Source: Neorhizobium galegae bv. orientalis str. HAMBI 540 (GTDB lineage: Bacteria; Pseudomonadota; Alphaproteobacteria; Rhizobiales; Rhizobiaceae). From it: DNA of 64,000 bases. This document shows positions 1 through 64,000 of this stretch, in pieces; position 1 is the first letter of the stretch; every line of letters starts with the position of its first letter. Where the stretch lies: contig NZ_HG938353.1 in assembly GCF_000731315.1 (NCBI RefSeq), forward strand, positions 2,728,001 through 2,792,000, read 5' to 3'. Below the pieces are notes generated by a model. It worked only from the letters and a program-made list of their open reading frames with translations. It was not told where the DNA came from and did not search any database. The position numbers and the translations under genes are program-made.

Positions 1-68
1 ATAGCGAGTGTTAACATCGTGTTGTTGAAACAGTACGACTTATCATTTCTGGCATTCGTCAACCTGAA

Positions 69-86
69 GCGCCCATATATGGGCGC
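69..86. promoter_or_regulatory. 18-bp perfect palindrome
   Basis: GCGCCCATATATGGGCGC reads the same on both strands with no spacer. This fits a binding site for a symmetric dimeric regulator better than a transcript hairpin, since no loop is left. No adjacent regulator is visible, so the binding protein is unknown. Confidence 0.45.
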
Positions 87-263
87 CAATACAGCCTGTG
101 ATTGATCGTGACAGCCATCGATATCCGCAGACATCCAACCGCATGGCGTAAATGATCCGAGCTAATCCGAAAGCAACCCGGAGGAAGGCCGATTTCGACC
201 GCCAAATCTTCTCCATATTATAGCCACGATCCGGCCACAATCGACATTGGCAATTGCTAAGGC

Positions 264-277
264 TTGATAAAAATCAA
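264..277. promoter_or_regulatory. FNR/FixK-type anaerobox
   Basis: TTGATAAAAATCAA is an exact match to the TTGAT-N4-ATCAA consensus bound by FNR, FnrN and FixK proteins. Its centre lies about 129 bases before the ATG at 400. For a class II promoter the transcript would start near 312, leaving an untranslated leader of about 90 bases. A role for a divergent gene left of the window is also possible. Confidence 0.65.
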
Positions 278-399
278 CCGCAGGCGGCATGAAGCTGAAC
301 GTCCGTTCAGACTATCGGGAAATCGTCTTCATCAATCCGCCGCCTTTGGGCGCGACCATTTATTCACCCCTTGAGGACAAAAAGGGAAAGGAAAAGAAC

Positions 400-753
400 A
401 TGTCGGCACTGAAAAAGACGATATCACTCGGCCTCGCCGCACTGTCCGTAGCGGGCGCCCTGACGGCGACGGCTCCGGCGGCAGAAGCTCGCGACCGCCA
501 TCGCAATGTCTGGCCGGGCGTGGCAGCAGGCCTTGCCGGCGGCATCATCGGCGGCGCAATCATCGCAGGGTCGCAGCGGCCGGCTTACGCCGAGCCCGAA
601 TATGTGGAGCCGGAATACGACTACGCTCCCCCGCCCCCGCCGCCTGTCTATTACCGCCGCGCCTATTATCGCGACTACCCGCCGGTCTGCGAACTCGAAT
701 GGCGCCGCAACCGTTATGGCGAGCCCTATCGCGTCGAAGTCTGCTCGCGCTGA
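400..753 (+). CDS. Small exported protein with glycine-zipper and Pro/Tyr-rich tail
   Basis: This 117-residue protein has a signal peptide (positive MSALKKT start, hydrophobic stretch to about residue 25, Ala-rich cleavage site). A glycine-rich hydrophobic segment follows (GVAAGLAGGIIGGAII, about 36-51), resembling a glycine zipper, then a Glu/Tyr/Pro region with a run of prolines, and a C-terminal part with two Cys that could pair. The ATG at 400 is chosen over an in-frame ATG at 289 because a purine-rich AAAGGGAAAGGAAAAG precedes it and a signal peptide follows directly. It resembles small rhizobial cell-envelope proteins of unknown function (loosely BA14K-like in style). The function is not known. 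The FNR-type box upstream suggests oxygen-responsive expression. Confidence 0.7.
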   Translation: MSALKKTISLGLAALSVAGALTATAPAAEARDRHRNVWPGVAAGLAGGIIGGAIIAGSQRPAYAEPEYVEPEYDYAPPPPPPVYYRRAYYRDYPPVCELEWRRNRYGEPYRVEVCSR

Positions 754-776
754 TCGGCAGAGCAATCGCATTGAAG

Positions 777-811
777 AGCCTGTTTCCGCCGCCGGCGGAT
801 GCAGGCTTTTT
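777..811 (+). terminator. Rho-independent terminator after the exported protein
   Basis: The arms AGCCTG (777-782) and CAGGCT (802-807) enclose an inner TCCGCC/GGCGGA stem, and a run of five T follows. It lies 24 bases after the stop codon at 753. Confidence 0.8.
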
Positions 812-1157
812 GTTGTTCTGCAGACGCACCGAGTGCTGCCATGGACATAGCCGGGAAGCCACGCCGTTTCGCGTTTGCGAAACATCTGCTTGACTTTTGC
901 CCGGAAAACCACCAAATGCGCTTCAGCTTTCACCTTCCGGCCGCCGCGTGAGTTGGCCCCGCGTCATTAAAGACACCGCGAAGAAGGAACAAGGCGCAAA
1001 GATAGATCGCCCTCGATCCCGGAGGGTTTAAGCGCTGGAGAGCAATTTCCAACTTGCAAGTTCCCACTTCACGCGGGGTTCTTGACGCCAAAGGCAGACC
1101 GGACGGCATGGTGCCAGTCCGGCGATACGCTTTTGGCGCCCCGAAAAGGTATTCGAC
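812..1157 (+). other. Long leader/intergenic region before the RNA helicase
   Basis: About 345 bases without a supportable gene. The right half can fold: see the nested hairpin at 1087-1137. Long structured leaders are common upstream of cold-inducible DEAD-box helicases, but no temperature response can be read from sequence alone. Confidence 0.5.
1087..1137 (+). promoter_or_regulatory. Nested hairpin in helicase mRNA leader
   Basis: An outer stem GCCAAA (1087-1092) / TTTGGC (1132-1137) encloses an inner stem CCGGAC (1099-1104) / GTCCGG (1117-1122), which itself contains GGCA/TGCC. The structure ends about six bases before the AAAAGG ribosome site, so it could influence start-site access. 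This is a prediction from complementarity only. Confidence 0.45.
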
Positions 1158-2888
1158 TTGACGAATTTCCACGAGCTTGGTCTGTCCAAGCAGACCGTAG
1201 CCACTCTTTTTGCGCTCGGTTACGAAACGCCGACCCCGATCCAGGCCCAGGCGATCCCCCAGCTTCTCGAAGGCCGCGACATGATCGGTCTTGCCCAGAC
1301 CGGCACCGGCAAGACCGCTGCATTCGGTCTTCCGATCATCGAAATGCTTGCCAAGGACCCGAAGCGTCCTGACAACCGCACCACCCGTACGCTCATCCTC
1401 GCTCCGACCCGCGAACTGGTCAACCAGATCGCCGCCAGCCTGAAGAGCTACGTGCGCGGTACGCCGATGAAGATCAACGCCGTTGTCGGCGGCGCCTCGA
1501 TCAACAAGCAGCAGATGCAGCTCGAGAAGGGCACCGACATTCTCGTCGCCACCCCGGGCCGCCTGCTCGACCTGATCGCCCGCCGTGCCATCGGCCTGAC
1601 TGCCGTGCGTTACCTCGTTCTCGACGAAGCCGACCAGATGCTCGATCTCGGCTTCATCCACGATCTGCGCAAGATTTCCAAGATGGTGCCGAACAAGCGC
1701 CAGACCCTGCTCTTCTCGGCCACCATGCCGAAGGCGATCGCCGATCTTGCCTCCGACTTCCTCAAGGATCCGGTCCAGGTTTCGGTCACGCCTCCGGGCA
1801 AGGCTGCCGACAAGGTCGAACAGTTCGTCCACTTCGTGGTCGGCAAGAACGACAAGACGGACCTTCTGAAGAAGTCGCTCGAAGAAAACCCGACCGGCCG
1901 CGCCATGGTCTTCCTGCGCACCAAGCACGGCGCCGAAAAGCTCTCCAAGCATCTCGAGCATATCGGCTTCAAGGTTGCCTCGATCCACGGCAACAAGAGC
2001 CAGGGCCAGCGCGAACGCGCCCTCAAGGCCTTCCGTGACAACGAGATCCGTGTTCTCGTCGCCACCGACGTTGCCGCCCGCGGCATCGACATCCCTGGCG
2101 TCACCCACGTCTTCAACTACGACCTGCCGGAAGTACCGGACGCCTACGTTCACCGCATCGGCCGTACCGCGCGTGCCGGCCGTGACGGCATTGCGATCGC
2201 CTTCTGCGCTCCCGACGAAGCCCGTCTGTTGCGCGACATCGAGCGCCTGATGAACATCGAGATCACCACCGCATCCGGCGAACGCCCAGAAGGCGGCCGC
2301 CAGCCACGCGGCGGTGCCGGCAACAATAATCGTGGCGGCGCGGCCAATCGCGGCCGTGGCGGCAACGGCAACGGCCAGGCACGCGGCAACGGCGAAGGCC
2401 GTCCCGAGCGCCGCGAACGTCCGGCCCGCAAGCCGTTCTTCGCAGCGGAAGGCGCCGAGGGCGGTGATCGTCCCCAGCGTCCGGCCCGCGCCAATGGCGA
2501 TCGTCCCCATGGTGACCGCCCGCAGCGCGACAACCGTCGCAACGACGATTTCCGTGGCCAGCGTCGCGGCGAAGACGCTCCGCGCCCGGAAGTCGACAAC
2601 GACCTCTCGACCACGTCGGATTTCCGGCCCGTCAAGAAGCAGTTCGGCCCCCAGAACGGCGAAGGTCGCCCGGCTCGCACCGAGCCCCGCAAGGAACACC
2701 GCAAGGGCGGCAATGGGGCTCCGAACCCGCATGCTGCACACGGCGCCCATGAACCCGCTGCCCAGCGCAACAACCGCGGCCCGCGCGTCGAAGCCGCCCG
2801 TCCGGCCACTGGCGGCAACGGAGGCCCGGTAAAGTTCGGCAACGACAACCGCTCCGGCCAGCAGGGCCGCACACGCCGCCCGGCGTAA
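1158..2888 (+). CDS. DEAD-box ATP-dependent RNA helicase, RhlE type
   Basis: This 576-residue RNA helicase unwinds short RNA duplexes in ribosome assembly or mRNA turnover. Visible motifs are a Q-motif region (about 4-30), Walker A AQTGTGKT (46-53), PTREL (83-87), DEAD (156-159), SAT (187-189), and in the second RecA domain ARGID and HRIGRTAR. After about residue 385 comes a long low-complexity tail rich in Arg, Gly, Asn and Pro, typical of RNA-binding RGG-like tails. The start is TTG at 1158: the protein begins exactly as homologues do (TNFHELGLS), an AAAAGG site lies eight bases upstream, and no closer ATG exists. A strong terminator follows. Assignment to the family is firm; the exact subfamily (RhlE against CsdA/DeaD) is inferred. 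Confidence 0.92.
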   Translation: MTNFHELGLSKQTVATLFALGYETPTPIQAQAIPQLLEGRDMIGLAQTGTGKTAAFGLPIIEMLAKDPKRPDNRTTRTLILAPTRELVNQIAASLKSYVRGTPMKINAVVGGASINKQQMQLEKGTDILVATPGRLLDLIARRAIGLTAVRYLVLDEADQMLDLGFIHDLRKISKMVPNKRQTLLFSATMPKAIADLASDFLKDPVQVSVTPPGKAADKVEQFVHFVVGKNDKTDLLKKSLEENPTGRAMVFLRTKHGAEKLSKHLEHIGFKVASIHGNKSQGQRERALKAFRDNEIRVLVATDVAARGIDIPGVTHVFNYDLPEVPDAYVHRIGRTARAGRDGIAIAFCAPDEARLLRDIERLMNIEITTASGERPEGGRQPRGGAGNNNRGGAANRGRGGNGNGQARGNGEGRPERRERPARKPFFAAEGAEGGDRPQRPARANGDRPHGDRPQRDNRRNDDFRGQRRGEDAPRPEVDNDLSTTSDFRPVKKQFGPQNGEGRPARTEPRKEHRKGGNGAPNPHAAHGAHEPAAQRNNRGPRVEAARPATGGNGGPVKFGNDNRSGQQGRTRRPA

Positions 2889-2915
2889 GGACACCCCGCG
2901 TAAGAAAACAAAGCC

Positions 2916-2944
2916 AAGAGGCCGCTCGCGCGGCCTCTTTTTTT
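2916..2944 (+). terminator. Rho-independent terminator after the helicase
   Basis: The 10-bp stem AAGAGGCCGC / GCGGCCTCTT with a TCGC loop is followed by a T run of about seven. It stands between the helicase and the convergent dehydrogenase gene. Confidence 0.9.
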
Positions 2945-2945
2945 G

Positions 2946-3689
2946 TCACTTGACCGCCGCGTTCCCTCCATCCGCATAGAGCGCAGACCCTGCCACGAAG
3001 CTCGCCATCGGGCTCGCCAGGAAAAGTGCGGCCCGGGCGATTTCCTCGGGCTGGGCGATCCGCTTGAGGGCATGCAGGCCGGCCGCCCATTCCTTTTGTG
3101 CCGCGTCTCCGGCCATCGGAGTGTCCGTGCCGCCGGGGAGCAGCGCATTGGCGCGAATGCCGCGTGCTCCGTAATCGGCGGTAATCCCTTTCACCAGACC
3201 CATTATCCCGGCCTTGGACGTGCCATAGGTCCCCATGCCGGGGATGCCGACGCTAGTGCCGACGAAGGTGGAGGTGAAGATGATCGATCCGCCGCCGCGT
3301 TCGAGCATCGCCGAGATCTGCGAGCGGGCGCCGAGGAAGGCGCTCGTGAGGTTCATGGCCAGGGTATGCTGCCATTCCTCCAGCGTCACCTCGCCGAGCG
3401 GCTTGTAGGGGCCGACCGTGCCGGCATTGTTCAGGGCGATGTCGAGGCCCCCGAACCGGCCAAGCGCGGCTTTGAGCAATGCCCGGTGGGTTTCCTCCTC
3501 CGCGACATCGCCTGCCACGGCAACCGCGCGGCCGCCGGCCGCCTCGATCTCGGAAACAAGTTTTTGCAATTCCGCCTCGCCCCGCGCGTTGGCAACAACG
3601 GCAGCCCCTTCCCGGGCGAAGAGAAGGGCGGCGGCCCGGCCGATGCCGCTTGATGCGCCGGTAACGATAGCAACTTTGTCGGTTAGCAT
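2946..3689 (-). CDS. Short-chain dehydrogenase/reductase (SDR)
   Basis: A 247-residue classical SDR oxidoreductase using NAD(P). The cofactor motif TGASSGIG is at residues 10-17, NNAG at 87-90, the catalytic Ser near 140 and Tyr155-x-x-x-Lys159, followed by a C-terminal PEEIARAALFLAS segment and DGG end. The length is normal for the family. The substrate cannot be told; homologues are often named 3-oxoacyl-ACP reductase or glucose dehydrogenase. It ends right at the helicase terminator and stands as a single gene. Confidence 0.88.
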   Translation of the reverse strand: MLTDKVAIVTGASSGIGRAAALLFAREGAAVVANARGEAELQKLVSEIEAAGGRAVAVAGDVAEEETHRALLKAALGRFGGLDIALNNAGTVGPYKPLGEVTLEEWQHTLAMNLTSAFLGARSQISAMLERGGGSIIFTSTFVGTSVGIPGMGTYGTSKAGIMGLVKGITADYGARGIRANALLPGGTDTPMAGDAAQKEWAAGLHALKRIAQPEEIARAALFLASPMASFVAGSALYADGGNAAVK

Positions 3690-3774
3690 GATGTACCTCT
3701 TGTTGGTTACATCCGCTGTCTAAGGCTGCCCGGCTCCCATCGACACCCGTTTCCTGACCGAATGGAAAACTCCC

Positions 3775-4647
3775 TCAAGCCTTGCGGTTCACCATATAGA
3801 CGCCCGCAACCACGATCATCGTGCCGACGATCATCGGCAGGGTCAGGGGCTCGCCGAACAGGATCGCCGCCTCGATCGCGACGACCGGCGGCATCAGATA
3901 GATGAGCGAGGCGGCGCGGGACACCTGGCCGCGGCGGATAAGGTAGAGCAGCAAGCCGACCGCGCCCATGGACAGGCCGAGGACCGACCAGGCCATGGCG
4001 AAGATCGCCTCATGCGTCCAGTCGAAACGCAGGTTTTCAAGGCTGAGCGCCAGCGGGATCGTCACGATCAGCGCGCCGACGAATTGCAGCGTGGCGATCG
4101 AGAACAGGTCGCCCTCCTGCAGGTGCCGCTTCTGGTAGAGCGTGCCGTATGTGACCGACGCCATGGCGACGAGGTTGATCAGCACCGGAACCGCAAGTCC
4201 AGCCAGCCCGCGCTCGAAGAGGTCGAGAAGCTGCGGCGAGATCGCGATCAGAATGCCGGCAAAACCAAGCGCCAGGCCGACCTTCTGCAAGGGCTTGAGG
4301 CGCTCTCCGAGGAAAAGCGGCGCGACCATGGCGGTCAGCAGCGGCTGCAGCCCGGCGATAATGCCCGAAAGACCGGCCGGCACGCCCTGCGCAATCGCAT
4401 ACCAGACGCCCGCAAGATAAAGTCCGTGCAGGAAGACGCCCGAGAACATCGCATGGCCGACCTGGGCACGGCTCTTCGGCCATTTTGCCTTTGTGACCAG
4501 GCAGACCACGAAAAACGCCGCGGCGGCAAGTGCGTGTCGTCCGGCCAAAAAGGTCAGGGGATCGGCATGTTTCGCCGCGTATTTCGCGACGAGCCAGCCC
4601 GTGGACCAGAGGAGGACAAAAAGGGCCGGAGCCAGGCGGTCGAGCAT
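3775..4647 (-). CDS. EamA-family (DMT) transporter
   Basis: A 290-residue membrane protein made of two repeated EamA halves, with about ten hydrophobic segments. It opens with the family-typical PALFVLLWSTGWLVAKYAAK and ends with a conserved second half (GEPLTLPMIVGTMIVVAGVY). Members export amino acids, metabolites or drugs by proton exchange; the substrate is not predictable. It lies on the same strand as the SDR gene and the broken monooxygenase, but the gaps are over 80 bases, so co-transcription is only possible. Confidence 0.85.
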   Translation of the reverse strand: MLDRLAPALFVLLWSTGWLVAKYAAKHADPLTFLAGRHALAAAAFFVVCLVTKAKWPKSRAQVGHAMFSGVFLHGLYLAGVWYAIAQGVPAGLSGIIAGLQPLLTAMVAPLFLGERLKPLQKVGLALGFAGILIAISPQLLDLFERGLAGLAVPVLINLVAMASVTYGTLYQKRHLQEGDLFSIATLQFVGALIVTIPLALSLENLRFDWTHEAIFAMAWSVLGLSMGAVGLLLYLIRRGQVSRAASLIYLMPPVVAIEAAILFGEPLTLPMIVGTMIVVAGVYMVNRKA

Positions 4648-4780
4648 GATGGGGATGTCCGGCGGAGATTTCGGCAGCGGCCGCTTTCATGGAAGCCGCC
4701 TGCTTATTCCCACCTCGTTTCATCGTCAAAGCAGAAAAACTGATGATTGCGATGAACACCGATTGAGAGAAGGGAGATCC

Positions 4781-6002
4781 TCACGCGGCAAGCGGATCCT
4801 GCCCCATCAGCCCTTGCCCGATGAAGGCCGACTCTCGCACCACGCCGAAGCCGTAACCGGCCATCTCCCGCTCATAGGCAGTAAGCGCCAGGGCAAGGCC
4901 GACCTCGCCGCGTTCCACGGCAATAATTGCGTGTCCGAGCAGCGCCGCATCGCGCATTGCGACATTGGCCCCACGTCCGAGCGTCGGCGTCATCGCATGG
5001 ATGGCGTCGCCGAGAAGCGTCACCCGAAAAGTCTCTCCGAGATCGCAGGGAACGCTCGTATGCATCTCGATCGAGAAAAAGGAGGAAGGGTCTCCCTGAG
5101 CCGGAATGGCCCCGGCAGCCGCCGGCCACTCCTCCAGCATCCTGATCGCAAGGGCCTGAAGCGCCGGGCTGCCGGCCTGTCGCAGCATCGCATCCTCGCC
5201 GGGAAAATATTCGCGGCGGCCGCCGACAATGCAGACGACATAGTCGTCCTGGCCGAAAAGCCCTGCCTCCGGCGCGATCCTGTCAGAAGCGGCGTCCGGA
5301 CGGGTCGGAAAAATCACCGGCCCCAGCCCGAGGAAGACGCCGGTCGTCGGAGGCGACGGTGAAGACGTCGGCAAGAACGTGTTCGGGCAGGTGGTGGCGA
5401 GCCTTTTCGATCGGAATACGGCCGTAGATGGCGCGCACCCCGGTATCCATGATGCGCGCCTCGGGCAGTCGCTGCCGGCGCACCGCGGAGCGGATCCCGT
5501 CGGCACCCACCAGAATGTCGCCTCGTGCGGTGCTGCCGTCGGCAAACACCGCGGTCACCCCTTCGGCATCCGTTTCATAGCGCAGCATTCGGGCGCCGAA
5601 TCGGCAGAAATCCTGCAGGCCGGTCAGAAGGATATGCCGCAAGGTGGCGCGATTGACATTGATATGCTCCGGGCCACCATCAGCAAGCCAGTGCCTCGGC
5701 GTCCTGTCGTGCCCGCCGCTCGGTATCCGCCGCAATTCCTTGAGTGTCGTATCGACAATCGTGGTGAACGGCAGCGGCCGCATCGCGGTCGCTTCGAAAA
5801 GCCGGTACAGATTTGCAGGCAGGACTTCCCTGAGGGCGTTTACCCCATCCCGGTCGATATGCAGGCGATAGCCCTGAGGACGATCCCAGGGCCCAGAATC
5901 GCTTTCGAAGATTTCCACCTCGACATCGGCGCGACGCAGTATTTGCGCAAGGCAAAGCCCGCCGAGACCGGCACCGGCAATAATAACTTTAAGCTTAGAC
6001 AT
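4781..6002 (-). pseudogene. FAD-dependent monooxygenase, frameshifted
   Basis: Two overlapping minus-strand frames together make one aromatic-ring-hydroxylase-like flavoprotein of about 405 residues. The N-terminal frame (from ATG at 6002) carries the FAD motif GAGLGGLCLAQ and the internal DILVGADGIRS. The second frame, running to the stop at 4781, carries the C-terminal FAD motif GDAIHAMTPTLGRGANVAMRDA. The frames must switch near 5337-5350, where SDD in frame one should run on into GVFLGLGP in frame two; removing one C from a CGACGACCGG stretch would restore it. Either the gene is a young pseudogene or the base is a sequencing error. If intact it would hydroxylate an unidentified small molecule. 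Confidence 0.8.
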
Positions 6003-6466
6003 AGGACGCTCCTCTTCCGTGATCGGAAAAGGACGTACAGGATGTGCCCGCTCCCCATGAGCGAACCCTTATACGAACGCAAAGCGTCACCCGGACTACC
6101 GACCGGGCCGTGACTTTTGCACGTCCGGCTTCCTTATCCGAAATGACCGAAACTCTGTCAACCACCAGAATTAGGGGCAGGTCTCTGAACGGACCTCGCA
6201 ATCACTCGCTAACTGGGGCTCAATCGACGCAAGCTGGACGGCATTTGATCAGAGCTTAGGCAGCTGATGTTTTTCAAGGCAGGAGATTTATTCACCCCCT
6301 TCTAAAGTAGGGAGCTTGCCGAGTACCAGAATCAGCGCATTTACTGGTCGGGGAGCATCGAAACTGTATTTTTCTGATGCGCGGAATTCTTTTTCCGCCA
6401 ATTGCGCACAGTTCTTGCATTGCCCTCACCGTTGTATTCTTATGGCCAAAAAAGGGGAATGCGCCT
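6003..6466 (+). other. Intergenic region before the ATP-grasp gene
   Basis: About 460 bases between the divergent monooxygenase and ATP-grasp genes. I see no gene, RNA gene or strong repeat. The only clear signal is the AAAGGGGAAT ribosome site at 6451-6460 at its right end. Confidence 0.5.
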
Positions 6467-7876
6467 TTGGCATTTGATGAAATGTTGACTGCGGAAAACC
6501 TTCCGCGACCGCCATACAAGACCTATCACGAATGGTATGCCAGTCAGGATGCTGCACACCTGATCCGCAAAACCCAGGATGCGGAAAACATATTCAGAAG
6601 GACGGGCATCACATTCGCGGTCTATGGACACGCGGACAGTTCCGAAAAGCTCATCCCCTTCGACATCATTCCCCGCATCATCTCCGCCCGTGAATGGCGC
6701 AAGCTGGCTCAGGGCATCGAGCAGCGGGTTCTGGCGCTCAACGCCTTCCTCGACGACATCTACCACAAGCAGGAGATCATCAAGGCCGGCCGCATTCCCC
6801 GCGCGCTGATCGAGAGGAACGTCACCTTCCTCCCCGAAATGATCGGCTTCAAGCCGCCCGGCGGCGTCTACACCCACATCGTCGGCACCGATATCGTGCG
6901 TACCGGCGAGGACCAGTTCTACGTGCTGGAGGACAATGCCCGCACGCCGTCCGGGGTTTCCTACATGCTGGAAAACCGGGAAACCATGATGCAGATGTTC
7001 CCGGAACTGTTTGCGCTGAACAAGGTCCAGCGGGTCGAGGACTATCCGCGGCTGCTGCGCCAGTCGCTCGCCTCGCTTGCTCCTCCCGGCTGCAACGGCC
7101 GGCCCCGCGTCGCGGTACTGACGCCCGGCATCTTCAACTCGGCCTATTACGAACACTCGTTCCTCGCCGACCAGATGGGCGTCGAGCTCGTCGAGGGCGG
7201 CGACCTGCGCGTCATCGACGGCCGCGTCAAGATGCGCACCACACGGGGCTACGAGGCAATCGACGTCCTCTACCGCCGCGTCGACGACGACTTCCTCGAT
7301 CCGATGACTTTCCGCGCCGATTCGGCGCTCGGCATTCCCGGCATCATGGACGTCTATCGCGCCGGCAACATCACCATCGCCAATGCGCCCGGCACCGGCA
7401 TCTGCGACGACAAGGCGATCTATTCCTACATGCCCGAGATCGTCGAATTTTATACCGGCCGCAAGGCGCTGCTCGAAAACGTGCCTACTTGGCGCTGTTC
7501 CGAGCCTGACAGCCTCAAATACGTGCTGGAGCACATCGAAGAACTGGTCATCAAGGAAGTGCACGGGTCCGGCGGCTACGGCATGCTGGTCGGCCCGACG
7601 GCGAGCAAGAAGGAGCGCACCGACTTTGCCGAGAAGCTGGCGGCTAGGCCCGACAACTACATCGCCCAGCCGACGCTGGCGCTGTCCACCGTGCCGATCT
7701 TCGTCAACAAGGGGATTGCCCCCCGCCACGTCGACCTGCGTCCCTATGTGCTCGTTTCCGACAAGGTGAAGATCATCCCCGGCGGCTTGACCCGCGTGGC
7801 CCTGAAACAGGGGTCGCTGGTGGTCAATTCCAGCCAGGGCGGCGGCACCAAGGACACCTGGGTACTGGAAGATTGA
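6467..7876 (+). CDS. Circularly permuted ATP-grasp type 2 protein
   Basis: This 469-residue protein belongs to the circularly permuted ATP-grasp family (COG2308), predicted to form amide bonds between a carboxylate and an amine using ATP. Recognisable stretches are WYASQDA near the start, NIFRRTGITFAVYG, IPFDIIPRIISAREW, the conserved GGVYTHIVGTDIVR, YVLEDNARTPSGVSYMLENR and the closing VNSSQGGGTKDTWVLED. TTG at 6467 is chosen because homologues begin MAFDEM and an AGGGGA site lies nine bases upstream; ATG 6482 is the alternative. It heads a three-gene operon with alpha-E and transglutaminase-like proteins (12 bases to the next gene). The true substrate is unknown. Confidence 0.88.
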   Translation: MAFDEMLTAENLPRPPYKTYHEWYASQDAAHLIRKTQDAENIFRRTGITFAVYGHADSSEKLIPFDIIPRIISAREWRKLAQGIEQRVLALNAFLDDIYHKQEIIKAGRIPRALIERNVTFLPEMIGFKPPGGVYTHIVGTDIVRTGEDQFYVLEDNARTPSGVSYMLENRETMMQMFPELFALNKVQRVEDYPRLLRQSLASLAPPGCNGRPRVAVLTPGIFNSAYYEHSFLADQMGVELVEGGDLRVIDGRVKMRTTRGYEAIDVLYRRVDDDFLDPMTFRADSALGIPGIMDVYRAGNITIANAPGTGICDDKAIYSYMPEIVEFYTGRKALLENVPTWRCSEPDSLKYVLEHIEELVIKEVHGSGGYGMLVGPTASKKERTDFAEKLAARPDNYIAQPTLALSTVPIFVNKGIAPRHVDLRPYVLVSDKVKIIPGGLTRVALKQGSLVVNSSQGGGTKDTWVLED

Positions 7877-7888
7877 GGTCGTAGAGAC

Positions 7889-8830
7889 ATGCTCGGAAGA
7901 ACTGCAAACGGCCTTTACTGGATGTTCCGCTATATCGAGCGGGCAGAAAATATCGCCCGCCTCGTCGATGCCGGCCTGCGCGTGTCGCTGACCCGCGCCG
8001 GCTCCTCCGACGAGGACTGGCACGGCGTGCTCGAAAGTGCGGGCGTGCGCGAAGCCTATTCGGAAGTGCACACCGAACTGACGGCGGCGGACGCCATCGA
8101 TTACCTGCTGCGCGACCAGGCCAACCCGTCGAGCGTCATGTCCTGCATCGAGTTCGGACGCAACAACGCCCGCATGGTGCGCACGGCGCTGACCCGCGAG
8201 ACCTGGGAGGCGACCAACGAATGCTGGATCGACCTCAAAGCCCGGCTTGCCCGCAAGCAGAAGGCGACCGACCTGCCCGAGCTGATCGACGTCATCAAGC
8301 ACCGCTGCGGCCTGATCCGTGGCGCCTTCCACGGTTCGATGCTGAGAAACGACCTCTACAATTTCTCGCGCATCGGCACCTTCATCGAACGCGCCGATAA
8401 CACCAGCCGCATCCTCGACGTGAAATATTACGTGCTGCTGCCGGCGATCAGCCAGGTCGGCTCGAAGCTCGACAACTACCAATGGGAATCGATACTGCGC
8501 TCGGTCTCCGCCCACCGTTCCTACGGCTGGGTCTATGACGGCGAATATCAGTCGGCCAACATCGCCGATTTCCTGATCCTGAAAGTCCAGATGCCACGCT
8601 CGCTGGCTTACTGCTACGAGAAGATCACCAACAATCTCGATTATCTGGCGCAAACCTATGATGAGCGGCTGAAGGCGCACGAGACGGCGGCGGCAATCCG
8701 CTCGACCCTGAAGCGCGGCTCAATTTCTGACATCATGGACCAGGGCCTGCACGAATTCCTGGAGGATTTCGTCAGCCGCAACAACCAGCTCAGCGCCGAA
8801 ATCTCCGACGGCTACCGCTTTTACCAGTAA
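7889..8830 (+). CDS. Alpha-E domain-containing protein
   Basis: A 313-residue, mainly helical protein of the alpha-E family (COG2307). It opens with the typical MLGRTANGLYWMFRYIERAENIARLVDAG and contains CIEFGRNNARMVR and FIERADNTSRILDVKYY, helical segments with conserved Arg/Glu pairs that are diagnostic. No enzymatic activity is established; the family almost always stands beside the circularly permuted ATP-grasp protein and is thought to work with it. It sits 12 bases after that gene and 27 before the transglutaminase-like gene, so the three are surely one transcript. Confidence 0.9.
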   Translation: MLGRTANGLYWMFRYIERAENIARLVDAGLRVSLTRAGSSDEDWHGVLESAGVREAYSEVHTELTAADAIDYLLRDQANPSSVMSCIEFGRNNARMVRTALTRETWEATNECWIDLKARLARKQKATDLPELIDVIKHRCGLIRGAFHGSMLRNDLYNFSRIGTFIERADNTSRILDVKYYVLLPAISQVGSKLDNYQWESILRSVSAHRSYGWVYDGEYQSANIADFLILKVQMPRSLAYCYEKITNNLDYLAQTYDERLKAHETAAAIRSTLKRGSISDIMDQGLHEFLEDFVSRNNQLSAEISDGYRFYQ

Positions 8831-8857
8831 AGCCAACAGGCACAGGATTTACCGCAC

Positions 8858-9688
8858 ATGCGGCTGAAGATTTCCCATACGACCGAATATCTCTATGACG
8901 AGCCGGTGCCCTATTCGCTGCAACGGCTCAGACTGACGCCGATCGACGGGCCCGGCCAGAAAGTCATCAACTGGTCGATCACCGTCGATGGCGCCAAGAT
9001 CGAGGCAGGTTATGCCGACCAGTTCGGCAACCGCGTCGAACTGGTCTCCACCGAAGGCACCGAGCACACGATCCGCATCACCGCGTCCGGCGAGGTGGAG
9101 ACCCAGGACCGCGCCGGCGTCTTCGGTCCGCACCAGGGCTTCTGCCCGCTCTGGCTGTTCCTGCGCGAGACGGCGCTGACCAAACCCGGCAAGCTCATCC
9201 GCGAGCTTGCCAAAAGCCTCGAGGGCGACAGCGAGCTTGCCAGGATGCACGCCCTAATGGAGAAGATCCACGAGACCGTCACCTATGTGCCGGGCGCGAC
9301 CGGCACCCAGACGACCGCCGAACAGGCGCTGGAGGCAAAGACCGGCGTCTGTCAGGACCACACCCATATCTTCATCACTGCCGCCCGCCTGCTGGATATC
9401 CCGGCGCGCTACATTTCCGGCTACCTGCTGATGGAAGGCGAGACCGAACAGGCCGCTACCCATGCGTGGGCGGAAGTGCATCTGCCGGGCCTCGGCTGGG
9501 TCGGCTTCGACACGTCGAACAAGATCTGCCCGAACGACAGCTACGTGCGGGTCGCCTCCGGCCTCTGCTACCGCGACTGTGCGCCCGTCTCCGGCATGCG
9601 CCTCGGTCCGGCCAGCGAAAACCTCAAGGTTTCGCTGACGGTGGCGCAAAGCCAAAGCCAGCAGGGCCAGACGCAGTCCCAGGGGTGA
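8858..9688 (+). CDS. Transglutaminase-like cysteine peptidase family protein
   Basis: This 276-residue protein has an N-terminal beta-rich domain (MRLKISHTTEYLYDEPV, as in bacterial transglutaminase N-domains) and a transglutaminase core. The catalytic triad is visible as Cys165 (TGVCQDHTH), His202 (THAWAEVHLPGLGW) and Asp218 (GFDTSNK). There is no signal peptide, so it acts in the cytoplasm. Such proteins cleave or form isopeptide bonds; next to an ATP-grasp amidoligase it may cut or transfer the product. It is the last gene of the operon. The C-terminus is a Gln/Ser-rich tail with no obvious role. Confidence 0.9.
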   Translation: MRLKISHTTEYLYDEPVPYSLQRLRLTPIDGPGQKVINWSITVDGAKIEAGYADQFGNRVELVSTEGTEHTIRITASGEVETQDRAGVFGPHQGFCPLWLFLRETALTKPGKLIRELAKSLEGDSELARMHALMEKIHETVTYVPGATGTQTTAEQALEAKTGVCQDHTHIFITAARLLDIPARYISGYLLMEGETEQAATHAWAEVHLPGLGWVGFDTSNKICPNDSYVRVASGLCYRDCAPVSGMRLGPASENLKVSLTVAQSQSQQGQTQSQG

Positions 9689-9949
9689 GAGGCGCTTCGG
9701 GAGCGGGGGGGCTGTCCGGCATAGCAGACGTTCTCGGCCAGCCGTAAAATCACCGGCTCACACCGTTGTGCGGCGCAATGGTTTGTTAACCACGGACGGC
9801 GTTCCCGATTTCACAAGCAGTTCAAGGGTTGAAGATTCCGGAGGCGGCAATCTATGCTGCATTGCGGCATGGACTATTGCTGCCTACGATGCGCGGGGCT
9901 GCGGGTTACCGAAACGCATGGCAATGCCATGCCTGAATGAGGATACCAG

Positions 9950-10915
9950 ATGCTTGAGACGTCCAAAACCAAGCCGCAGGATCTCGAATCCATCGCGCGC
10001 CATGGCGGAACTTTCCGGCGAATGGCCGCACGCCTGCCCACCTATTTCACCGACCTGCGGGAAAACCCGGCTTGGCTTCCCATGTTCCTTTTGGCCCGGA
10101 CAATTCCGTTCAGGCGAGCCCATTGGCTGACTGCCCGGCGCGTCTCGAAATCTGCGCCGGTGGCGACGTCGATGTTCGGCGACATCGAAGCCGATAAGGT
10201 TGCGGACGAACTCAGACGAAGCGGGATCTTCACCGGCCTCATCCTTCCCGATCCGATTCGGCAGGAGATCGCCCGTTTTGCATCCGAAACCCCTTGCTTC
10301 GGCAATTTCGAGCGGAAACTCGAATTCCGGGCGGACGAACATGCGGAAGCGGAACGCCGATTCGGTCGAGCGATCCTGAGCGGCCACCATTTCGAAAGGA
10401 TCGCCAGTTGCGAGGCGGCGGTCGCGGTGCAGCAGGATCCTCTTCTTCTGGATATCGCACGCCACTATCTGGGCGGTGAGGCCAAGCTGATCACCACGCG
10501 GACGTGGTGGAGCTTTCCCACTCAATCCGCTTCGGAGAGCGACCTCAGCCGTGCGTCGTTCAAGTTTCATTTCGATCTCGACGACTGGCGGATGTTGAAA
10601 TTCTTTTTCTATCTGTCGAATGTCGATGAGGATGCGGGACCGCATGTCTATATGCGCGGCAGCCATAACAAGCGGCGCCTGAAGCACCAGTTGACCCTGC
10701 TGGTTGGGCATCCGGCAGAAGAAGTGCTCGAATTTTACGGAGAGGAGAGCGCCGTCACCCTGACCGGCAAGGCGGGCTACGGGTTCGTCGAAGATCCCTT
10801 CGGCTTCCACATGGGGACGGTCGCAAAATATCACCCTCGGCTCATGATGGAAGTGGGATTCGGCGTCTCGAAACCCTCGAAGCGCAGATATCACGGCGAA
10901 CCCGTCGTGCGCTGA
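9950..10915 (+). CDS. PhyH-like Fe(II)/2-oxoglutarate dioxygenase family protein
   Basis: This 321-residue protein carries the iron-binding pattern of phytanoyl-CoA dioxygenase-like enzymes: His207-x-Asp209 (KFHFDLDDW), a distal His287 (PFGFHMGT) and Arg297 (HPRLMMEVGF) in the place that binds 2-oxoglutarate. Between them lie FFFYLSNVDEDAGPHVYMRGSH, a segment very typical of the PhyH fold. The first 80 residues are basic and of unknown fold. The substrate is unknown. It stands alone downstream of the amidoligase operon, 261 bases away, so a functional link is not supported by spacing. Confidence 0.72.
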   Translation: MLETSKTKPQDLESIARHGGTFRRMAARLPTYFTDLRENPAWLPMFLLARTIPFRRAHWLTARRVSKSAPVATSMFGDIEADKVADELRRSGIFTGLILPDPIRQEIARFASETPCFGNFERKLEFRADEHAEAERRFGRAILSGHHFERIASCEAAVAVQQDPLLLDIARHYLGGEAKLITTRTWWSFPTQSASESDLSRASFKFHFDLDDWRMLKFFFYLSNVDEDAGPHVYMRGSHNKRRLKHQLTLLVGHPAEEVLEFYGEESAVTLTGKAGYGFVEDPFGFHMGTVAKYHPRLMMEVGFGVSKPSKRRYHGEPVVR

Positions 10916-11031
10916 GCGACCCTTCCGGCTCGATGAGCCCCCACGGGGCTCATCCCATCACACATCAATAAGTCCGCAAGCTCGACGCCATCTCCGCATG
11001 GTCTAGTCCCGCCCCATAAAAGAGGTGGCGA

Positions 11032-11511
11032 ATGCTGTTTGGGCAATCGGTCTTCCAGTCGGTGCTGACGCGGCTGAAGCAGGAGCACGGCGAAGACGAG
11101 AGCGAAGAGGCAGGCACGGGCTTCCGCATCAAGGGGCTCGGCATGGGTTTCGTCGCGCCGACGGATGACGGTCCAGTGGTGACCGCAACCGGGACCGAAG
11201 CCTATTTCGCCTTCCTTCCCGACGTGGCCGAGATCGAAATCGAATCGATGCGGGCGGAAGATGAACCGCAAGATCTGCCGCCGCCGATCATTCCCGCCCA
11301 TCTGCTGCGGCTGACGACCGAGGAAATCGCTGCGGAGCTTGCCATCACGGCTGCCGATACCGAGGCGACGCTCGGCGAGAAACGACGGCATTTCGCCAAG
11401 GCCAACCATCCAGATGGCGTCGCCCCGGAATTGCGGGAAAACGCCAACACCCGCATGAAGACCGCCAATTTCCTGATCGACACCGCGATCAAGGGTCTCT
11501 TCTGGCGCTAG
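11032..11511 (+). CDS. J-domain-like (DnaJ-related) protein
   Basis: A 159-residue protein with no membrane segment. Its C-terminal 65 residues look like a J-domain: helix LTTEEIAAELAI, then RRHFAKANHPDG with the HPD tripeptide at 126-128, then a helix RENANTRMKTANFLIDTAI. HPD is the motif by which J-proteins stimulate Hsp70 (DnaK) ATPase. The N-terminal 90 residues are of unknown fold and rich in acidic residues. It could be a specialised DnaK co-chaperone. The start ATG at 11032 follows AGAGGTGG. Confidence 0.72.
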   Translation: MLFGQSVFQSVLTRLKQEHGEDESEEAGTGFRIKGLGMGFVAPTDDGPVVTATGTEAYFAFLPDVAEIEIESMRAEDEPQDLPPPIIPAHLLRLTTEEIAAELAITAADTEATLGEKRRHFAKANHPDGVAPELRENANTRMKTANFLIDTAIKGLFWR

Positions 11512-11517
11512 GAAAGT

Positions 11518-11739
11518 TTAGTCCTGCGGGTCGTCGGCGGGCTTCTCGACCGGCGGCTTTTTCTTTTCGATGAACAACTTGTAGCCGGCGTAAGCGCCCA
11601 TGGCGCCGACGATGATCGCCCAGAAGGGTTCTCCGGCGACCAGTTCGAAAATCGCCCAGGCGGCGCAAACCGCCGGGATCAATACCCGGCGCCAAAGCGG
11701 CTCGTAAAAGGGATGGTTCGGATCGATCATGGTCTTCAC
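11518..11739 (-). CDS. Small two-segment membrane protein
   Basis: A 73-residue protein (70 if the ATG at 11730 is used) with two hydrophobic segments (VLIPAVCAAWAIFELVAG and FWAIIVGAMGAYAGYKLFI) and a charged Lys/Pro/Asp tail. It is convergent with the J-domain-like gene; the stops are six bases apart. Small proteins of this shape are common in rhizobia and have no assigned function. Confidence 0.65.
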   Translation of the reverse strand: MKTMIDPNHPFYEPLWRRVLIPAVCAAWAIFELVAGEPFWAIIVGAMGAYAGYKLFIEKKKPPVEKPADDPQD

Positions 11740-11778
11740 TCCCGGCCAGTCGTTTTGCCACCAGTCACTCGCAATCGG

Positions 11779-13005
11779 TCATTCCCCGGCGGCCTGCATG
11801 CTCTGGCGCGAACCGATGATATCCTGGTCGACGATCGAAAATGCAAGATTGAGATGCCCCTCGAACACCAGCGAGGGTTCGTCCGGCACGATGGTCAGGC
11901 CCGGCATGCCGCCGAGCCGCACCACATGCGTCTGCGCCAGTCCCTCCTCGATGCCCGCCTGCAGCAAATCTTGATAGCGGGTGCCGGGACCGGTGATGAA
12001 GACCGGCATGTGGCCATGCAGGCTGAGCAGCCGCGAGAGGCCATAGCCCAAAGCGGCGCCCGCATTGCGGAACGCGAGCTGCGCCATGCGATTGCCTTGC
12101 CGGGCGCGGACGGCGATCTTGTCGATTTCGCTGACCGGCACGAATTTCGCCGGGATCGTATCCACCGGCACTTCGAAGGCAGCGCGCAAAATGGCGTAGA
12201 AACCGGCATAGGCCTCGACGCAGCCGCGCGCACCGCAACGACAAAGCCCGCCGTTCGGCATATGCAGCATGTGCCCGAAATTGGGCGCCGAGATTTCCGG
12301 AACCCCGCCAGCGATCCGTCGCGCAATCCCGAGCCCGATGCTGTGGCCGAGCGAGAGCGCGGCGAGAACAGGCTCACCGCCGCCTTGCGTCTTCACCTGG
12401 CGTTCGAGCAGCGCGCCGGCGACCAGCAGCGTCTCATTGTTGAGGATGACCTTGGCCTGCCAGCCGTCTTTGAGTGCCGCGGCAAAATCCACGGGCTGGG
12501 AACCGAAGACCGGCGACCAGACAAGCACCGGATCGCTCGGATGCGCCAGTCCCTTGCTGCTGACCGAAACGAGCAGAACGCTGCCGCGATCGATGCGGGA
12601 GCGTTCGACGGCCCGTTCGAGCCCCGCCGAGATGGCCGCGAGAAAGGCCGCCGTGCCGCCCTCCCCGCGCGGTTCGCTGAACCGGTCGAGCAGTGTTCCG
12701 GCATAATCGACCAGCGAATACTGGATCAGGTCCGACGAGATGATGACGGTGATGAGATAGCCGCAATTGCGCCGCTGGCTGAACAGCACGCGCGGCCGCC
12801 CACGGCCGACAGTCGCCTGCTGCTCGCTCTTTTCGATGATGCGGGCGCGTTCCAGATCGGCGGTGATCGAGGAGATTGTCGCCGACGCCAACCCGGTGGC
12901 ATCCGAGATTTCCGTGTGCGCGAGCCGGCCATGGCGACGCAGCGCAGACAGCACGAGCGCGCTGTTCTGCTGCCGGACCAATTCCGTGCTCGATTTCGCC
13001 AGCAT
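11779..13005 (-). CDS. ROK-family transcriptional repressor of the xylose operon
   Basis: This 408-residue regulator has an N-terminal winged helix (RRHGRLAHTEISDATGLASATISSITADLERARII) followed by a sugar-kinase-like ROK domain. The ROK zinc signature is visible near the C-terminal half (GLCRCGARGCVEAYAG). It is divergent from xylF and the shared 200-base gap holds a 19-bp palindrome, so it very likely represses the xylFHG genes and is relieved by a sugar such as xylose. The start at 13005 (MLAKSSTELVRQQN) is chosen because homologues begin there; the frame stays open to 13167 but that extension would run over the operator. The ligand is inferred from the neighbours only. Confidence 0.88.
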   Translation of the reverse strand: MLAKSSTELVRQQNSALVLSALRRHGRLAHTEISDATGLASATISSITADLERARIIEKSEQQATVGRGRPRVLFSQRRNCGYLITVIISSDLIQYSLVDYAGTLLDRFSEPRGEGGTAAFLAAISAGLERAVERSRIDRGSVLLVSVSSKGLAHPSDPVLVWSPVFGSQPVDFAAALKDGWQAKVILNNETLLVAGALLERQVKTQGGGEPVLAALSLGHSIGLGIARRIAGGVPEISAPNFGHMLHMPNGGLCRCGARGCVEAYAGFYAILRAAFEVPVDTIPAKFVPVSEIDKIAVRARQGNRMAQLAFRNAGAALGYGLSRLLSLHGHMPVFITGPGTRYQDLLQAGIEEGLAQTHVVRLGGMPGLTIVPDEPSLVFEGHLNLAFSIVDQDIIGSRQSMQAAGE

Positions 13006-13100
13006 TCCGCCTGCCGCCTCCCTCACTCCATCTGTCGATACGGCAGTGCCTCGCCCTCCACAAGTGCCGATTGACAGCCCACGGAATCTCTGACATCTAA

Positions 13101-13119
13101 TTTCTCGACTGTCGAGAAA
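13101..13119. promoter_or_regulatory. ROK repressor operator, 19-bp palindrome
   Basis: TTTCTCGACTGTCGAGAAA has perfect 9-bp arms around one central T. It lies 96 bases before the ROK gene start and 88 before xylF, in the place expected for an operator controlling both directions. Binding by the ROK protein is inferred. Confidence 0.75.
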
Positions 13120-13206
13120 AAAGCTTTGACGCTTTCTCCGGCAGATTATCTGGCGGGGGGAGAGCACGGAGGCTAGCGCCCATCCGCCGTCACTCGGGAG
13201 GACATT

Positions 13207-14247
13207 ATGAGATCATTCGTAAAGCTGATGGCCGGCGCGGCCATCCTCGTTTCCATGCATTCCGCCACCATGGCGGCCAATCTCGTCGTCGGCGTTTCCT
13301 GGTCGAACTTCCAGGAAGAGCGTTGGAAGACCGACGAAGCTGCCATCAAGAAGGCACTTACGGCTGCCGGTGCCAAGTATATTTCCGCTGATGCCCAGTC
13401 GTCCGCCGCAAAGCAGCTCACCGACGTCGAGTCGCTGATCTCCCAGGGCGCCAACGCGCTGATCGTTCTGGCGCAGGATTCGAGCGCCATCGGCCCGGCT
13501 GTCGAAAAGGCAGCAGCCGAAGGCATTCCGGTCGTCGGTTACGACCGCCTGATCGAAAATCCGGCTGCGTTCTACATCACCTTCGACAACAAGGAAGTCG
13601 GCCGCCTGCAGGCGCAGGGCGTCTTTAAGGCGAAGCCTGAAGGCAACTACGTCTTCATCAAGGGCTCTTCTTCCGATCCGAACGCGGACTTCCTGTTCGC
13701 CGGCCAGATGGAAGTGCTGAAGGCTGCGATCGACGGCGGCAAGATCAAGAATGTCGGCGAAGCCTATACCGACGGCTGGAAGCCCGAAAACGCCCAGAAG
13801 AACATGGAACAGTTCCTGACCAAGAACAACAACAAGGTCGACGCGGTCGTCGCATCCAACGACGGCACTGCCGGCGGTGCGATCGCGGCGCTCGACGCCC
13901 AGGGCTTGGCAGGCTCGGTTCCGGTTTCCGGCCAGGACGCCGACAAGGCGGCTCTGAACCGCGTGGCTCTCGGCACCCAGACGGTATCCGTCTGGAAGGA
14001 CTCGCGCGAACTCGGCAAGAACGCCGCTGAAATCGCTCTGGCACTTGCCGGCGGCAAGAAGCTGACCGAAATCAAGGGCGTCCAGACCTTCGAAGGCGGT
14101 CCGAAGAAGGTGAAGATGCAGTCGGTCTTCCTGAAGCCGCAGGCAATCACCAAGGACAACCTGAACGTCGTCATCGAAGCAGGCTGGATCAGCAAGGCTG
14201 AAGCCTGCCAGGGCGTCAAGGCCGGCGCAGTGGCTGCCTGCAAGTAA
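13207..14247 (+). CDS. xylF: D-xylose ABC transporter substrate-binding protein
   Basis: This 346-residue periplasmic binding protein has a signal peptide ([23 protein letters not shown]) and the XylF-type core: [66 protein letters not shown] and [24 protein letters not shown]. It captures a pentose, most likely D-xylose, and hands it to XylH. A GGAGG-like site precedes the ATG. It heads xylFHG. A strong hairpin follows, which could raise its level over the membrane parts, as is usual for binding proteins. Confidence 0.9.
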
Positions 14248-14276
14248 CGCATGGCTGTCCGCAGACGATAAACTCA

Positions 14277-14312
14277 CCGACGCCGCAGCACTTCTGCCGC
14301 GGCGTCGGTTTT
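14277..14312 (+). terminator. Hairpin between xylF and xylH
   Basis: The 10-bp arms CCGACGCCGC (14277-14286) and GCGGCGTCGG (14299-14308) have a 12-base loop and are followed by four T. It may act as a leaky terminator or a 3'-end stabiliser that makes xylF mRNA more abundant than the rest of the operon. Confidence 0.75.
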
Positions 14313-14429
14313 CGGCGTAAGATGGCGCGGCCGCACGAAGGATTACCCGGCGGCTGAACGTCGCGCAGGCGCGGTCCGGCTCGATTTTTTCGAACCGCAG
14401 CGCCTCGCAAAAGTGGGGAACGGCAAAAA

Positions 14430-15755
14430 ATGGCCGAGACGATACAGTCCACAACGAATTCCAAGACATCGGGAGCGGCAGGACAGGCGGAAGGCAGTTT
14501 CGTTGCCCGCTTCTTCCGCGCGACCGAGATCGACACGCGTATGCTCGGCATGATCGGCGCGCTGCTGATCATCTGGGTCGGGTTCCATATCCTGACGGGC
14601 GGCCTTTTCCTGACGCCGCGCAACCTCTGGAACCTCTCGGTACAGACCGCATCGGTCGCCGTCATGGCGACCGGCATGGTGCTTGTCATCGTCACCCGCA
14701 ACATCGACCTTTCGGTCGGCTCGATCCTCGGTTTCACCGGCATGGTCATGGGGGTGCTGCAGGCAAGGCTTCTGCCGGAGCTGTTCGGCTTCAACCACCC
14801 GGCGATCTGGATCATCACGCTGGCCGGCGGCATCGCCATCGGAGCGCTGATCGGTACGCTGCAGGGCTCCATCATCGCCTTTCTCGGCGTGCCCTCGTTC
14901 ATCGTGACGCTCGGCGGCCTGCTCATCTGGCGTGGCGCCACCTGGTTCGTGACGAGCGGCCAGACCGTTGCGCCGATGGACGTCAACTTCCGCCTGATGG
15001 GCGGCGGCACCGAAGGCTCGATCGGCGCCACCTGGAGCTGGGTCGTCGGCATCATCGCCTGTCTCGCCATCATCGCGGCGATCATCAACGCCCGCCGCCA
15101 GCGCAAGCGCTTCTCCTTCCCGCGCCGGCCGATCTGGGCCGAATACGTGCTGGTCGCGCTCGGCTGCATCGTCGTGCTTGGCGCGGTCTCGGTCGCCAAT
15201 GATTATTACTGGCCGATCGCCATCGCCCGCCGTTACGCCGAGGCAAACAACATTCCCTGGCCTGAAGGCGGTCTGCTGATCTCGCAAGGGATCGCTATCC
15301 CTGTGCTGATGGCAATCGCGGTCGGCATCGTCATGACCTTCATCGCCACCCGCCTGCGCTTCGGCCGCTATGTCTTCGCGATCGGCGGCAATCCCGAAGC
15401 CGCGGAACTCGCGGGCATCAAGACCCGCTGGGTGACGGTCAAGATCTTCGCGCTGATGGGTGTGCTCTGCGCCATCGCCGCGGCGATCTCCACCGCCCGC
15501 CTCAACGCCGCAACCAATGCGCAAGGGGAACTCGACGAGCTCTATACGATCGCCGCAGCCGTTATCGGCGGCACCTCGCTTGCCGGTGGCATGGGCTCGA
15601 TCGCCGGCGCCATGCTCGGCGCGCTCGTCATGCAGTCGCTTCAATCCGGCATGGTGCTGCTCGGCATCGACTCGCCGTTCCAGCGCATCGTCGTCGGCAT
15701 GGTGCTTGTCACAGCCGTCTGGCTCGACACCGTCTATCGCTCTCGCGCCAAATAA
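14430..15755 (+). CDS. xylH: D-xylose ABC transporter permease
   Basis: This 441-residue inner-membrane permease is of the ribose/xylose (BPD_transp_2) class, longer than RbsC and matching XylH. It has about ten membrane segments, with [19 protein letters not shown] and the coupling-loop-like [27 protein letters not shown] charged insertion around residues 210-230 ([15 protein letters not shown]) is a cytoplasmic loop seen in XylH. It forms the pore of XylFGH. It begins 182 bases after xylF, beyond the hairpin, and ends 14 bases before xylG. Confidence 0.9.
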
Positions 15756-15769
15756 CAGGAGTTTTCATC

Positions 15770-16555
<786 letters not shown>

Positions 16556-16613
16556 CTGCCAGACAGAATTGCGCCCGCCCTTTGAAGCCCGCCGCTGATC
16601 AAGGGTAGCGCAG

Positions 16614-16650
16614 AGGCGGAACCGGGCTCTCTCCCGGTTCCGCCTTATCT
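16614..16650 (+). terminator. Terminator hairpin after xylG
   Basis: The perfect 13-bp stem AGGCGGAACCGGG / CCCGGTTCCGCCT has a six-base loop and is followed by a T-rich TATCTCTTTC. It closes the xylFHG transcript. Confidence 0.8.
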
Positions 16651-16768
16651 CTTTCAGAGTAGGCCGCGTCCCGTTGCTAAATCGGCAGGCTGTTGGCAGT
16701 CCTGCTTCTTGGAACTCCTCTCCTCCCCCAACGTTGGCTTTTCTGAAACCCCAACACGGAGGACCAAA

Positions 16769-16948
16769 ATGCCTGAAGAACGGACTGCACAGGAAGTCAT
16801 CGAGCACAGGGGAAGACCGGTGAGGACGGCAAAACACCCTTCGTCCGGCCTGCATCCCAAAGAGCGTCTGATCGACAGGGAGAAGACGCCCGGTGCCGGC
16901 TCGCTGCCTGAGCCCGATGCGAAGGACGTGGACGCGGGATCGGAGTAA
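16769..16948 (+). CDS. Small charged hypothetical protein
   Basis: A 59-residue, highly charged, probably disordered protein (MPEERTAQEVIEHRG..., rich in Lys, Arg, Pro, Asp, Glu). A good CGGAGGA site lies six bases before the ATG, which supports translation. No family is recognised. Confidence 0.55.
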   Translation: MPEERTAQEVIEHRGRPVRTAKHPSSGLHPKERLIDREKTPGAGSLPEPDAKDVDAGSE

Positions 16949-17085
16949 CCAACGGCGTATTCGCGCGCCGCGCATGGCCACGTAAGAAGGCGGCGGCCCG
17001 TCTCTGCGACGCCGTGGCGCTTGCCCGCTCGGGCACGGATCGGTAACACGGTCTGGAACGATCAGAACGAGCGAGCCGGGCGGGC

Positions 17086-17475
17086 ATGGCGGACGAAACC
17101 ATCACACTTTACGAGGCGATCGGCGGCGACGCGACGGTGCGGGCGCTGGTCAGGCGCTTCTACGAGCTGATGGACACGCTGCCGGAAGCGGCCCATTGCC
17201 GCGCCGTCCATCCGCCGAGCCTCGATGGCAGCGAAGCGAAACTCTACGATTATCTGACCGGCTATCTGGGCGGCCCACCAGTCTATGTGGAAAAACACGG
17301 CCACCCGCGGCTGCGCTCGCGCCATTTCGCGGCGGCGATCGGACCTCTCGAACGCGACGAATGGATGCTCTGTTTCCGCCGCGCCATGGACGAGACGATC
17401 GAAAATCCGAAACTGCGCGACATCATCTGGCCTCCGATCGAGCGGCTTGCCTTCCATATGCAGAACAGGGAATAG
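17086..17475 (+). CDS. Group II truncated haemoglobin
   Basis: A 129-residue globin of the trHbII class, expected to bind haem and handle O2, NO or H2O2. Visible marks are TLYEAIGGDATVRALVRRFYELMD at the start, the GGPPVY loop, HGHPRLRSRH holding the proximal His region (71-80) and Trp93 at the G8 place, conserved in group II. Length and order are normal. The next gene (DUF423) begins four bases after its stop, so the two are co-translated. Confidence 0.9.
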   Translation: MADETITLYEAIGGDATVRALVRRFYELMDTLPEAAHCRAVHPPSLDGSEAKLYDYLTGYLGGPPVYVEKHGHPRLRSRHFAAAIGPLERDEWMLCFRRAMDETIENPKLRDIIWPPIERLAFHMQNRE

Positions 17476-17479
17476 GCCG

Positions 17480-17851
17480 TTGGAAAGACTCGGCAATTTC
17501 AGGCCGTTGATTCTGTTTGTGAGCGGCCTTATGGGCGCGGCCGGCGTAGCTCTGGCGGCAGCGGCCAGCCACGGCGGCGACACGGTTTTCCTCGGCTCCG
17601 CCTCGACCATGTGTCTGGCGCATGCGCCGGTCCTGCTGGGACTCTATCTCGGTTACCGGTATTTTCGCACGGCCACGCTTGCCGCGCTCGTGCTGGGTCT
17701 CGGCACAATCATCTTTGCGGGCGACCTCGTCTCGCGCCACTATCTCGGCGACCGGCTGTTTCCGCTCGCCGCGCCGGTGGGTGGAACGGGGATGATGCTA
17801 GGCTGGCTGATTGTGGCGGCCGGGGCGTTTTTCAGGGTGCGAGAGGTTTAA
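17480..17851 (+). CDS. DUF423-family membrane protein
   Basis: A 123-residue inner-membrane protein with four hydrophobic segments and the conserved GAAGVALAAAASHGG and AHAPVLLGLYLG of DUF423 (YgdD-like), ending in the usual GGTGMMLGWLIVAAGAF. The start is TTG at 17480, four bases after the haemoglobin stop. An upstream in-frame ATG would run through the globin gene in another frame and is rejected. The function of the family is unknown. Confidence 0.82.
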   Translation: MERLGNFRPLILFVSGLMGAAGVALAAAASHGGDTVFLGSASTMCLAHAPVLLGLYLGYRYFRTATLAALVLGLGTIIFAGDLVSRHYLGDRLFPLAAPVGGTGMMLGWLIVAAGAFFRVREV

Positions 17852-17902
17852 GGCTTCTCGGTCTCTTCTCCACAGAGAAAAGAGGTGGACCGCCAACTGA
17901 GC

Positions 17903-18127
17903 CTACCGCTTAAACGTCAGGACCTTTGCGCCCTCGATCTCGACAATATCCACTGAGCGCGTCCGATCGACTTTCGGCAGCACCACCACATTGGTCATAT
18001 CCGCAGCCGCCTCGGCTCGCCTCGTCAGCAGCGCGTAAAGTTCCGGCACCAGCCCGTCGCCGTTCTGTTCGGCAAGCTTGTGCAGGCCGATGAAAAGGCT
18101 GGCGTCACGAGGTTCTTCGTTCATCAT
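17903..18127 (-). CDS. Hypothetical protein coupled to the DUF2325 gene
   Basis: A 74-residue acidic protein, mostly helical in the middle (SLFIGLHKLAEQNGDGLVPELYALLTRRAEAAADM) with a beta-like end (VDIVEIEGAKVLTFKR). Its start overlaps the end of the DUF2325 gene by about 20 bases, so it is translated from the same message. The family is not recognised. Confidence 0.6.
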   Translation of the reverse strand: MMNEEPRDASLFIGLHKLAEQNGDGLVPELYALLTRRAEAAADMTNVVVLPKVDRTRSVDIVEIEGAKVLTFKR

Positions 18128-18509
18128 TGCGTTCCTTCATGGTCTGAAGCGCCCGCTCCAGACTGGATTTGGAGCCGTTGCGAAGCGGTACGAAGGCGAC
18201 ACCGAACTTCTTGCAGCCGGTCTTCACCCTCAGACACGCATCGTGGCTGATACAGTCGATGGGGCAGAAGACGCAGTCGACCGAGGGCAGCACGGTATCG
18301 ATACGGGAAACCGCTTCACGCAAACCGCCGTCGTGGTGGATAAGTTCCGCGCCGAAATTGCTGGCGATCTCCCGCAGGTGCGCCACCTGACAATCACGGC
18401 CGCCGACGTAGAGAAAGCTGCGGACGTCGGTGACAGCCGGCCCCCGCGTTTCGGCGCCTTTCGGTGCCGCGCCGGAATTGCCGTTCTTGTGCTTCTGCTT
18501 CTTGGCCAT
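18105..18509 (-). CDS. DUF2325 domain protein
   Basis: A 134-residue protein with a Lys/Asn-rich start (MAKKQKHKNGNSG) and a DUF2325 domain: FLYVGGRDCQVAHLREIASNFGAELIHHDGG, then a Cys cluster (CVFCPIDCISHDACLRVKTGCKK) that could bind metal or a cofactor. Start ATG 18509 is preferred over an upstream one at 18563 because AGGGG precedes it. The family has no proven function. The AT-rich region 18510-18735 upstream serves both this gene and the divergent preT. Confidence 0.78.
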   Translation of the reverse strand: MAKKQKHKNGNSGAAPKGAETRGPAVTDVRSFLYVGGRDCQVAHLREIASNFGAELIHHDGGLREAVSRIDTVLPSVDCVFCPIDCISHDACLRVKTGCKKFGVAFVPLRNGSKSSLERALQTMKERNDERRTS

Positions 18510-18735
18510 ATGCCCCTCGCCGCCGATTCTGCTGAACCGCAGTTCCTCGATGGCCGGCACCATATTAAAGTTGATTTTCAGAGTAAAGATTAAAGTGGAC
18601 TCTTTTTATCATGATATATCGGGCGCCCTGATACGGCCCCGCCATTTCCAAAAATTTACCGTTTGATAAATTTTTATGCTGTGGTACCTTTTGCCCAATA
18701 GTTGTCCATGAATCCATAAAAGAGGGAACTTAAGG

Positions 18736-20106
18736 ATGGAACGACTGGGAAACGGTAAGGCCGGGATCGAGGCTGGCCGCCTCGCCGCTGCCGATTATGA
18801 GGCGAATTTCGCCGATCTCCACCCGCGTCTCGACAGGCACGAGGCGCTGGTCGAATCCGATCGCTGTTATTTCTGCTACGACGCGCCGTGCATGACGGCC
18901 TGTCCCACCTCCATCGATATCCCGCTGTTCATCCGGCAGATACAGACGGGCAATCCGATCGGTTCGGCCAAGACCATCTTCGACCAGAATATTCTGGGCG
19001 GCATGTGCGCCCGCGTCTGTCCCACCGAAACGCTCTGCGAGCAGGCCTGCGTTCGCAACACGGCCGAGGACAAGCCTGTCGAGATCGGCAAGCTGCAGCG
19101 TTACTCCACCGACATCGCCATGGAACAGGGCCGGCAGTTCTATAGCCGCAAGGCTCCGACCGGCAAGACGATTGCGGTCGTCGGCGCCGGTCCGGCAGGG
19201 CTCGCCGCCGCACATCGCTTGGCCATGCACGGCCATTCCGTCACCATTCTCGAGGCCCGCGAAAAGGCCGGCGGCCTTAACGAATACGGCATCGCCACCT
19301 ATAAGGCGGTCGACGACTTCGCCGCCCGCGAAGTGGACTACGTCACCGCGATCGGCGGCATCGAGATCGTCAACGGCCAGGCGCTCGGCCGCGATTTCTC
19401 GCTGTCCGACCTCTCCGCCAAATATGACGCCGTTTTCCTCGGCATGGGCCTTGCAGGCGTCAACGGCCTCGGCATCGAGGGCGAAGCGCTTGTGGGCGTA
19501 GAGGATGCGGTGGATTTCATCGCCGCCCTTCGCCAGGCAAAGGACAAGAGCGTACTGCCGGTCGGCCGGCGCGTCGTCGTCCTCGGCGGCGGCATGACCG
19601 CCATCGACGCCGCCATCCAGTCGAAGCTGCTCGGCGCCGAAGAGGTGACGATCTGCTATCGCCGCGGCAAGGAGAACATGAACGCCTCGCCCTACGAGCA
19701 GGATCTGGCGACCGCCAACGGTGTCATCATCCGCCACTGGCTGGCGCCGAAATCGATCATCGACAAAGACGGCAAGGTCGCCGGCATCGAGGTGGAATAT
19801 ACCGCGATCCGCGACGGCAAGCTGATCGGCACCGGCGAGACCGGCATCATCGCCGCCGACCAGATTTTCAAGGCGATCGGCCAGACCTTCTCCGCCTCGG
19901 GCCTCGGCGCGCTGCAGTTCGAGAAGGGCAAGATCGTGGTCGATCCGGAAGGCCGCACCTCGATCGAGGGCGTCTGGGCCGGCGGCGATTGCATCGGCAC
20001 CGGCGAGGACCTGACCGTCTCGGCCGTCGCGCAAGGGCGCGACGCCGCAGAAAGCATCGCAAAAGCCCTGGCTGCCGCAGCGCAGCCGGCAACCGCAGTG
20101 GCTTGA
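18736..20106 (+). CDS. preT: Dihydropyrimidine dehydrogenase (NAD+) subunit PreT
   Basis: This 456-residue flavoprotein/Fe-S subunit is the electron-input half of NAD-dependent dihydropyrimidine dehydrogenase, which reduces uracil and thymine to dihydro forms or runs in reverse. Cys44, 47, 52 and 56 and GGMCARVCPTETLCEQACVR give the GltD-like Fe-S ligands. Two dinucleotide folds follow (VVGAGPAGLAAAHRL, VVVLGGGMTAIDAAIQ) and a closing AGGDCIGTGEDLTVSAVAQGRDAA. AGAGGGAAC precedes the ATG. It is followed 13 bases later by preA. The rest of the pathway lies about 9 kb downstream. Confidence 0.9.
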   Translation: MERLGNGKAGIEAGRLAAADYEANFADLHPRLDRHEALVESDRCYFCYDAPCMTACPTSIDIPLFIRQIQTGNPIGSAKTIFDQNILGGMCARVCPTETLCEQACVRNTAEDKPVEIGKLQRYSTDIAMEQGRQFYSRKAPTGKTIAVVGAGPAGLAAAHRLAMHGHSVTILEAREKAGGLNEYGIATYKAVDDFAAREVDYVTAIGGIEIVNGQALGRDFSLSDLSAKYDAVFLGMGLAGVNGLGIEGEALVGVEDAVDFIAALRQAKDKSVLPVGRRVVVLGGGMTAIDAAIQSKLLGAEEVTICYRRGKENMNASPYEQDLATANGVIIRHWLAPKSIIDKDGKVAGIEVEYTAIRDGKLIGTGETGIIAADQIFKAIGQTFSASGLGALQFEKGKIVVDPEGRTSIEGVWAGGDCIGTGEDLTVSAVAQGRDAAESIAKALAAAAQPATAVA

Positions 20107-20119
20107 GGGGAGAACGATC

Positions 20120-21433
20120 ATGGCTGATATCCGCAACAATTTCGTCGGCATCAAATCCCCCAACCCGTTCTGGCTGGCGTCGGCGCCGCCGACCGACAAG
20201 GCCTACAATGTCGAGCGCGCCTTCAAGGCGGGCTGGGGCGGCGTGGTCTGGAAGACGCTCGGCGAGGAAGGCCCGCCGGTCGTCAACGTCAACGGCCCGC
20301 GCTACGGCGCCATCTGGGGCGCCGACCGTCGCCTTCTGGGTCTCAACAATATCGAGCTGATCACCGACCGCGACCTCTACACCAACCTTCGCGAAATGAA
20401 GGAAGTGAAGAAGAACTGGCCGGACCGGGCGATCGTCGCCTCGATCATGGTTCCCTGCGAGGAACAGGCCTGGAAGGCGATCCTGCCGCTGGTGGAAGAG
20501 ACCGAAGTGGACGGCATCGAGCTCAATTTCGGCTGTCCGCATGGCATGTCCGAACGTGGCATGGGTTCCGCGGTCGGCCAGGTGCCTGAATATATCGAAA
20601 TGGTGGTGCGCTGGTGCAAGCAGTATACCCGCATGCCCGTCATCACCAAGCTAACGCCCAATATCAGCGATATCCGCCACCCTGCCCGCGCCGCCAAGCG
20701 CGGCGGCACGGATGCCGTCTCGCTGATCAACACGATCTCTTCGATCATCTCCGTTGATCTCGACACCTTCTCGCCCAACCCGTCGGTCGGCGGCAAGGGC
20801 AGCCATGGCGGTTATTGCGGCCCGGCGGTCAAGCCGATCGCGCTCAACATGGTCGCCGAAATCGCCCGCGATCCGGAGACCTACGGCCTGCCGATCTCCG
20901 GCATCGGCGGCATCACCACCTGGCGGGACGCAGCCGAGTTTCTGGCGCTCGGCGCCGGCAACGTGCAGGTCTGCACCGCAGCGATGACCTACGGTTTCAA
21001 GATCGTTGAGGAAATGATCACCGGCCTCTCCGACTGGATGGATGAAAAGGGCCACCAGTCGCTTGACGACATCATCTGTCGCGCGGTCCCCAACGTCACC
21101 GACTGGCAATATCTCAACCTCAACTACATCGCCAAGGCGCATATCGACCAGGACGCCTGCATCAAGTGCGGCCGTTGCCACATCGCCTGCGAGGACACCT
21201 CGCACCAGGCGATCACCAGCATGGTCGATGGCGTGCGCCATTTCGAGGTAATGGAAGAGGAATGCGTCGGTTGCAATCTCTGCGTCAACGTCTGTCCCGT
21301 CGAGAACTGCATCACCATGGAAGCCCTGCCCGCCGGCGAACTCGACAAGCGCACCGGCAAGGTGGTCGACCCGACCTACGCCAACTGGACGCAGCATCCG
21401 AACAACCCGATGGCAAGGCAGGCCGCGGAGTAA
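20120..21433 (+). CDS. preA: Dihydropyrimidine dehydrogenase (NAD+) subunit PreA
   Basis: This 437-residue subunit has an FMN-binding dihydroorotate-dehydrogenase-like barrel and a C-terminal ferredoxin domain. Visible are the substrate-side NPFWLASAPPTDKAYNVERAFKAGWGG, LNFGCPHGMSERGMGSAVGQ, and two [4Fe-4S] motifs (CIKCGRCHIAC and CVGCNLCVNVCPVENC). It holds the pyrimidine-reducing site and partners PreT. The length fits the family. GGGGAGAACG precedes the ATG. It is the last gene of preTA; a convergent CMD gene follows. Confidence 0.92.
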   Translation: MADIRNNFVGIKSPNPFWLASAPPTDKAYNVERAFKAGWGGVVWKTLGEEGPPVVNVNGPRYGAIWGADRRLLGLNNIELITDRDLYTNLREMKEVKKNWPDRAIVASIMVPCEEQAWKAILPLVEETEVDGIELNFGCPHGMSERGMGSAVGQVPEYIEMVVRWCKQYTRMPVITKLTPNISDIRHPARAAKRGGTDAVSLINTISSIISVDLDTFSPNPSVGGKGSHGGYCGPAVKPIALNMVAEIARDPETYGLPISGIGGITTWRDAAEFLALGAGNVQVCTAAMTYGFKIVEEMITGLSDWMDEKGHQSLDDIICRAVPNVTDWQYLNLNYIAKAHIDQDACIKCGRCHIACEDTSHQAITSMVDGVRHFEVMEEECVGCNLCVNVCPVENCITMEALPAGELDKRTGKVVDPTYANWTQHPNNPMARQAAE

Positions 21434-21474
21434 AATGGCACGGAGACAGGAGGGCGGCCCGGCCGCCTTCCCTT

Positions 21475-21822
21475 TCACGCCACTTCTGAAAACTGATCCC
21501 AGGCGCGCACCGTGTCGGCTGCATATATCAGCGCGGGACCGCCACCCATATAGGCGCCCATCGCCGCCACTTCGGCAATCTCCTGCCGCGTAGCGCCGAG
21601 TCCGTGTAACGCCTTGGTATGGAAGCCGACGCAGCCATCGCACCGCGGGGTGATACCGATCGCGAGCGCAATCAGTTCCTTCGTCTTCCTGTCCAGCGCG
21701 CCATCGGCGCCGGCCCCCTTCGACAAAGCATAAAACCCTTGCATCGCGTCGGGCGTCAGCTTCCGCATCTCGGCGGTGTAAGCGGATATGTCCCTGGTGA
21801 TCTGGCGATAGTCTTTCGTCAT
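21475..21822 (-). CDS. Carboxymuconolactone decarboxylase (AhpD-like) family protein
   Basis: A 115-residue all-helical protein with the AhpD-type redox centre Cys61-x-x-Cys64 followed by His68 (CDGCVGFHTKA), so it is more likely a peroxidase/disulfide reductase than a true decarboxylase. ATG 21822 is chosen because AGGAGG lies just upstream. It is divergent from the ArsR-type sensor gene, sharing the palindromic region 21839-21886, and so is probably under its control as part of a sulfur-stress response. Confidence 0.85.
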   Translation of the reverse strand: MTKDYRQITRDISAYTAEMRKLTPDAMQGFYALSKGAGADGALDRKTKELIALAIGITPRCDGCVGFHTKALHGLGATRQEIAEVAAMGAYMGGGPALIYAADTVRAWDQFSEVA

Positions 21823-21838
21823 TTCGGCCTCCTGCAAT

Positions 21839-21886
21839 CTTTACAATTCATATTTTTATGATATAAGAAAAACATGAACTGTAAAG
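21839..21886. promoter_or_regulatory. Palindromic operator region between CMD and ArsR genes
   Basis: An AT-rich inverted repeat TCATA-TTTT-TATGA (21848-21861) lies inside wider arms CTTTACA (21839-21845) and TGTAAAG (21880-21886). Such AT-rich palindromes are typical operators for BigR/SqrR-type ArsR proteins. The site sits directly at both start regions, so binding would block both genes. Confidence 0.6.
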
Positions 21887-21893
21887 AGCACCC

Positions 21894-22196
21894 ATGGATC
21901 TGACCGACGAAATGCCCGCGAAGGCCGAGGAAGTGGCGAACTTCCTCAAGGGCCTGGCCAATTCCCACCGGCTGCTGGTGCTCTGTGCGCTGGCGGAGGG
22001 CGAGCGCAATGTCGCTCAGCTGATCGAGGCGACCGACATCGCGCCGACCTCGATGTCGCAGCATCTGGCCAAGCTGAAGGAAGAAGGCATCGTCGACTTC
22101 CGGCGGGAACACCGCACGCTTTTCTATTTCATCGACCATCCGGCCGTCAGCGAACTGATGGGCATCCTCTATCAGCATTTCTGCAAGGGAAAATGA
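21894..22196 (+). CDS. ArsR-family regulator, BigR/SqrR persulfide-sensor type
   Basis: A 100-residue winged-helix repressor: EVANFLKGLANSHRLLVLCALAEGERNVAQL, then the recognition helix TSMSQHLAKLKEEGIVDF, then the wing RREHRTLFYFI. It has only two cysteines, Cys31 and Cys97, 66 residues apart, exactly the spacing of the Cys pair that forms the tetrasulfide switch in SqrR (41/107). It therefore probably senses persulfides rather than metals. It lies one base before a rhodanese gene, matching the sulfide-detoxifying partners of BigR. Confidence 0.8.
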   Translation: MDLTDEMPAKAEEVANFLKGLANSHRLLVLCALAEGERNVAQLIEATDIAPTSMSQHLAKLKEEGIVDFRREHRTLFYFIDHPAVSELMGILYQHFCKGK

Positions 22197-22197
22197 G

Positions 22198-22743
22198 ATG
22201 AGCACCGAAACCACGAGAACCGTATCCGCGACGCAGGCAGCCGACTGGTTAGCCGCGGGCGATGCGATCCTGATCGACGTGCGCGAGCCGGACGAGTTCC
22301 GGGCCGAGCATATTGCCGCCGCCGCCTCGCTGCCTCTTGGTACCGTGGGCGACCTGCGGCAGAACCTGAAGGTCCCGGAAAACCGAAGGATCGTTGTCCA
22401 TTGCCTGAAAGGCGGACGCGGCGAACAGGCCTGCCGTAAACTCGAGGATATCTTGCCGGCTCACCGGATCTACAATCTCGAAGGCGGCATCACCGCATGG
22501 AAACAGGTAGGTTTGCCTGTCGTCGGGCTCGCCAAAGGTAAAGGTAGGCCATCGATCTTTCGCCAGGTGCAGATGATCGTCGGGAGCCTCGTGCTGCTTT
22601 CCGTGGCTCTTGGGTTTCTTGGCCTGACGCCTGCTTTCGCGTTGGCCGGATTTTTCGGCTTCATGCTCGCCTTTGCGGGCTTCAGCGGTTGGTGCGGCCT
22701 CGCCCTCCTGCTTCAGCGCATGCCTTGGAACCGGGCGGCCTAA
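22198..22743 (+). CDS. Rhodanese domain protein with membrane anchor, YgaP-like
   Basis: This 181-residue protein has an N-terminal rhodanese domain with catalytic Cys69 in the loop CLKGGRG, and a C-terminal pair of hydrophobic segments of the DUF2892 type (LVLLSVALGFLGLTPAFALAG and FAGFSGWCGLALLLQRMPWN). It transfers sulfane sulfur to a thiol acceptor at the inner membrane. It starts one base after the ArsR stop (TGAGATG) and so is translationally coupled to its likely sensor. Its stop codon overlaps the stop of the convergent membrane-protein gene. Confidence 0.87.
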   Translation: MSTETTRTVSATQAADWLAAGDAILIDVREPDEFRAEHIAAAASLPLGTVGDLRQNLKVPENRRIVVHCLKGGRGEQACRKLEDILPAHRIYNLEGGITAWKQVGLPVVGLAKGKGRPSIFRQVQMIVGSLVLLSVALGFLGLTPAFALAGFFGFMLAFAGFSGWCGLALLLQRMPWNRAA

Positions 22744-23243
22744 CGCGAGCCTGGAAGGGGCGGAGTGTTTCTCGGCGTTCTGGTTCTGGCGCTCCTGATC
22801 AGGAAGGCCATGCGATCGCGCGCGAGGGCGGCCTTGTCCAGCTTGAGGTGCTCGCTGAATTCCACGGAGCCGTGTTCCGGCGTCTTCAGAAGGCAGCGGT
22901 AGTGCATGCCTCCCTCGCCGTCGCTTTCCGCGTCGATGGTCGGAGCCGGCAGGCGATCGGGATCGATGCGCTCCTCGTCATGGGTCCAGGGCCAGCGGCG
23001 AATAACGATCCAGCTGCCGTCGCTCTTCTGCCGGACCGAGACGATCGGCCGTGTGAGTGCTCCGAATGCCAGCCAGCAGCCGAGGCCCCAGAAAAAAGCG
23101 ATAGTGAGAGCCCTGAACGGTTCCTGGGCGATGCCGCTGTCACGGAGGAAAACCCAGGTCATCAGCACGAGAATGGCGAACCAGGCGACAATGAAAAGCC
23201 AGCCATACAGCGGTCGCAGGTTCCTAAAAAGCAGTCTCTCCAT
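22740..23243 (-). CDS. Hypothetical membrane protein
   Basis: A 167-residue protein with two N-terminal membrane segments (LYGWLFIVAWFAILVLMTWVFL and PFRALTIAFFWGLGCWLAFGAL) and a soluble C-terminal domain of about 100 residues with beta-like stretches (GSWIVIRRWPW) and an Arg-rich end. The shape resembles membrane-anchored PH-like domain proteins. No known family is certain. The stop overlaps the stop of the convergent rhodanese gene. Confidence 0.65.
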   Translation of the reverse strand: MERLLFRNLRPLYGWLFIVAWFAILVLMTWVFLRDSGIAQEPFRALTIAFFWGLGCWLAFGALTRPIVSVRQKSDGSWIVIRRWPWTHDEERIDPDRLPAPTIDAESDGEGGMHYRCLLKTPEHGSVEFSEHLKLDKAALARDRMAFLIRSARTRTPRNTPPLPGSR

Positions 23244-23330
23244 GGGTTTTACCTCCCAAGACTTCTTTCGGTCCGCAATTATAACACAACGCCCGCAATA
23301 TGCGAATTATCTAAAGAATGAGTACGGAAA

Positions 23331-23360
23331 CAAAGAGGCCCGGCGGGTTGGCCGGGCCTT
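23331..23360 (-). terminator. Terminator of the small secreted paralogue
   Basis: Read on the minus strand, AGGCCCGGC / GCCGGGCCT arms with a six-base loop are followed by a T-rich TCTTTGTTT. It lies about 40 bases after the stop at 23396. Confidence 0.75.
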
Positions 23361-23395
23361 CTTCGTACTGGATGCCTGCAATGAGTTCAGGGCGA

Positions 23396-23623
23396 TCAGT
23401 TCGGGCGGTTTGCGCCGTCGAAATAGTCGCCGCTGTTGACGTCGGCCTGAATGTTAACCTTCCGGGCTTCGACCTTCTGGCCGATGCTGCCGGTCTGAAC
23501 CTGATCGACGGTGGCGGAAGCCTTGGAGGCGCCTTCATAATAGTCGCCTTCAGCGAGAGCGGCGGAAGCGAAGGAAGCCGAAGCGATGAGAGCTGCAGCG
23601 ATTGCGGAAGTGATCTTGGTCAT
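23396..23623 (-). CDS. Small secreted protein, paralogue 1
   Basis: A 75-residue exported protein: signal peptide MTKITSAIAAALIASASFASAALA, then a short mature part with TGSIGQ and the ending QADVNSGDYFDGANRPN. The DNA coding for the ending (23399-23449) is identical, apart from one base, to that of the paralogue at 23713-23763, which means a recent duplication or gene conversion. The style resembles DUF680-type small rhizobial proteins. The function is unknown. Confidence 0.72.
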   Translation of the reverse strand: MTKITSAIAAALIASASFASAALAEGDYYEGASKASATVDQVQTGSIGQKVEARKVNIQADVNSGDYFDGANRPN

Positions 23624-23709
23624 GGTGGTAGTCCCTTCAGAGTTACCCGCGGCTTTGAGTTTGCGACCTGGCCTGCGGAAATTGTTTCGGTATCTTGAAT
23701 GAGCTGCAG

Positions 23710-23931
23710 TTAGTTCGGGCGGTTGGCGCCGTCGAAATAGTCGCCGCTGTTGACGTCGGCCTGGACCTTGTCGTTCTGGCCGATGCTGCCGGTGCTGATG
23801 CGGTCAACGGTGGCCGAAGCAGCAGGAGCGTTCTGGACGCCCTGGTAATAGTCGCCTTCGGCAAGAGCGGCAGAGCCGAACGAAGCCGAAGCGATGAGGG
23901 CTGCGGCGATGGCGGAGGAAATTCTGGTCAT
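23710..23931 (-). CDS. Small secreted protein, paralogue 2
   Basis: A 73-residue exported protein, nearly identical in signal peptide (MTRISSAIAAALIASASFGSAALA) and end to its tandem neighbour, but with a different centre (GVQNAPAASATVDRISTGSIGQNDK). ATG 23931 follows AAGGAAGAAG. The frame stays open upstream but that part has no coding look. The function is unknown; TGSIG motifs are widespread in tiny periplasmic proteins of rhizobia. Confidence 0.72.
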   Translation of the reverse strand: MTRISSAIAAALIASASFGSAALAEGDYYQGVQNAPAASATVDRISTGSIGQNDKVQADVNSGDYFDGANRPN

Positions 23932-24125
23932 TGTCTTCTTCCTTGATGTGGTGGAGCCGAGTTTCTCGAAGCCCCTCTGTGTGTTCGATCTTGTCTTTCG
24001 AAGCTCGTTCCCGCGCTTCTGATGCTCAAGATGGTGCAAGTCGGCCGCCGGGAATAGACAGCAAATTGCAGACGTATTGTTCACAAATACTGAACGACTT
24101 AAATTTTATCGTTCACACAAAGCAC

Positions 24126-25046
24126 TTAGACATCTGGGGCGGATTTGGCCGAGGGCTCAGCGGGAGCGGGCTCGTTCAATAGGTCGAGCATGGCGCGCAG
24201 CGCCCGGGTGACGTGCCGCTCGCCATGGAAGATTGCCGAGAACTGGCGGAGCGGCATCGGGAAATCCGCAATATGAAGCCGGCCGGAAAAGGAGTGGGAC
24301 GATGCTGCCCGGCTTGAAAGCACCGTCGCGCTCAACCCTGCCTCCACCGCCGCCATCGCCGCTTCGTTCGACGGCATTTCAAGGACAACGGACAATGACT
24401 GCGGCTCGATGCCGAGATTGAAGAGCTGTGCCTCGAAGGCCGAGCGTGTGCCGGATCCCTGTTCGCGCATGATCCAGTTGGTTTCAAGAAGATCGCTCGA
24501 TCGGATCTTGCGGCCGTCCGCCCAGGGATGGCGGCTGCCCACGACCAGCACCAGCCTGTCCTCCGCCACCTTGCGGCGTTTCAGCCCGGCCAGAAACACC
24601 TCGCCTTCGACGACCGCGAGTTCCGCCGCCCCGGTCAGCACCGCCTCTGCCGCGCTCTGGGTATTGCCGACGGTAAGCCGCAGGTCGACGCGCGGAAACC
24701 GCTCGTGATAACTGACGAGCCGGGCCGGCAGCCAATAGCTCGCGACCGTCTGGCTGGCATGGATCCGCAGGATGCCCGAGGCCGACCCGCCGAGATCGGC
24801 AAGCACGTGCTCGGCGGTCTGTGCCCGCTCCAAGACGGCGCGCGCTTCCGGCACGAAAAGTTTTCCCGCTTCGGTGAGCTCGATGCGCCGCCCGACCCGG
24901 TTGAAGAGAATCACGGCATGGCGCGCCTCCAGCGCCGAGATCGCCGCGCTCACCGCCGATTGCGTCAGGTTCAACACTTCCGCGGCCCTCGTCACATGTT
25001 CGCGGGCGGCGACTTCCAGAAAAATTCGGAGCTGATCGAGGGTCAT
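24126..25046 (-). CDS. LysR-family transcriptional regulator
   Basis: A 306-residue LysR protein: N-terminal winged helix (MTLDQLRIFLEVAAREHVTRAAEVLNLTQSAVSAAISALEARH) and a two-lobe ligand domain (ASGILRIHASQTVASYWLPARLV..., WIMREQGSGTRSAFEA). The MREQGSGTR stretch is typical of CbbR/YeiE-like members. It is divergent from yeiH and the gap carries a TTCGCT-TTT-AGCGAA repeat, so it very likely controls that exporter and itself. The inducer is unknown. Confidence 0.9.
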   Translation of the reverse strand: MTLDQLRIFLEVAAREHVTRAAEVLNLTQSAVSAAISALEARHAVILFNRVGRRIELTEAGKLFVPEARAVLERAQTAEHVLADLGGSASGILRIHASQTVASYWLPARLVSYHERFPRVDLRLTVGNTQSAAEAVLTGAAELAVVEGEVFLAGLKRRKVAEDRLVLVVGSRHPWADGRKIRSSDLLETNWIMREQGSGTRSAFEAQLFNLGIEPQSLSVVLEMPSNEAAMAAVEAGLSATVLSSRAASSHSFSGRLHIADFPMPLRQFSAIFHGERHVTRALRAMLDLLNEPAPAEPSAKSAPDV

Positions 25047-25059
25047 CGTCTCAAAACCA

Positions 25060-25074
25060 TTCGCTTTTAGCGAA
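25060..25074. promoter_or_regulatory. LysR operator candidate
   Basis: TTCGCT-TTT-AGCGAA is a perfect 6-bp inverted repeat around three T, 14 bases before the LysR start and about 90 before yeiH. The length (15 bp) and symmetry match the T-N11-A site of LysR proteins. Confidence 0.65.
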
Positions 25075-25160
25075 CGATATCAGAAAACTTATCAATTGGA
25101 TTTGTGTTTTTGCAAAAGAGAGAATGGTTTTCGACAAGTCCAGAGACTCGCGGAAAAATC

Positions 25161-26201
25161 ATGAAGCCGATCCTGCCAACCGCAGAACAGCGCGCCCTCC
25201 CCTCCTCGGCTCAGTGGCCGGTTATCGTCCAGCTTCTTCCCGGACTTCTGCTGACCGCCGCGATCGCTACGGCCTCCCTCACCATCCGCAACCTGACCGG
25301 ATGGATGACGCTGAGCCCGCTCATCCTGTCGATCGTTTTCGGCATGCTGATCCGCAATCTGGCGCCGGTTCCGGCAGCCGTCGAACCCGGCATCGGCTTT
25401 TCGCTGAAGCGTATCCTGCGCTTCGGCATCGTGCTGCTCGGCCTGCAGGTCACGGCAGGCCAGATCCTCTCGCTCGGCGGCACCGGCCTTGCCATGGTAG
25501 CGCTGACGCTCGTGACCACCTTCGTGGCGATCCGGCTGGTTGGGCGAGCCATGGGCGTCGACAGGTCGCTGACCGATCTGATCGCCGCTGGGACTTCGGT
25601 CTGCGGCGCCTCGGCCGTCATCGCCGCCAATACGGTGGTGCGCGGCAAGCAGGAGCATGTCGCCTATGCGGTCGCCTGCGTGACATTGTTCGGGTCGCTG
25701 TCGATGCTTGCCTATCCGCTGCTCGCCGCCCCGCTCGGGCTCGACGCCCGCGGTTATGGCCTGTGGACCGGCTCGACCATCCACGAAGTCGCGCAGGTGG
25801 TGGCCGCCGCCTTCCAGGGCGGCGATGTCGCCGGCCAGTTCGGCACCATCTCCAAGCTCGCCCGGGTCGTCATGCTGGCGCCGCTGATCATGACGCTGGC
25901 GCTCGCCATGCGCTCCGGCGCGGACGGTACATCGAAGGCCTCGGCGCCCATGCCGTGGTTCGTTCTCGGCTTTATCGGGATGATGCTGGTCAACAGCGCG
26001 GTCGCCATTCCGGCAGAGGTGAGCCAGACGCTCGTAACCGCGACCAGCTTCCTGCTGTCGATGGCGCTTGCGGCCATGGGACTGCAGACCGATATCCGCA
26101 AGCTGAAGGCGGAAGGCTGGCGGCCGCTCGCGCTCGGCGCGTTCGGCTGGCTGTTCATCGCGGTTTTCGGCTACGCGATGCTGAAGCTGTTCGCGTTCTA
26201 A
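25161..26201 (+). CDS. YeiH-family putative sulfate exporter
   Basis: A 346-residue inner-membrane protein with about ten hydrophobic segments of the YeiH/UPF0324 family: LLPGLLLTAAIATASL, SLKRILRFGIVLLGLQVTAGQI, AAGTSVCGASAVIAANTVV (diagnostic) and WTGSTIHEVAQVVAAA. Members are annotated as sulfate or sulfonate exporters on weak evidence. ATG 25161 is preferred; an in-frame GTG at 25104 would add a hydrophilic N-terminus. It is controlled, by context, by the divergent LysR gene. A terminator hairpin follows. Confidence 0.85.
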   Translation: MKPILPTAEQRALPSSAQWPVIVQLLPGLLLTAAIATASLTIRNLTGWMTLSPLILSIVFGMLIRNLAPVPAAVEPGIGFSLKRILRFGIVLLGLQVTAGQILSLGGTGLAMVALTLVTTFVAIRLVGRAMGVDRSLTDLIAAGTSVCGASAVIAANTVVRGKQEHVAYAVACVTLFGSLSMLAYPLLAAPLGLDARGYGLWTGSTIHEVAQVVAAAFQGGDVAGQFGTISKLARVVMLAPLIMTLALAMRSGADGTSKASAPMPWFVLGFIGMMLVNSAVAIPAEVSQTLVTATSFLLSMALAAMGLQTDIRKLKAEGWRPLALGAFGWLFIAVFGYAMLKLFAF

Positions 26202-26224
26202 GGAAAATCAGATCGAAGGGATGG

Positions 26225-26253
26225 GGCCGCGTCATCCAATGGCGCGGCCTTTT
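26225..26253 (+). terminator. Terminator after yeiH-like gene
   Basis: The 7-bp stem GGCCGCG / CGCGGCC with an 11-base loop is followed by TTTT. It stands 24 bases after the exporter stop and just before the convergent DUF2735 gene. Confidence 0.75.
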
Positions 26254-26266
26254 CGTCGTCTATGGG

Positions 26267-26464
26267 TCAGCAGGGCTTCGGCTGGTCGTTCTTCGGCTCG
26301 GAATCCCGCACTGCTTCGTCGTGATACCAGCAATTGGTATCGACAACACTCAACGCAACCTCATGGATCCCGGTCGGCGCGGTCCGGCCATCCTCCAGCC
26401 GCCGTCTTGGGCGGACCGGAAACTGATAGATCGTTGCTGACTCACGATGGATGTGAATTGCCAT
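26267..26464 (-). CDS. gstI: DUF2735 protein, GstI-like inhibitor of glnII translation
   Basis: A 65-residue protein starting MAIHIHRESATIYQFPVRPRRR, the hallmark of DUF2735 (HRESATIYQFP), with VDTNCWYHDEAV near the end. In Rhizobium leguminosarum the small GstI protein, encoded divergently upstream of glnII, blocks glnII translation when nitrogen is plentiful; place, size and direction match here. ATG 26464 follows GGAG at good spacing. A perfect NtrC site lies 55 bases upstream and probably represses this gene under nitrogen limitation. Identity with GstI is inferred from context and recalled family features. Confidence 0.7.
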   Translation of the reverse strand: MAIHIHRESATIYQFPVRPRRRLEDGRTAPTGIHEVALSVVDTNCWYHDEAVRDSEPKNDQPKPC

Positions 26465-26518
26465 CCTATCGTCTCCTAACTTTAAAAGTGCATCCAAACA
26501 CGCACAGAGCACAAATCT

Positions 26519-26533
26519 GCACATTTTTTGTGC
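26519..26533. promoter_or_regulatory. NtrC binding site
   Basis: GCAC-ATTTTTT-GTGC matches the GCAC-N7-GTGC consensus exactly. It lies about 280 bases upstream of the sigma-54 promoter of glnII, a normal distance for an enhancer, and close to the gstI-like promoter where NtrC would repress. Confidence 0.75.
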
Positions 26534-26804
26534 TTATTGCATGATTTTATATCATTTTTCCGACTCGCGCTAGGCGCTAATTTAGCGGCAGCGCGGTTCC
26601 GGCGATCTATTTTGCTCGCAGGAACCTCCAGCGGGGAAACGTGTGCCAACCGACCCCGGTTCCGGGCAATCTTGATAGAACCTTTAAAACTCGGAGATTT
26701 CATGAGACCGTGCTGATCTACCGGACCTTTAGTCCCTCTCAGCGCTCCGCCTGCGACCTTTCGTTCACACTTTTTTAATCCAAAACCGTCGCTCCGATGC
26801 AAAC

Positions 26805-26819
26805 TGGCACGGGAAATGC
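26805..26819 (+). promoter_or_regulatory. Sigma-54 promoter of glnII
   Basis: TGGCACGGGAAATGC gives the -24 GG and -12 GC with the required ten bases between them. It departs from TGGCACG-N4-TTGC only in one T. The transcript would start near 26831, about 80 bases before the glnII ATG. Confidence 0.8.
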
Positions 26820-26837
26820 GTTCTTCTGGTTACCCCG

Positions 26838-26869
26838 GAGGCGCGGTATCGTCGCGATGCCGCTTCCTC
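26838..26869 (+). promoter_or_regulatory. Hairpin in glnII mRNA leader
   Basis: The 9-bp stem GCGGTATCG (26843-26851) / CGATGCCGC (26855-26863), with one G-T pair and a three-base loop, is extended by GAGG/CCTC below an internal bulge. It lies in the leader of the predicted sigma-54 transcript, 42 bases before the ATG, and is a candidate target for a GstI-type translation block. Confidence 0.55.
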
Positions 26870-26911
26870 AGGATGGCTCAACCATGAACGTCACGGCCTG
26901 AGAGATAAAAT

Positions 26912-27949
26912 ATGACCAAGTATAAGCTCGAGTACATCTGGCTCGACGGGTACACCCCGGTACCGAACCTGCGTGGCAAGACGCAGATCAAGGAATTCGA
27001 CACCTTCCCGACGCTCGAACAGCTGCCGCTGTGGGGCTTCGACGGTTCGTCGACCATGCAGGCCGAAGGCCGCTCGTCCGATTGCGTGTTGAAGCCGGTT
27101 GCGCTTTATCCCGATCCGGCCCGCACCAACGGCGCGCTCGTCATGTGCGAAGTCATGATGCCGGACGGCGTCACGCCGCATGCGACCAATGCCCGCGCAA
27201 CCATTCTCGACGACGAGGATGCCTGGTTCGGCTTCGAGCAGGAATACTTCTTCTACCAGAACGGCCGCCCGCTCGGTTTCCCGGAACAGGGTTACCCGGC
27301 TCCGCAGGGTCCGTATTACACCGGCGTCGGTTACTCGAACGTTGGTGACGTCGCCCGCGAAATCGTCGAAGAACATCTCGACCTCTGCCTGGAAGCCGGC
27401 ATCAACCACGAAGGCATCAATGCCGAAGTGGCCAAGGGCCAGTGGGAATTCCAGGTTTTCGGCAAGGGCTCCAAGAAGGCCGCCGACCAGATCTGGATGG
27501 CACGCTACCTGCTGCAGCGCCTGACTGAAAAGTACGGCATCGACATCGAATACCACTGCAAGCCGCTCGGCGACACCGACTGGAACGGCTCGGGCATGCA
27601 TTGCAACTTCTCGACCAAGTACATGCGCGAAGTCGGCGGCAAGGACTATTTCGAAGCGCTGATGGCTGCTTTCGACAAGAACCTGATGGACCACATCGCC
27701 GTCTACGGTCCGGACAACGACAAGCGCCTGACCGGCAAGCACGAAACGGCTCCGTGGAACAAGTTCTCCTACGGTGTTGCCGACCGCGGCGCTTCGATCC
27801 GCGTGCCCCACTCGTTCGTCAAGAACGACTACAAGGGCTACCTGGAAGACCGCCGTCCGAACTCCCAGGGCGACCCCTACCAGATCGCTTCCCAGGTTCT
27901 GAAGACGATCGCCGAAGTCCCGACCAACCGGGCTTCCGCCGCCGCCTGA
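26912..27949 (+). CDS. glnII: Glutamine synthetase II
   Basis: A 345-residue eukaryote-like glutamine synthetase that joins ammonium to glutamate using ATP. Visible signatures are LEYIWLDGYTPVPNLRGKT, the beta-grasp LPLWGFDGSSTMQAEG, WFGFEQEYFFY in the active site, and the ATP-region KPLGDTDWNGSGMHCNFSTK. The length is typical for GSII, and much shorter than GSI. Unlike GSI it is controlled at transcription and translation, not by adenylylation; the sigma-54 promoter, NtrC site and gstI-like gene upstream agree. A strong terminator follows. Confidence 0.95.
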   Translation: MTKYKLEYIWLDGYTPVPNLRGKTQIKEFDTFPTLEQLPLWGFDGSSTMQAEGRSSDCVLKPVALYPDPARTNGALVMCEVMMPDGVTPHATNARATILDDEDAWFGFEQEYFFYQNGRPLGFPEQGYPAPQGPYYTGVGYSNVGDVAREIVEEHLDLCLEAGINHEGINAEVAKGQWEFQVFGKGSKKAADQIWMARYLLQRLTEKYGIDIEYHCKPLGDTDWNGSGMHCNFSTKYMREVGGKDYFEALMAAFDKNLMDHIAVYGPDNDKRLTGKHETAPWNKFSYGVADRGASIRVPHSFVKNDYKGYLEDRRPNSQGDPYQIASQVLKTIAEVPTNRASAAA

Positions 27950-27979
27950 TACCAGGCTCGGCAATTGGTAAATAAGAAG

Positions 27980-28005
27980 ACGCCGGCCTCAGCGCCGGCG
28001 TTTTT
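27980..28005 (+). terminator. Rho-independent terminator of glnII
   Basis: The 8-bp stem ACGCCGGC / GCCGGCGT with a six-base loop is followed by a run of T. Confidence 0.9.
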
Positions 28006-28028
28006 CGCTTTCGGATTTGGGAAGAGGC

Positions 28029-28670
28029 TCAGGCGCGCGCCCGCAGCCCGTCGATGAAGAGCTGTTCCAAGAACCGAGCCGCATCCTCGAAACGCCCCTC
28101 GCCCGCATAATTCTGACCGAGCACGGCGCGCACCTGCACGTCGAAGTCGGCATAATGCTGGGTCGTCGACCAGATCGAGAAGATCAGGTGGTAGGGATCG
28201 CATTTGGCAATCTTGCCGGACCGCGCCCAGGCCCGGATCACCTCCGCTTTTTCATCGACCAGCGCCTTCAAAGGGCCTTTCAGCTCGTCCTCGATATGCG
28301 GCGCGCCCTGCAGCACCTCGTTGGCGAAGAGCCGGCTCTCGCGCGGGAAATCGCGGGCCATTTCGAGCTTGCGGCGGATATACGAACGAATCTCGGATTC
28401 CGGATTGCCTTCTGCATCGAAAGCGCGCAGCGGCTCCAGCCAGGTGAACAGGACCCGGTCGATCAGGTGACGGTGGATGGCTTCCTTGGTGCGGAAATAA
28501 TAAAGCAGATTGGGTTTCGACATGCCGGCGGCCTCGGCGATCTGATCGATCGTGGCGCCGCGGAAACCGTTCTGGGAAAATACGTCGAGCGCCGCTTCGA
28601 GGATACGCTCCTCCTTCTCTTCCTGGATGCGGGTGCGTCTCTGCGTTTTCGCCGCCCTCGGGATGGCCAT
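28029..28670 (-). CDS. rutR: TetR-family regulator, RutR-like
   Basis: A 213-residue TetR regulator: helix-turn-helix AALDVFSQNGFRGATIDQIAEAAGMSKPNLLYYFRTKEAI and a C-terminal ligand domain with LEMARDFPRESRLFANEVLQGAP and IWSTTQHYADF, both typical of RutR (pyrimidine-sensing repressor, ligand uracil). It is divergent from the N-carbamoyl amidohydrolase gene, and the gap holds a RutR-type site. ATG 28670 is used; the open frame upstream to 28775 would cover that site. It very likely controls pyrimidine catabolism. Confidence 0.85.
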   Translation of the reverse strand: MAIPRAAKTQRRTRIQEEKEERILEAALDVFSQNGFRGATIDQIAEAAGMSKPNLLYYFRTKEAIHRHLIDRVLFTWLEPLRAFDAEGNPESEIRSYIRRKLEMARDFPRESRLFANEVLQGAPHIEDELKGPLKALVDEKAEVIRAWARSGKIAKCDPYHLIFSIWSTTQHYADFDVQVRAVLGQNYAGEGRFEDAARFLEQLFIDGLRARA

Positions 28671-28767
28671 GCGTGTCCCTGCCCTCTTCCGCGTCCGTTT
28701 GCGCTTTAGAAATTCCGTGGATTTTTCTTGATTTTCGTCTTGAGTGGCGCGGCGGAAATAGTAATGT

Positions 28768-28783
28768 TTTACCAAGCGGTCAA
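28768..28783. promoter_or_regulatory. RutR operator
   Basis: On the minus strand this reads TTGACCGCTTGGTAAA, matching the E. coli RutR consensus TTGACCA-NN-TGGTCAA in all but two positions. It sits 98 bases before the RutR-like gene and 126 before the amidohydrolase gene. Confidence 0.7.
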
Positions 28784-28908
28784 ATTATCGGCGACAAGCG
28801 GAATAAACGCAATGCCGATCTTCAAGTGCTGTGGCGCGCGAAGGACCGACGGGAACGAAAAGCATGCCGCCCGCTCCGGGTGGACGTAAAACAGGCGAGG
28901 ACTAAAAA

Positions 28909-30162
28909 ATGGTGGCAGCACCCGGCGAGAACTTGCGCATCAACGGCGATCGTCTCTGGGACATGCTCATGGACATGGCGAAGATCGGCCCCGGCATTGC
29001 CGGCGGCAACAATCGCCAGACGCTAACGGATGCGGACGGCGAAGGCCGCCATCTCTTCAAGCGGTGGTGCGAGGCCGAGGGGATGACGGTCGGCGTCGAC
29101 AGGATGGGCACCATGTTTGCCACCCGCGCCGGCACCGATCCAGATGCGCTGCCAGTCTATGTCGGCAGCCATCTCGACACCCAGCCGACCGGCGGCAAAT
29201 ATGACGGCGTTCTCGGCGTGCTCGGCGCGCTGGAAGTGGTGCGCACCATGAACGACCTCGGCATCAAGACCAAGCACCCGATCGTCGTCACCAACTGGGC
29301 GAACGAGGAAGGCGCGCGGTTTGCGCCGGCCATGCTGGCATCGGGCGTGTTCGCCGGCGTGCATTCGATCGACTATGCCTATGGCCGCAAGGATCCGGAC
29401 GGCAAGACCTATGGCGACGAGCTGAAGCGCATCGGCTGGCTCGGCGACGAGGAGGTCGGCGCGCGAAAAATGCACGCCTATTTCGAATACCATATCGAAC
29501 AGGGGCCGATCCTCGAGGCCGAGAACAAGCAGATCGGCGTCGTCACCCACTGTCAGGGCCTCTGGTGGCTGGAATTCACCCTGATCGGGCGCGAGGCGCA
29601 TACCGGCTCGACGCCGATGAACCTGCGCGTCAATGCCGGACTCGCCTTCGGCCGCATCCTCGAAATGGTGCAGGCGGGGGCGATGTCCGAACAGCCGGGC
29701 GCCGTCGGCGGCGTCGGCCAGGTGTTCTTCTCGCCGAACTCCCGCAACGTTTTGCCGGGCAAAGTGGTCTTCACCGTCGACATCCGCACGCCCTCCCAGG
29801 AAAAGCTGGACCGCATGCGGGCGACGATCGAGAAACAGGCGGCCGAAATCTGCGAGCCGCTCGGCGTCGGCTGTTCTGTCGAGGCGGTCGGCCATTTCGA
29901 TCCGGTGACCTTCGATCCGGTCCTAGTCGGCCGTGTCCGAGAAGCGGCAGAAAAGCTCGGCTACAGCCATATGAACATCATCTCCGGCGCCGGCCACGAC
30001 GCCTGCTGGGCCGCCAAGGTGGCCCCCTCGACGATGATCATGTGCCCCTGCGTCGGCGGGCTTTCGCACAACGAAGCGGAAGAGATTTCCAAGGAATGGG
30101 CGGCGGCGGGGGCGGATGTGCTGTTCCATGCCGTGCTGGAGACGGCGGAGATTGTGGAGTAG
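28909..30162 (+). CDS. N-carbamoyl-beta-alanine amidohydrolase (beta-ureidopropionase)
   Basis: A 417-residue Zn-dependent hydrolase of the M20/AllC-HyuC family. The metal ligands appear as His88 (VGSHLDTQPTGGKYDG, with Asp99) and Glu133-134 (NWANEEGARFAP); a dimer-domain stretch EAHTGSTPMNLR and a GAGHDACWAAKVAPSTMIMCP segment near the end complete it. With dihydropyrimidinase downstream and PreTA upstream it should cut N-carbamoyl-beta-alanine to beta-alanine, CO2 and ammonia. A hydantoin-type L-carbamoylase is an alternative the sequence cannot exclude. Confidence 0.88.
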   Translation: MVAAPGENLRINGDRLWDMLMDMAKIGPGIAGGNNRQTLTDADGEGRHLFKRWCEAEGMTVGVDRMGTMFATRAGTDPDALPVYVGSHLDTQPTGGKYDGVLGVLGALEVVRTMNDLGIKTKHPIVVTNWANEEGARFAPAMLASGVFAGVHSIDYAYGRKDPDGKTYGDELKRIGWLGDEEVGARKMHAYFEYHIEQGPILEAENKQIGVVTHCQGLWWLEFTLIGREAHTGSTPMNLRVNAGLAFGRILEMVQAGAMSEQPGAVGGVGQVFFSPNSRNVLPGKVVFTVDIRTPSQEKLDRMRATIEKQAAEICEPLGVGCSVEAVGHFDPVTFDPVLVGRVREAAEKLGYSHMNIISGAGHDACWAAKVAPSTMIMCPCVGGLSHNEAEEISKEWAAAGADVLFHAVLETAEIVE

Positions 30163-30198
30163 CATTGCAACCGCCAACCTTGAGACAGGAAACGGACA

Positions 30199-30411
30199 AT
30201 GGGACGACCAAGGGAAATATCACCCGAAGAACGAGCCGAACTGATCCGCCAGGGATATCGGCCGATTGAGATCTGGGTACCGGACCTCACCCACGAAGCT
30301 TTCCGCCGACAGGCGGAGGAAGAAATGCGCCGGATCGCAGAAGCGGATGCGAAAGAAGACATTGAGGACTGGATCGAAGCCGTTGGCCCAGCCGATTGGG
30401 ACAAGCCGTGA
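30199..30411 (+). CDS. MazE-type antitoxin (DUF3018-like)
   Basis: A 70-residue protein starting MGRPREISPEERAELIRQGYRPIEIWVPDL, a compact DNA-binding start, followed by an acidic helical tail (FRRQAEEEMRRIAEADAKEDIEDWIE) suited to wrap a toxin. It matches MazE antitoxins of the DUF3018 group. It overlaps the toxin gene by four bases. It lies inside the pyrimidine operon, 36 bases after the amidohydrolase. Confidence 0.82.
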   Translation: MGRPREISPEERAELIRQGYRPIEIWVPDLTHEAFRRQAEEEMRRIAEADAKEDIEDWIEAVGPADWDKP

Positions 30412-30788
30412 AGTTGAGCCGAGGAGACGTCGTGATCGCGGTCTTTCCTGGTGAACTTGGCAAACCTCGGCCCGCCGTTATTCTTCAGGCTGACGAGTTT
30501 CTCGTGACCTACACGACAGCTCTAGCCTGCCCTTTGACGACGCATCTGCTTGAAGCACCGCTTCTTCGGCCGATCATCGAGCCCAGTGCTCAGAACGGGC
30601 TCCAACATCTGTCTCAGGTCATGGTCGAGAAGATCACGCCGGTCAGAAAAGAGGTCATCGGCCAGCAGGTCGGCCGTCTGGCCGATAGCGACATGAGCCG
30701 AATTGAAATCGCCCTCGTCCACGTCACCGGATTGACGCATACCATCGCCCCCGAAAGGGATCCAAAACGAACAGGGGAACAACAATGA
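30408..30788 (+). CDS. PemK/MazF-type toxin
   Basis: A 126-residue mRNA-endonuclease toxin. It begins KLSRGDVVIAVFPGELGKPRPAVILQAD, the PemK/MazF core with the conserved RG-D and KPRPAVI, and carries QVMVEKITPVRK in the second half. The start is GTG at 30408, whose last bases form the antitoxin stop (GTGA). Its own stop overlaps the ATG of dihydropyrimidinase (ATGA at 30785), so the toxin pair and the enzyme are translated in a chain. Confidence 0.85.
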   Translation: MKLSRGDVVIAVFPGELGKPRPAVILQADEFLVTYTTALACPLTTHLLEAPLLRPIIEPSAQNGLQHLSQVMVEKITPVRKEVIGQQVGRLADSDMSRIEIALVHVTGLTHTIAPERDPKRTGEQQ

Positions 30789-32239
30789 CCACAGTCATCA
30801 AGGGTGGAACCATCGTCACGGCCGACCTGACCTACAAGGCGGACGTGAAGATCGACGGCGGCAAAATCATCGAGATCGGCCCGAACCTTGTGGGCGATAC
30901 CACGCTGGATGCGACGGGCTGTTATGTCATGCCGGGGGGCATCGATCCGCATGTGCATCTCGAAATGCCGTTCATGGGCACCTATTCCGCCGACGACTTC
31001 GAGAGCGGCACGCGGGCGGCGCTCGCCGGCGGCACGACCATGGTGGTCGATTTCTGCCTGCCCGAGCCCGGCCAGTCGCTGCTCGACGCGCTGAAGCGCT
31101 GGGACAACAAGGCGACCCGCGCCAATTGCGACTATTCCTTCCATATGTCGGTCACCTGGTGGGGCGAGCAGGTCTTCAACGAGATGAAGGCGGTCGTCGC
31201 GCATCACGGCATCAACACCTTCAAGCATTTCATGGCCTACAAAGGCGCGCTGATGGTGAACGACGACGAGATGTTCGCCTCGTTTTCGCGTTGCGCCGAG
31301 CTTGGCGCCCTGCCGCTGGTGCATGCCGAAAACGGCGACGTCGTCGCCGCCATGCAGACCAAGCTGATGGACGAGGGCAATAACGGCCCCGAGGCGCATG
31401 CCTATTCCCGCCCTGCCTCCGTCGAGGGCGAGGCGACCAACCGCGCCATCATCATCGCCGATATGGCCGGCGTACCCCTCTATGTCGTCCACACATCCTG
31501 CGAGCAGGCCCATGAAGCGATCCGCCGCGCCCGCCAGAACGGCATGCGCGTTTATGGCGAGCCGCTGATCCAGCACCTGACGCTGGACGAGAGCGAATAT
31601 TTCAACAAGGACTGGGACCATTCGGCCCGCCGGGTAATGTCGCCGCCATTCCGCAGCAAGCAGCATCAGGACAGCCTGTGGGCGGGCCTCGCCTCCGGTT
31701 CGCTGCAGGTGGTAGCGACCGACCACTGCGCGTTCACGACCGACCAGAAGCGCACCGGTCTCGGCGATTTCAGAAAGATCCCGAATGGAACCGGCGGCCT
31801 CGAAGACCGGCTGCCGATGCTGTGGATGCATGGCGTCGCAACCGGCCGCATCACCATGAACGAGTTCGTGGCAGTGACCTCCACCAATATCGCAAAGATC
31901 CTCAACATCTATCCGAGGAAGGGCGCGATCCTGGTCGGAGCCGACGCGGATATCGTCGTTCTCGATCCGAACAGATCGAAGACGATCTCGGCCAAGAGCC
32001 AGCAGTCGGCGATCGACTACAACGTCTTCGAAGGCAAGGAAGTAACCGGCCTGCCCCGTTATACACTGACCCGCGGCGTCGTCGCGATCGAGGACGGGGC
32101 GATCAGGACGCAGGAAGGTCACGGCCAGTTCGTCAAGCGCGAGCCTTATCCGGCGGTCAACAAGGCGCTGTCGACCTGGAAGGAACTGACCTCGCCCCGC
32201 AAGGTGGAACGGTCAGGCATTCCGGCCAGCGGGGTTTGA
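30785..32239 (+). CDS. hydA: Dihydropyrimidinase (D-hydantoinase)
   Basis: A 484-residue cyclic amidohydrolase that opens dihydrouracil/dihydrothymine to the N-carbamoyl acid. Metal-site residues are seen at His56 and His58 (PHVHLEMPF), the carboxylated-Lys region FKHFMAYKG (147-154), VHAENGD, VHTSCEQA and ATDHCAFT. The length fits the family. Its ATG overlaps the stop of the MazF-like toxin. A convergent cupin gene follows after about 40 bases. Confidence 0.93.
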   Translation: MTTVIKGGTIVTADLTYKADVKIDGGKIIEIGPNLVGDTTLDATGCYVMPGGIDPHVHLEMPFMGTYSADDFESGTRAALAGGTTMVVDFCLPEPGQSLLDALKRWDNKATRANCDYSFHMSVTWWGEQVFNEMKAVVAHHGINTFKHFMAYKGALMVNDDEMFASFSRCAELGALPLVHAENGDVVAAMQTKLMDEGNNGPEAHAYSRPASVEGEATNRAIIIADMAGVPLYVVHTSCEQAHEAIRRARQNGMRVYGEPLIQHLTLDESEYFNKDWDHSARRVMSPPFRSKQHQDSLWAGLASGSLQVVATDHCAFTTDQKRTGLGDFRKIPNGTGGLEDRLPMLWMHGVATGRITMNEFVAVTSTNIAKILNIYPRKGAILVGADADIVVLDPNRSKTISAKSQQSAIDYNVFEGKEVTGLPRYTLTRGVVAIEDGAIRTQEGHGQFVKREPYPAVNKALSTWKELTSPRKVERSGIPASGV

Positions 32240-32276
32240 ACGGGAAACGATGTCCTTTCCGCAGAATGGCGCAATC

Positions 32277-32687
32277 TCAAGCCACCAGCCCGTCAAGCTC
32301 CGGCAGCAGCACGACGCTTTCCTGTTCGTTCGGGTCGGTGCGGGCGATCACCGCCGAACAGGGCGCGTCGGAAATGTTCGCCGGCAGGTGCGGCACGCCG
32401 GCGGGGATATACATCATCTCGCCGGCCGAGAGTTCGGCACATTCCTCCAACCGGTCGCCATACCAGGTGACGGCCGAGCCGGAGAGTACGTAGATGGCGG
32501 TCTCGTGGGTTTCATGCAGATGGGCCTTCGCCCGTGCGCCCGGCGGAATGGTGAGGAGGTGCATGCAAATGCCTTTGGATCCGACCGTTTCCGCCGCGAT
32601 CCCCTCGAAATAGCTCAAGCCCTGCTTGCCATCGTAGGCCGCACCGGGTTTGACGACACGGCAGGTGGGTTTTGATGCATTGTCCAT
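32277..32687 (-). CDS. Cupin domain protein
   Basis: A 136-residue small beta-barrel protein. The metal-binding cupin motifs are AKAHLHETHETAIYVLSG and GEMMYIPAGVPHLPAN. It lacks a DNA-binding part. The ATG at 32687 follows GAGGAAAC. It may be an enzyme or a binding protein; its place next to pyrimidine genes is suggestive only. Confidence 0.82.
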   Translation of the reverse strand: MDNASKPTCRVVKPGAAYDGKQGLSYFEGIAAETVGSKGICMHLLTIPPGARAKAHLHETHETAIYVLSGSAVTWYGDRLEECAELSAGEMMYIPAGVPHLPANISDAPCSAVIARTDPNEQESVVLLPELDGLVA

Positions 32688-32855
32688 TGCCAGTTTCCTC
32701 TGTCGAACGGGATCTGCCGCGAGCATATCATGACGGTTCGGGAGCGGGAGCCAACGAAAAGAAGATCAGCACACCGCAATGATCGATATCCTGCGCAACG
32801 GTGACGTCTATACTGTACGCTTCGCAGACGGATTTGAATGGGGGCCTTTCGAGAC

Positions 32856-33236
32856 ATGTCATTGAATAACATCCGCTTCACCATCGCATCCGCGATGCTT
32901 GCCGCAATCTCGGTTGCCGTTCCCGCCGGGGCCGTGACCTTCCTTGACGGCGCCTATGGCAGCAAGGAAGGCTGCACTTATGCCGAGACCGGCGAATCGT
33001 CCGGCGCCGACGATTTCCTGCTGCTCAACGACGAAGGCGTGACGACATCCGTTTCTGCCTGCGAATTCAAGGGTGTTCCCAAGAAGACGGCAAACGGTTT
33101 TACCATCAAGGCACAATGCGATGCCGAAGGGGAAAAGGGGCCGGAAGACACTGCGACGCTCACCAAATCCGCCAAAGGCTACACCGTCAGTTTCCGCGAC
33201 GGCACCAAGCTGGGACCGATGCCGAAATGCCGATGA
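32856..33236 (+). CDS. Small Cys-containing secreted protein coupled to ABC importer
   Basis: A 126-residue protein with a signal peptide (MSLNNIRFTIASAMLAAISVAVPAGA) and a mature part of about 100 residues having four Cys (in EGCTYAE, SACEFKG, AQCDAEG and PKCR), likely two disulfides, and a beta-rich look. No family is recognised. Its stop overlaps the ATG of the ABC ATPase (ATGA at 33233), so it belongs to the transporter message. A role as an accessory periplasmic protein is an inference. Confidence 0.7.
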   Translation: MSLNNIRFTIASAMLAAISVAVPAGAVTFLDGAYGSKEGCTYAETGESSGADDFLLLNDEGVTTSVSACEFKGVPKKTANGFTIKAQCDAEGEKGPEDTATLTKSAKGYTVSFRDGTKLGPMPKCR

Positions 33237-34024
33237 ACAATACTCCATCCTCCGTTGTCTCGGCGAGCAAGCTCGGCCTCACCTTCGAGACCGGCGACGG
33301 CCCGGTTCACGCGCTGTCGAATGTCGATCTCACGGTGAACAAGGGCGATTTCGTTTCCTTCATCGGCCCGTCCGGCTGCGGCAAGACAACGTTCCTGCGC
33401 GTCATCGCCGACCTCGAAAAGGCGACCGCAGGCGAGATCACCGTCAACGGCATGACGCCGGAAGAGGCACGCAAGTCGCGCTCCTACGGTTACGTCTTTC
33501 AGGCGCCGGCGCTTTATCCCTGGCGGACGATCGAGAAGAACATCGCTTTGCCGTTGGAGATCATGGGCTATTCGTCAGCGGACCGCAAAGCCCGCATCGA
33601 GCGCACCCTCGATCTCGTCAACCTTGCGGGCTTCGGCAAGAAATACCCCTGGCAGCTTTCCGGCGGCATGCAGCAGCGCGCCTCGATCGCCCGCGCACTC
33701 GCCTTTGACGCCGATCTGCTATTGATGGACGAACCCTTCGGCGCGCTCGACGAGATCGTCCGCGATCACCTGAACGAACAGCTGCTGAAGCTGTGGGCGC
33801 GCACCGAAAAGACCATCTGTTTCGTCACCCACTCTATCCCGGAGGCGGTCTACCTCTCGACCCGCATCGTCGTCATGTCGCCGCGTCCGGGCCGGGTGAC
33901 CGATATCATCGAATCGACCTTGCCCAAGGAACGCCCGCTCGAAATCCGCGAGACGCCGGAGTTCCTGGAGATTGCGCATCGGGTGCGCGAGGGGCTGAGG
34001 GCAGGGCATAGTTATGAGGAATAG
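33233..34024 (+). CDS. ABC transporter ATP-binding protein (nitrate/taurine/HMP type)
   Basis: A 263-residue ATPase of the SsuB/TauB/ThiZ class: Walker A GPSGCGKTT (45-53), Q-loop YVFQAPALYPWRT, signature LSGGMQQR, Walker B LLLMDEPFGALDE and switch FVTHSIPEAVYLS. It powers two permeases and an NMT1-like binding protein encoded downstream. The start overlaps the small secreted protein. It is separated from the permease genes by the inverted repeat at 34044-34223. Confidence 0.88.
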   Translation: MNNTPSSVVSASKLGLTFETGDGPVHALSNVDLTVNKGDFVSFIGPSGCGKTTFLRVIADLEKATAGEITVNGMTPEEARKSRSYGYVFQAPALYPWRTIEKNIALPLEIMGYSSADRKARIERTLDLVNLAGFGKKYPWQLSGGMQQRASIARALAFDADLLLMDEPFGALDEIVRDHLNEQLLKLWARTEKTICFVTHSIPEAVYLSTRIVVMSPRPGRVTDIIESTLPKERPLEIRETPEFLEIAHRVREGLRAGHSYEE

Positions 34025-34043
34025 AGCTTCCCATTCCGCGGTT

Positions 34044-34223
34044 ACCCCCCTCTGTCCTGCCGGACATCTCCCCCTCAAGGGGGGAGATCGGCTGGGCGTG
34101 CCGGCTTCGCAAAGCATCGAACGCCACCGGCGCGGCAAATTCAAATCCGAATTGAGGGCAAGGCAGAGCTACTATTCGATCTCCCCCCTTGAGGGGGAGA
34201 TGTCCGGCAGGACAGAGGGGGGT
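34044..34223. repeat. Perfect 47-bp inverted repeat element
   Basis: The left arm (34044-34090) and right arm (34177-34223) are exact reverse complements over 47 bases, with an 86-base spacer. Each arm also holds a smaller hairpin (ATCTCCCCC / GGGGGAGAT). The arms, rich in CCCCCCTCTGTCCTGCCGGA, are of the type scattered through rhizobial intergenic regions. Here the element sits inside an operon, between the ATPase and first permease genes. Confidence 0.88.
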
Positions 34224-34255
34224 GGCCACGCCCCGAAGCATGCGAAGGTGTTCGC

Positions 34256-35140
34256 ATGAAACCCGACTCCCTCAAATCCCGCATCATCCCCGTCCTCACC
34301 ATCCTCGTGGTGATCCTCGCCGTCTGGTACGTCGCCGCCTATTTCATGAACGCGCCGTTCCAGCGGGATCTCGATCGGCGCGCCAACGTCACCTCCACGA
34401 CGATGGAGTTCATCGGCAAGACCATGGCGCAGCCGAAGCCTATTCTGCCGGCGCCGCATCAGGTGGTGAGCAACGTCTTCGAGAACACGTTTCTGCGCAG
34501 CGTCACGTCGAACCGCAGCCTCGTCTACCATTCCTGGGTGACGCTCTCCTCAACGGTTCTCGGCTTCACCATGGGCACGCTGACCGGCATCCTGATTGCG
34601 GTCGGCATCGTGCATCTGAAGGCACTCGACCGTAGCCTGATGCCGTGGATCATCGCCTCGCAGACCGTGCCGATCCTGGCTGTCGCGCCGATGGTGATCG
34701 TCGTGCTCGGCGCCATCAACATCACCGGTCTTCTCCCCAAGGCGCTGATCTCGACATACCTCTCCTTCTTCCCCGTAGCGGTCGGCATGGTGAAGGGTCT
34801 GCGTTCGCCCGAAATCATCCAGCTCGACCTGATGCGCACCTATTATGCCAGCGGCGCCCAGACCTTCTGGAAACTCCGGGTACCCGCGTCCATCCCCTTC
34901 CTGTTTACCTCGATGAAGGTGGCGATCGCCGCGAGCCTGGTTGGCGCGATCGTCGGCGAACTTCCGACCGGTGCCGTCGCCGGCATCGGCTCGAAACTGC
35001 TGGCCGGGGCCTATTACAGCCAGACGATCGACATCTGGGCGGCACTGATTGCCGGCTCGGTACTGGCGGCGTTTCTCGTTGCCATCGTCGGGATTATCGC
35101 CAAGATCGTCGATCGCTCCATGGGCGGGAGGCCGGCATGA
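34256..35140 (+). CDS. ABC transporter permease 1 (ThiX/SsuC type)
   Basis: A 294-residue inner-membrane permease with an N-terminal segment, a periplasmic stretch (NAPFQRDLDRRANVTSTTMEF) and five to six membrane segments. The coupling motif lies in LDLMRTYYASGAQTFWKLRVPASIPFLFTSMKVAIAASLVGAIVGELP. It heterodimerises with permease 2. Its stop overlaps the next ATG (ATGA at 35137). Confidence 0.86.
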   Translation: MKPDSLKSRIIPVLTILVVILAVWYVAAYFMNAPFQRDLDRRANVTSTTMEFIGKTMAQPKPILPAPHQVVSNVFENTFLRSVTSNRSLVYHSWVTLSSTVLGFTMGTLTGILIAVGIVHLKALDRSLMPWIIASQTVPILAVAPMVIVVLGAINITGLLPKALISTYLSFFPVAVGMVKGLRSPEIIQLDLMRTYYASGAQTFWKLRVPASIPFLFTSMKVAIAASLVGAIVGELPTGAVAGIGSKLLAGAYYSQTIDIWAALIAGSVLAAFLVAIVGIIAKIVDRSMGGRPA

Positions 35141-36264
35141 CCGCGGTTCTTCGTTCCTGGCAGGGCACCTTTGCCCTGCTCCTCTGTCTCGCCGTCCTCA
35201 CCTCGCTGCCGCTGATGGCGCCCGACGCCCCCTCGCCGTTCGGCACCGGCAGCGTCGCCGTAATCCTCCTCCTCGTCATCGGTGCGGCGCTCGCCTCGTT
35301 CACCAGGCTCTCTCCGCCTCTCCTTGCAACGACCCTGTTCGTCGCCCCCCATCTCGCCGTCTGGCTGCTGCTCGCAGGCATAGCAGGCAACGAGGGCAAG
35401 GCGACGTTTGCCTTCTTCCTGATGGTCGCGGCCTGCTGGCTGATTGCCTGGCGCTGCGTCACCGTCCTGTCCGGCATCCGCGCCAAATCCAAGACCGGAG
35501 ATACGTTCCTGCGCCTTTTGATCCCCGCGATCTTCGGCGCCTGGATCCTGATCCTCTGGGAGGTGGCGACACGCGGCGCCGGCATTCCCTTCATCATCCT
35601 GCCGCCGCCATCCTCGATCGGCGCAAGGCTCGCAAGCTCGGTGCCGATCCTGTGGGCCGACGTGCAGCAGACGATCTTCAAGGCGGTGCTGTTCGGGTAT
35701 GTGGTCGGCTGCGCCTCCGGCTTCGTCGTCGCCATCCTGGCCGACCGCATCGCCTTCCTGCGCCGCGGGCTGCTGCCGATCGGCAACATGGTCTCGGCGC
35801 TGCCGATCATCGGCGTCGCGCCGATCATGGTCATGTGGTTCGGTTTCGACTGGCAGTCGAAGGCTGCCGTTGTGATCATCATGACCTTCTTCCCAATGCT
35901 GGTGAACACTGTGGCAGGGCTTGGGGCTTCGGGCGTCATGGAGCGCGACCTGATGCGCTCCTACGCTTCCGATTACTGGCAGACGCTGATGAAGCTGCGC
36001 CTGCCGGCCGCCATGCCGTTCATCTTCAATGCGCTGAAGATCAACTCGACGCTGGCGCTGATCGGCGCGATCGTCGCGGAATTCTTCGGCACTCCGATCG
36101 TCGGCATGGGCTTCCGGATCTCGACCGAGATCGGCCGCATGAATGTCGACATGGTCTGGGCCGAAATCGCTGTTGCAGCGCTCATCGGTTCGGTTTTTTA
36201 TGGCGTCGTGGCGCTTGGCGAAAGAGCGACGACGTTCTGGCATCCGTCTAACCGCGGTGGTTAG
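35137..36264 (+). CDS. ABC transporter permease 2 (ThiX/SsuC type)
   Basis: A 375-residue permease, longer than usual. About 110 extra N-terminal residues form three or four additional membrane segments (TFALLLCLAVLTSLPLMA, VAVILLLVIGAALASF, LAVWLLLAGIAG, FAFFLMVAACWLIAW) before a normal SsuC-type core with ERDLMRSYASDYWQTLMKLRLPAAMPFIFNALKINSTLALIGAIVAEF. ATG 35137 overlaps the permease 1 stop. Confidence 0.85.
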   Translation: MTAVLRSWQGTFALLLCLAVLTSLPLMAPDAPSPFGTGSVAVILLLVIGAALASFTRLSPPLLATTLFVAPHLAVWLLLAGIAGNEGKATFAFFLMVAACWLIAWRCVTVLSGIRAKSKTGDTFLRLLIPAIFGAWILILWEVATRGAGIPFIILPPPSSIGARLASSVPILWADVQQTIFKAVLFGYVVGCASGFVVAILADRIAFLRRGLLPIGNMVSALPIIGVAPIMVMWFGFDWQSKAAVVIIMTFFPMLVNTVAGLGASGVMERDLMRSYASDYWQTLMKLRLPAAMPFIFNALKINSTLALIGAIVAEFFGTPIVGMGFRISTEIGRMNVDMVWAEIAVAALIGSVFYGVVALGERATTFWHPSNRGG

Positions 36265-36325
36265 GCGCTTAAAATCCGGCCCGTTTCGGCGGAACCGGCA
36301 AACCTCAGAGGGAAGGATAAAAAAC

Positions 36326-37300
36326 ATGAGAAAAATTCTCGTTGCGCTGATGGCGGGCGCCATGTCGCTCGCAGCAGCCCAGGCGGCGATGGCCGCCGAC
36401 AAGGTGACCCTGCAGTTGAAATGGGTCGCTCAAGGCCAGTTTGGCGGTTACTACGTCGCCAAGGACAAGGGCTTCTACAAGGAAGAAGGCCTCGACGTCA
36501 CGATCAAGCCGGGCGGCCCGGATATCGCCCCCGAACAGGTGATCGCCGGCGGCGGCGCAGACGTGATCGTCGACTGGATGGGCGGAGCGCTGGTCGCTCG
36601 TGAAAAGGGCGTGCCGCTTACCAACATCGCCCAGCCCTATCAGAAATCCGGCCTGCAGATGATCTGCCCGAAGGACGGCCCGATCAAGACCGAAGCCGAC
36701 TTCAAGGGCCACACGCTCGGCGTCTGGTTCTTCGGCAACGAATATCCTTTCTTCGCCTGGATGAACAAGCTCGGCCTCAAGACCGACGGTGGCAAGGACG
36801 GTGTCACGGTGCTCAAGCAGAGCTTTGACGTGCAGCCGCTCATCCAGAAGCAGGCGGACTGCATCTCGGTCATGACCTATAACGAATATTGGCAGGCGAT
36901 CGATGCCGGCTTCAAGCCCGACCAGCTCGTCGTCTTCAACTTCTCCGCTATGGGCAACGACCTGCTCGAGGACGGCCTCTACGTGATGGACACCAAGCTC
37001 AAGGATCCGAAGTTCAAGGAGACCATGGTGAAGTTCGTCCGTGCGTCGATGAAGGGCTGGAAATACGCCATTGCCAATCCGGGTGAAGCGGCCGGGATCG
37101 TCATGGACAATGGCGGCCAGGACGAGAACCACCAGAAACGGATGATGGGCGAAGTGGCAAAGCTGATCGGCACCGGTACCGGCAAGCTCGACACCGCCAC
37201 CTACGACCGCACGGTCAAGGCGCTGCTCGACCAGAAGATCATCACCAAGAAGCCGGAGGGCGCCTATACGAGCGAGATCACCGACGCGGCATTGAAATAA
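36326..37300 (+). CDS. ABC transporter substrate-binding protein, NMT1/THI5-like
   Basis: A 324-residue periplasmic protein with signal peptide MRKILVALMAGAMSLAAAQAAMA and an NMT1/THI5-like fold: VTLQLKWVAQGQFGGYYVAKDKGFYKEEGLDVTIKPGG and ADVIVDWMGGALVAREKGVPL. Such proteins bind hydroxymethylpyrimidine, riboflavin-like or other ring compounds. With pyrimidine-degrading enzymes beside it, a pyrimidine or nucleobase ligand is attractive but unproven. GAGGGAAGG precedes the ATG. A hairpin terminator ends the operon. Confidence 0.85.
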   Translation: MRKILVALMAGAMSLAAAQAAMAADKVTLQLKWVAQGQFGGYYVAKDKGFYKEEGLDVTIKPGGPDIAPEQVIAGGGADVIVDWMGGALVAREKGVPLTNIAQPYQKSGLQMICPKDGPIKTEADFKGHTLGVWFFGNEYPFFAWMNKLGLKTDGGKDGVTVLKQSFDVQPLIQKQADCISVMTYNEYWQAIDAGFKPDQLVVFNFSAMGNDLLEDGLYVMDTKLKDPKFKETMVKFVRASMKGWKYAIANPGEAAGIVMDNGGQDENHQKRMMGEVAKLIGTGTGKLDTATYDRTVKALLDQKIITKKPEGAYTSEITDAALK

Positions 37301-37326
37301 TAATCGTCAGGCGCTCGCTGAGAGAG

Positions 37327-37354
37327 AACGCGCGGCTAACGGTTGCGCGTTTTC
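37327..37354 (+). terminator. Terminator of the ABC importer operon
   Basis: AACGCGC (37327-37333) pairs with GCGCGTT (37345-37351), and TTTT follows. It lies 27 bases after the binding-protein stop. The remaining 240 bases up to the RND adaptor gene show no gene and no clear operator. Confidence 0.7.
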
Positions 37355-37593
37355 TAAATTTTTCTCACTCAAATCATAACTAAAACTCATTCGTCGCATA
37401 ACGGCAGCGGATTGATTTGTGCAACGCAAACACGTAAAAGTGGGGCGCTGATGAATCTTTCGCTGCCGGTCTTGTAACTGTTTTATGCGGTTACCACCTT
37501 GATCCGGGTTGCCGAGCGCTGAGGGGGCGTAAGGTATCCGGAGCGGTTCCCAGCGGAATATTTGCCCCTTACCTTCAATTTGAAAGTAATCGC

Positions 37594-38832
37594 ATGTTTC
37601 GCAAGTTCACCCGGTCTGCCGGTAACCCGGCCCTCAAGCTTGCCCTCGGCGCAAGCATCGCCCTTGGCGCAAGCTTCACACTGAATTCCAGTTCCGCGTT
37701 TGCGCAGGAAGCGGCGGCCAAGCCCACCCCGGCGCAGACGGAAATCAAGCTGCCTTCCATCGTCGTAACCGAGGCGATCGAGAAGCCGCTGGTCGACCGC
37801 GTCGTCGCCACCGGTACGGTCAGGCCCGTCGAGGAAGTCTATGTCCAGCCGCTCGTCGACGCCCTGTCGATCAAGACGCTGAATGCCGATGTCGGCGACG
37901 AAGTGAAGGCCGACAGCGTGCTTGCGATGCTGAACGACGACGCGCTGCTTCTCCAGAAGAGCCAGCTCCAGGCCAACAAGGCGAAGGCGCAGGCTGCGGT
38001 TGCGCAGTATCAGGCGCAGGTTATCGAGGCCCAGGCCAACGTCGCCGACACGACGCGCCAGCGCGACCGCCTCCAGAAGCTCAGCCAGAGCGGCACCGGC
38101 ACGGTGTCGCAGCTCGAACAGGCATCCGCCGCCGTCGAGGTCGCCCAGGCGCGGCTGAATGCTGCCAAGCAGGCGGTGGCCGTCGGCGAATCCGAGACCA
38201 AGGTAGTGGACGCCCAGATCGAGGATATCAACCTGAAGCTCGCCCGCACGGGCGTGAAGGCACCGGTGGCCGGCGTCATTTCCGCCCGCACCGCCAAGGT
38301 CGGAGCGATCGCCAGCGGCACCGGAAATCCGCTCTTCACGATCATCAAGGACGGCGCAATCGAACTCGTCGCCGACTTGTCCGAGACCGACATCCAGAAG
38401 ATCAAGGCCGGCCAGAGGGCGATCGTCACGGTCGCCGGCGGCAAGGTGAAGATCGAGGGCAAGGTTCGGCTCGTCTCCCCGACGGTCGATGCGGTCACCC
38501 GCCTCGGCGCGGTGCATATCGTCATCGACGATGAAACCGGCGCGCGCTCGGGCATGTATGGCAGCGCCGAGATCGTCATCGCCGAGACCAATGCCCTGGC
38601 CCTGCCGCTCTCGGCCGTCACCACCGGGCGGAACGGTTCCACCGCCCGCAAGGTCGAGGACAATGTGGTCAAGCAGGTGAAGATTGAAACCGGCATCCAG
38701 GATGGCGGTTTCGTGCAGGTCGTCAGCGGTCTTACGGCCGGTGACATTGTCGTTGCGAAGGCCGGCGCCTTCGTCCGGGACGGCGACAAGATCGCTCCGG
38801 TCCCTGCCGAACCCGCCGCTATTGCGAACTGA
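37594..38832 (+). CDS. RND efflux periplasmic adaptor (MFP) subunit
   Basis: A 412-residue membrane-fusion protein: signal peptide ending SSSAFA, beta-barrel and lipoyl halves (VATGTVRPVEEVYVQPLVDALSIKTLNADVGDEVKADSVLAML... and VKAPVAGVISARTAKVGAIASGTGNPLF), a coiled-coil hairpin of about residues 125-215 rich in Gln/Ala, and a membrane-proximal end. It links the RND pump to an outer-membrane channel, which is not encoded here. It forms an operon with the pump gene 11 bases downstream. Confidence 0.9.
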   Translation: MFRKFTRSAGNPALKLALGASIALGASFTLNSSSAFAQEAAAKPTPAQTEIKLPSIVVTEAIEKPLVDRVVATGTVRPVEEVYVQPLVDALSIKTLNADVGDEVKADSVLAMLNDDALLLQKSQLQANKAKAQAAVAQYQAQVIEAQANVADTTRQRDRLQKLSQSGTGTVSQLEQASAAVEVAQARLNAAKQAVAVGESETKVVDAQIEDINLKLARTGVKAPVAGVISARTAKVGAIASGTGNPLFTIIKDGAIELVADLSETDIQKIKAGQRAIVTVAGGKVKIEGKVRLVSPTVDAVTRLGAVHIVIDDETGARSGMYGSAEIVIAETNALALPLSAVTTGRNGSTARKVEDNVVKQVKIETGIQDGGFVQVVSGLTAGDIVVAKAGAFVRDGDKIAPVPAEPAAIAN

Positions 38833-38843
38833 GGTTGAGCCGC

Positions 38844-41800
38844 ATGAACTTCTCTGCTTGGTCGATCCGCAATCCGATAGCGCCGATGCTCGGTTTTGCC
38901 CTGCTGCTTATTGTCGGCATTCAGTCGTTTTACGCGCTGCCGATCACCCGTTTCCCGAATATCGACGTTCCGGTCGTGTCGATCACCGTCACCCAGAGCG
39001 GCGCCGCCCCTGCCGAACTCGAAATGCAGGTGACGAAGGAAATCGAAGACGCCGTCGCCTCGATCAGCGGCATCGATGAAATCCAGTCGACGGTGACCGA
39101 CGGCCAGTCGCAGACGGTCGTCGTCTTCCGCATCGAAAAGCCGACGGCCGAAGCCGTGCAGGACACCAAGGACGCGATCGACAAGATCCGCAGCGACCTT
39201 CCCGCCGGCATCGAGGAGCCTGTCGTCACCAAGGTCGACGTCGAAGGCCAGGCGATCCAGACATTCGCCGTCTCCTCCCCGAACATGACGCTCGAAGAAC
39301 TCTCCTGGTTCGTCGACGACACGGTCAAACGCGCCCTGCAGGGCCAGCCCGGCGTCGGCCGTATCGACCGTTACGGCGGCTCCGACCGTGAAGTCCGGGT
39401 GTCGCTGAACCCTGCCAAGCTCGACGCTTATGGCATTACCGCTGCCGATGTCAGCACCCAGATGCGCGGCACCAATGTCGATCTCGGCTCCGGCCGCGGC
39501 CAGGTGGCCGGCAACGAACAGACGATCCGCACGCTCGGCGATGCCCGCAGCGTCGCCCAGCTTGCCGACACGACGATCACGCTGCCCAACGGCCGGTTCG
39601 TCAAGCTGACCGAGCTCGGCACCGTCACCGACACCTACGAGGAGCCGAAATCCTTCTCGCGCTTCAACGGCACGCCATCCGTCACTTTTGCCGTGTTCCG
39701 GGCCAAGGGTGCAAGCGAGGTCTCGGTCGCCGAAACCGTCGCCACCAGCCTCGACGGAGTGCGCAAGGTCAATCCGAACGTCGCGATCGAAATGGTCGAC
39801 GATTCCGTCTACTTCACCTACGGCAATTACGAAGCTGCCCTCCATACGCTGGTGGAAGGCTCGGTCCTCGCCGTCATCGTGGTGTTCCTGTTCCTGCGGA
39901 ACTGGCGCGCGACGCTGATCGCGGCGGTCGCCCTGCCGCTGTCGGCGATCCCGACCTTCTGGATCATGGACCTCATGGGGTTCTCGCTGAACCTCGTGAG
40001 CTTCTTGGCGCTGACGCTTGCGACCGGTATTCTCGTCGACGACGCGATCGTCGAGATCGAGAACATCGCGCGCCATATCAAGATGGGCAAATCGCCCTAC
40101 AAGGCGGCGCTCGAGGCGGCGGACGAAATCGGTCTCGCCGTCATCGCCACCAGCTTCACGATCATTGCGGTGTTCGTGCCTGTATCGTTCATGCCGGGCG
40201 TCCCGGGCCAATACTTTATCCAGTTCGGCCTGACCGTCGCGTTCTCGGTGTTCTTCTCGCTTGCGGTGGCGCGACTGATCACGCCGCTGATGGCCGCCTA
40301 TCTGATGAGCCCCGAAGACGGGATGGAAGACCATCACGACAACGACGGCTGGATCATGAAGGCCTATACGCGCCTCGTCACCGGCACGACCCGCCGCTGG
40401 TATTGGCGGTATACGACGATGCTCGCCGCAATCGGCTTCCTGATCGGCTCGGTGATGCTGCTCTCCCAGGTCCCCGGCAGCTTCCTGCCGCCGGACGACA
40501 ACTCGCGCGTCGTGCTGTCGGTCGAACTGCCGCCGAATGCGACGCTCGACGAGACGGCTTCGAGCACCGACGTCATCTATGATGCGGTGCGCCATATCGA
40601 CGGCGTCGAGAGCGTCTTCATTCTCGGCGGCGCTTCGCCGAAGGGCGACCTCGAACTGCGCCGCGCAACTGTGCGCGTCATCCTGCAGAACATCGACCAT
40701 TCGCTGGTAAAGACCCTGGTCAACAAGGGCCTTGGCTCGATCCCGGTAATCCGCGACTTTGTGCCGAGGATAAAGGAAAATGGCCGCACGCGTCCGCAAT
40801 GGGATGTCGAAAAGGATATCTTTGCGGCCCTCCACTCCATTCCGGACGTGCGGATCTCCAAGGTCAACGACCGCGCAGAGCGTGATCTTTCGTTCAACTT
40901 CCTCTCCACCAGCGAGACCGACCTGACCGACGCCGTCAGCATGCTGGAATCGAAGCTGCGCGCATCGCCGGTCCTCGCCAACGTCTCGTCGGAAGGCGCC
41001 CTGCCCCGTCCGGAACTGCAGATCCGGCCGCGCATGGCGGAGGCTTCGCGCCTCGGCATCACTCCGCAGCAGATCGCCCAGACCGTCCGCGTCGCGACGA
41101 TCGGCGATGTCGATGCCAACCTTGCCAAGATCTCGCTCGACGACCGGCAGATCCCGATCCGCGTCCAGGCCTCGCTTGACGTCCGCCGCGATCTGGCTTC
41201 CATCCGCGCCTTGAAGATCAAGACCGCGGCCGGTGCCAGCGTGCCGCTCTACAGCGTCGCCGACATCGACTATTCGGAAGGTCCGAGCTCGATCAAGCGC
41301 AACGACCGCAACCGGGTCGTGGCGATCGGCTCCGACGTGCCCTTCGGCACGGCGCTCGATACCGCATCGGCCGAGTTCAAACGCATCGTCGGCGAGACCG
41401 AGTTGCCGAAGACAGTTCGTCTGGCCGAAAGCGGCGACGCCAAGGTGCAGGCAGAAATGCAGCAGAGCTTCGGCAATGCCATGCTGATGGGCCTGATGCT
41501 GGTGCTCGTGGTGCTGATCCTGCTCTTCAAGGATGTCATCCAGCCCTTCACCATCCTGTTCTCGCTGCCGCTGGCGATCGGTGGCGTGGCGGTGGCGCTG
41601 ATCATCACCCAGAACGCGCTGTCGATGCCGGTCCTGATCGGTATCCTGATGCTGATGGGTATCGTCACCAAGAACGCCATCCTTCTGGTGGACTTCGCGA
41701 TCGAGATGAAGCGCCAAGGCCTCGAACGGGTTCATGCCATGGTGGAAGCCGGCCGCAAGCGCGCCCGTCCGATCATCATGACCTCGATTGCCATGTCGGC

Positions 41801-42179
41801 AGGCATGCTGCCCTCGGCGCTCGGCGTCGGCGAAGGCGGCTCCTTCCGTGCACCCATGGCAATCGCCGTGATGGGGGGCATCATCGTCTCGACGGTGCTC
41901 TCGCTTCTCGTCGTGCCGTCCTTCTTCCTGATCATGGACGACCTGTCGCGCCTGCTCGGCAAGATCTTCGGCCGCATGGTCGGCAAGAAGGAACAGGAGG
42001 ACTTCGGTCTTACCAACGAGGAACTCAGCCAGGAGGCGCGCAAATACGCTCAGTCGATCGCGGCCCTGGAAGAACGCCTCAACCAGATGGAACGGCAGAC
42101 GAGCGCCAACGACGATCGTTCTCCCGGCGCTCAAGCCAGCAGCAAGGTACTACGCCTGCCGCCTCTGGCCGCGGAATAA
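38844..42179 (+). CDS. RND family efflux permease (AcrB/HAE1 type)
   Basis: A 1111-residue proton-driven inner-membrane pump with the two large periplasmic loops and twelve membrane segments of the family. It starts FSAWSIRNPIAPMLGFALLLIVG and contains the TM4 proton-relay LATGILVDDAIVEIENI with the key Asp pair. A charged C-terminal tail (SQEARKYAQSIAALEERLNQMERQ) of about 50 residues looks helical. ATG 38844 is chosen, nine bases after GAGG; a TTG at 38835 is in frame. The substrate is unknown (drug, solvent or lipid); no TetR-type repressor lies beside it. Confidence 0.92.
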   Translation: MNFSAWSIRNPIAPMLGFALLLIVGIQSFYALPITRFPNIDVPVVSITVTQSGAAPAELEMQVTKEIEDAVASISGIDEIQSTVTDGQSQTVVVFRIEKPTAEAVQDTKDAIDKIRSDLPAGIEEPVVTKVDVEGQAIQTFAVSSPNMTLEELSWFVDDTVKRALQGQPGVGRIDRYGGSDREVRVSLNPAKLDAYGITAADVSTQMRGTNVDLGSGRGQVAGNEQTIRTLGDARSVAQLADTTITLPNGRFVKLTELGTVTDTYEEPKSFSRFNGTPSVTFAVFRAKGASEVSVAETVATSLDGVRKVNPNVAIEMVDDSVYFTYGNYEAALHTLVEGSVLAVIVVFLFLRNWRATLIAAVALPLSAIPTFWIMDLMGFSLNLVSFLALTLATGILVDDAIVEIENIARHIKMGKSPYKAALEAADEIGLAVIATSFTIIAVFVPVSFMPGVPGQYFIQFGLTVAFSVFFSLAVARLITPLMAAYLMSPEDGMEDHHDNDGWIMKAYTRLVTGTTRRWYWRYTTMLAAIGFLIGSVMLLSQVPGSFLPPDDNSRVVLSVELPPNATLDETASSTDVIYDAVRHIDGVESVFILGGASPKGDLELRRATVRVILQNIDHSLVKTLVNKGLGSIPVIRDFVPRIKENGRTRPQWDVEKDIFAALHSIPDVRISKVNDRAERDLSFNFLSTSETDLTDAVSMLESKLRASPVLANVSSEGALPRPELQIRPRMAEASRLGITPQQIAQTVRVATIGDVDANLAKISLDDRQIPIRVQASLDVRRDLASIRALKIKTAAGASVPLYSVADIDYSEGPSSIKRNDRNRVVAIGSDVPFGTALDTASAEFKRIVGETELPKTVRLAESGDAKVQAEMQQSFGNAMLMGLMLVLVVLILLFKDVIQPFTILFSLPLAIGGVAVALIITQNALSMPVLIGILMLMGIVTKNAILLVDFAIEMKRQGLERVHAMVEAGRKRARPIIMTSIAMSAGMLPSALGVGEGGSFRAPMAIAVMGGIIVSTVLSLLVVPSFFLIMDDLSRLLGKIFGRMVGKKEQEDFGLTNEELSQEARKYAQSIAALEERLNQMERQTSANDDRSPGAQASSKVLRLPPLAAE

Positions 42180-42206
42180 GCATCATCTCCAGACTATATT
42201 TCGGCG

Positions 42207-42234
42207 ACGCCGGGCCTGTTGGCCCGGCGTTTTT
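42207..42234 (+). terminator. Rho-independent terminator of the RND operon
   Basis: The 10-bp stem ACGCCGGGCC / GGCCCGGCGT with a TGTT loop is followed by TTTT. Confidence 0.92.
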
Positions 42235-42281
42235 CGTTGGAAATAACCGGCTCGCGGAGATTGCAGAAAAATTGCACGGAT

Positions 42282-42295
42282 TTGATCGATGTCAA
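42282..42295. promoter_or_regulatory. FNR/FixK-type box upstream of Crp/Fnr gene
   Basis: TTGAT-CGAT-GTCAA matches TTGAT-N4-ATCAA in nine of ten fixed bases. It lies 60 bases before the ATG of a Crp/Fnr-family gene, suggesting control by FixK/FnrN or autoregulation. Confidence 0.65.
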
Positions 42296-42354
42296 AATCA
42301 GATTTCATGAACCTGTTATTTTAGCAACATCGGGAATGCGCGGCGGTTCGGGTT

Positions 42355-43059
42355 ATGGAAGAGACGACGGATATGATGAACAGCAATTTGAAGCTCAACA
42401 ACAGGGACCGGGCCGTCCTCATGAAGACGCCTTTCCTGACCAGCCTGAGCGGCAATTCACTCGTCCGGATGATGTCGGCGATGAGTGTCGTCAGCCTGAC
42501 GAACCGCAAATCGATCTTCCGCGAAGGCGAGAATGCTGACGCTTTTTTCTGCGTTCTCAGCGGCTATGTGCGACTTTACCAGCTCAATCGTGACGGCCGC
42601 GAGGCGGACATCCGAATCTGCAGCCCGGGCGATACGTTCGCTGAATGTCTTCTTTATGGCGGCACGAAATACCGCTACCACGCCCAGACGGCCGAAGCCA
42701 CGACGCTTGCTCGTTTCGACATGCAGGCGGTGCGGGATTTGGCCGAACAGGAGCGGGATATCGCCAAGGCGGTGATCACTTCGCTGTCGAAACACCTCAT
42801 CACCACGATGGACTGCGTCGCCAACGACAGGTTGCATACGGCACCGCAGCGGGTCGCCGACTACATACTGAAAAGATGCCCCGTCGATGGCGGCCCAGCC
42901 TCTATTCGGTTGCCTTTCCAGAAGAACCTGCTCGCGGGCATGTTGGGATTGGCTCCCGAGGCGCTCTCCCGCGCATTCTCTACTCTTCGGCGGACCGGAG
43001 TGACGGTGCGCGGGCGAGTGATCCAGGTCGTCGACGTGCAGGCCCTACGCGAAATCTGA
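42355..43059 (+). CDS. Crp/Fnr-family transcriptional regulator
   Basis: A 234-residue regulator: a cyclic-nucleotide-binding-like beta-roll (NRKSIFREGENADAFFCVLSGYVRLYQLNRDGREADIRICSPGDTFAECLLYGG), a dimer helix and a winged helix (FQKNLLAGMLGLAPEALSRAFSTLRRTGV). It has several Cys, but not the N-terminal Cys cluster that holds the Fe-S centre in FNR, so it is not a plain oxygen sensor. It resembles the FixK/DNR-like side of the family. The start could also be ATG 42373. The signal is unknown. Confidence 0.87.
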   Translation: MEETTDMMNSNLKLNNRDRAVLMKTPFLTSLSGNSLVRMMSAMSVVSLTNRKSIFREGENADAFFCVLSGYVRLYQLNRDGREADIRICSPGDTFAECLLYGGTKYRYHAQTAEATTLARFDMQAVRDLAEQERDIAKAVITSLSKHLITTMDCVANDRLHTAPQRVADYILKRCPVDGGPASIRLPFQKNLLAGMLGLAPEALSRAFSTLRRTGVTVRGRVIQVVDVQALREI

Positions 43060-43147
43060 AGTTCAAGAAGCGAGATCGGGCGGGCGGGCCCGGGCTCTCT
43101 TTGGATGCATGCAGCGATACTGGCGGCGGGACCGCAGCATGCAGATA

Positions 43148-43189
43148 AGGCCGGCGGCTTTCGAGGGAGCCACCGGCCTCGATCTTTTT
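43148..43189. terminator. Hairpin between Crp/Fnr gene and ureG
   Basis: AGGCCGG (43148-43154) / CCGGCCT (43173-43179) encloses GGCT/AGCC, and a T run follows on the plus strand. It ends the crp-like transcript; the symmetric stem may also serve the convergent urease message. Confidence 0.75.
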
Positions 43190-43799
43190 AAAGCCCCCCC
43201 TGCTCCTTCAGGAAGCGGACCACATGGTCCACGCCGTCGCCCCGCTTCAGATCGGTGAACAGATGCGGCTTGGCCTCGCGCATGCGATACGCGTCGCGGT
43301 CCATCACGTCGAGATCGACGTCGACATAGGGAGCCAGATCCTTCTTGTTGATGATCAGAAGGTCGGAGCGGGTAATCCCCGGACCGCCCTTGCGCGGGAT
43401 TTCTTCGCCCTGGCAAGTGGAGATCACATAGATGGTGATGTCGGCAAGATCGGGAGAAAAGGTCGCCGCGAGATTGTCGCCCCCCGATTCGATGAACACC
43501 ACGTCGAGATCCGGGAAACGCTCGTTGAGTCCCGCGATCGCCTGCAGATTGATAGTCGCGTCCTCGCGGATGGCGGTATGCGGGCAACCGCCGGTCTCGA
43601 CGCCGACGATGCGGTCCGAGGACAACGCTTGGCAGCGCACCAGCGCTTCGGCATCCTCCTTGGTATAGATATCGTTGGTGACGACCGCGACGGAATAATC
43701 CTCCCGCATCGCCTTGCAGAGCTTTTCGGTCAGTGCCGTCTTGCCTGAGCCGACAGGCCCGCCGATACCGACGCGCAAGGGTCCGTTCGCCGATTTCAT
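43188..43799 (-). CDS. ureG: Urease accessory GTPase UreG
   Basis: A 203-residue GTPase that drives nickel insertion into urease with UreD, UreF and UreE. P-loop GPVGSGKT (14-21), the conserved [15 protein letters not shown], the nickel-binding [14 protein letters not shown] (Cys-Pro-His) and [17 protein letters not shown] are present. ATG 43799 follows AAAGGACGACAC. It is the last gene of the urease run; 43 bases separate it from ureF. Confidence 0.94.
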
Positions 43800-43842
43800 G
43801 TGTCGTCCTTTCATTCTTCCAGACTTCAGCTTAGGCCCGCTT

Positions 43843-44514
43843 TCAGGAGCGGAAAAGCCGCGAATGTTGTGTTTCATGCCGAAGCGAAGCGATTTCCGCC
43901 TGCACTGCCGCGCCGCCGAGATCGTCGAGAGTGGCAAGGCTCGCCTTCTCCGCAATCTGGCTGATCAGGTCCTCGATGTCCGCGAGCACGGCCACCCCTT
44001 CCACCTGCCCGGAAACCCCAAGCCTGATACCGGCAGACACCGATTGCGAGACGGCCGCATGCAGATAGGCGGCAAGCGCCTGGGCTACCGGAACGCCATG
44101 CGCCGCCGCAACCGCGCCGACTGCGACCGGGAAGGGCACGGCCGGCGGCAGGCGATCGAGGACAGGATGCCGCCATGCGGAGGCGGCCGAGGCGAATGCT
44201 TTGCCGAGCGACAATGTTTCCGCGTGGCGCTCTGCGGAGCCGGCAAGCGCCAGCCCCAGCTCCGCCGTCTCCTTCAATGCGACCTCGTCCTCGAACCGCC
44301 GCGAGGCTTCGCAGAACAGCACGGCATCGTTCCACAAGGAACCGTGCCGCAGCAGGCTTGTCAGCCAGGCACTCAGGCCGGCCGCGTCCTTGACGAGGCC
44401 ATCGTGCACGGCCCGCTCCAGCCCGCCCGAATAGGCGAAACCGCCGATCGGAAAGGCCGGCGAGAGCCAGGCCATCAGCTTCAGAAGCGCTTTCGTATCG
44501 ACGTTTTCGCTCAC
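43843..44514 (-). CDS. ureF: Urease accessory protein UreF
   Basis: A 223-residue all-helical protein that forms the UreD-UreF-UreG complex on apo-urease and couples GTP use to nickel loading. The family marks [27 protein letters not shown] and [31 protein letters not shown] are clear. It starts six bases after ureE. Confidence 0.93.
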
Positions 44515-44520
44515 CGAGGC

Positions 44521-44985
44521 TCAGTGTCCGTGATGATCATGGCCGTGGGAGCCATGCGCATGATAGGCGCCGCGGGCCGGCTGGAACCCTTCCTCGACCT
44601 CGGCAACCTTGGCGCCAAGCCCTTCCAGCATGGCGCGGATGACGTGATCGCGCAGGATGAGGATACGCCCCTCCTCGATCTGCGCCGGCAGATGCCGGTT
44701 GCCGAGATGCCAGGCGAGTTCGATCAGGTGGAGGGTATCGCGTGCCTTGATCTCGAAGAGCTTTTCAGAAGCGGCCTGCACCTCGATCGTGTCGCCGTTG
44801 TCGAGCACCAGCCGGTCACCATGATGGAAGAGCACCGCCTCCTTGAGGTCGAGCATTACCATCTCGCCATTGGAGAGATGCAGGAGCTTGCGACGCAGAT
44901 GCCGCAGATCATGCGGCAGCGTAACGATATCGACCGGCGGATCGGTGACCACGCCGGCCGGGTGATAGGAATGAACGTGCTGCAT
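44521..44985 (-). CDS. ureE: Urease nickel chaperone UreE
   Basis: A 154-residue metallochaperone. It has the usual two domains (substrate-like N-half with [19 protein letters not shown], metal-binding C-half with [27 protein letters not shown]) and a His-rich tail ([13 protein letters not shown]) that binds nickel. ATG 44985 is preferred over an in-frame TTG at 45003. It supplies Ni to UreG. Confidence 0.93.
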
Positions 44986-44999
44986 TGGGTACCCCGGGA

Positions 45000-45671
45000 T
45001 CAATTGAAAAACTTGAGTGAGAGCGTAAGCGTCTGCGGCAACGGATTCCAGAGGCCGGTGCGCAATCCGGCTGCGCGAAGTGCCGCGGAGGTCCAGGTAT
45101 TGCAGCCGACAAACGCGTTGAAATAGCCGTTCGCCTCGAAGAACCGGTCGTAGTCGCCATAACCCGCATCCCGCACCGCGGCTACCTCACCCGCCTGGCG
45201 CGTGAAACTCGCCTGGATGAAATCCGAAAGCCGCTGAAATTCCATGAGCCCCAAGTCGAACGGCGTCACCGTCGGGTGGCTTTCGTCGATCCCGCCGGCG
45301 ATATCCACATGCATGACCGAACTGTCGATCGTCAGCGCGCGGAACACCGGCAGCGGTTTCAGGTCCGCCCAGGTCGGAGTTTCCAGATAGAAGGCGCGCC
45401 CGCCCCAGCCGATCACCAGCCATTCCGCTCCCGGATCTGTTACCGGAACGCCGGAACCGCCCAGGAATGCGAAGGCCGCGCGGGTGTCTTCGGAAAGCGG
45501 AATGGCGATATCCGTGTGGATCGGGTTGGACAGGAGCAGGATGCGCCTCTGTGCTGTCGGTTCCGCCGCCCGGCTCGGGCTGAACAGCGGCCGCGGAACC
45601 AATGTTCCGACGGCCACGGCGAGGACCACAAGCAGCACCGCGGCGATGAGCCAGCGAAAAACCTTCCTCAT
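45000..45671 (-). CDS. DUF2459 (TIGR02117) family protein in urease cluster
   Basis: A 223-residue protein with an N-terminal membrane anchor ([21 protein letters not shown]) and a periplasmic domain typical of TIGR02117/DUF2459: [59 protein letters not shown]. The Cys-Asn-Thr-Trp with an upstream His recalls papain/NlpC-like catalytic pairs, but no activity is known. The family rides in rhizobial urease operons. It lies between ureC and ureE with tight spacing. Confidence 0.82.
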
Positions 45672-45696
45672 TCAGGGGCTCCGAGGTGCCAGCGCC

Positions 45697-47406
45697 TCAG
45701 AACAGGAAATAACGCTGCGCCATCGGCAGCACGGTTGCGGGCTCGCAGGTCAACAGCTCGCCGTCAGCTCGCACCTCGTAGGTCTCCGGGTTGACCTCCA
45801 CATGCGGCGTCAGCGAATTGTGGATCATCGAGGCCTTGGAGATGCCGCCGCGGGTGTTTTTGACCGCCAGCAGCTTCTTGGCAACGCCGAGGCGCTGGGC
45901 AAGACCGCCATCGAGCGAAGCCTGGCTGACGAAGGTGACGGAGGAGTTGGTACGCAGCTTGCCGTAGGCCGCAAACATCGGGCGATAATGCATCGGCTGC
46001 GGCGTCGGGATCGAGGCGTTCGGATCGCCCATAGGGGCGGCCGCGATCGAACCGCCGAGCAGCACCATTTCCGGCTTCACGCCGAAGAAGGCCGGGCTCC
46101 AGAGCACGAGATCCGCCCGCTTGCCGACCTCGACCGAACCGATCTCATGGGAAACGCCGTGCGCAATCGCCGGGTTGATCGTGTATTTGGCGATGTAGCG
46201 CTTGACGCGGAAGTTGTCGTTGTTGCCGGTCTCTTCCTTCAGGCTGCCGCGCTGGCGCTTCATCTTGTCGGCGGTCTGCCAGGTGCGGATCGCCACTTCC
46301 CCGACGCGGCCCATGGCCTGGCTGTCGGAGGAGATGATCGAGAAGGCGCCGAGATCGTGGAGGATGTCTTCGGCAGCGATGGTTTCCTTGCGGATGCGGC
46401 TTTCCGCAAAGGCGATGTCTTCCGGGATCGACGGCGACAGGTGATGGCAGACCATCAGCATGTCGAGATGTTCGGCAAGCGTATTGATCGTGTAGGGCCG
46501 GGTCGGGTTGGTCGACGACGGGATGACGTTCGGGTTGCCGCAGATCTTGATGATGTCGGGCGCGTGGCCGCCGCCGGCACCTTCCGTATGGAAGGCGTGG
46601 ATGGTGCGTCCCTTGATAGCCGCGACCGTATCCTCGACAAAACCGCTTTCGTTCAGCGTATCGGTGTGGATCATCACCTGCACGTCGAAGGCGTCGGCGA
46701 CCGTCAGGCAGTTGTCGATCGCAGCCGGCGTCGTACCCCAGTCCTCGTGCAGCTTGAGCGACGAGGCACCGGCGAGGATCATTTCCTCCAACGGTGCCGG
46801 AAGCGAAGCGTTGCCCTTGCCGGCGAGCGCGAGGTTCATCGGGAAGGCGTCAAAACTCTCGATCATCCGCTCGATATGCCAGGCGCCGGTGCAAGTGGTG
46901 GCAAGCGTGCCATGGGCCGGGCCGGAGCCCCCGCCGAGCATGGTCGTGACGCCGCTCATCAGCGCCTCCTCGATCTGCTGCGGGCAGATGAAATGGATAT
47001 GCGCATCCATGGCGCCGGCCGTCAGGATCTTGCCCTCGCCGGCTATCGCCTCGGTGGACGGACCGACGATGATCGTCACGCCCGGCTGGGTATCCGGGTT
47101 GCCGGCCTTGCCGATCGCGTGGATGCGACCGTTCTTCAAACCGACGTCAGCCTTGTAGATGCCCGAATGATCGACGATCAGCGCGTTGGTAATGACCGTA
47201 TCGACCGCCCCTTCGGCACGCGTCGCCTGGCTCTGGCCCATGCCGTCGCGAATGACCTTGCCGCCGCCGAACTTCACCTCTTCGCCATAGATGGTGAAAT
47301 CCTTCTCCACCTCGACGAAGAGTTCGGTATCGGCAAGCCGCACCCTGTCGCCCGTGGTCGGACCGAACATGCTGGCATAGGAGGCGCGGGACATCTTGTG
47401 GGGCAT
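45697..47406 (-). CDS. ureC: Urease subunit alpha
   Basis: The 569-residue catalytic subunit, hydrolysing urea to ammonia and carbamate at a dinickel centre. Nickel ligands and the active site are visible in [16 protein letters not shown], the carbamylated-Lys stretch [41 protein letters not shown] and the flap [13 protein letters not shown]. The normal full length is present. It is cut off from ureB by a DUF1311 gene and a VapBC-like pair; its start is three bases after the toxin stop. Confidence 0.96.
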
Positions 47407-47409
47407 GGT

Positions 47410-47817
47410 TCAGACCTTCTCGGAAAGTGGGACAAAAGGCGCCTTCTTGGCCGCGCCGCGATCGATGGTGACGGTTGGCGAAGCACCGGCGGCTTCATTG
47501 AGCTCGGCAATCAGATAATCGGCAAAGCCCGCTCCCCCTTGTCTGAAAGCTATAACTGCGCGCTCGACCGCCTCAGCCTCGCCAAGCACGAGACTGTCCG
47601 ATGCGAGAAGGCTTTCGATGAGATCGGCAAGTTTGGAGCGGTCGTATTCGGGCTTGCGCCGCAGTGTCCAGACAAGTTCGACAAGGGTGATGGGATTAAT
47701 GTAACCGGGCCGTTGCGGGGATAGCTGCGTATCGAGGAACCGTGTGACGATCGGCGACCAGTGTGGATCATCGTCAAGGGCGTAACGCACCAGGACATTG
47801 GTATCGATACCGATCAA
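47410..47817 (-). CDS. PIN-domain toxin (VapC-like)
   Basis: A 135-residue PIN-domain RNase: MIGIDTNVLVRYALDDDP gives the first acidic residue (Asp5), TLVELVWTL the middle Glu and GAGFADYLIAELNEAAG the later Asp. VapC toxins cut tRNA or rRNA. Its start overlaps the stop of the AbrB-type antitoxin by four bases. It stands inside the urease operon, immediately before ureC. Confidence 0.87.
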   Translation of the reverse strand: MIGIDTNVLVRYALDDDPHWSPIVTRFLDTQLSPQRPGYINPITLVELVWTLRRKPEYDRSKLADLIESLLASDSLVLGEAEAVERAVIAFRQGGAGFADYLIAELNEAAGASPTVTIDRGAAKKAPFVPLSEKV

Positions 47818-48086
47818 GGATCATCCTCCTGCCGGTCGATGGCCGTGCGGCGCCTCACAGTCTCGTAGATAGCCTCGTCGATGTCGATAGGGCCATCCGC
47901 CTTTCCGAAAATTCCCTTGATGTGCGAAAGCCCACTCTTCTTCGCCACGACCGAAACCTTGCCGTTGTCGTCGACGATGAATTGCACCAAACCGCCCGGA
48001 GGCAAGCCGAGCGCTCTCCTGACCTCGACAGGAATTGTGGCTTGTCCCTTCATGGATGTTTTCGCCTCAAATCTACCCATCGTCAT
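47814..48086 (-). CDS. AbrB/SpoVT-type antitoxin (VapB-like)
   Basis: A 90-residue protein with a SpoVT-AbrB swapped-hairpin DNA-binding domain (KTSMKGQATIPVEVRRALGLPPGGLVQFIVDDNGKVSVV) and an acidic tail that would neutralise the PIN toxin. It overlaps the toxin start (ATGA). The region 48087-48155 upstream is AT-rich compared with its surroundings and may hold its own promoter. Confidence 0.85.
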   Translation of the reverse strand: MTMGRFEAKTSMKGQATIPVEVRRALGLPPGGLVQFIVDDNGKVSVVAKKSGLSHIKGIFGKADGPIDIDEAIYETVRRRTAIDRQEDDP

Positions 48087-48155
48087 CGCTCCCTAACTTT
48101 CTTATCTCTCCCTACCTATCAAAAATTCCCTACCACATCAATTTCCATACCGACC

Positions 48156-48569
48156 TCAGTTCCCCATCGCCTCGGTCAGTTCTTTGAGCTCCGCAATACG
48201 CTTGCGCGTCAGGTCTGCCTGGCATCCGGAAATCAGCATCGGCTCCATCGAGCCGCCATGGGCCTGGAAGCCGGAGGAGATGCATTGCGCGTCGCGATAA
48301 ACGACCCACGCGCGTTGCGCCTTGACCAGCGCATCCTCGGCACCCTTGAGGTCCGCGGAACTATCCGCATCCCATTTCCTCATCGCCTTGCGGGTTGTCT
48401 GGTACTGGGCGTTAAGAGCCTTGTCGGCGGTCTCGTAGTCGCGTTGCGAGCAGATGTTCATCTCCATCTGCGTCTGCGGGTTCTTACAATTTGCCTTCGG
48501 CTCCTGCGCCACCGCCGGCAGGGCAAAAAGCGCCATGAACGCGGCGGAAAACGCGAATGCGGGCTTCAC
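48156..48569 (-). CDS. DUF1311 (LprI-like) secreted protein
   Basis: A 137-residue exported protein with signal peptide [21 protein letters not shown] and the DUF1311 pattern: [30 protein letters not shown], then [13 protein letters not shown] and a closing Cys, giving two likely disulfides. Relatives include lysozyme inhibitor LprI. It overlaps the end of ureB by four bases and so is part of the urease message. No role in urease work is known. Confidence 0.85.
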
Positions 48570-48871
48570 AGCGCACCCATGATCTTCTGCTGGAAACCAT
48601 AGACCTCGCGCTTGCCCGAAAGCGGGATCAGCGTCACTTCCCGCATCTGGCCGGGTTCGAAACGGACAGCCGTGCCGGCCGGGATATCGAGACGCATGCC
48701 GCGCGCCTTGTCCCGGTCGAAGGAGAGCCCGTTATTGGTCTCGAAGAAATGGTAGTGGCTGCCCACCTGCACCGGCCGGTCGCCGGTGTTGGAGACCTTT
48801 ATGGTCACCGTCGGAAGACCTGCATTGAGCTCGATTTCGCCTTCTGCGGCAATCACTTCACCGGGGATCAT
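48566..48871 (-). CDS. ureB: Urease subunit beta
   Basis: A 101-residue structural subunit that starts [18 protein letters not shown] and contains [21 protein letters not shown] and [16 protein letters not shown], the classic UreB marks. The length is normal. It joins UreA and UreC to form the (UreABC)3 enzyme. It begins 11 bases after the DUF1272 gene. Confidence 0.95.
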
Positions 48872-48882
48872 GGCATTCTCCT

Positions 48883-49134
48883 TCAAGCCGCCTTGGGCGC
48901 GCAGCCCTCGGCCTTCAGTACGCGTTTGGTGGAAGCCGGATGGCGGGCGAGTGCGGCCGCCGGACGCACGGGCCGGCGGACCAGTTCCCCGGCGCAATTC
49001 GGGCAGATGCCCTTCAGCACGTCGGAGGCGCAGGTAGCGCAGAACGTGCACTCGAAGGTGCAGATCATCGCCTCCCGGCTGTCCGGTGCAAGGTCCTTGT
49101 CGCAGCACTCGCAATTGGGGCGCAGTTCCAGCAT
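48883..49134 (-). CDS. DUF1272 zinc-ribbon-like protein
   Basis: An 83-residue protein with Cys pairs [20 protein letters not shown] and CPNC, a double zinc-ribbon-like pattern of DUF1272, followed by a basic tail. It is a frequent neighbour of ureA in rhizobia. A metal-binding or chaperone role is possible but unproven. It starts 11 bases after ureA ends. Confidence 0.83.
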
Positions 49135-49145
49135 GGACCTCCTCC

Positions 49146-49448
49146 TCAGCGGATCGGTTCGTGGACGGTGACGAGCTTGGTGCCGTCCGGGAAAGTCGCC
49201 TCCACCTGAACGTCGTGGATCATCTCGGCAATGCCTTCCATAACCTGGTCGCGGGTGACGACATGGGCGCCGGCCTCCATCAGGTCGGCGACCGAGCGTC
49301 CGTCGCGCGCACCTTCCACCACGTAATCGGTAATCAGGGCGATCGCTTCCGGATAGTTGAGCTTGACCCCGCGATCCAACCGGCGTCGGGCGACGATCGC
49401 CGCCATGGAAATCAGCAGTTTGTCTTTTTCTCTGGGCGTCAGGTTCAT
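49146..49448 (-). CDS. ureA: Urease subunit gamma
   Basis: A 100-residue subunit, with [39 protein letters not shown] at the start and [20 protein letters not shown] at the end, both diagnostic. It lies 18 bases after ureD. It is a structural part of the urease trimer. Confidence 0.96.
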
Positions 49449-49466
49449 GGGAATCCCGCTGTAAGA

Positions 49467-50312
49467 TCAGATGTTCCAGACTTTCGGCACTGGCGCGCCG
49501 TTACGCAATACGGAAATTGCCGGTGTCAGGATTTTTCTCAAGTCGAAGCCGGTCGGCGCCACCAACCGGGCGATCAGCTTGCCGTTCCAGTGGCTAGCTC
49601 CGCCTGTCCACAGGCTGGCTCCGCCAGGCGTGCGGTCGAGAATCTGGCGGAGTTTCGGGAAGAGCATTTCGGCGAGCGGGCCGGTGTAAAACAGCGTCGC
49701 GAAGGCGACCTGACCGGAGAGCACCGCGGCAGCCTGGGAAAGCTGCTCGATCTCGCCCTCGAATTTCATCTCTTCTGCATGGATCAACTGGCCGCCACGG
49801 CGCACCCGCCAGCGGTCGCGGAAGAAACCGTTCGCCACCGCCTCGCCCATCGCCTTGCGGCCGAGCAACACCGCCTCGACGGCCAGGAATTCGGACCTCT
49901 CGGAGAGATCGACGTCGAGCCGGCGGGTCAGTGAGGACTGGTCGAAAAGGATGGTTTCCTGCGGAAGCCAGTGGACCGAGGCGTCTTCGCCGACGGTGAC
50001 ATGGGTGGAGACGGAGGCCGTGCCGGACGAGGCCTTGTAGATCTTCTCGTTCGCCTGGGTGGTGACCGACAGCCTTGTGGAAGCGGCAGCGGCGACGGAC
50101 CATTCGATCACGTCGCCGCCCGTCAGTCCCCCCGACGTATTGATTAAAATCGCCTCCATTTCAGGCGAAAATGTTTCCGGAAGGCGAATTTTTGCGCAGC
50201 CTTCCTGGTAGAATTCGGCGAGCCGTGTCCGCCCGCCGAAAGCCTTGGTTACAAGGCGTCCTGCACCCCTTGCCCGTTGCGGCGCATATCGATCGGCTGG
50301 TTGCTGTTGCAC
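49467..50312 (-). CDS. ureD: Urease accessory protein UreD
   Basis: A 281-residue scaffold that binds apo-urease and guides nickel. Family marks are GRTRLAEFYQEGCAKIRLPETF, LINTSGGLTGGD, TQANEKIYKASSGTASV and LPQETILFDQSSLTRRLDVDL. The start is GTG at 50312, inside the last 64 bases of the esterase gene, with GGGGACGAC just upstream; no later in-frame start precedes the conserved region. The overlap couples the two genes. Confidence 0.92.
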   Translation of the reverse strand: MQQQPADRYAPQRARGAGRLVTKAFGGRTRLAEFYQEGCAKIRLPETFSPEMEAILINTSGGLTGGDVIEWSVAAAASTRLSVTTQANEKIYKASSGTASVSTHVTVGEDASVHWLPQETILFDQSSLTRRLDVDLSERSEFLAVEAVLLGRKAMGEAVANGFFRDRWRVRRGGQLIHAEEMKFEGEIEQLSQAAAVLSGQVAFATLFYTGPLAEMLFPKLRQILDRTPGGASLWTGGASHWNGKLIARLVAPTGFDLRKILTPAISVLRNGAPVPKVWNI

Positions 50313-51481
50313 GTCGTCCCCTGAAGATCGGCTTCGGTTCCGCAGCGCGATGCAACGCCCGTGCCAGACTTGGCCGCAGAACCGATCTTGGCGGGTGCTG
50401 CGGTGGCGATGACGTCGGTGCTGTCGGCCTTACCGAAGAACTCCCACATCCGCGAAGCCGGATCAACATTGGCGTCGAATGCCGGCTTGGAGACGGTCAC
50501 CGCAGCCACCTTGGTGACGCTCGCAGCCCCGTCCTTGGCGGCAGCGATCACGGCTTCCGTGGCGGCAACCGGCTTAGGCCAGTCATGCGTGCCGTTGGCG
50601 AAGACGTAGGACGCGACGCGTGCACCGTTCTTGCAGGTACCGTAGAGGCTGAAGGTCACGCCGTCGACGGTCTTTACGTCGCCGTTGCCCTTGCAGCCGT
50701 CGAGTTCAGTCCAGCGCTGGATCGCGGTCTTGAAGCCGTATTGCCAATAGGCACTGCCGCCGCCCGCGTAAGGGTTGGCCGCATCCTTGACGCCGGCAAA
50801 GGCCATGATCGAGATGGGCCTGGCCGGATTGCAGCCCTGCGTATCCGGGCCCCATTTGCCATCGGCCTCGACCGGGCGTCCAGCGCGCAGCGAATGCACG
50901 AAGCCAGCGGCTGCGAAATCGTCATGCCCCGAGCAGAGATAGGCCGACAGCATGCGGCCGCCACCCGAATAACCCGAGGCATAGATGCGGGCCGGATCGA
51001 CACAGAATTGCTGCTTGGCGGTCGCGATTGCCTGCCGGATATAGGCGATCTCGTCGAAGCCGCCCTGCTGCACGGTGACGAACGGCACATTCCAGGCATA
51101 GGTTCCCGCGGAGCTTCCGGGCAGGCTGCCCTGCAGCGCCAAAACGATGAAGCCGTTTTTCTCGGCGACCTTGTCCCAGGAGCTTCTGTTCAGCTGCCCT
51201 TGAGGATTGCTGTGGCTGCCATGGAGATCGAAAACCAGCGGAACCTTGTCCTTGCCGGTATAGGACGAGGGAATGAAATAGACTGCCGAACGGGCAACAC
51301 CGTCGGTTTCGATAGTGATGGGGTGGCGACCCGCTTCCATCGGCTGGCCGCAGCCTGCGGCAAGAGCGCTGCCGGTCATTGACCCCAGGAAGGTCGTGGC
51401 GCCCAAAAAAACCGCTCCTACCGTAACCATGCGTGTAAGAGCGGAACGAGAAAAGAAACCGGCAACGCGTGCAAAGACCAT
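50249..51481 (-). CDS. PHB-depolymerase-like secreted esterase
   Basis: A 410-residue alpha/beta hydrolase of the LpqC/poly(3-hydroxybutyrate) depolymerase family with a signal-like start (FLGATTFLGSMTGSALA). The nucleophile Ser lies in YASGYSGGGRMLSAYLCSG; VFDLHGSHSNPQGQLNRSSWDKVAEKNGFIVLALQG gives the oxyanion side and NGTHDWPKP the catalytic His. The final 90 residues are Ala/Lys/Thr-rich. It may cut extracellular polyesters or other esters. It stands between urtE and ureD and overlaps ureD by 64 bases. ATG 51481 is favoured over one at 51517. Confidence 0.85.
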   Translation of the reverse strand: MVFARVAGFFSRSALTRMVTVGAVFLGATTFLGSMTGSALAAGCGQPMEAGRHPITIETDGVARSAVYFIPSSYTGKDKVPLVFDLHGSHSNPQGQLNRSSWDKVAEKNGFIVLALQGSLPGSSAGTYAWNVPFVTVQQGGFDEIAYIRQAIATAKQQFCVDPARIYASGYSGGGRMLSAYLCSGHDDFAAAGFVHSLRAGRPVEADGKWGPDTQGCNPARPISIMAFAGVKDAANPYAGGGSAYWQYGFKTAIQRWTELDGCKGNGDVKTVDGVTFSLYGTCKNGARVASYVFANGTHDWPKPVAATEAVIAAAKDGAASVTKVAAVTVSKPAFDANVDPASRMWEFFGKADSTDVIATAAPAKIGSAAKSGTGVASRCGTEADLQGTTCNSNQPIDMRRNGQGVQDAL

Positions 51482-51626
51482 CAGCGCCTCATCATGGGGT
51501 GCGGGGGTTGTCAACAATTATACGGACTGCCCTGAAAACGCAGTGTTGTTAACATATATTAGCGGCCTTTGAAACGCACGAAGTGCTGCGAAACGATACA
51601 AACATTCACCAGTAATAATACTAGTC

Positions 51627-52322
51627 TCAGACGGTCAGATGACGCCTTGCTTCTGCCGTATCCAGAGTCTCTGCCGCCCCTTCGTGCACAATCTCGCCAC
51701 GATCCATGATGTAGACCTGGTCGGCAAGCTCCCGGCAGAAGTCGAGATACTGTTCCACAAGCAGAATGGCCATACCGGTTGAATCCCGCAGGTAGCGGAT
51801 CGCCCGGCCGATATCCTTGATGATAGACGGCTGGATGCCTTCGGTCGGCTCGTCGAGGACGAGGATCTTTGGACGCGTCACCATGGCGCGACCGATCGCA
51901 AGCTGCTGCTGCTGACCGCCGGAAAGGTCGCCGCCGCGCCGGCCGAGCATCGATTTCAGCACTGGAAACAGCGAAAATATCTCGTCGGGAATGAACTTGT
52001 CCTTGCGGGCAAGTGGTGCGTAGCCGCTTTCGAGGTTCTCCTGGACGGTGAGCAACGAAAAGATCTCGCGGCCCTGCGGCACGTAGCCGATGCCGTGCTT
52101 GGCGCGGTTATAAGGCGCGAGACCGTTCAGGATCTCTCCTTGGAAGCTGATCGTGCCGGCGCTGACCGGATGCTGGCCGGTCACGGCGCGGAGAAGAGAA
52201 CTCTTCCCCACGCCGTTCCGCCCCAGCACGCAAGTGATCTTGCCCATATCCGCCTGGATCGAGACGCCGCGCAACGCCTGCGCGGCGCCGTAATGAAGAT
52301 TGACGTTGTTGACTGTCAGCAT
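51627..52322 (-). CDS. urtE: Urea ABC transporter ATP-binding protein UrtE
   Basis: A 231-residue ATPase of the LivF type: Walker A GRNGVGKSS (34-42), GYVPQGREIFSLLTVQENLESG, signature LSGGQQQQLAIGRAM, Walker B ILVLDEPTEGIQPS. The LDEPTEGIQPSII sequence is typical of UrtE. It is the last gene of urtABCDE, one base after urtD. The 145-base gap downstream leads to the esterase. Confidence 0.93.
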   Translation of the reverse strand: MLTVNNVNLHYGAAQALRGVSIQADMGKITCVLGRNGVGKSSLLRAVTGQHPVSAGTISFQGEILNGLAPYNRAKHGIGYVPQGREIFSLLTVQENLESGYAPLARKDKFIPDEIFSLFPVLKSMLGRRGGDLSGGQQQQLAIGRAMVTRPKILVLDEPTEGIQPSIIKDIGRAIRYLRDSTGMAILLVEQYLDFCRELADQVYIMDRGEIVHEGAAETLDTAEARRHLTV

Positions 52323-52323
52323 C

Positions 52324-53085
52324 TTAGCGCCCCAGATAATTCTCGATCACCTTCGGATCGTTCGAAACGAAATCGATCGAGCCTTCGGCAAGTACCGAAC
52401 CTTCCGCAAGGCAGGTCACCTTGACGCCGAGTTCGCGGATGAAGCCCATGTCATGTTCGACGACCACGACCGAACGGGTCTTGGCGATTTCCTTCAGGAG
52501 CACCGCGGTCTCGGCTGTCTCCGCATCCGTCATGCCGGCGACGGGTTCGTCGACCAGAAGCAGCTTCGGTTCCTGAGCGAGCAGCATGCCGATCTCCAGC
52601 CATTGTTTCTGGCCGTGGCTGAGATTGGCGGCATATTCTTGTCTGCGGTGGGTCATGCGGATCGTCTCGAGGATCTCCTCGATACGAGCCTTGTCCTCTG
52701 GCGACAGCGTGTAGAACAAGGTAGCGAACACGCCGCGCGACCGGTTAAGCGCCAGTTCCAGGTTGTCCCAGACGGTGTGGCTTTCGAACACGGTGGGCTT
52801 CTGGAATTTGCGGCCGATGCCGAGCTGGGCGATATCAGCCTCGTCCTTTTTGGTGAGGTCGATCGTATCCTCGAACAGGACCGTGCCGGTATCGGGCCGT
52901 GTCTTGCCGGTGATGATGTCCATCATCGTCGTCTTGCCGGCGCCGTTCGGGCCGATGATCGCCCTGAGTTCCCCGGGCTCGACGACGAAGGACAGCGAGT
53001 TCAGCGCCTTGAAGCCGTCGAAGGAGACCGAGACGTTTTCGAGATAGAGCAGGCTTTTCTGCCGTGTTTCGGAAATCATGTTCAT
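52324..53085 (-). CDS. urtD: Urea ABC transporter ATP-binding protein UrtD
   Basis: A 253-residue ATPase of the LivG type with Walker A GPNGAGKTT (45-53), FQKPTVFESHTVWDNLELAL, signature LSHGQKQWLEIGMLL (with His in place of the second Gly, as usual in UrtD) and LLLVDEPVAGMTDAE. It pairs with UrtE. It is 16 bases after urtC. Confidence 0.93.
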   Translation of the reverse strand: MNMISETRQKSLLYLENVSVSFDGFKALNSLSFVVEPGELRAIIGPNGAGKTTMMDIITGKTRPDTGTVLFEDTIDLTKKDEADIAQLGIGRKFQKPTVFESHTVWDNLELALNRSRGVFATLFYTLSPEDKARIEEILETIRMTHRRQEYAANLSHGQKQWLEIGMLLAQEPKLLLVDEPVAGMTDAETAETAVLLKEIAKTRSVVVVEHDMGFIRELGVKVTCLAEGSVLAEGSIDFVSNDPKVIENYLGR

Positions 53086-53101
53086 GGTTTCGTACCCCCG
53101 C

Positions 53102-54277
53102 CTATTCCGCCGCCTGGGCCTGAGCCTGGGTCACCGCCGCAGCGTCGCCCCTGCCCTTTTCCGCATCCGCCGCTGCCTTCAGCGCATGCCGAGCCTTCAA
53201 GCCGTGCTGGATCGTCCCGACGATGCCCCTCGGCAGGAAGAGCGTCACCGCGATGAACAGGCCGCCCAGCGCAAACAGCCAGATCTCCGGGAAGGCGCCG
53301 GTGAAGAAGCTCTTGCCGCCATTGACGAGGATCGCGCCGATGATCGGGCCGATCAGCGTGCCGCGGCCGCCGACGGCCGTCCAGACGACCACTTCGATCG
53401 AGTTGGCCGGCGCGAATTCGCCCGGATTGATGATGCCGACCTGCGGCACGAACAGCGCGCCGGCAATCCCCGCCATCATGGCGGAGACGACGAAGGTGAA
53501 GAGCTTGATGTTCTCGACCCGGAAGCCGAGGAAGCGCACCCGGCTTTCCGCATCACGCACCCCGACCAGCACCTTGCCGAATTTTGAGCGAACGATGGCG
53601 GAGGCAAGGATCAGGCAGAGCGACAGCATCAGCGCCGACATGAAGAACAGAACCGCACGCGTGCCGTCCGCCTGGACGGAGAAGCCGAGGATGTCCTTGA
53701 AGTCGGTAAGGCCGTTATTGCCGCCGAACCCCATGTCGTTGCGGAAGAAGGCGAGCAGCAGCGCGTAGGTCATCGCCTGGGTGATGATCGACAGATAAAC
53801 GCCGTTGACGCGGGAGCGGAAGGCGAACCAGCCGAAGATGAAGGCGAGCAGGCCGGGCACGAGGATCACCATCGCCATGGCGAAGATGAACCAGTCGAAG
53901 CCATGCCAGAACCACGGCAGTTCCTTGTAGTTCAGGAACACCATGAAGTCCGGCAGGATCGGGTTGCCATAGACGCCGCGCGGGCCGATCTGGCGCATCA
54001 GATACATGCCCATCGCATAACCGCCGAGCGCGAAGAAGGCGCCGTGGCCGAGCGAGAGGATGCCGCAGTAACCCCAGACGAGATCGAGCGCCAGCGCCAG
54101 CAGCGCATAGCAGAGATACTTGCCGAACAGCGACATCGCATAGGTTGGGATGTGCAGGGCGCTGTCGGGCGAGGTCAGCAGGTTGAGTGCCGGCACCAGG
54201 ATGCCGATGCCGAGAAGGATGCCGACGGCAGCGACGATGCGGCCTTCGAGGGCGCGGAAGACAAAGCCGGAAATCAT
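53102..54277 (-). CDS. urtC: Urea ABC transporter permease UrtC
   Basis: A 391-residue permease of the LivM type with about ten hydrophobic segments; LGHGAFFALGGYAMGMYLMRQ and NNGLTDFKDILGF are UrtC-typical. The end is a short Ala/Gln-rich cytoplasmic tail (DAAAVTQAQAQAAE). ATG 54277 overlaps the urtB stop by four bases. Confidence 0.92.
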   Translation of the reverse strand: MISGFVFRALEGRIVAAVGILLGIGILVPALNLLTSPDSALHIPTYAMSLFGKYLCYALLALALDLVWGYCGILSLGHGAFFALGGYAMGMYLMRQIGPRGVYGNPILPDFMVFLNYKELPWFWHGFDWFIFAMAMVILVPGLLAFIFGWFAFRSRVNGVYLSIITQAMTYALLLAFFRNDMGFGGNNGLTDFKDILGFSVQADGTRAVLFFMSALMLSLCLILASAIVRSKFGKVLVGVRDAESRVRFLGFRVENIKLFTFVVSAMMAGIAGALFVPQVGIINPGEFAPANSIEVVVWTAVGGRGTLIGPIIGAILVNGGKSFFTGAFPEIWLFALGGLFIAVTLFLPRGIVGTIQHGLKARHALKAAADAEKGRGDAAAVTQAQAQAAE

Positions 54278-55905
54278 GCTTCCACCGCCCTTCCCTTGAG
54301 CGCGAAGAGACCGCGCGGCCGTTTCTGGATGAACAGGATGATCAGCACCAGGACCAGGATCTTGCCGAGCACGGCGCCGACCGAGGGTTCGAGGAACTTG
54401 TTGAGCACCCCGAGCGACAGCGCGCCGACCAGCGTGCCCCACAGATTGCCGACGCCGCCGAACACCACGACCATGAAACTGTCGATGATGTAGCTCTGGC
54501 CGAGGTTCGGCGAGACGTTGTCGATCTGGGAAAGCGCGACACCCGCAATGCCGGCAATGCCGGAGCCGAGCGCGAAGGTGAAGGCATCGACCCAGGGCGT
54601 CTTGATGCCCATCGACGACGCCATGCGGCGGTTCTGGGTGACGGCGCGCATGTTGAGGCCGAAGGAGGATTTTTTCATCACCACCAGCAGCGCTACGAAG
54701 ATCGACAGCGAGAAGGCGATGATCCACATGCGGTTCCAGGTGATCGTCATGCCGCCGACCGGGAACGAGCCGGACATCCAGGACGGATTGCCGACTTCCT
54801 GGTTGGTGGGGCCGAAGATCGAGCGGATCGTCTGCTGCAGGATCAGCGAGACGCCCCAGGTGGCGAGCAGCGTTTCGAGCGGTCGGCCATAGAGGAAGCG
54901 GATGACGCCGCGCTCGACAACCAGGCCGACGGCGCCGGTGACGAGGAAGGCGACGGGAAGTGCGATTGCCAGCGACCAGTCGAACAGGCCCGGCGCATGG
55001 TCGCGGATGAGCTGCTGCACCACGAAGGTGGAATAGGCGCCAAGCATGACCATTTCGCCATGCGCCATGTTGATGATACCCATGACGCCGAAGGTGATCG
55101 CAAGCCCGATCGCCGCCAGAAGCAGGACTGAGCCGAGCGAAACGCCGTACCAGACGTTCTGGCCGATATCCCAGAGCCTCTGGCCGCTTTCGATGCTGGC
55201 GATCGCCGCATCAACATCGCCCTTGAGGCTCGGATCGAGCCCGGCGGACGCGCCCATCAGGATGCCAATCGCGTTGCGACCGCCATAGTTCTTGATCGTC
55301 TGGATCGCGGCCCGCTTTTCATCGATGGAGCGGTCGGAAGAGAGCAGCGACACCGCGCGCGCCTCTACCATGCGGGCCTTGACCTCGCCGTCCGTCTCCT
55401 TGGAGATTGCGGTTTCGAGGAGTTCGAGGTTTTCGGCGCTCGGCGAGCGGAGCACCGCATCGGCCGCCTGCAGCCGGACCCCGCGATCCGGGCTCATCAG
55501 CGTCAGGCCGCCCATGGCCGAGCGGATGACACGGCGAAGACTGTTGTTGATCTTGATCTTGGTGACGGCGTTCTTGGCGGCCTGGCCGGCAGAGGCGCCG
55601 GTCACAGGGTCGATCAGCTCGTAGCTGGAGCCAGCCGCCTTGCCGATGAACACCAGGTTGTCTGACTTGCGGAAATAGAGTTCGCCCTCGGAAAAGGCGT
55701 TCAGCGCTGGCACAAGCCGCGCATCGCCGGTGGCGGCGAGCTGGCCGATCAGCTTTTCAGCTTCGCCGAAATCCGCCTTGGAGAGCGCGTCGATCAGCGG
55801 CTTGGGATCGGTCTGCTGCGCGAACGACGGCGCAGCGAGAGAAAAGATCAGGCAGAGCAGAAGACCAAGGCTCTGCAGAACGCGGAAAAGAACTTTGCTC
55901 GTCAT
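54274..55905 (-). CDS. urtB: Urea ABC transporter permease UrtB
   Basis: A 543-residue permease of the LivH type. The first 240 residues are an extra periplasmic domain after a signal-like start (LLLCLIFSLAAPSFAQQTDPK), which is usual for UrtB; the rest holds eight or so membrane segments with INMAHGEMVMLGAYSTFVVQQ and FGGVGNLWGTLVGALSLG. ATG 55905 follows AAGGGGG. It forms the pore with UrtC. Confidence 0.92.
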   Translation of the reverse strand: MTSKVLFRVLQSLGLLLCLIFSLAAPSFAQQTDPKPLIDALSKADFGEAEKLIGQLAATGDARLVPALNAFSEGELYFRKSDNLVFIGKAAGSSYELIDPVTGASAGQAAKNAVTKIKINNSLRRVIRSAMGGLTLMSPDRGVRLQAADAVLRSPSAENLELLETAISKETDGEVKARMVEARAVSLLSSDRSIDEKRAAIQTIKNYGGRNAIGILMGASAGLDPSLKGDVDAAIASIESGQRLWDIGQNVWYGVSLGSVLLLAAIGLAITFGVMGIINMAHGEMVMLGAYSTFVVQQLIRDHAPGLFDWSLAIALPVAFLVTGAVGLVVERGVIRFLYGRPLETLLATWGVSLILQQTIRSIFGPTNQEVGNPSWMSGSFPVGGMTITWNRMWIIAFSLSIFVALLVVMKKSSFGLNMRAVTQNRRMASSMGIKTPWVDAFTFALGSGIAGIAGVALSQIDNVSPNLGQSYIIDSFMVVVFGGVGNLWGTLVGALSLGVLNKFLEPSVGAVLGKILVLVLIILFIQKRPRGLFALKGRAVEA

Positions 55906-55982
55906 TGGAACCCCCTTGCGAAATCGCGGGCGACTGAACGCCGCCCGCGATGATGTCGATGAACATCTAGAAGGCAATCGGA

Positions 55983-57287
55983 TCAGCTGCCTTTGCCGCC
56001 GCACTTGCCGGCTGCAACGTTGAAGTTGCCGCAAGACATCGGCTTGCGCCAATCGGAGATCAGGTTCTTGCTGTCCGGCAGGTAATCGGACCACTCGTCG
56101 CCGACGACAGGCGCAGTTTCCTGAACGATGTCGAACTGGCCGTCAGCCTGGATTTCACCGATCAGCACCGGCTTGGTGATGTGGTGGTTCGGCATGACGG
56201 TGGACGTGCCACCCGACAGGTTCGGAACGGAGACGCCGATGATGCTGTCCAGCACGGCGTCGGTATTGGTGGTGCCGGCGGCTTCGACGGCCTTCACCCA
56301 GGCGTTGAAGCCGATATAAGCGGCTTCCATCGGGTCGTTGGTGACACGCTTGTCGTTCTTGGTGAACGCATGCCATTCCTTGATGAATTCGGCATTGACG
56401 TCAGAGTCGACGGACTGGAAATAGTTCCAGGCGGCGAGATGTCCGACCAGCGGCTTGGTGTCGAGACCGGCAAGCTCTTCTTCGCCGACCGAGAAGGCGA
56501 CGACCGGGATGTCTTCAGCCTTGATGCCCTGGTTGCCGAGTTCCTTGTAGAACGGCACGTTGGCATCGCCGTTGATGGTCGAGACGACGGCGGTCTTCTT
56601 GCCGGCCGAGCCGAACTTCTTGATGTCCGAGACGATCGTCTGCCAGTCGGAATGACCGAACGGCGTGTAGTTGACCATGATGTCGGATTCGGCAACGCCC
56701 TTCGACATCAGATAGGCCTTGAGGATCTTGTTGGTCGTCTGCGGATAGACGTAGTCGGTACCGGCGAGAACCCAGCGCTTGACGCCTTCTTTCTTCGCCA
56801 GATAATCGACGGCCGGAATGGCCTGCTGGTTCGGGGCAGCGCCTGTGTAGAAGATGTTGCGCGAGGATTCTTCACCCTCGTACTGGACCGGGTAGAACAG
56901 GATCGAGTTCAGCTCTTCGAAGACCGGCAGGACCGACTTGCGCGAAGAGGAGGTCCAGCAACCGAAAACAGCAGCAACCTTGTCCTGCGAAATCAGCTGG
57001 CGGGCCTTTTCGGCAAACAGCGGCCAGTCGGAAGCCGGGTCGACGACGACGGCTTCGAGCTTCTTGCCGAGAACGCCGCCCTTCTTGTTCTGCTCGGCGA
57101 CGAGCATCAGCATGACATCCTTGAGGGTGGTCTCAGAGATGGCCATGGTACCCGAAAGCGAGTGCAGAACACCGATCTTGATGGTGTCGTCAGCGGCGAA
57201 AGCACCCTGCAGCGCCGTCGCTGACATTACGGCAGCGAGCAGCGCGCCACCCAGTTTGGATTTGCCCGATTTGGACTTGAATGTCAT
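55983..57287 (-). CDS. urtA: Urea ABC transporter substrate-binding protein UrtA
   Basis: A 434-residue periplasmic binding protein with signal peptide MTFKSKSGKSKLGGALLAAVMSATALQGAFA and the core IKIGVLHSLSGTMAISETTLKDVMLMLVAEQNKKGG, FGCWTSSSRKSVLPVFEELNSILFYPVQYEGEESS, which is diagnostic of UrtA. It brings urea to UrtBC. It heads the whole run towards ureG. No convincing NtrC site or sigma-54 promoter was found in the 280 bases upstream, although urt genes are often under nitrogen control. Confidence 0.94.
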   Translation of the reverse strand: MTFKSKSGKSKLGGALLAAVMSATALQGAFAADDTIKIGVLHSLSGTMAISETTLKDVMLMLVAEQNKKGGVLGKKLEAVVVDPASDWPLFAEKARQLISQDKVAAVFGCWTSSSRKSVLPVFEELNSILFYPVQYEGEESSRNIFYTGAAPNQQAIPAVDYLAKKEGVKRWVLAGTDYVYPQTTNKILKAYLMSKGVAESDIMVNYTPFGHSDWQTIVSDIKKFGSAGKKTAVVSTINGDANVPFYKELGNQGIKAEDIPVVAFSVGEEELAGLDTKPLVGHLAAWNYFQSVDSDVNAEFIKEWHAFTKNDKRVTNDPMEAAYIGFNAWVKAVEAAGTTNTDAVLDSIIGVSVPNLSGGTSTVMPNHHITKPVLIGEIQADGQFDIVQETAPVVGDEWSDYLPDSKNLISDWRKPMSCGNFNVAAGKCGGKGS

Positions 57288-57571
57288 TGGTTCGAACCCC
57301 TCTTCTCGTTCGTCCGCAACGAAGAACTTAACCGTTGCTTAAGCGACTATCGGTTGCTGCATCGCAAAACCGTATACGTCGAATGACGTACCGGTGGGGG
57401 AGAAGGGGGAAGAGGGATGCCGGGGATAGAAATCCTACGCCCCACTGGCATCTTCAGCTAAGCAGAGTCGGCGTGGCCACCATCGAGCGTACTTATTGAT
57501 ATATTAACCATATTTGGATTTTATAATCCAACGCTCATGTAGGGCGGGGGAGTTGGTTCGGTGTAGATCCC
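57288..57571. other. Intergenic region between urtA and flagellin
   Basis: These 284 bases separate two divergent genes. I see an AT-rich tract around 57497-57530 that could hold the flagellin promoter, but no clear operator, no RNA gene and no clear sigma-54 element on either strand. Confidence 0.45.
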
Positions 57572-58879
57572 ATGAGTAGCATCCTCACGAATGCTGGAGC
57601 TGCTTCTGCGCTCCAAATGCTTCGCTCACTCAACAGCCAGATGTCTGGCACGCAGCGGCAGGTCGCGACCGGCTTGCGCATCGAACAGGCTTCCGACAAT
57701 CCCGCTTACTGGTCGATCGCCACCACCATGCGATCGGACAATGGGGCCCTCTCGGCTGTGCAGGACGCCCTCGGCCTCGGAGCCGCAAAAGTCGATACGG
57801 CCTATGAAGGCATGGCTGCGACGACCGATACCCTGGCGGAGTTCATGGCCAAGGTCGTTTCCGCCCAACAGGACGGAATAGACAAGAAGAAGATCCAGGA
57901 AGAACTGGAGCAGTTGAAGCAGCAGATCGTCTCGATATCCAACTCCGCAAGCTTCGCCGGCCAGAACTGGTTGAGGTCGGACATGCAGGGTCAGGCCAGC
58001 GAGGCAGGCGCGAAGACTTCTGTCGTATCATCGTTCAATCGCAGCGAGGATGGAACCGTCTCCGTCGGGACCATCGATGTCGACCTGTCGAAACTCGCAC
58101 TGTTCAAGAATGGCGGCGGCGGGATTCTGCAGAAAGAACCTGATCCGGATCTGGGTTATGGCCTCGGCACGATCGGTGGATTGCTGGGATTCTCGACATC
58201 GGGTTATGGCGACGTGCCAGGCCCGGTATTCGACCAGCCTTTCACGATTACGAAATTCGACGTCGTCACGGTCGCCTTTTCGGTGGGCGCGTCCAACGAT
58301 ACGTTCGTCATCACCAAGAATGTCGTCGACCAGGCGCTCGGAGGCCAGATAGGATACGGCTTCGACGGAGATATCGAAAGCACGGCCGATTGGGCGAAAG
58401 TCCTCCTGCAGGCAACGTTTCTCAACAAGGCGCCCCCAGACATCCTGTTTGCGGCTCAGGGCGGAGCGCCGAATATCTTCTTTCGCGCCACCATTCCTCT
58501 CGCCGCAGAGCTGATCACCGTTCAGCCGCCTGTCCACACCCGGACGCTGCCTCCGGAGGGTATCGATATTCTCGATATCGACGTCACCGATCCCGACATC
58601 GATTTTCCGACGATTACCTTGGTTCTCGACGAGATGCAGCAGAAGGTCATATCGGCCGGCGCCTACCTTGGCTCGCTCAGGTCGAGGATCGCGATGCAAG
58701 AAGCATTTGGCAACAGTCTCGCCGACAGTCTGGACAGAGGCATCGGACGCCTCGTCGATGCGAATATGAGCGAGGCGTCGAGCAGGCTCAAGGCACTGCA
58801 AGTCCAGCAGCAACTCGCGACCCAGTCGCTTTCCATTGCCAATTCGGACGCGCAGAACATCCTGTCTCTCTTCCGGTAA
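57572..58879 (+). CDS. Orphan flagellin-like protein
   Basis: A 435-residue protein with both conserved flagellin ends: N-terminal D0/D1 (MSSILTNAGAASALQMLRSLNSQMSGTQRQVATGLRIEQASDNPAYWSIATTMRSDNGAL) and C-terminal D1/D0 (RLKALQVQQQLATQSLSIANSDAQNILSLFR). Both should form filament coiled coils. The centre (about 150-345) is unusual: Gly-rich GGGGILQKEPDPD and beta-like acidic stretches (IDILDIDVTDPDIDFPTITLV). No other flagellar gene is in the window. It could be a minor or alternative filament subunit. Confidence 0.88.
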   Translation: MSSILTNAGAASALQMLRSLNSQMSGTQRQVATGLRIEQASDNPAYWSIATTMRSDNGALSAVQDALGLGAAKVDTAYEGMAATTDTLAEFMAKVVSAQQDGIDKKKIQEELEQLKQQIVSISNSASFAGQNWLRSDMQGQASEAGAKTSVVSSFNRSEDGTVSVGTIDVDLSKLALFKNGGGGILQKEPDPDLGYGLGTIGGLLGFSTSGYGDVPGPVFDQPFTITKFDVVTVAFSVGASNDTFVITKNVVDQALGGQIGYGFDGDIESTADWAKVLLQATFLNKAPPDILFAAQGGAPNIFFRATIPLAAELITVQPPVHTRTLPPEGIDILDIDVTDPDIDFPTITLVLDEMQQKVISAGAYLGSLRSRIAMQEAFGNSLADSLDRGIGRLVDANMSEASSRLKALQVQQQLATQSLSIANSDAQNILSLFR

Positions 58880-59004
58880 GAGGCCGTCGTCCTTGGCGGC
58901 AGGCACGCATTGCGCGTGCGATATATGACCTCCGAGGTAATCGACCCGGCGACCAATGGCATCTATCCCAGGATCCAGCTTTGCAGCGTGAAAGGATCAG
59001 CCCC

Positions 59005-59325
59005 ATGCCCGTCACCTACGTCATTCGTTTCGATATCCTCCCAGGCCAGCGCGACCGCTTCATCGCTCTTCTGAACGGCGTGCTCGATGCCATGCGGCAC
59101 GAGCCGATGTTCCACCAGGCGGTGCTGCATGCCGATCCAGAGAACGAAAACCACATGATGCTCTACGAGACATGGGAGGATCATCAGGACGTCTTGGACG
59201 TGCAGTTGCAGCGCCCCTATCGGGAGGCATGGCACGCGAGCCTTGCCGATCTCCTCGCCGGGCCTCGGGACATTTCGATCTGGCATCCGATCCGCAGCGA
59301 CTGTTCGGCACAATCTCGCTCCTGA
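59005..59325 (+). CDS. Antibiotic biosynthesis monooxygenase (ABM) domain protein
   Basis: A 106-residue single-domain protein with the ABM ferredoxin-like fold: VIRFDILPGQRDRFIALLNGVLDAMRHEPMFHQAVLHADPENENHMMLYETWEDHQDVLDVQLQRPYREAW. Relatives such as YgiN oxidise quinols or degrade small aromatics without cofactor. AAAGGA precedes the ATG. The frame runs upstream into the flagellin gene, but that part is not coding in this frame. Confidence 0.82.
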   Translation: MPVTYVIRFDILPGQRDRFIALLNGVLDAMRHEPMFHQAVLHADPENENHMMLYETWEDHQDVLDVQLQRPYREAWHASLADLLAGPRDISIWHPIRSDCSAQSRS

Positions 59326-59413
59326 CGGGGAACCGTCGCGGCTGTCTGCAGGATTGATGTCCTTGCCCCTTTGGGTCATTCTTCGGATCATCCTTGGCTT
59401 CGAGGATCTGGAA

Positions 59414-60070
59414 ATGAAGCGCGGCCCATTTTTCGGCATCATCGTCGCCGCCGGCCTGCTCGCCGGAGCGGCATTTGTCGTGGTCGGCCAGACAAAAGTC
59501 CCGCCGGAAGCGATCCAGTCGTCCGTCATCCGCTCTCCCGAACTGATGAACCGGGCCTGGACACTGCCAGTGGCGGCAACCTTTGGCCGGAACGTGACCT
59601 GGCAATCGAATGGCTCGCGATGCGGTCCCGCAAGCATTGCCAATGCGTTTCGCTCCGTTGGCGAGGAGGAAACGACCGAGGCCGAGGTTCTGGATGGAAC
59701 CGGGATGTGCTGGACCGGGTTCTGCATCATCGGCCTGACGCTGGATGAACTTGCCGACCTCGCCCGAATGAAAACCGAGCGGAAGGTTTCGGTTCTCCGC
59801 AACCTGACCGCCGACGAATTCCGCGAGCATATGAAGCACACCAATGACCCGGGTCGCCGCTACATCGTCAATTTCACGCGTGAAAAGATCTTTGGAGCAG
59901 GCGCCGGTCACCATTCTCCGATTGGAGGATATCTGGAAGCCGAGGACCTGGTGCTCGTCCTCGATGTCAACGAGAACTACAAGCCCTGGCTTGTCGAGCG
60001 GGAACGGTTGTTCTCGGCAATGGACACGCTCGATGGAGACAAGAAGCGCGGCCTGCTTCTGATCGAATGA
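59414..60070 (+). CDS. Phytochelatin synthase-like papain-fold protein
   Basis: A 218-residue protein with an N-terminal signal/anchor (FFGIIVAAGLLAGAAFVVVGQ) and the catalytic domain of phytochelatin synthase: Cys70 (NGSRCGPASIANAF), His166/167 (GAGHHSPIGGY) and Asp184 (LVLDVNENYKPW). The plant C-terminal metal-sensing domain is absent, as in cyanobacterial PCS-like proteins, which mostly act as glutathione hydrolases. It would work in the periplasm. ATG 59414 follows GAGGA; ATG 59357 is the alternative. Confidence 0.82.
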   Translation: MKRGPFFGIIVAAGLLAGAAFVVVGQTKVPPEAIQSSVIRSPELMNRAWTLPVAATFGRNVTWQSNGSRCGPASIANAFRSVGEEETTEAEVLDGTGMCWTGFCIIGLTLDELADLARMKTERKVSVLRNLTADEFREHMKHTNDPGRRYIVNFTREKIFGAGAGHHSPIGGYLEAEDLVLVLDVNENYKPWLVERERLFSAMDTLDGDKKRGLLLIE

Positions 60071-60240
60071 CCGCGTCACCCCCGCGCCTTACGGCGAGCC
60101 GCCGATCACGCATCAAGCCGCACTGCCTCCTTCGGGTCGTGACTGTTCAGCTGTCTTGAATTCGTTCCCCGGAGGGAACATTTCCGCGCCTCGCGCGCTT
60201 GGCCACCCGGACCCGCCAACCGCCCGAGGAGCTCAAGCCC

Positions 60241-61902
60241 GTGATCAACGACCTCTGGTACAAGAACGCCGTCGTCTATTGCCTCTCCGTCGAGACCTTC
60301 ATGGATGCCAATGGCGACGGGATCGGGGATTTCCAGGGCCTGCAGCGGCGGCTGGATTATCTCTCCGGCCTCGGCGTCAGCGCCATCTGGCTGATGCCGT
60401 TCCAGACCTCGCCCGGCCGCGACGATGGTTACGATGTCTCCGACTATTACAATGTCGATCCCCGCTACGGCACGCTCGGTGATTTCGTCGAATTCACCCA
60501 TGGCGCCAAGCAGCGCGGCATAAGGGTGTTGATCGACCTTGTGGTCAACCACACGTCCAACGAACATCCCTGGTTCCAGGACGCCCGCAGCGATCCGAAA
60601 TCCCCCTATCGCGACTGGTATGTCTGGTCCGACAAGAAACCCGCGAATGCCAACGAGGGCATGGTGTTTCCGGGCGTCCAGAAGACCACTTGGACCCATG
60701 ACGAGAAGGCCAAGCAATATTACTTTCACCGCTTCTACGAGTTCCAGCCGGACCTCAACACCTCCAACCCGCATGTGCAGGCGGAGATCCTGAAGATCAT
60801 GGGGTTCTGGATCCAGCTCGGCGTGTCCGGTTTCCGCATGGATGCGGTACCCTTCGTGATCTCCGAAAAGGGCGCCGAGGTGAAAAAGCCGAAGGAGCAG
60901 TTCGACATGCTCCGGACGTTTCGCGAATTCCTGCAATGGCGGCTCGGCGACAGCATCATCCTTGCCGAAGCCAACGTCGTACCCAAGGAGAACCTCGCCT
61001 ATTTCGGCGAGGACGGCGACCGCATGCAGATGATGTTCAACTTCCATGTCAACCAGGCGCTATTCTATGCGCTCGCCTCGGCCGATAGCCGGCCGCTCGC
61101 AAAGGCGATCAACGACACCTATGAGCGTCCCGCCACCGGCCAATGGGGCCTGTTCCTGCGCAATCACGACGAACTCGATCTCGGCCGGCTGACCGAGAAG
61201 CAGCGCCAGAAGGTGTTTTCGGAATTCGGGCCGGACAAGCACATGCAGCTTTACGACCGCGGCATCCGTAGGCGGCTGGCGCCGATGCTGCAGGGCGACC
61301 GCCGCCGGCTGGAGCTAGCCTACAGCCTGATGTTCTCGCTGCCCGGCACGCCGGTCATCCGCTATGGCGACGAGATCGGCATGGGCGACGACCTGTCACT
61401 GCCGGAGCGCAACTGCGCCCGCACGCCGATGCAATGGTCGACTGAGCCGCATGGCGGCTTCACCAAGAACGACAAACCGATCCTGCCGGTCATCAGTGGC
61501 GGACCGTTCGGTTTCGAGCACCTGAACGTCGCCCACCAGCGGCGCGATCCGAACTCGATGCTGAACTGGATGGAACGCCTGATCCGCATGCGCAAGGAAG
61601 CGCCGGAAATCGGCTGGGGCGAATGCGTGACGCTGGAGACCAGCGACCAGGGCGTGCTGGCGCTGCGCTACGACTGGCGCAACAATTCCGTGCTGGTCGT
61701 CCACAACCTGCATTCGACACCGGTCGAGGTGGAGTTCTCGGTGGGTCTCGGCGACCATGGCGAAAAACTGATCGACATCGCCGATGGCGGCAACAGCAAG
61801 GCCGAGAAAAACGGCAAGCATACGCTCCTGCTCGATGCCTATGCCTATCGCTGGTTCCGGGTCGGCGGCCTGGATTATCTTCTGAAGCGCAAGGAAGTCT
61901 GA
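60241..61902 (+). CDS. GH13 alpha-amylase family protein (trehalose synthase-like)
   Basis: A 553-residue glycoside hydrolase family 13 enzyme: LWYKNAVVYCLSVETFMDANGDGIGDF, LIDLVVNHTSNEHPWF, GFRMDAVPFV with the nucleophile Asp, IILAEANV with the acid Glu and FLRNHDELDLG with the third Asp. It resembles rhizobial proteins called trehalose synthase or alpha-glucosidase; the true activity is uncertain. GTG 60241 is chosen, nine bases after GAGGAG; a TTG at 60199 would add 14 residues but lacks a close ribosome site. Confidence 0.87.
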   Translation: MINDLWYKNAVVYCLSVETFMDANGDGIGDFQGLQRRLDYLSGLGVSAIWLMPFQTSPGRDDGYDVSDYYNVDPRYGTLGDFVEFTHGAKQRGIRVLIDLVVNHTSNEHPWFQDARSDPKSPYRDWYVWSDKKPANANEGMVFPGVQKTTWTHDEKAKQYYFHRFYEFQPDLNTSNPHVQAEILKIMGFWIQLGVSGFRMDAVPFVISEKGAEVKKPKEQFDMLRTFREFLQWRLGDSIILAEANVVPKENLAYFGEDGDRMQMMFNFHVNQALFYALASADSRPLAKAINDTYERPATGQWGLFLRNHDELDLGRLTEKQRQKVFSEFGPDKHMQLYDRGIRRRLAPMLQGDRRRLELAYSLMFSLPGTPVIRYGDEIGMGDDLSLPERNCARTPMQWSTEPHGGFTKNDKPILPVISGGPFGFEHLNVAHQRRDPNSMLNWMERLIRMRKEAPEIGWGECVTLETSDQGVLALRYDWRNNSVLVVHNLHSTPVEVEFSVGLGDHGEKLIDIADGGNSKAEKNGKHTLLLDAYAYRWFRVGGLDYLLKRKEV

Positions 61903-61903
61903 C

Positions 61904-62866
61904 CTATCCCCCCGCCCTCACCTCGCGCACGCCCCGCCCGGTCTTCTGCCGCAGCAAGGCCCGAAGCGTGACGCCGTCGGCATAACCGACGAGCGCGGCG
62001 ATCTCGTCCGGGCTCTTGTCGCTGGTCTTCAGGAGATGCACGGCGCGCTCGACCCGCAGATCCTGGAAATAGGAGAGCGGCGTCTTGCCGAGTACCTGCT
62101 GCATGCGCCGCGCCAGCGTCCGCTTGCTGGCGCCGACCACATCAGCAGCGTCGTCGAGCGAAAACCCTTCGGAAAGCCTGCCGCGGGCCCAGCGCTCGAA
62201 ACGCTGCACCAGCGGGTCGGCATGCGAAAGATGGTCGGTGATCACGTAAGCGGACTGGGACGGCCGGTTGTCGACGATGAGGTAGCGCGCCACGAGGCCG
62301 GCAAGCTCCGGGCTCACCTGCCGCACCAGCCAGAGCGCCATGTCCATGTGGCCGAGTGCGGCACCCGCCGTCACCAGCGCGCCGGATTTCACCAGCATGC
62401 GCCCGTCCTCGAGCTGCACGGAGGGATAACGCTGGCGGAAGAGCGGTGCGAGCCACCAGCTCGTCGTCGATTTCTCCCCGTCGAGAAGACCGGATTCGGC
62501 GAGAACGAACGTGCCGACGCAAGCCGCGGCGATGTTCATTCCAGCCGCCTTCGCCTCGCGCAGCACCGCCCCGGCATCGCGGATCTCGGGACGGTCAAGC
62601 GCCGGCACCAGCACGTCCGGCATCTGGCAGGCGATCGCCGGGACGACCAGCCAGCCGCCGGCCTTCGGATCGAAGCTTCCCGAGATCGGCACCGCAAGCC
62701 CGTGCGCTGTCTTCACCTTTTTGCGCACACCGATGACCGAAACGTCGAAGGTCGGCACCTCGAGCGACAGCATAACCGACAGCGCGTTCGCCATCGAGAA
62801 CACGTCGAGCATCGTGGAGAGACCGGTATCGAAGACGGGATCGAGGACGAGGACTTGCAGCTTCAT
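61904..62866 (-). CDS. GlxA-type AraC-family regulator
   Basis: A 320-residue regulator with an N-terminal DJ-1/PfpI-like domain (LQVLVLDPVFDTGLSTMLDVFSMAN, AAACVGTFVLAESGLLDG with Cys) and a C-terminal AraC double helix-turn-helix (FSLDDAADVVGASKRTLARRMQQVLGKTPLSYFQDLRVERAVHLLKTSDKSPDEIAALVGYAD). ATG 62866 is chosen. It is divergent from the DUF488 gene with a 14-bp palindrome between. The ligand is unknown. Confidence 0.9.
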   Translation of the reverse strand: MKLQVLVLDPVFDTGLSTMLDVFSMANALSVMLSLEVPTFDVSVIGVRKKVKTAHGLAVPISGSFDPKAGGWLVVPAIACQMPDVLVPALDRPEIRDAGAVLREAKAAGMNIAAACVGTFVLAESGLLDGEKSTTSWWLAPLFRQRYPSVQLEDGRMLVKSGALVTAGAALGHMDMALWLVRQVSPELAGLVARYLIVDNRPSQSAYVITDHLSHADPLVQRFERWARGRLSEGFSLDDAADVVGASKRTLARRMQQVLGKTPLSYFQDLRVERAVHLLKTSDKSPDEIAALVGYADGVTLRALLRQKTGRGVREVRAGG

Positions 62867-62886
62867 GGCAAGAACACTATCAACAA

Positions 62887-62900
62887 TGTCAATATTGACA
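62887..62900. promoter_or_regulatory. 14-bp palindrome at the GlxA-type gene start
   Basis: TGTCAATATTGACA is perfectly symmetric, 21 bases before the regulator start and 82 before the DUF488 gene. The TTGACA part could also be a -35 element. It is a candidate autoregulatory site. Confidence 0.5.
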
Positions 62901-62981
62901 ATAGGCAAGCGGACCTGCGTGGGGGAATATCACCCCCGAAAAACGTCGCCCGAGCGACACCGTTGCGGTAAGAAGAGACGC

Positions 62982-63425
62982 ATGAACATGGATGTCACCA
63001 CGATCGGCTTCACCAAGACGACCGCCGAGGATTTCTTCGGCCGCATCAAGGCGGCCCGCGTCAAACGGGTCCTGGACGTGCGCCTCCACAACACCTCGCA
63101 GCTCGCCGGTTTTGCCAAATCCGACGACCTCGCCTTCTTCCTGAAGACGATCTGCGGTGCCGGCTATGTGCACGAACCGCTGCTGGCGCCGACCGAGGAG
63201 ATCATGACCGCCTTCAAGAAGCAGAAGGGCGACTGGACGATTTTCCAGAACAATTTCATGGGCCTGATGGCGGACCGTCAGGTGGAAAGTCACCTGAAGC
63301 CGGAAGCCTTCGACGGGTCCTGCCTGCTCTGCTCCGAAGACACGCCGCATCATTGCCACCGCCGGCTCGTCTGCGACTACCTGAACGGCAAATGGGGCGG
63401 CAAGCTCAGCGTCCGCCACCTCTAG
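62982..63425 (+). CDS. DUF488 domain protein
   Basis: A 147-residue protein of DUF488: TIGFTKTTAEDFFGRIKAARVKRVLDVRLHNTSQLAGFAKSDDL at the start and the Cys/His region SCLLCSEDTPHHCHRRLVCDYL that closes the family pattern. The function is unknown; Cys and His spacing suggests a metal or nucleic-acid role. ATG 62982 is used; 62988 is also possible. Confidence 0.86.
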   Translation: MNMDVTTIGFTKTTAEDFFGRIKAARVKRVLDVRLHNTSQLAGFAKSDDLAFFLKTICGAGYVHEPLLAPTEEIMTAFKKQKGDWTIFQNNFMGLMADRQVESHLKPEAFDGSCLLCSEDTPHHCHRRLVCDYLNGKWGGKLSVRHL

Positions 63426-63495
63426 CATCTCGACTGAACAACCAGACACCCTAACGCCGCAGGGAGCCACCTCCCCGCGTGGGAGACCTTTTGCC

Positions 63496-64000
63496 ATGGC
63501 CTACGAAACCATTCTTGCAATCGCCCTCTTCTCGCTTGTCGGATCGGTCTCGCCGGGACCGAGCAATTTCATGCTGCTCGCCTCGGGCACCAATTTCGGC
63601 TTCCGGCGCACCGTGCCGCAGATCCTCGGCATCACCATCGGTTTTTCGTCGGTGCTGCTGGCGGTCGGCTTCGGTCTCGGCGCGCTTCTGACGGCCTATC
63701 CGCCGCTTGGATTGGCGCTGAAGATCGCCGGCGGCGCCTACCTGCTCACCCTCGCCTGGCGGATTGCCATGTCCCGCTCCGTTTCCAGCGATAGCGCGAG
63801 CGCCGCCCGCCCCCTCACCTTCCTCGAATCCGCCGCTTTCCAATGGGTCAACCCGAAGGCCTGGGTCGGCGCGCTGACCGCCATGGCGGCCTATGCCAGC
63901 GCCGAGAACCCGTTCGTCTCGGTGGTGCTGATCACGCTCGTCGTCGCCGTCGTCAACCTGCCGAGCGTCGCCGTCTGGGCCGGCTTCGGCGTGGCGCTGC
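63496..64000 (+). CDS. LysE-family exporter, truncated by the window edge
   Basis: The first 168 residues of a LysE/RhtB amino-acid exporter: MAYETILAIALFSLVGSVSPGPSNFMLLASGTNFGFRRTVPQILG with the family-typical PGPSNFMLL, then membrane segments and ESAAFQWVNPKAWVGALTAMAAY. GGGAGACC precedes the ATG. The reading frame runs past base 64000. The exported substrate is unknown. Confidence 0.9.
   Translation, partial: MAYETILAIALFSLVGSVSPGPSNFMLLASGTNFGFRRTVPQILGITIGFSSVLLAVGFGLGALLTAYPPLGLALKIAGGAYLLTLAWRIAMSRSVSSDSASAARPLTFLESAAFQWVNPKAWVGALTAMAAYASAENPFVSVVLITLVVAVVNLPSVAVWAGFGVAL

What the first reader, a model, noticed from the sequence alone, without database searches (positions are those of the whole stretch)
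6467..9688. ATP-grasp / alpha-E / transglutaminase operon: an uncharacterised peptide-modifying system
Three tightly spaced genes form the set predicted to make and cut unusual amide bonds. The chemistry, substrate and benefit to the cell remain undescribed. No proteasome-like (Anbu-type) peptidase, a common companion, lies next to it, so this copy may be a reduced form, with the Cys165/His202/Asp218 peptidase taking that place. This is the best candidate in the window for a new system.
Basis: partly seen in the sequence, partly recalled or inferred. Interest (0 to 1): 0.75.

Follow-up and report, generated by a model that had tools for sequence, protein, structure and literature searches.

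The report
Amide-bond operon that lost its protease
Three adjacent genes in a soil bacterium related to rhizobia form a known but poorly understood bacterial system predicted to make and cut amide bonds; this branch of the family has lost a fourth, proteasome-like gene that its relatives keep.

Summary
In detail: 6467-9688 encodes a circularly permuted ATP-grasp with intact catalytic residues, an alpha-E protein and a Cys/His/Asp transglutaminase-fold protein, 12 and 27 bp apart. It is not a new system but the three-gene core of the "Anbu operon" predicted in 2009; a Yersinia homologue of the ATP-grasp releases phosphate from ATP, and Pseudomonas and Burkholderia homologues are induced by nitrogen limitation. 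Proteasome-like Anbu is absent from the whole genome and from 27 of 27 surveyed genomes of this clade. A tree nests that clade (29 tips, support 0.996) among Anbu-bearing relatives: one ancestral loss. Another clade (11 tips, support 1.0) lost the transglutaminase from the locus and kept Anbu. ATP-grasp and alpha-E are the constant pair (257 of 257 loci); all 197 Anbu genomes found also have alpha-E, not the reverse. Most likely an ATP-dependent amide ligase with alpha-E as partner and a transglutaminase-fold hydrolase or acyltransferase for the product (inferred). "Reduced form" is right; "taking Anbu's place" is unproven, since relatives have both genes and 14 of 177 wider loci have neither nearby. 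Ordinary identity, informative evolution.

The parts
6401..6445 (+). Conserved promoter-like block: GCAYG, then TTCTTGCAT, 17 nt, TCTTAT (TCAAAT in most relatives)
   Evidence: CTTGC[AT] at -66..-44 in 78 of 79 named loci and 27 of 29 clade tips; the -25 G of a sigma54 site is present in 1 of 78. Which sigma factor reads it is inference.
6450..6459 (+). Ribosome-binding site (AAAAGGGGAA) before the TTG start
   Evidence: Sequence shows it; GGGGA stands out in the alignment of 57 upstream regions
6467..7876 (+). Circularly permuted type 2 ATP-grasp, 469 aa, TTG start; conserved K316, K363, GGYG 369-372, D142, E155, N157, D423, N454
   Evidence: Pfam; solved relative 3n6x E 4.5e-186 over residues 2-469; these residues at 100% (rounded) in 182 type I proteins
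7889..8830 (+). Alpha-E protein, 313 aa, all-helical model; conserved E17-R18 and E167-R168-x-D170
   Evidence: Pfam; conservation in 263 proteins; AlphaFold2 mean pLDDT 89.4; no solved relative by sequence
8858..9688 (+). Transglutaminase-fold protein, 276 aa, Cys165/His202/Asp218, GVCQD motif
   Evidence: Pfam; solved relatives 3isr E 7.5e-15 and 6g49 E 8.1e-5; triad conserved

Best explanation
An Anbu-less form of the ATP-grasp/alpha-E/transglutaminase system. The ATP-grasp protein activates a carboxylate with ATP and joins it to an amine (inferred from family and intact residues); alpha-E is its partner, probably holding substrate or product (inferred from unbroken adjacency and from fusion in the paralogous locus); the transglutaminase-fold protein hydrolyses or transfers the acyl group of that product through a Cys165 thioester (inferred). 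The ancestor also had Anbu; it was lost at the base of this Rhizobiaceae clade, leaving the transglutaminase-fold enzyme as the only dedicated hydrolase at the locus (loss shown by tree and survey; functional meaning inferred).
For: Families and intact catalytic residues. ATP-grasp next to alpha-E in 257 of 257 type I loci while transglutaminase and Anbu vary. Purifying selection on all three genes. Anbu absent from 27 of 27 surveyed genomes of the clade, which is nested in Anbu-bearing lineages. All 197 Anbu genomes in three surveys have alpha-E; the Anbu query is itself confirmed against solved Anbu structures (5nyj E 1.2e-66). Published: the Yersinia ATP-grasp releases orthophosphate from ATP (PMC6376114, passages).
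Against: No ligase activity or substrate is reported in what I read for any member. The Yersinia ATP-grasp released phosphate without added substrate and was not stimulated by Anbu, Gln or Glu, so plain ATP hydrolysis is not excluded, and no specific interaction between operon proteins was detected (PMC6376114). 14 of 177 loci outside the named 80 have neither transglutaminase nor Anbu within 2.5 kb, so a local hydrolase is not obligatory. Alpha-E gave no clear fold match.
Confidence: 0.55

Rival explanations
1. A nitrogen-starvation proteolysis or nitrogen-salvage module: the system modifies or breaks down proteins or peptides when nitrogen is short, and the transglutaminase-fold enzyme releases ammonia.
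For: Induction by nitrogen limitation, or NtrC/sigma54 dependence, in P. putida and B. cenocepacia (PMC5491218, PMC8050072, PMC7801951, PMC3325844; passages); the domains associate with urea-metabolism domains in marine metagenomes (PMC3597751, passages); sigma54-like sites upstream in 20 of 37 phylum-sample loci at p<=0.02. The ammonia idea is raised in PMC6376114.
Against: In this clade the promoter block lacks the -25 G of sigma54 sites; the window's best sigma54 match has p 0.1, and only 6 of 80 named loci reach p<=0.02, though 38 of 80 reach p<=0.1. The main text of an S. meliloti nitrogen-stress study has no occurrence of transglutaminase, DUF40 or alpha-E (its tables were not read).
Confidence: 0.25
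2. The ATP-grasp protein is an ATPase or kinase-like enzyme and the locus does not form amide bonds.
For: Phosphate release by the Yersinia homologue without added substrate (PMC6376114); the fused paralogues have lost ATP-grasp residues yet persist, so the fold may also have a non-catalytic role.
Against: The candidate ATP and Mg residues are kept at 100% (rounded) in 182 type I proteins, as expected for a working ATP-grasp enzyme; this does not by itself prove ligation.
Confidence: 0.15
3. A decaying remnant of the four-gene operon.
For: One gene lost.
Against: dN/dS 0.01-0.19; conserved promoter block and start codon; three genes together in 80 of 80 named loci.
Confidence: 0.03

Closest known systems
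Anbu operon (ATP-grasp, alpha-E, transglutaminase, Anbu)
   Same: Same first three genes in the same order; the nearest relatives in the same family carry the four-gene form.
   Different: No Anbu at the locus or in the genome; promoter block without the sigma54 -25 G.
P. putida PP_2685-PP_2688 and B. cenocepacia I35_5080-83
   Same: Homologous genes by their published descriptions; the B. cenocepacia cluster as listed has no Anbu either.
   Different: Those are reported as nitrogen or NtrC regulated; I have no such evidence here.
3n6x, putative glutathionylspermidine synthase
   Same: Full-length homology with the key motifs.
   Different: A solved structure only; its name is no evidence that this protein makes glutathionylspermidine.
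Type II locus (large transglutaminase, fused ATP-grasp-alpha-E, transglutaminase), also in this genome
   Same: Same domains, at C1:3105173-3111248.
   Different: Fused, and its ATP-grasp half lacks several residues that are invariant in type I.

Membership tests
ATP-grasp/alpha-E core system (COG2308/COG2307; numbers partly recalled) | Circularly permuted ATP-grasp next to alpha-E | tested here: met
ATP-grasp/alpha-E core system (COG2308/COG2307; numbers partly recalled) | ATP-grasp catalytic residues intact | tested here: met
   roles of the residues assigned by recalled analogy
ATP-grasp/alpha-E core system (COG2308/COG2307; numbers partly recalled) | Amide-ligase activity | not testable with these tools
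   Only phosphate release is published, for a homologue (PMC6376114, passages)
Anbu operon, four-gene form | Transglutaminase-fold gene third in order | tested here: met
Anbu operon, four-gene form | Anbu gene present | tested here: not met
   No match in the genome with an Anbu query; the only PF00227 match is HslV
Anbu operon, four-gene form | Nitrogen-starvation (NtrC/sigma54) control | tested here: inconclusive
   -25 G of a sigma54 site absent in a conserved promoter block; no expression data for this clade
Transglutaminase-like cysteine peptidase superfamily | Cys-His-Asp triad | tested here: met
   217, 218 and 218 of 220
Transglutaminase-like cysteine peptidase superfamily | Peptidase or cross-linking activity | not testable with these tools
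   No activity data seen
Pupylation-like tag-and-degrade system | Dedicated proteasome-type protease with the ligase | tested here: not met
Pupylation-like tag-and-degrade system | Small protein tag | not tested
   No search for tags was made

The most novel reading that the evidence does not exclude
The transglutaminase-fold enzyme and Anbu are alternative hydrolases acting on one product of the ATP-grasp/alpha-E ligase: two radiations of one bacterial family each kept a different one at the locus, so Anbu, for which no activity was detected in the published assays I read, acts on that product rather than on unfolded proteins.
Probability: 0.25. Interest if true: 0.65.

Novelty: new member of a known kind. 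Interest (0 to 1): 0.42.

Why it matters
The substrates of Anbu and of this presumed ligase are open questions. A clade that lost Anbu and one that lost the transglutaminase from the locus, within one family that includes the laboratory strain S. meliloti, give natural knock-outs: comparing their conjugates or peptides could point to a shared product. In the surveys Anbu never occurs without alpha-E (197 of 197 genomes) while alpha-E often occurs without Anbu, which suggests that Anbu serves this system and is not a general protease.

Tried and rejected

Limits: the order (21), class (20) and phylum (37) loci were picked by me from longer lists, Anbu-less ones over-represented, so their proportions are not frequencies. 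The family set of 99 is 97 of the 100 alpha-E genomes (left out: the window's own, counted apart; G376, partial; G293, distant) plus 2 from the order survey. One weak Anbu match (G293, E 5.4e-4) was not counted as Anbu. Alpha-E was sought with PF04168 in the class and order surveys and with the window's protein in the family survey, and either may match the fused type too. The DNA held after alpha-E is under 4 kb in 10 of the 80 named loci and in 2 of the 26 fetched clade loci. The tree is one FastTree run on ATP-grasp plus alpha-E, midpoint-rooted; several inner nodes are weak. Whether the Anbu-keeping clade has a transglutaminase elsewhere in its genomes was not tested.

Full report
What is there. 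Three ORFs on the + strand: 6467-7876, 7889-8830 and 8858-9688, with gaps of 12 and 27 bp. They are a circularly permuted type 2 ATP-grasp (PF14403 6e-165), an alpha-E protein (PF04168 6.1e-94) and a transglutaminase-fold protein with the bacterial N-terminal domain (PF01841 5.4e-23, PF08379 3.3e-22). The first most likely starts at TTG 6467, a start codon kept in 78 of 79 scorable named loci and 29 of 29 clade tips. The genome is close to Neorhizobium: Neorhizobium sp. SHOUNA12A has an alpha-E identical over 313 residues. The downstream PhyH-like gene (9950) is missing from several close relatives' loci, so I leave it out of the unit.

Is it functional? The three genes stand together in 80 of 80 named Rhizobiaceae loci, one of them cut by a contig end and one with frame breaks. 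dN/dS against seven relatives is 0.01-0.06 (ATP-grasp), 0.06-0.12 (alpha-E) and 0.09-0.19 (transglutaminase). In 182 type I ATP-grasp proteins K316, K363, the GGYG loop 369-372, D142, E155, N157, D423 and N454 stand at 100% (rounded), and the same motifs are in the solved relative 3n6x, E 4.5e-186. Their roles as ATP and Mg ligands are assigned by recalled analogy with glutathionylspermidine synthase. Cys165/His202/Asp218 are kept in 217, 218 and 218 of 220 proteins; two transglutaminase-only proteins have Ser and one four-gene protein has Tyr in place of Cys165.

Anbu. The own genome (6.46 Mb, 99.97% complete) has one PF00227 match, HslV by NCBIfam (1.4e-86), and no match to an Anbu query. 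That query (Limimaricola, L015) is a true Anbu by sequence: 5nyj E 1.2e-66. In three partly overlapping samples the numbers of genomes with Anbu and with alpha-E are 34 and 48 of 142 (class), 94 and 109 of 150 (order), 71 and 100 of 121 (family). All 197 distinct Anbu genomes also have alpha-E; alpha-E without Anbu occurs in 14, 15 and 29 genomes. In the family sample one further weak Anbu match (G293, E 5.4e-4) was left out.

Gene content of the locus. In 257 type I loci (80 named; 99 family; 21 order, 20 class and 37 phylum, the last three sets picked by me), ATP-grasp lies next to alpha-E in all 257. The named 80 are all transglutaminase without Anbu in the DNA held. The family 99 are 61 with both, 27 with transglutaminase only, 9 with Anbu only and 2 with neither within 2.5 kb; of those 2, one has Anbu 3.8 kb away and one elsewhere in its genome. 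Over the 177 loci outside the named set, 14 have neither within 2.5 kb: 2 family, 1 order, 3 class, 8 phylum.

Evolution. A tree of 184 tips on ATP-grasp plus alpha-E (781 columns) puts the window in a 29-tip transglutaminase-only clade, support 0.996, next to 5 tips that have both genes (that 5-tip grouping itself is weak, 0.111). Parsimony gives Anbu present two nodes below and ambiguous one node below. For the 27 tips with a surveyed whole genome, Anbu is absent from the genome. A separate 11-tip clade, support 1.0, has no transglutaminase at the locus; parsimony gives it present in deeper nodes, and no remnant is found with 28 queries. So within one family one branch lost Anbu and another lost the transglutaminase from the locus. 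Over the whole tree changes are frequent (20 for Anbu, 12 for transglutaminase), so such losses are not unique to this family.

Regulation. Upstream of 6467 lies a block conserved in this clade: GCAYG, TTCTTGCAT, 17 nt, then TCAAAT or TCTTAT; CTTGC[AT] is at -66..-44 in 78 of 79 named loci. It resembles a sigma54 promoter except for the missing -25 G (present in 1 of 78). CTTGC[AT] is also there in 37 of 61 four-gene family loci, with TGAAAT 18 nt later in 15 of the 37, but in only 1 of 11 loci of the Anbu-keeping clade. I read it as a sigma70-type promoter, which is inference. By contrast 20 of 37 phylum-sample loci have a sigma54-like site at p<=0.02; full-score sites occur in two order loci, one class locus and one phylum locus, and the B. 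cenocepacia control scores 20.7 of 21.7. Published nitrogen control: I35_5080-83 in B. cenocepacia (PMC5491218, passages), PP_2685 and PP_2688 in P. putida (PMC8050072, passage), PP2685-2687 (PMC3325844, passage). In PMC7801951 (passages) PP_2686-2688 rise 11- to 37-fold over three value columns while Anbu PP_2685 shows 1.1, 4.8 and 1.5; PMC3325844 instead lists 11.1 and 4.0 for PP2685, so the two differ on Anbu. Whether any of this applies to rhizobia is unknown.

The second locus in this genome. At C1:3105173-3111248 lie a large transglutaminase, a fused ATP-grasp-alpha-E protein and a transglutaminase. Among 13 fused proteins the type I residues N157, K316, D423 and N454 occur in none, and E155 and G372 in 1 of 13; K363 is kept in 31% and D142 in 85%. 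Some of these proteins are partial and the loop region aligns poorly, so single positions are uncertain. The fused ATP-grasp half is probably not a standard ATP-dependent ligase, which makes the window's copy the likely active one (inference).

Mechanism, with status. Shown here: gene identities, intact residues, unbroken ATP-grasp/alpha-E pairing, Anbu loss in this clade, transglutaminase loss from the locus in another. Published for a homologue: phosphate release from ATP, no detected interaction between operon proteins, no Anbu peptidase activity on the substrates tried (PMC6376114; passages). Inferred: ligation through an acyl phosphate, alpha-E as partner, transglutaminase-fold enzyme as hydrolase or acyltransferase on the product. 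The alpha-E model is confident (pLDDT 89.4), but no informative fold match was obtained.

Novelty. The system was predicted by Iyer et al. 2009, which I could not read; I know it through PMC5666114 and PMC6376114 (passages). I saw no paper reporting the two opposite losses, but no search was aimed at that; the searches made cover open-licence papers on the system in general, so this is weak evidence of absence.

Noticed in passing
L002 34-2349 (own genome C1:3108199-3110514): The fused ATP-grasp-alpha-E paralogue belongs to 13 fused proteins in which N157, K316, D423 and N454 of type I are absent and E155 and G372 are nearly so, while D142 is mostly kept. Probably a pseudo-ATP-grasp kept for another role.
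   Followed up: partly
L148, L150-L153, L214, L219-L222, L224: A Rhizobiaceae clade with ATP-grasp and alpha-E but no transglutaminase at the locus; in 9 of the 11 loci Anbu lies within 1.8 kb of alpha-E.
   Followed up: partly
L013 (B. cenocepacia): Its ATP-grasp/alpha-E pair sits inside the Rhizobiaceae part of the tree, with L128, L129, L131 and L140 (support 1.0), suggesting horizontal transfer.
   Followed up: no
L016, L193 6030-6863, L195 4204-4950 (-): An arginyl-tRNA-protein transferase gene lies beside the locus (L016 by annotation; L193 and L195 by NCBIfam 6.5e-91 and 1.2e-83); another amide-forming enzyme.
   Followed up: partly
window 11032-11511: Small protein without a Pfam match, ends in a J-domain-like HPD stretch (by eye); present downstream of the operon in many of the closest loci, absent from most R. 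leguminosarum-like ones.
   Followed up: no
own genome C1:301251-302435 and C2:1047889-1048221: Further transglutaminase-fold genes, one a tandem pair; context not examined.
   Followed up: no
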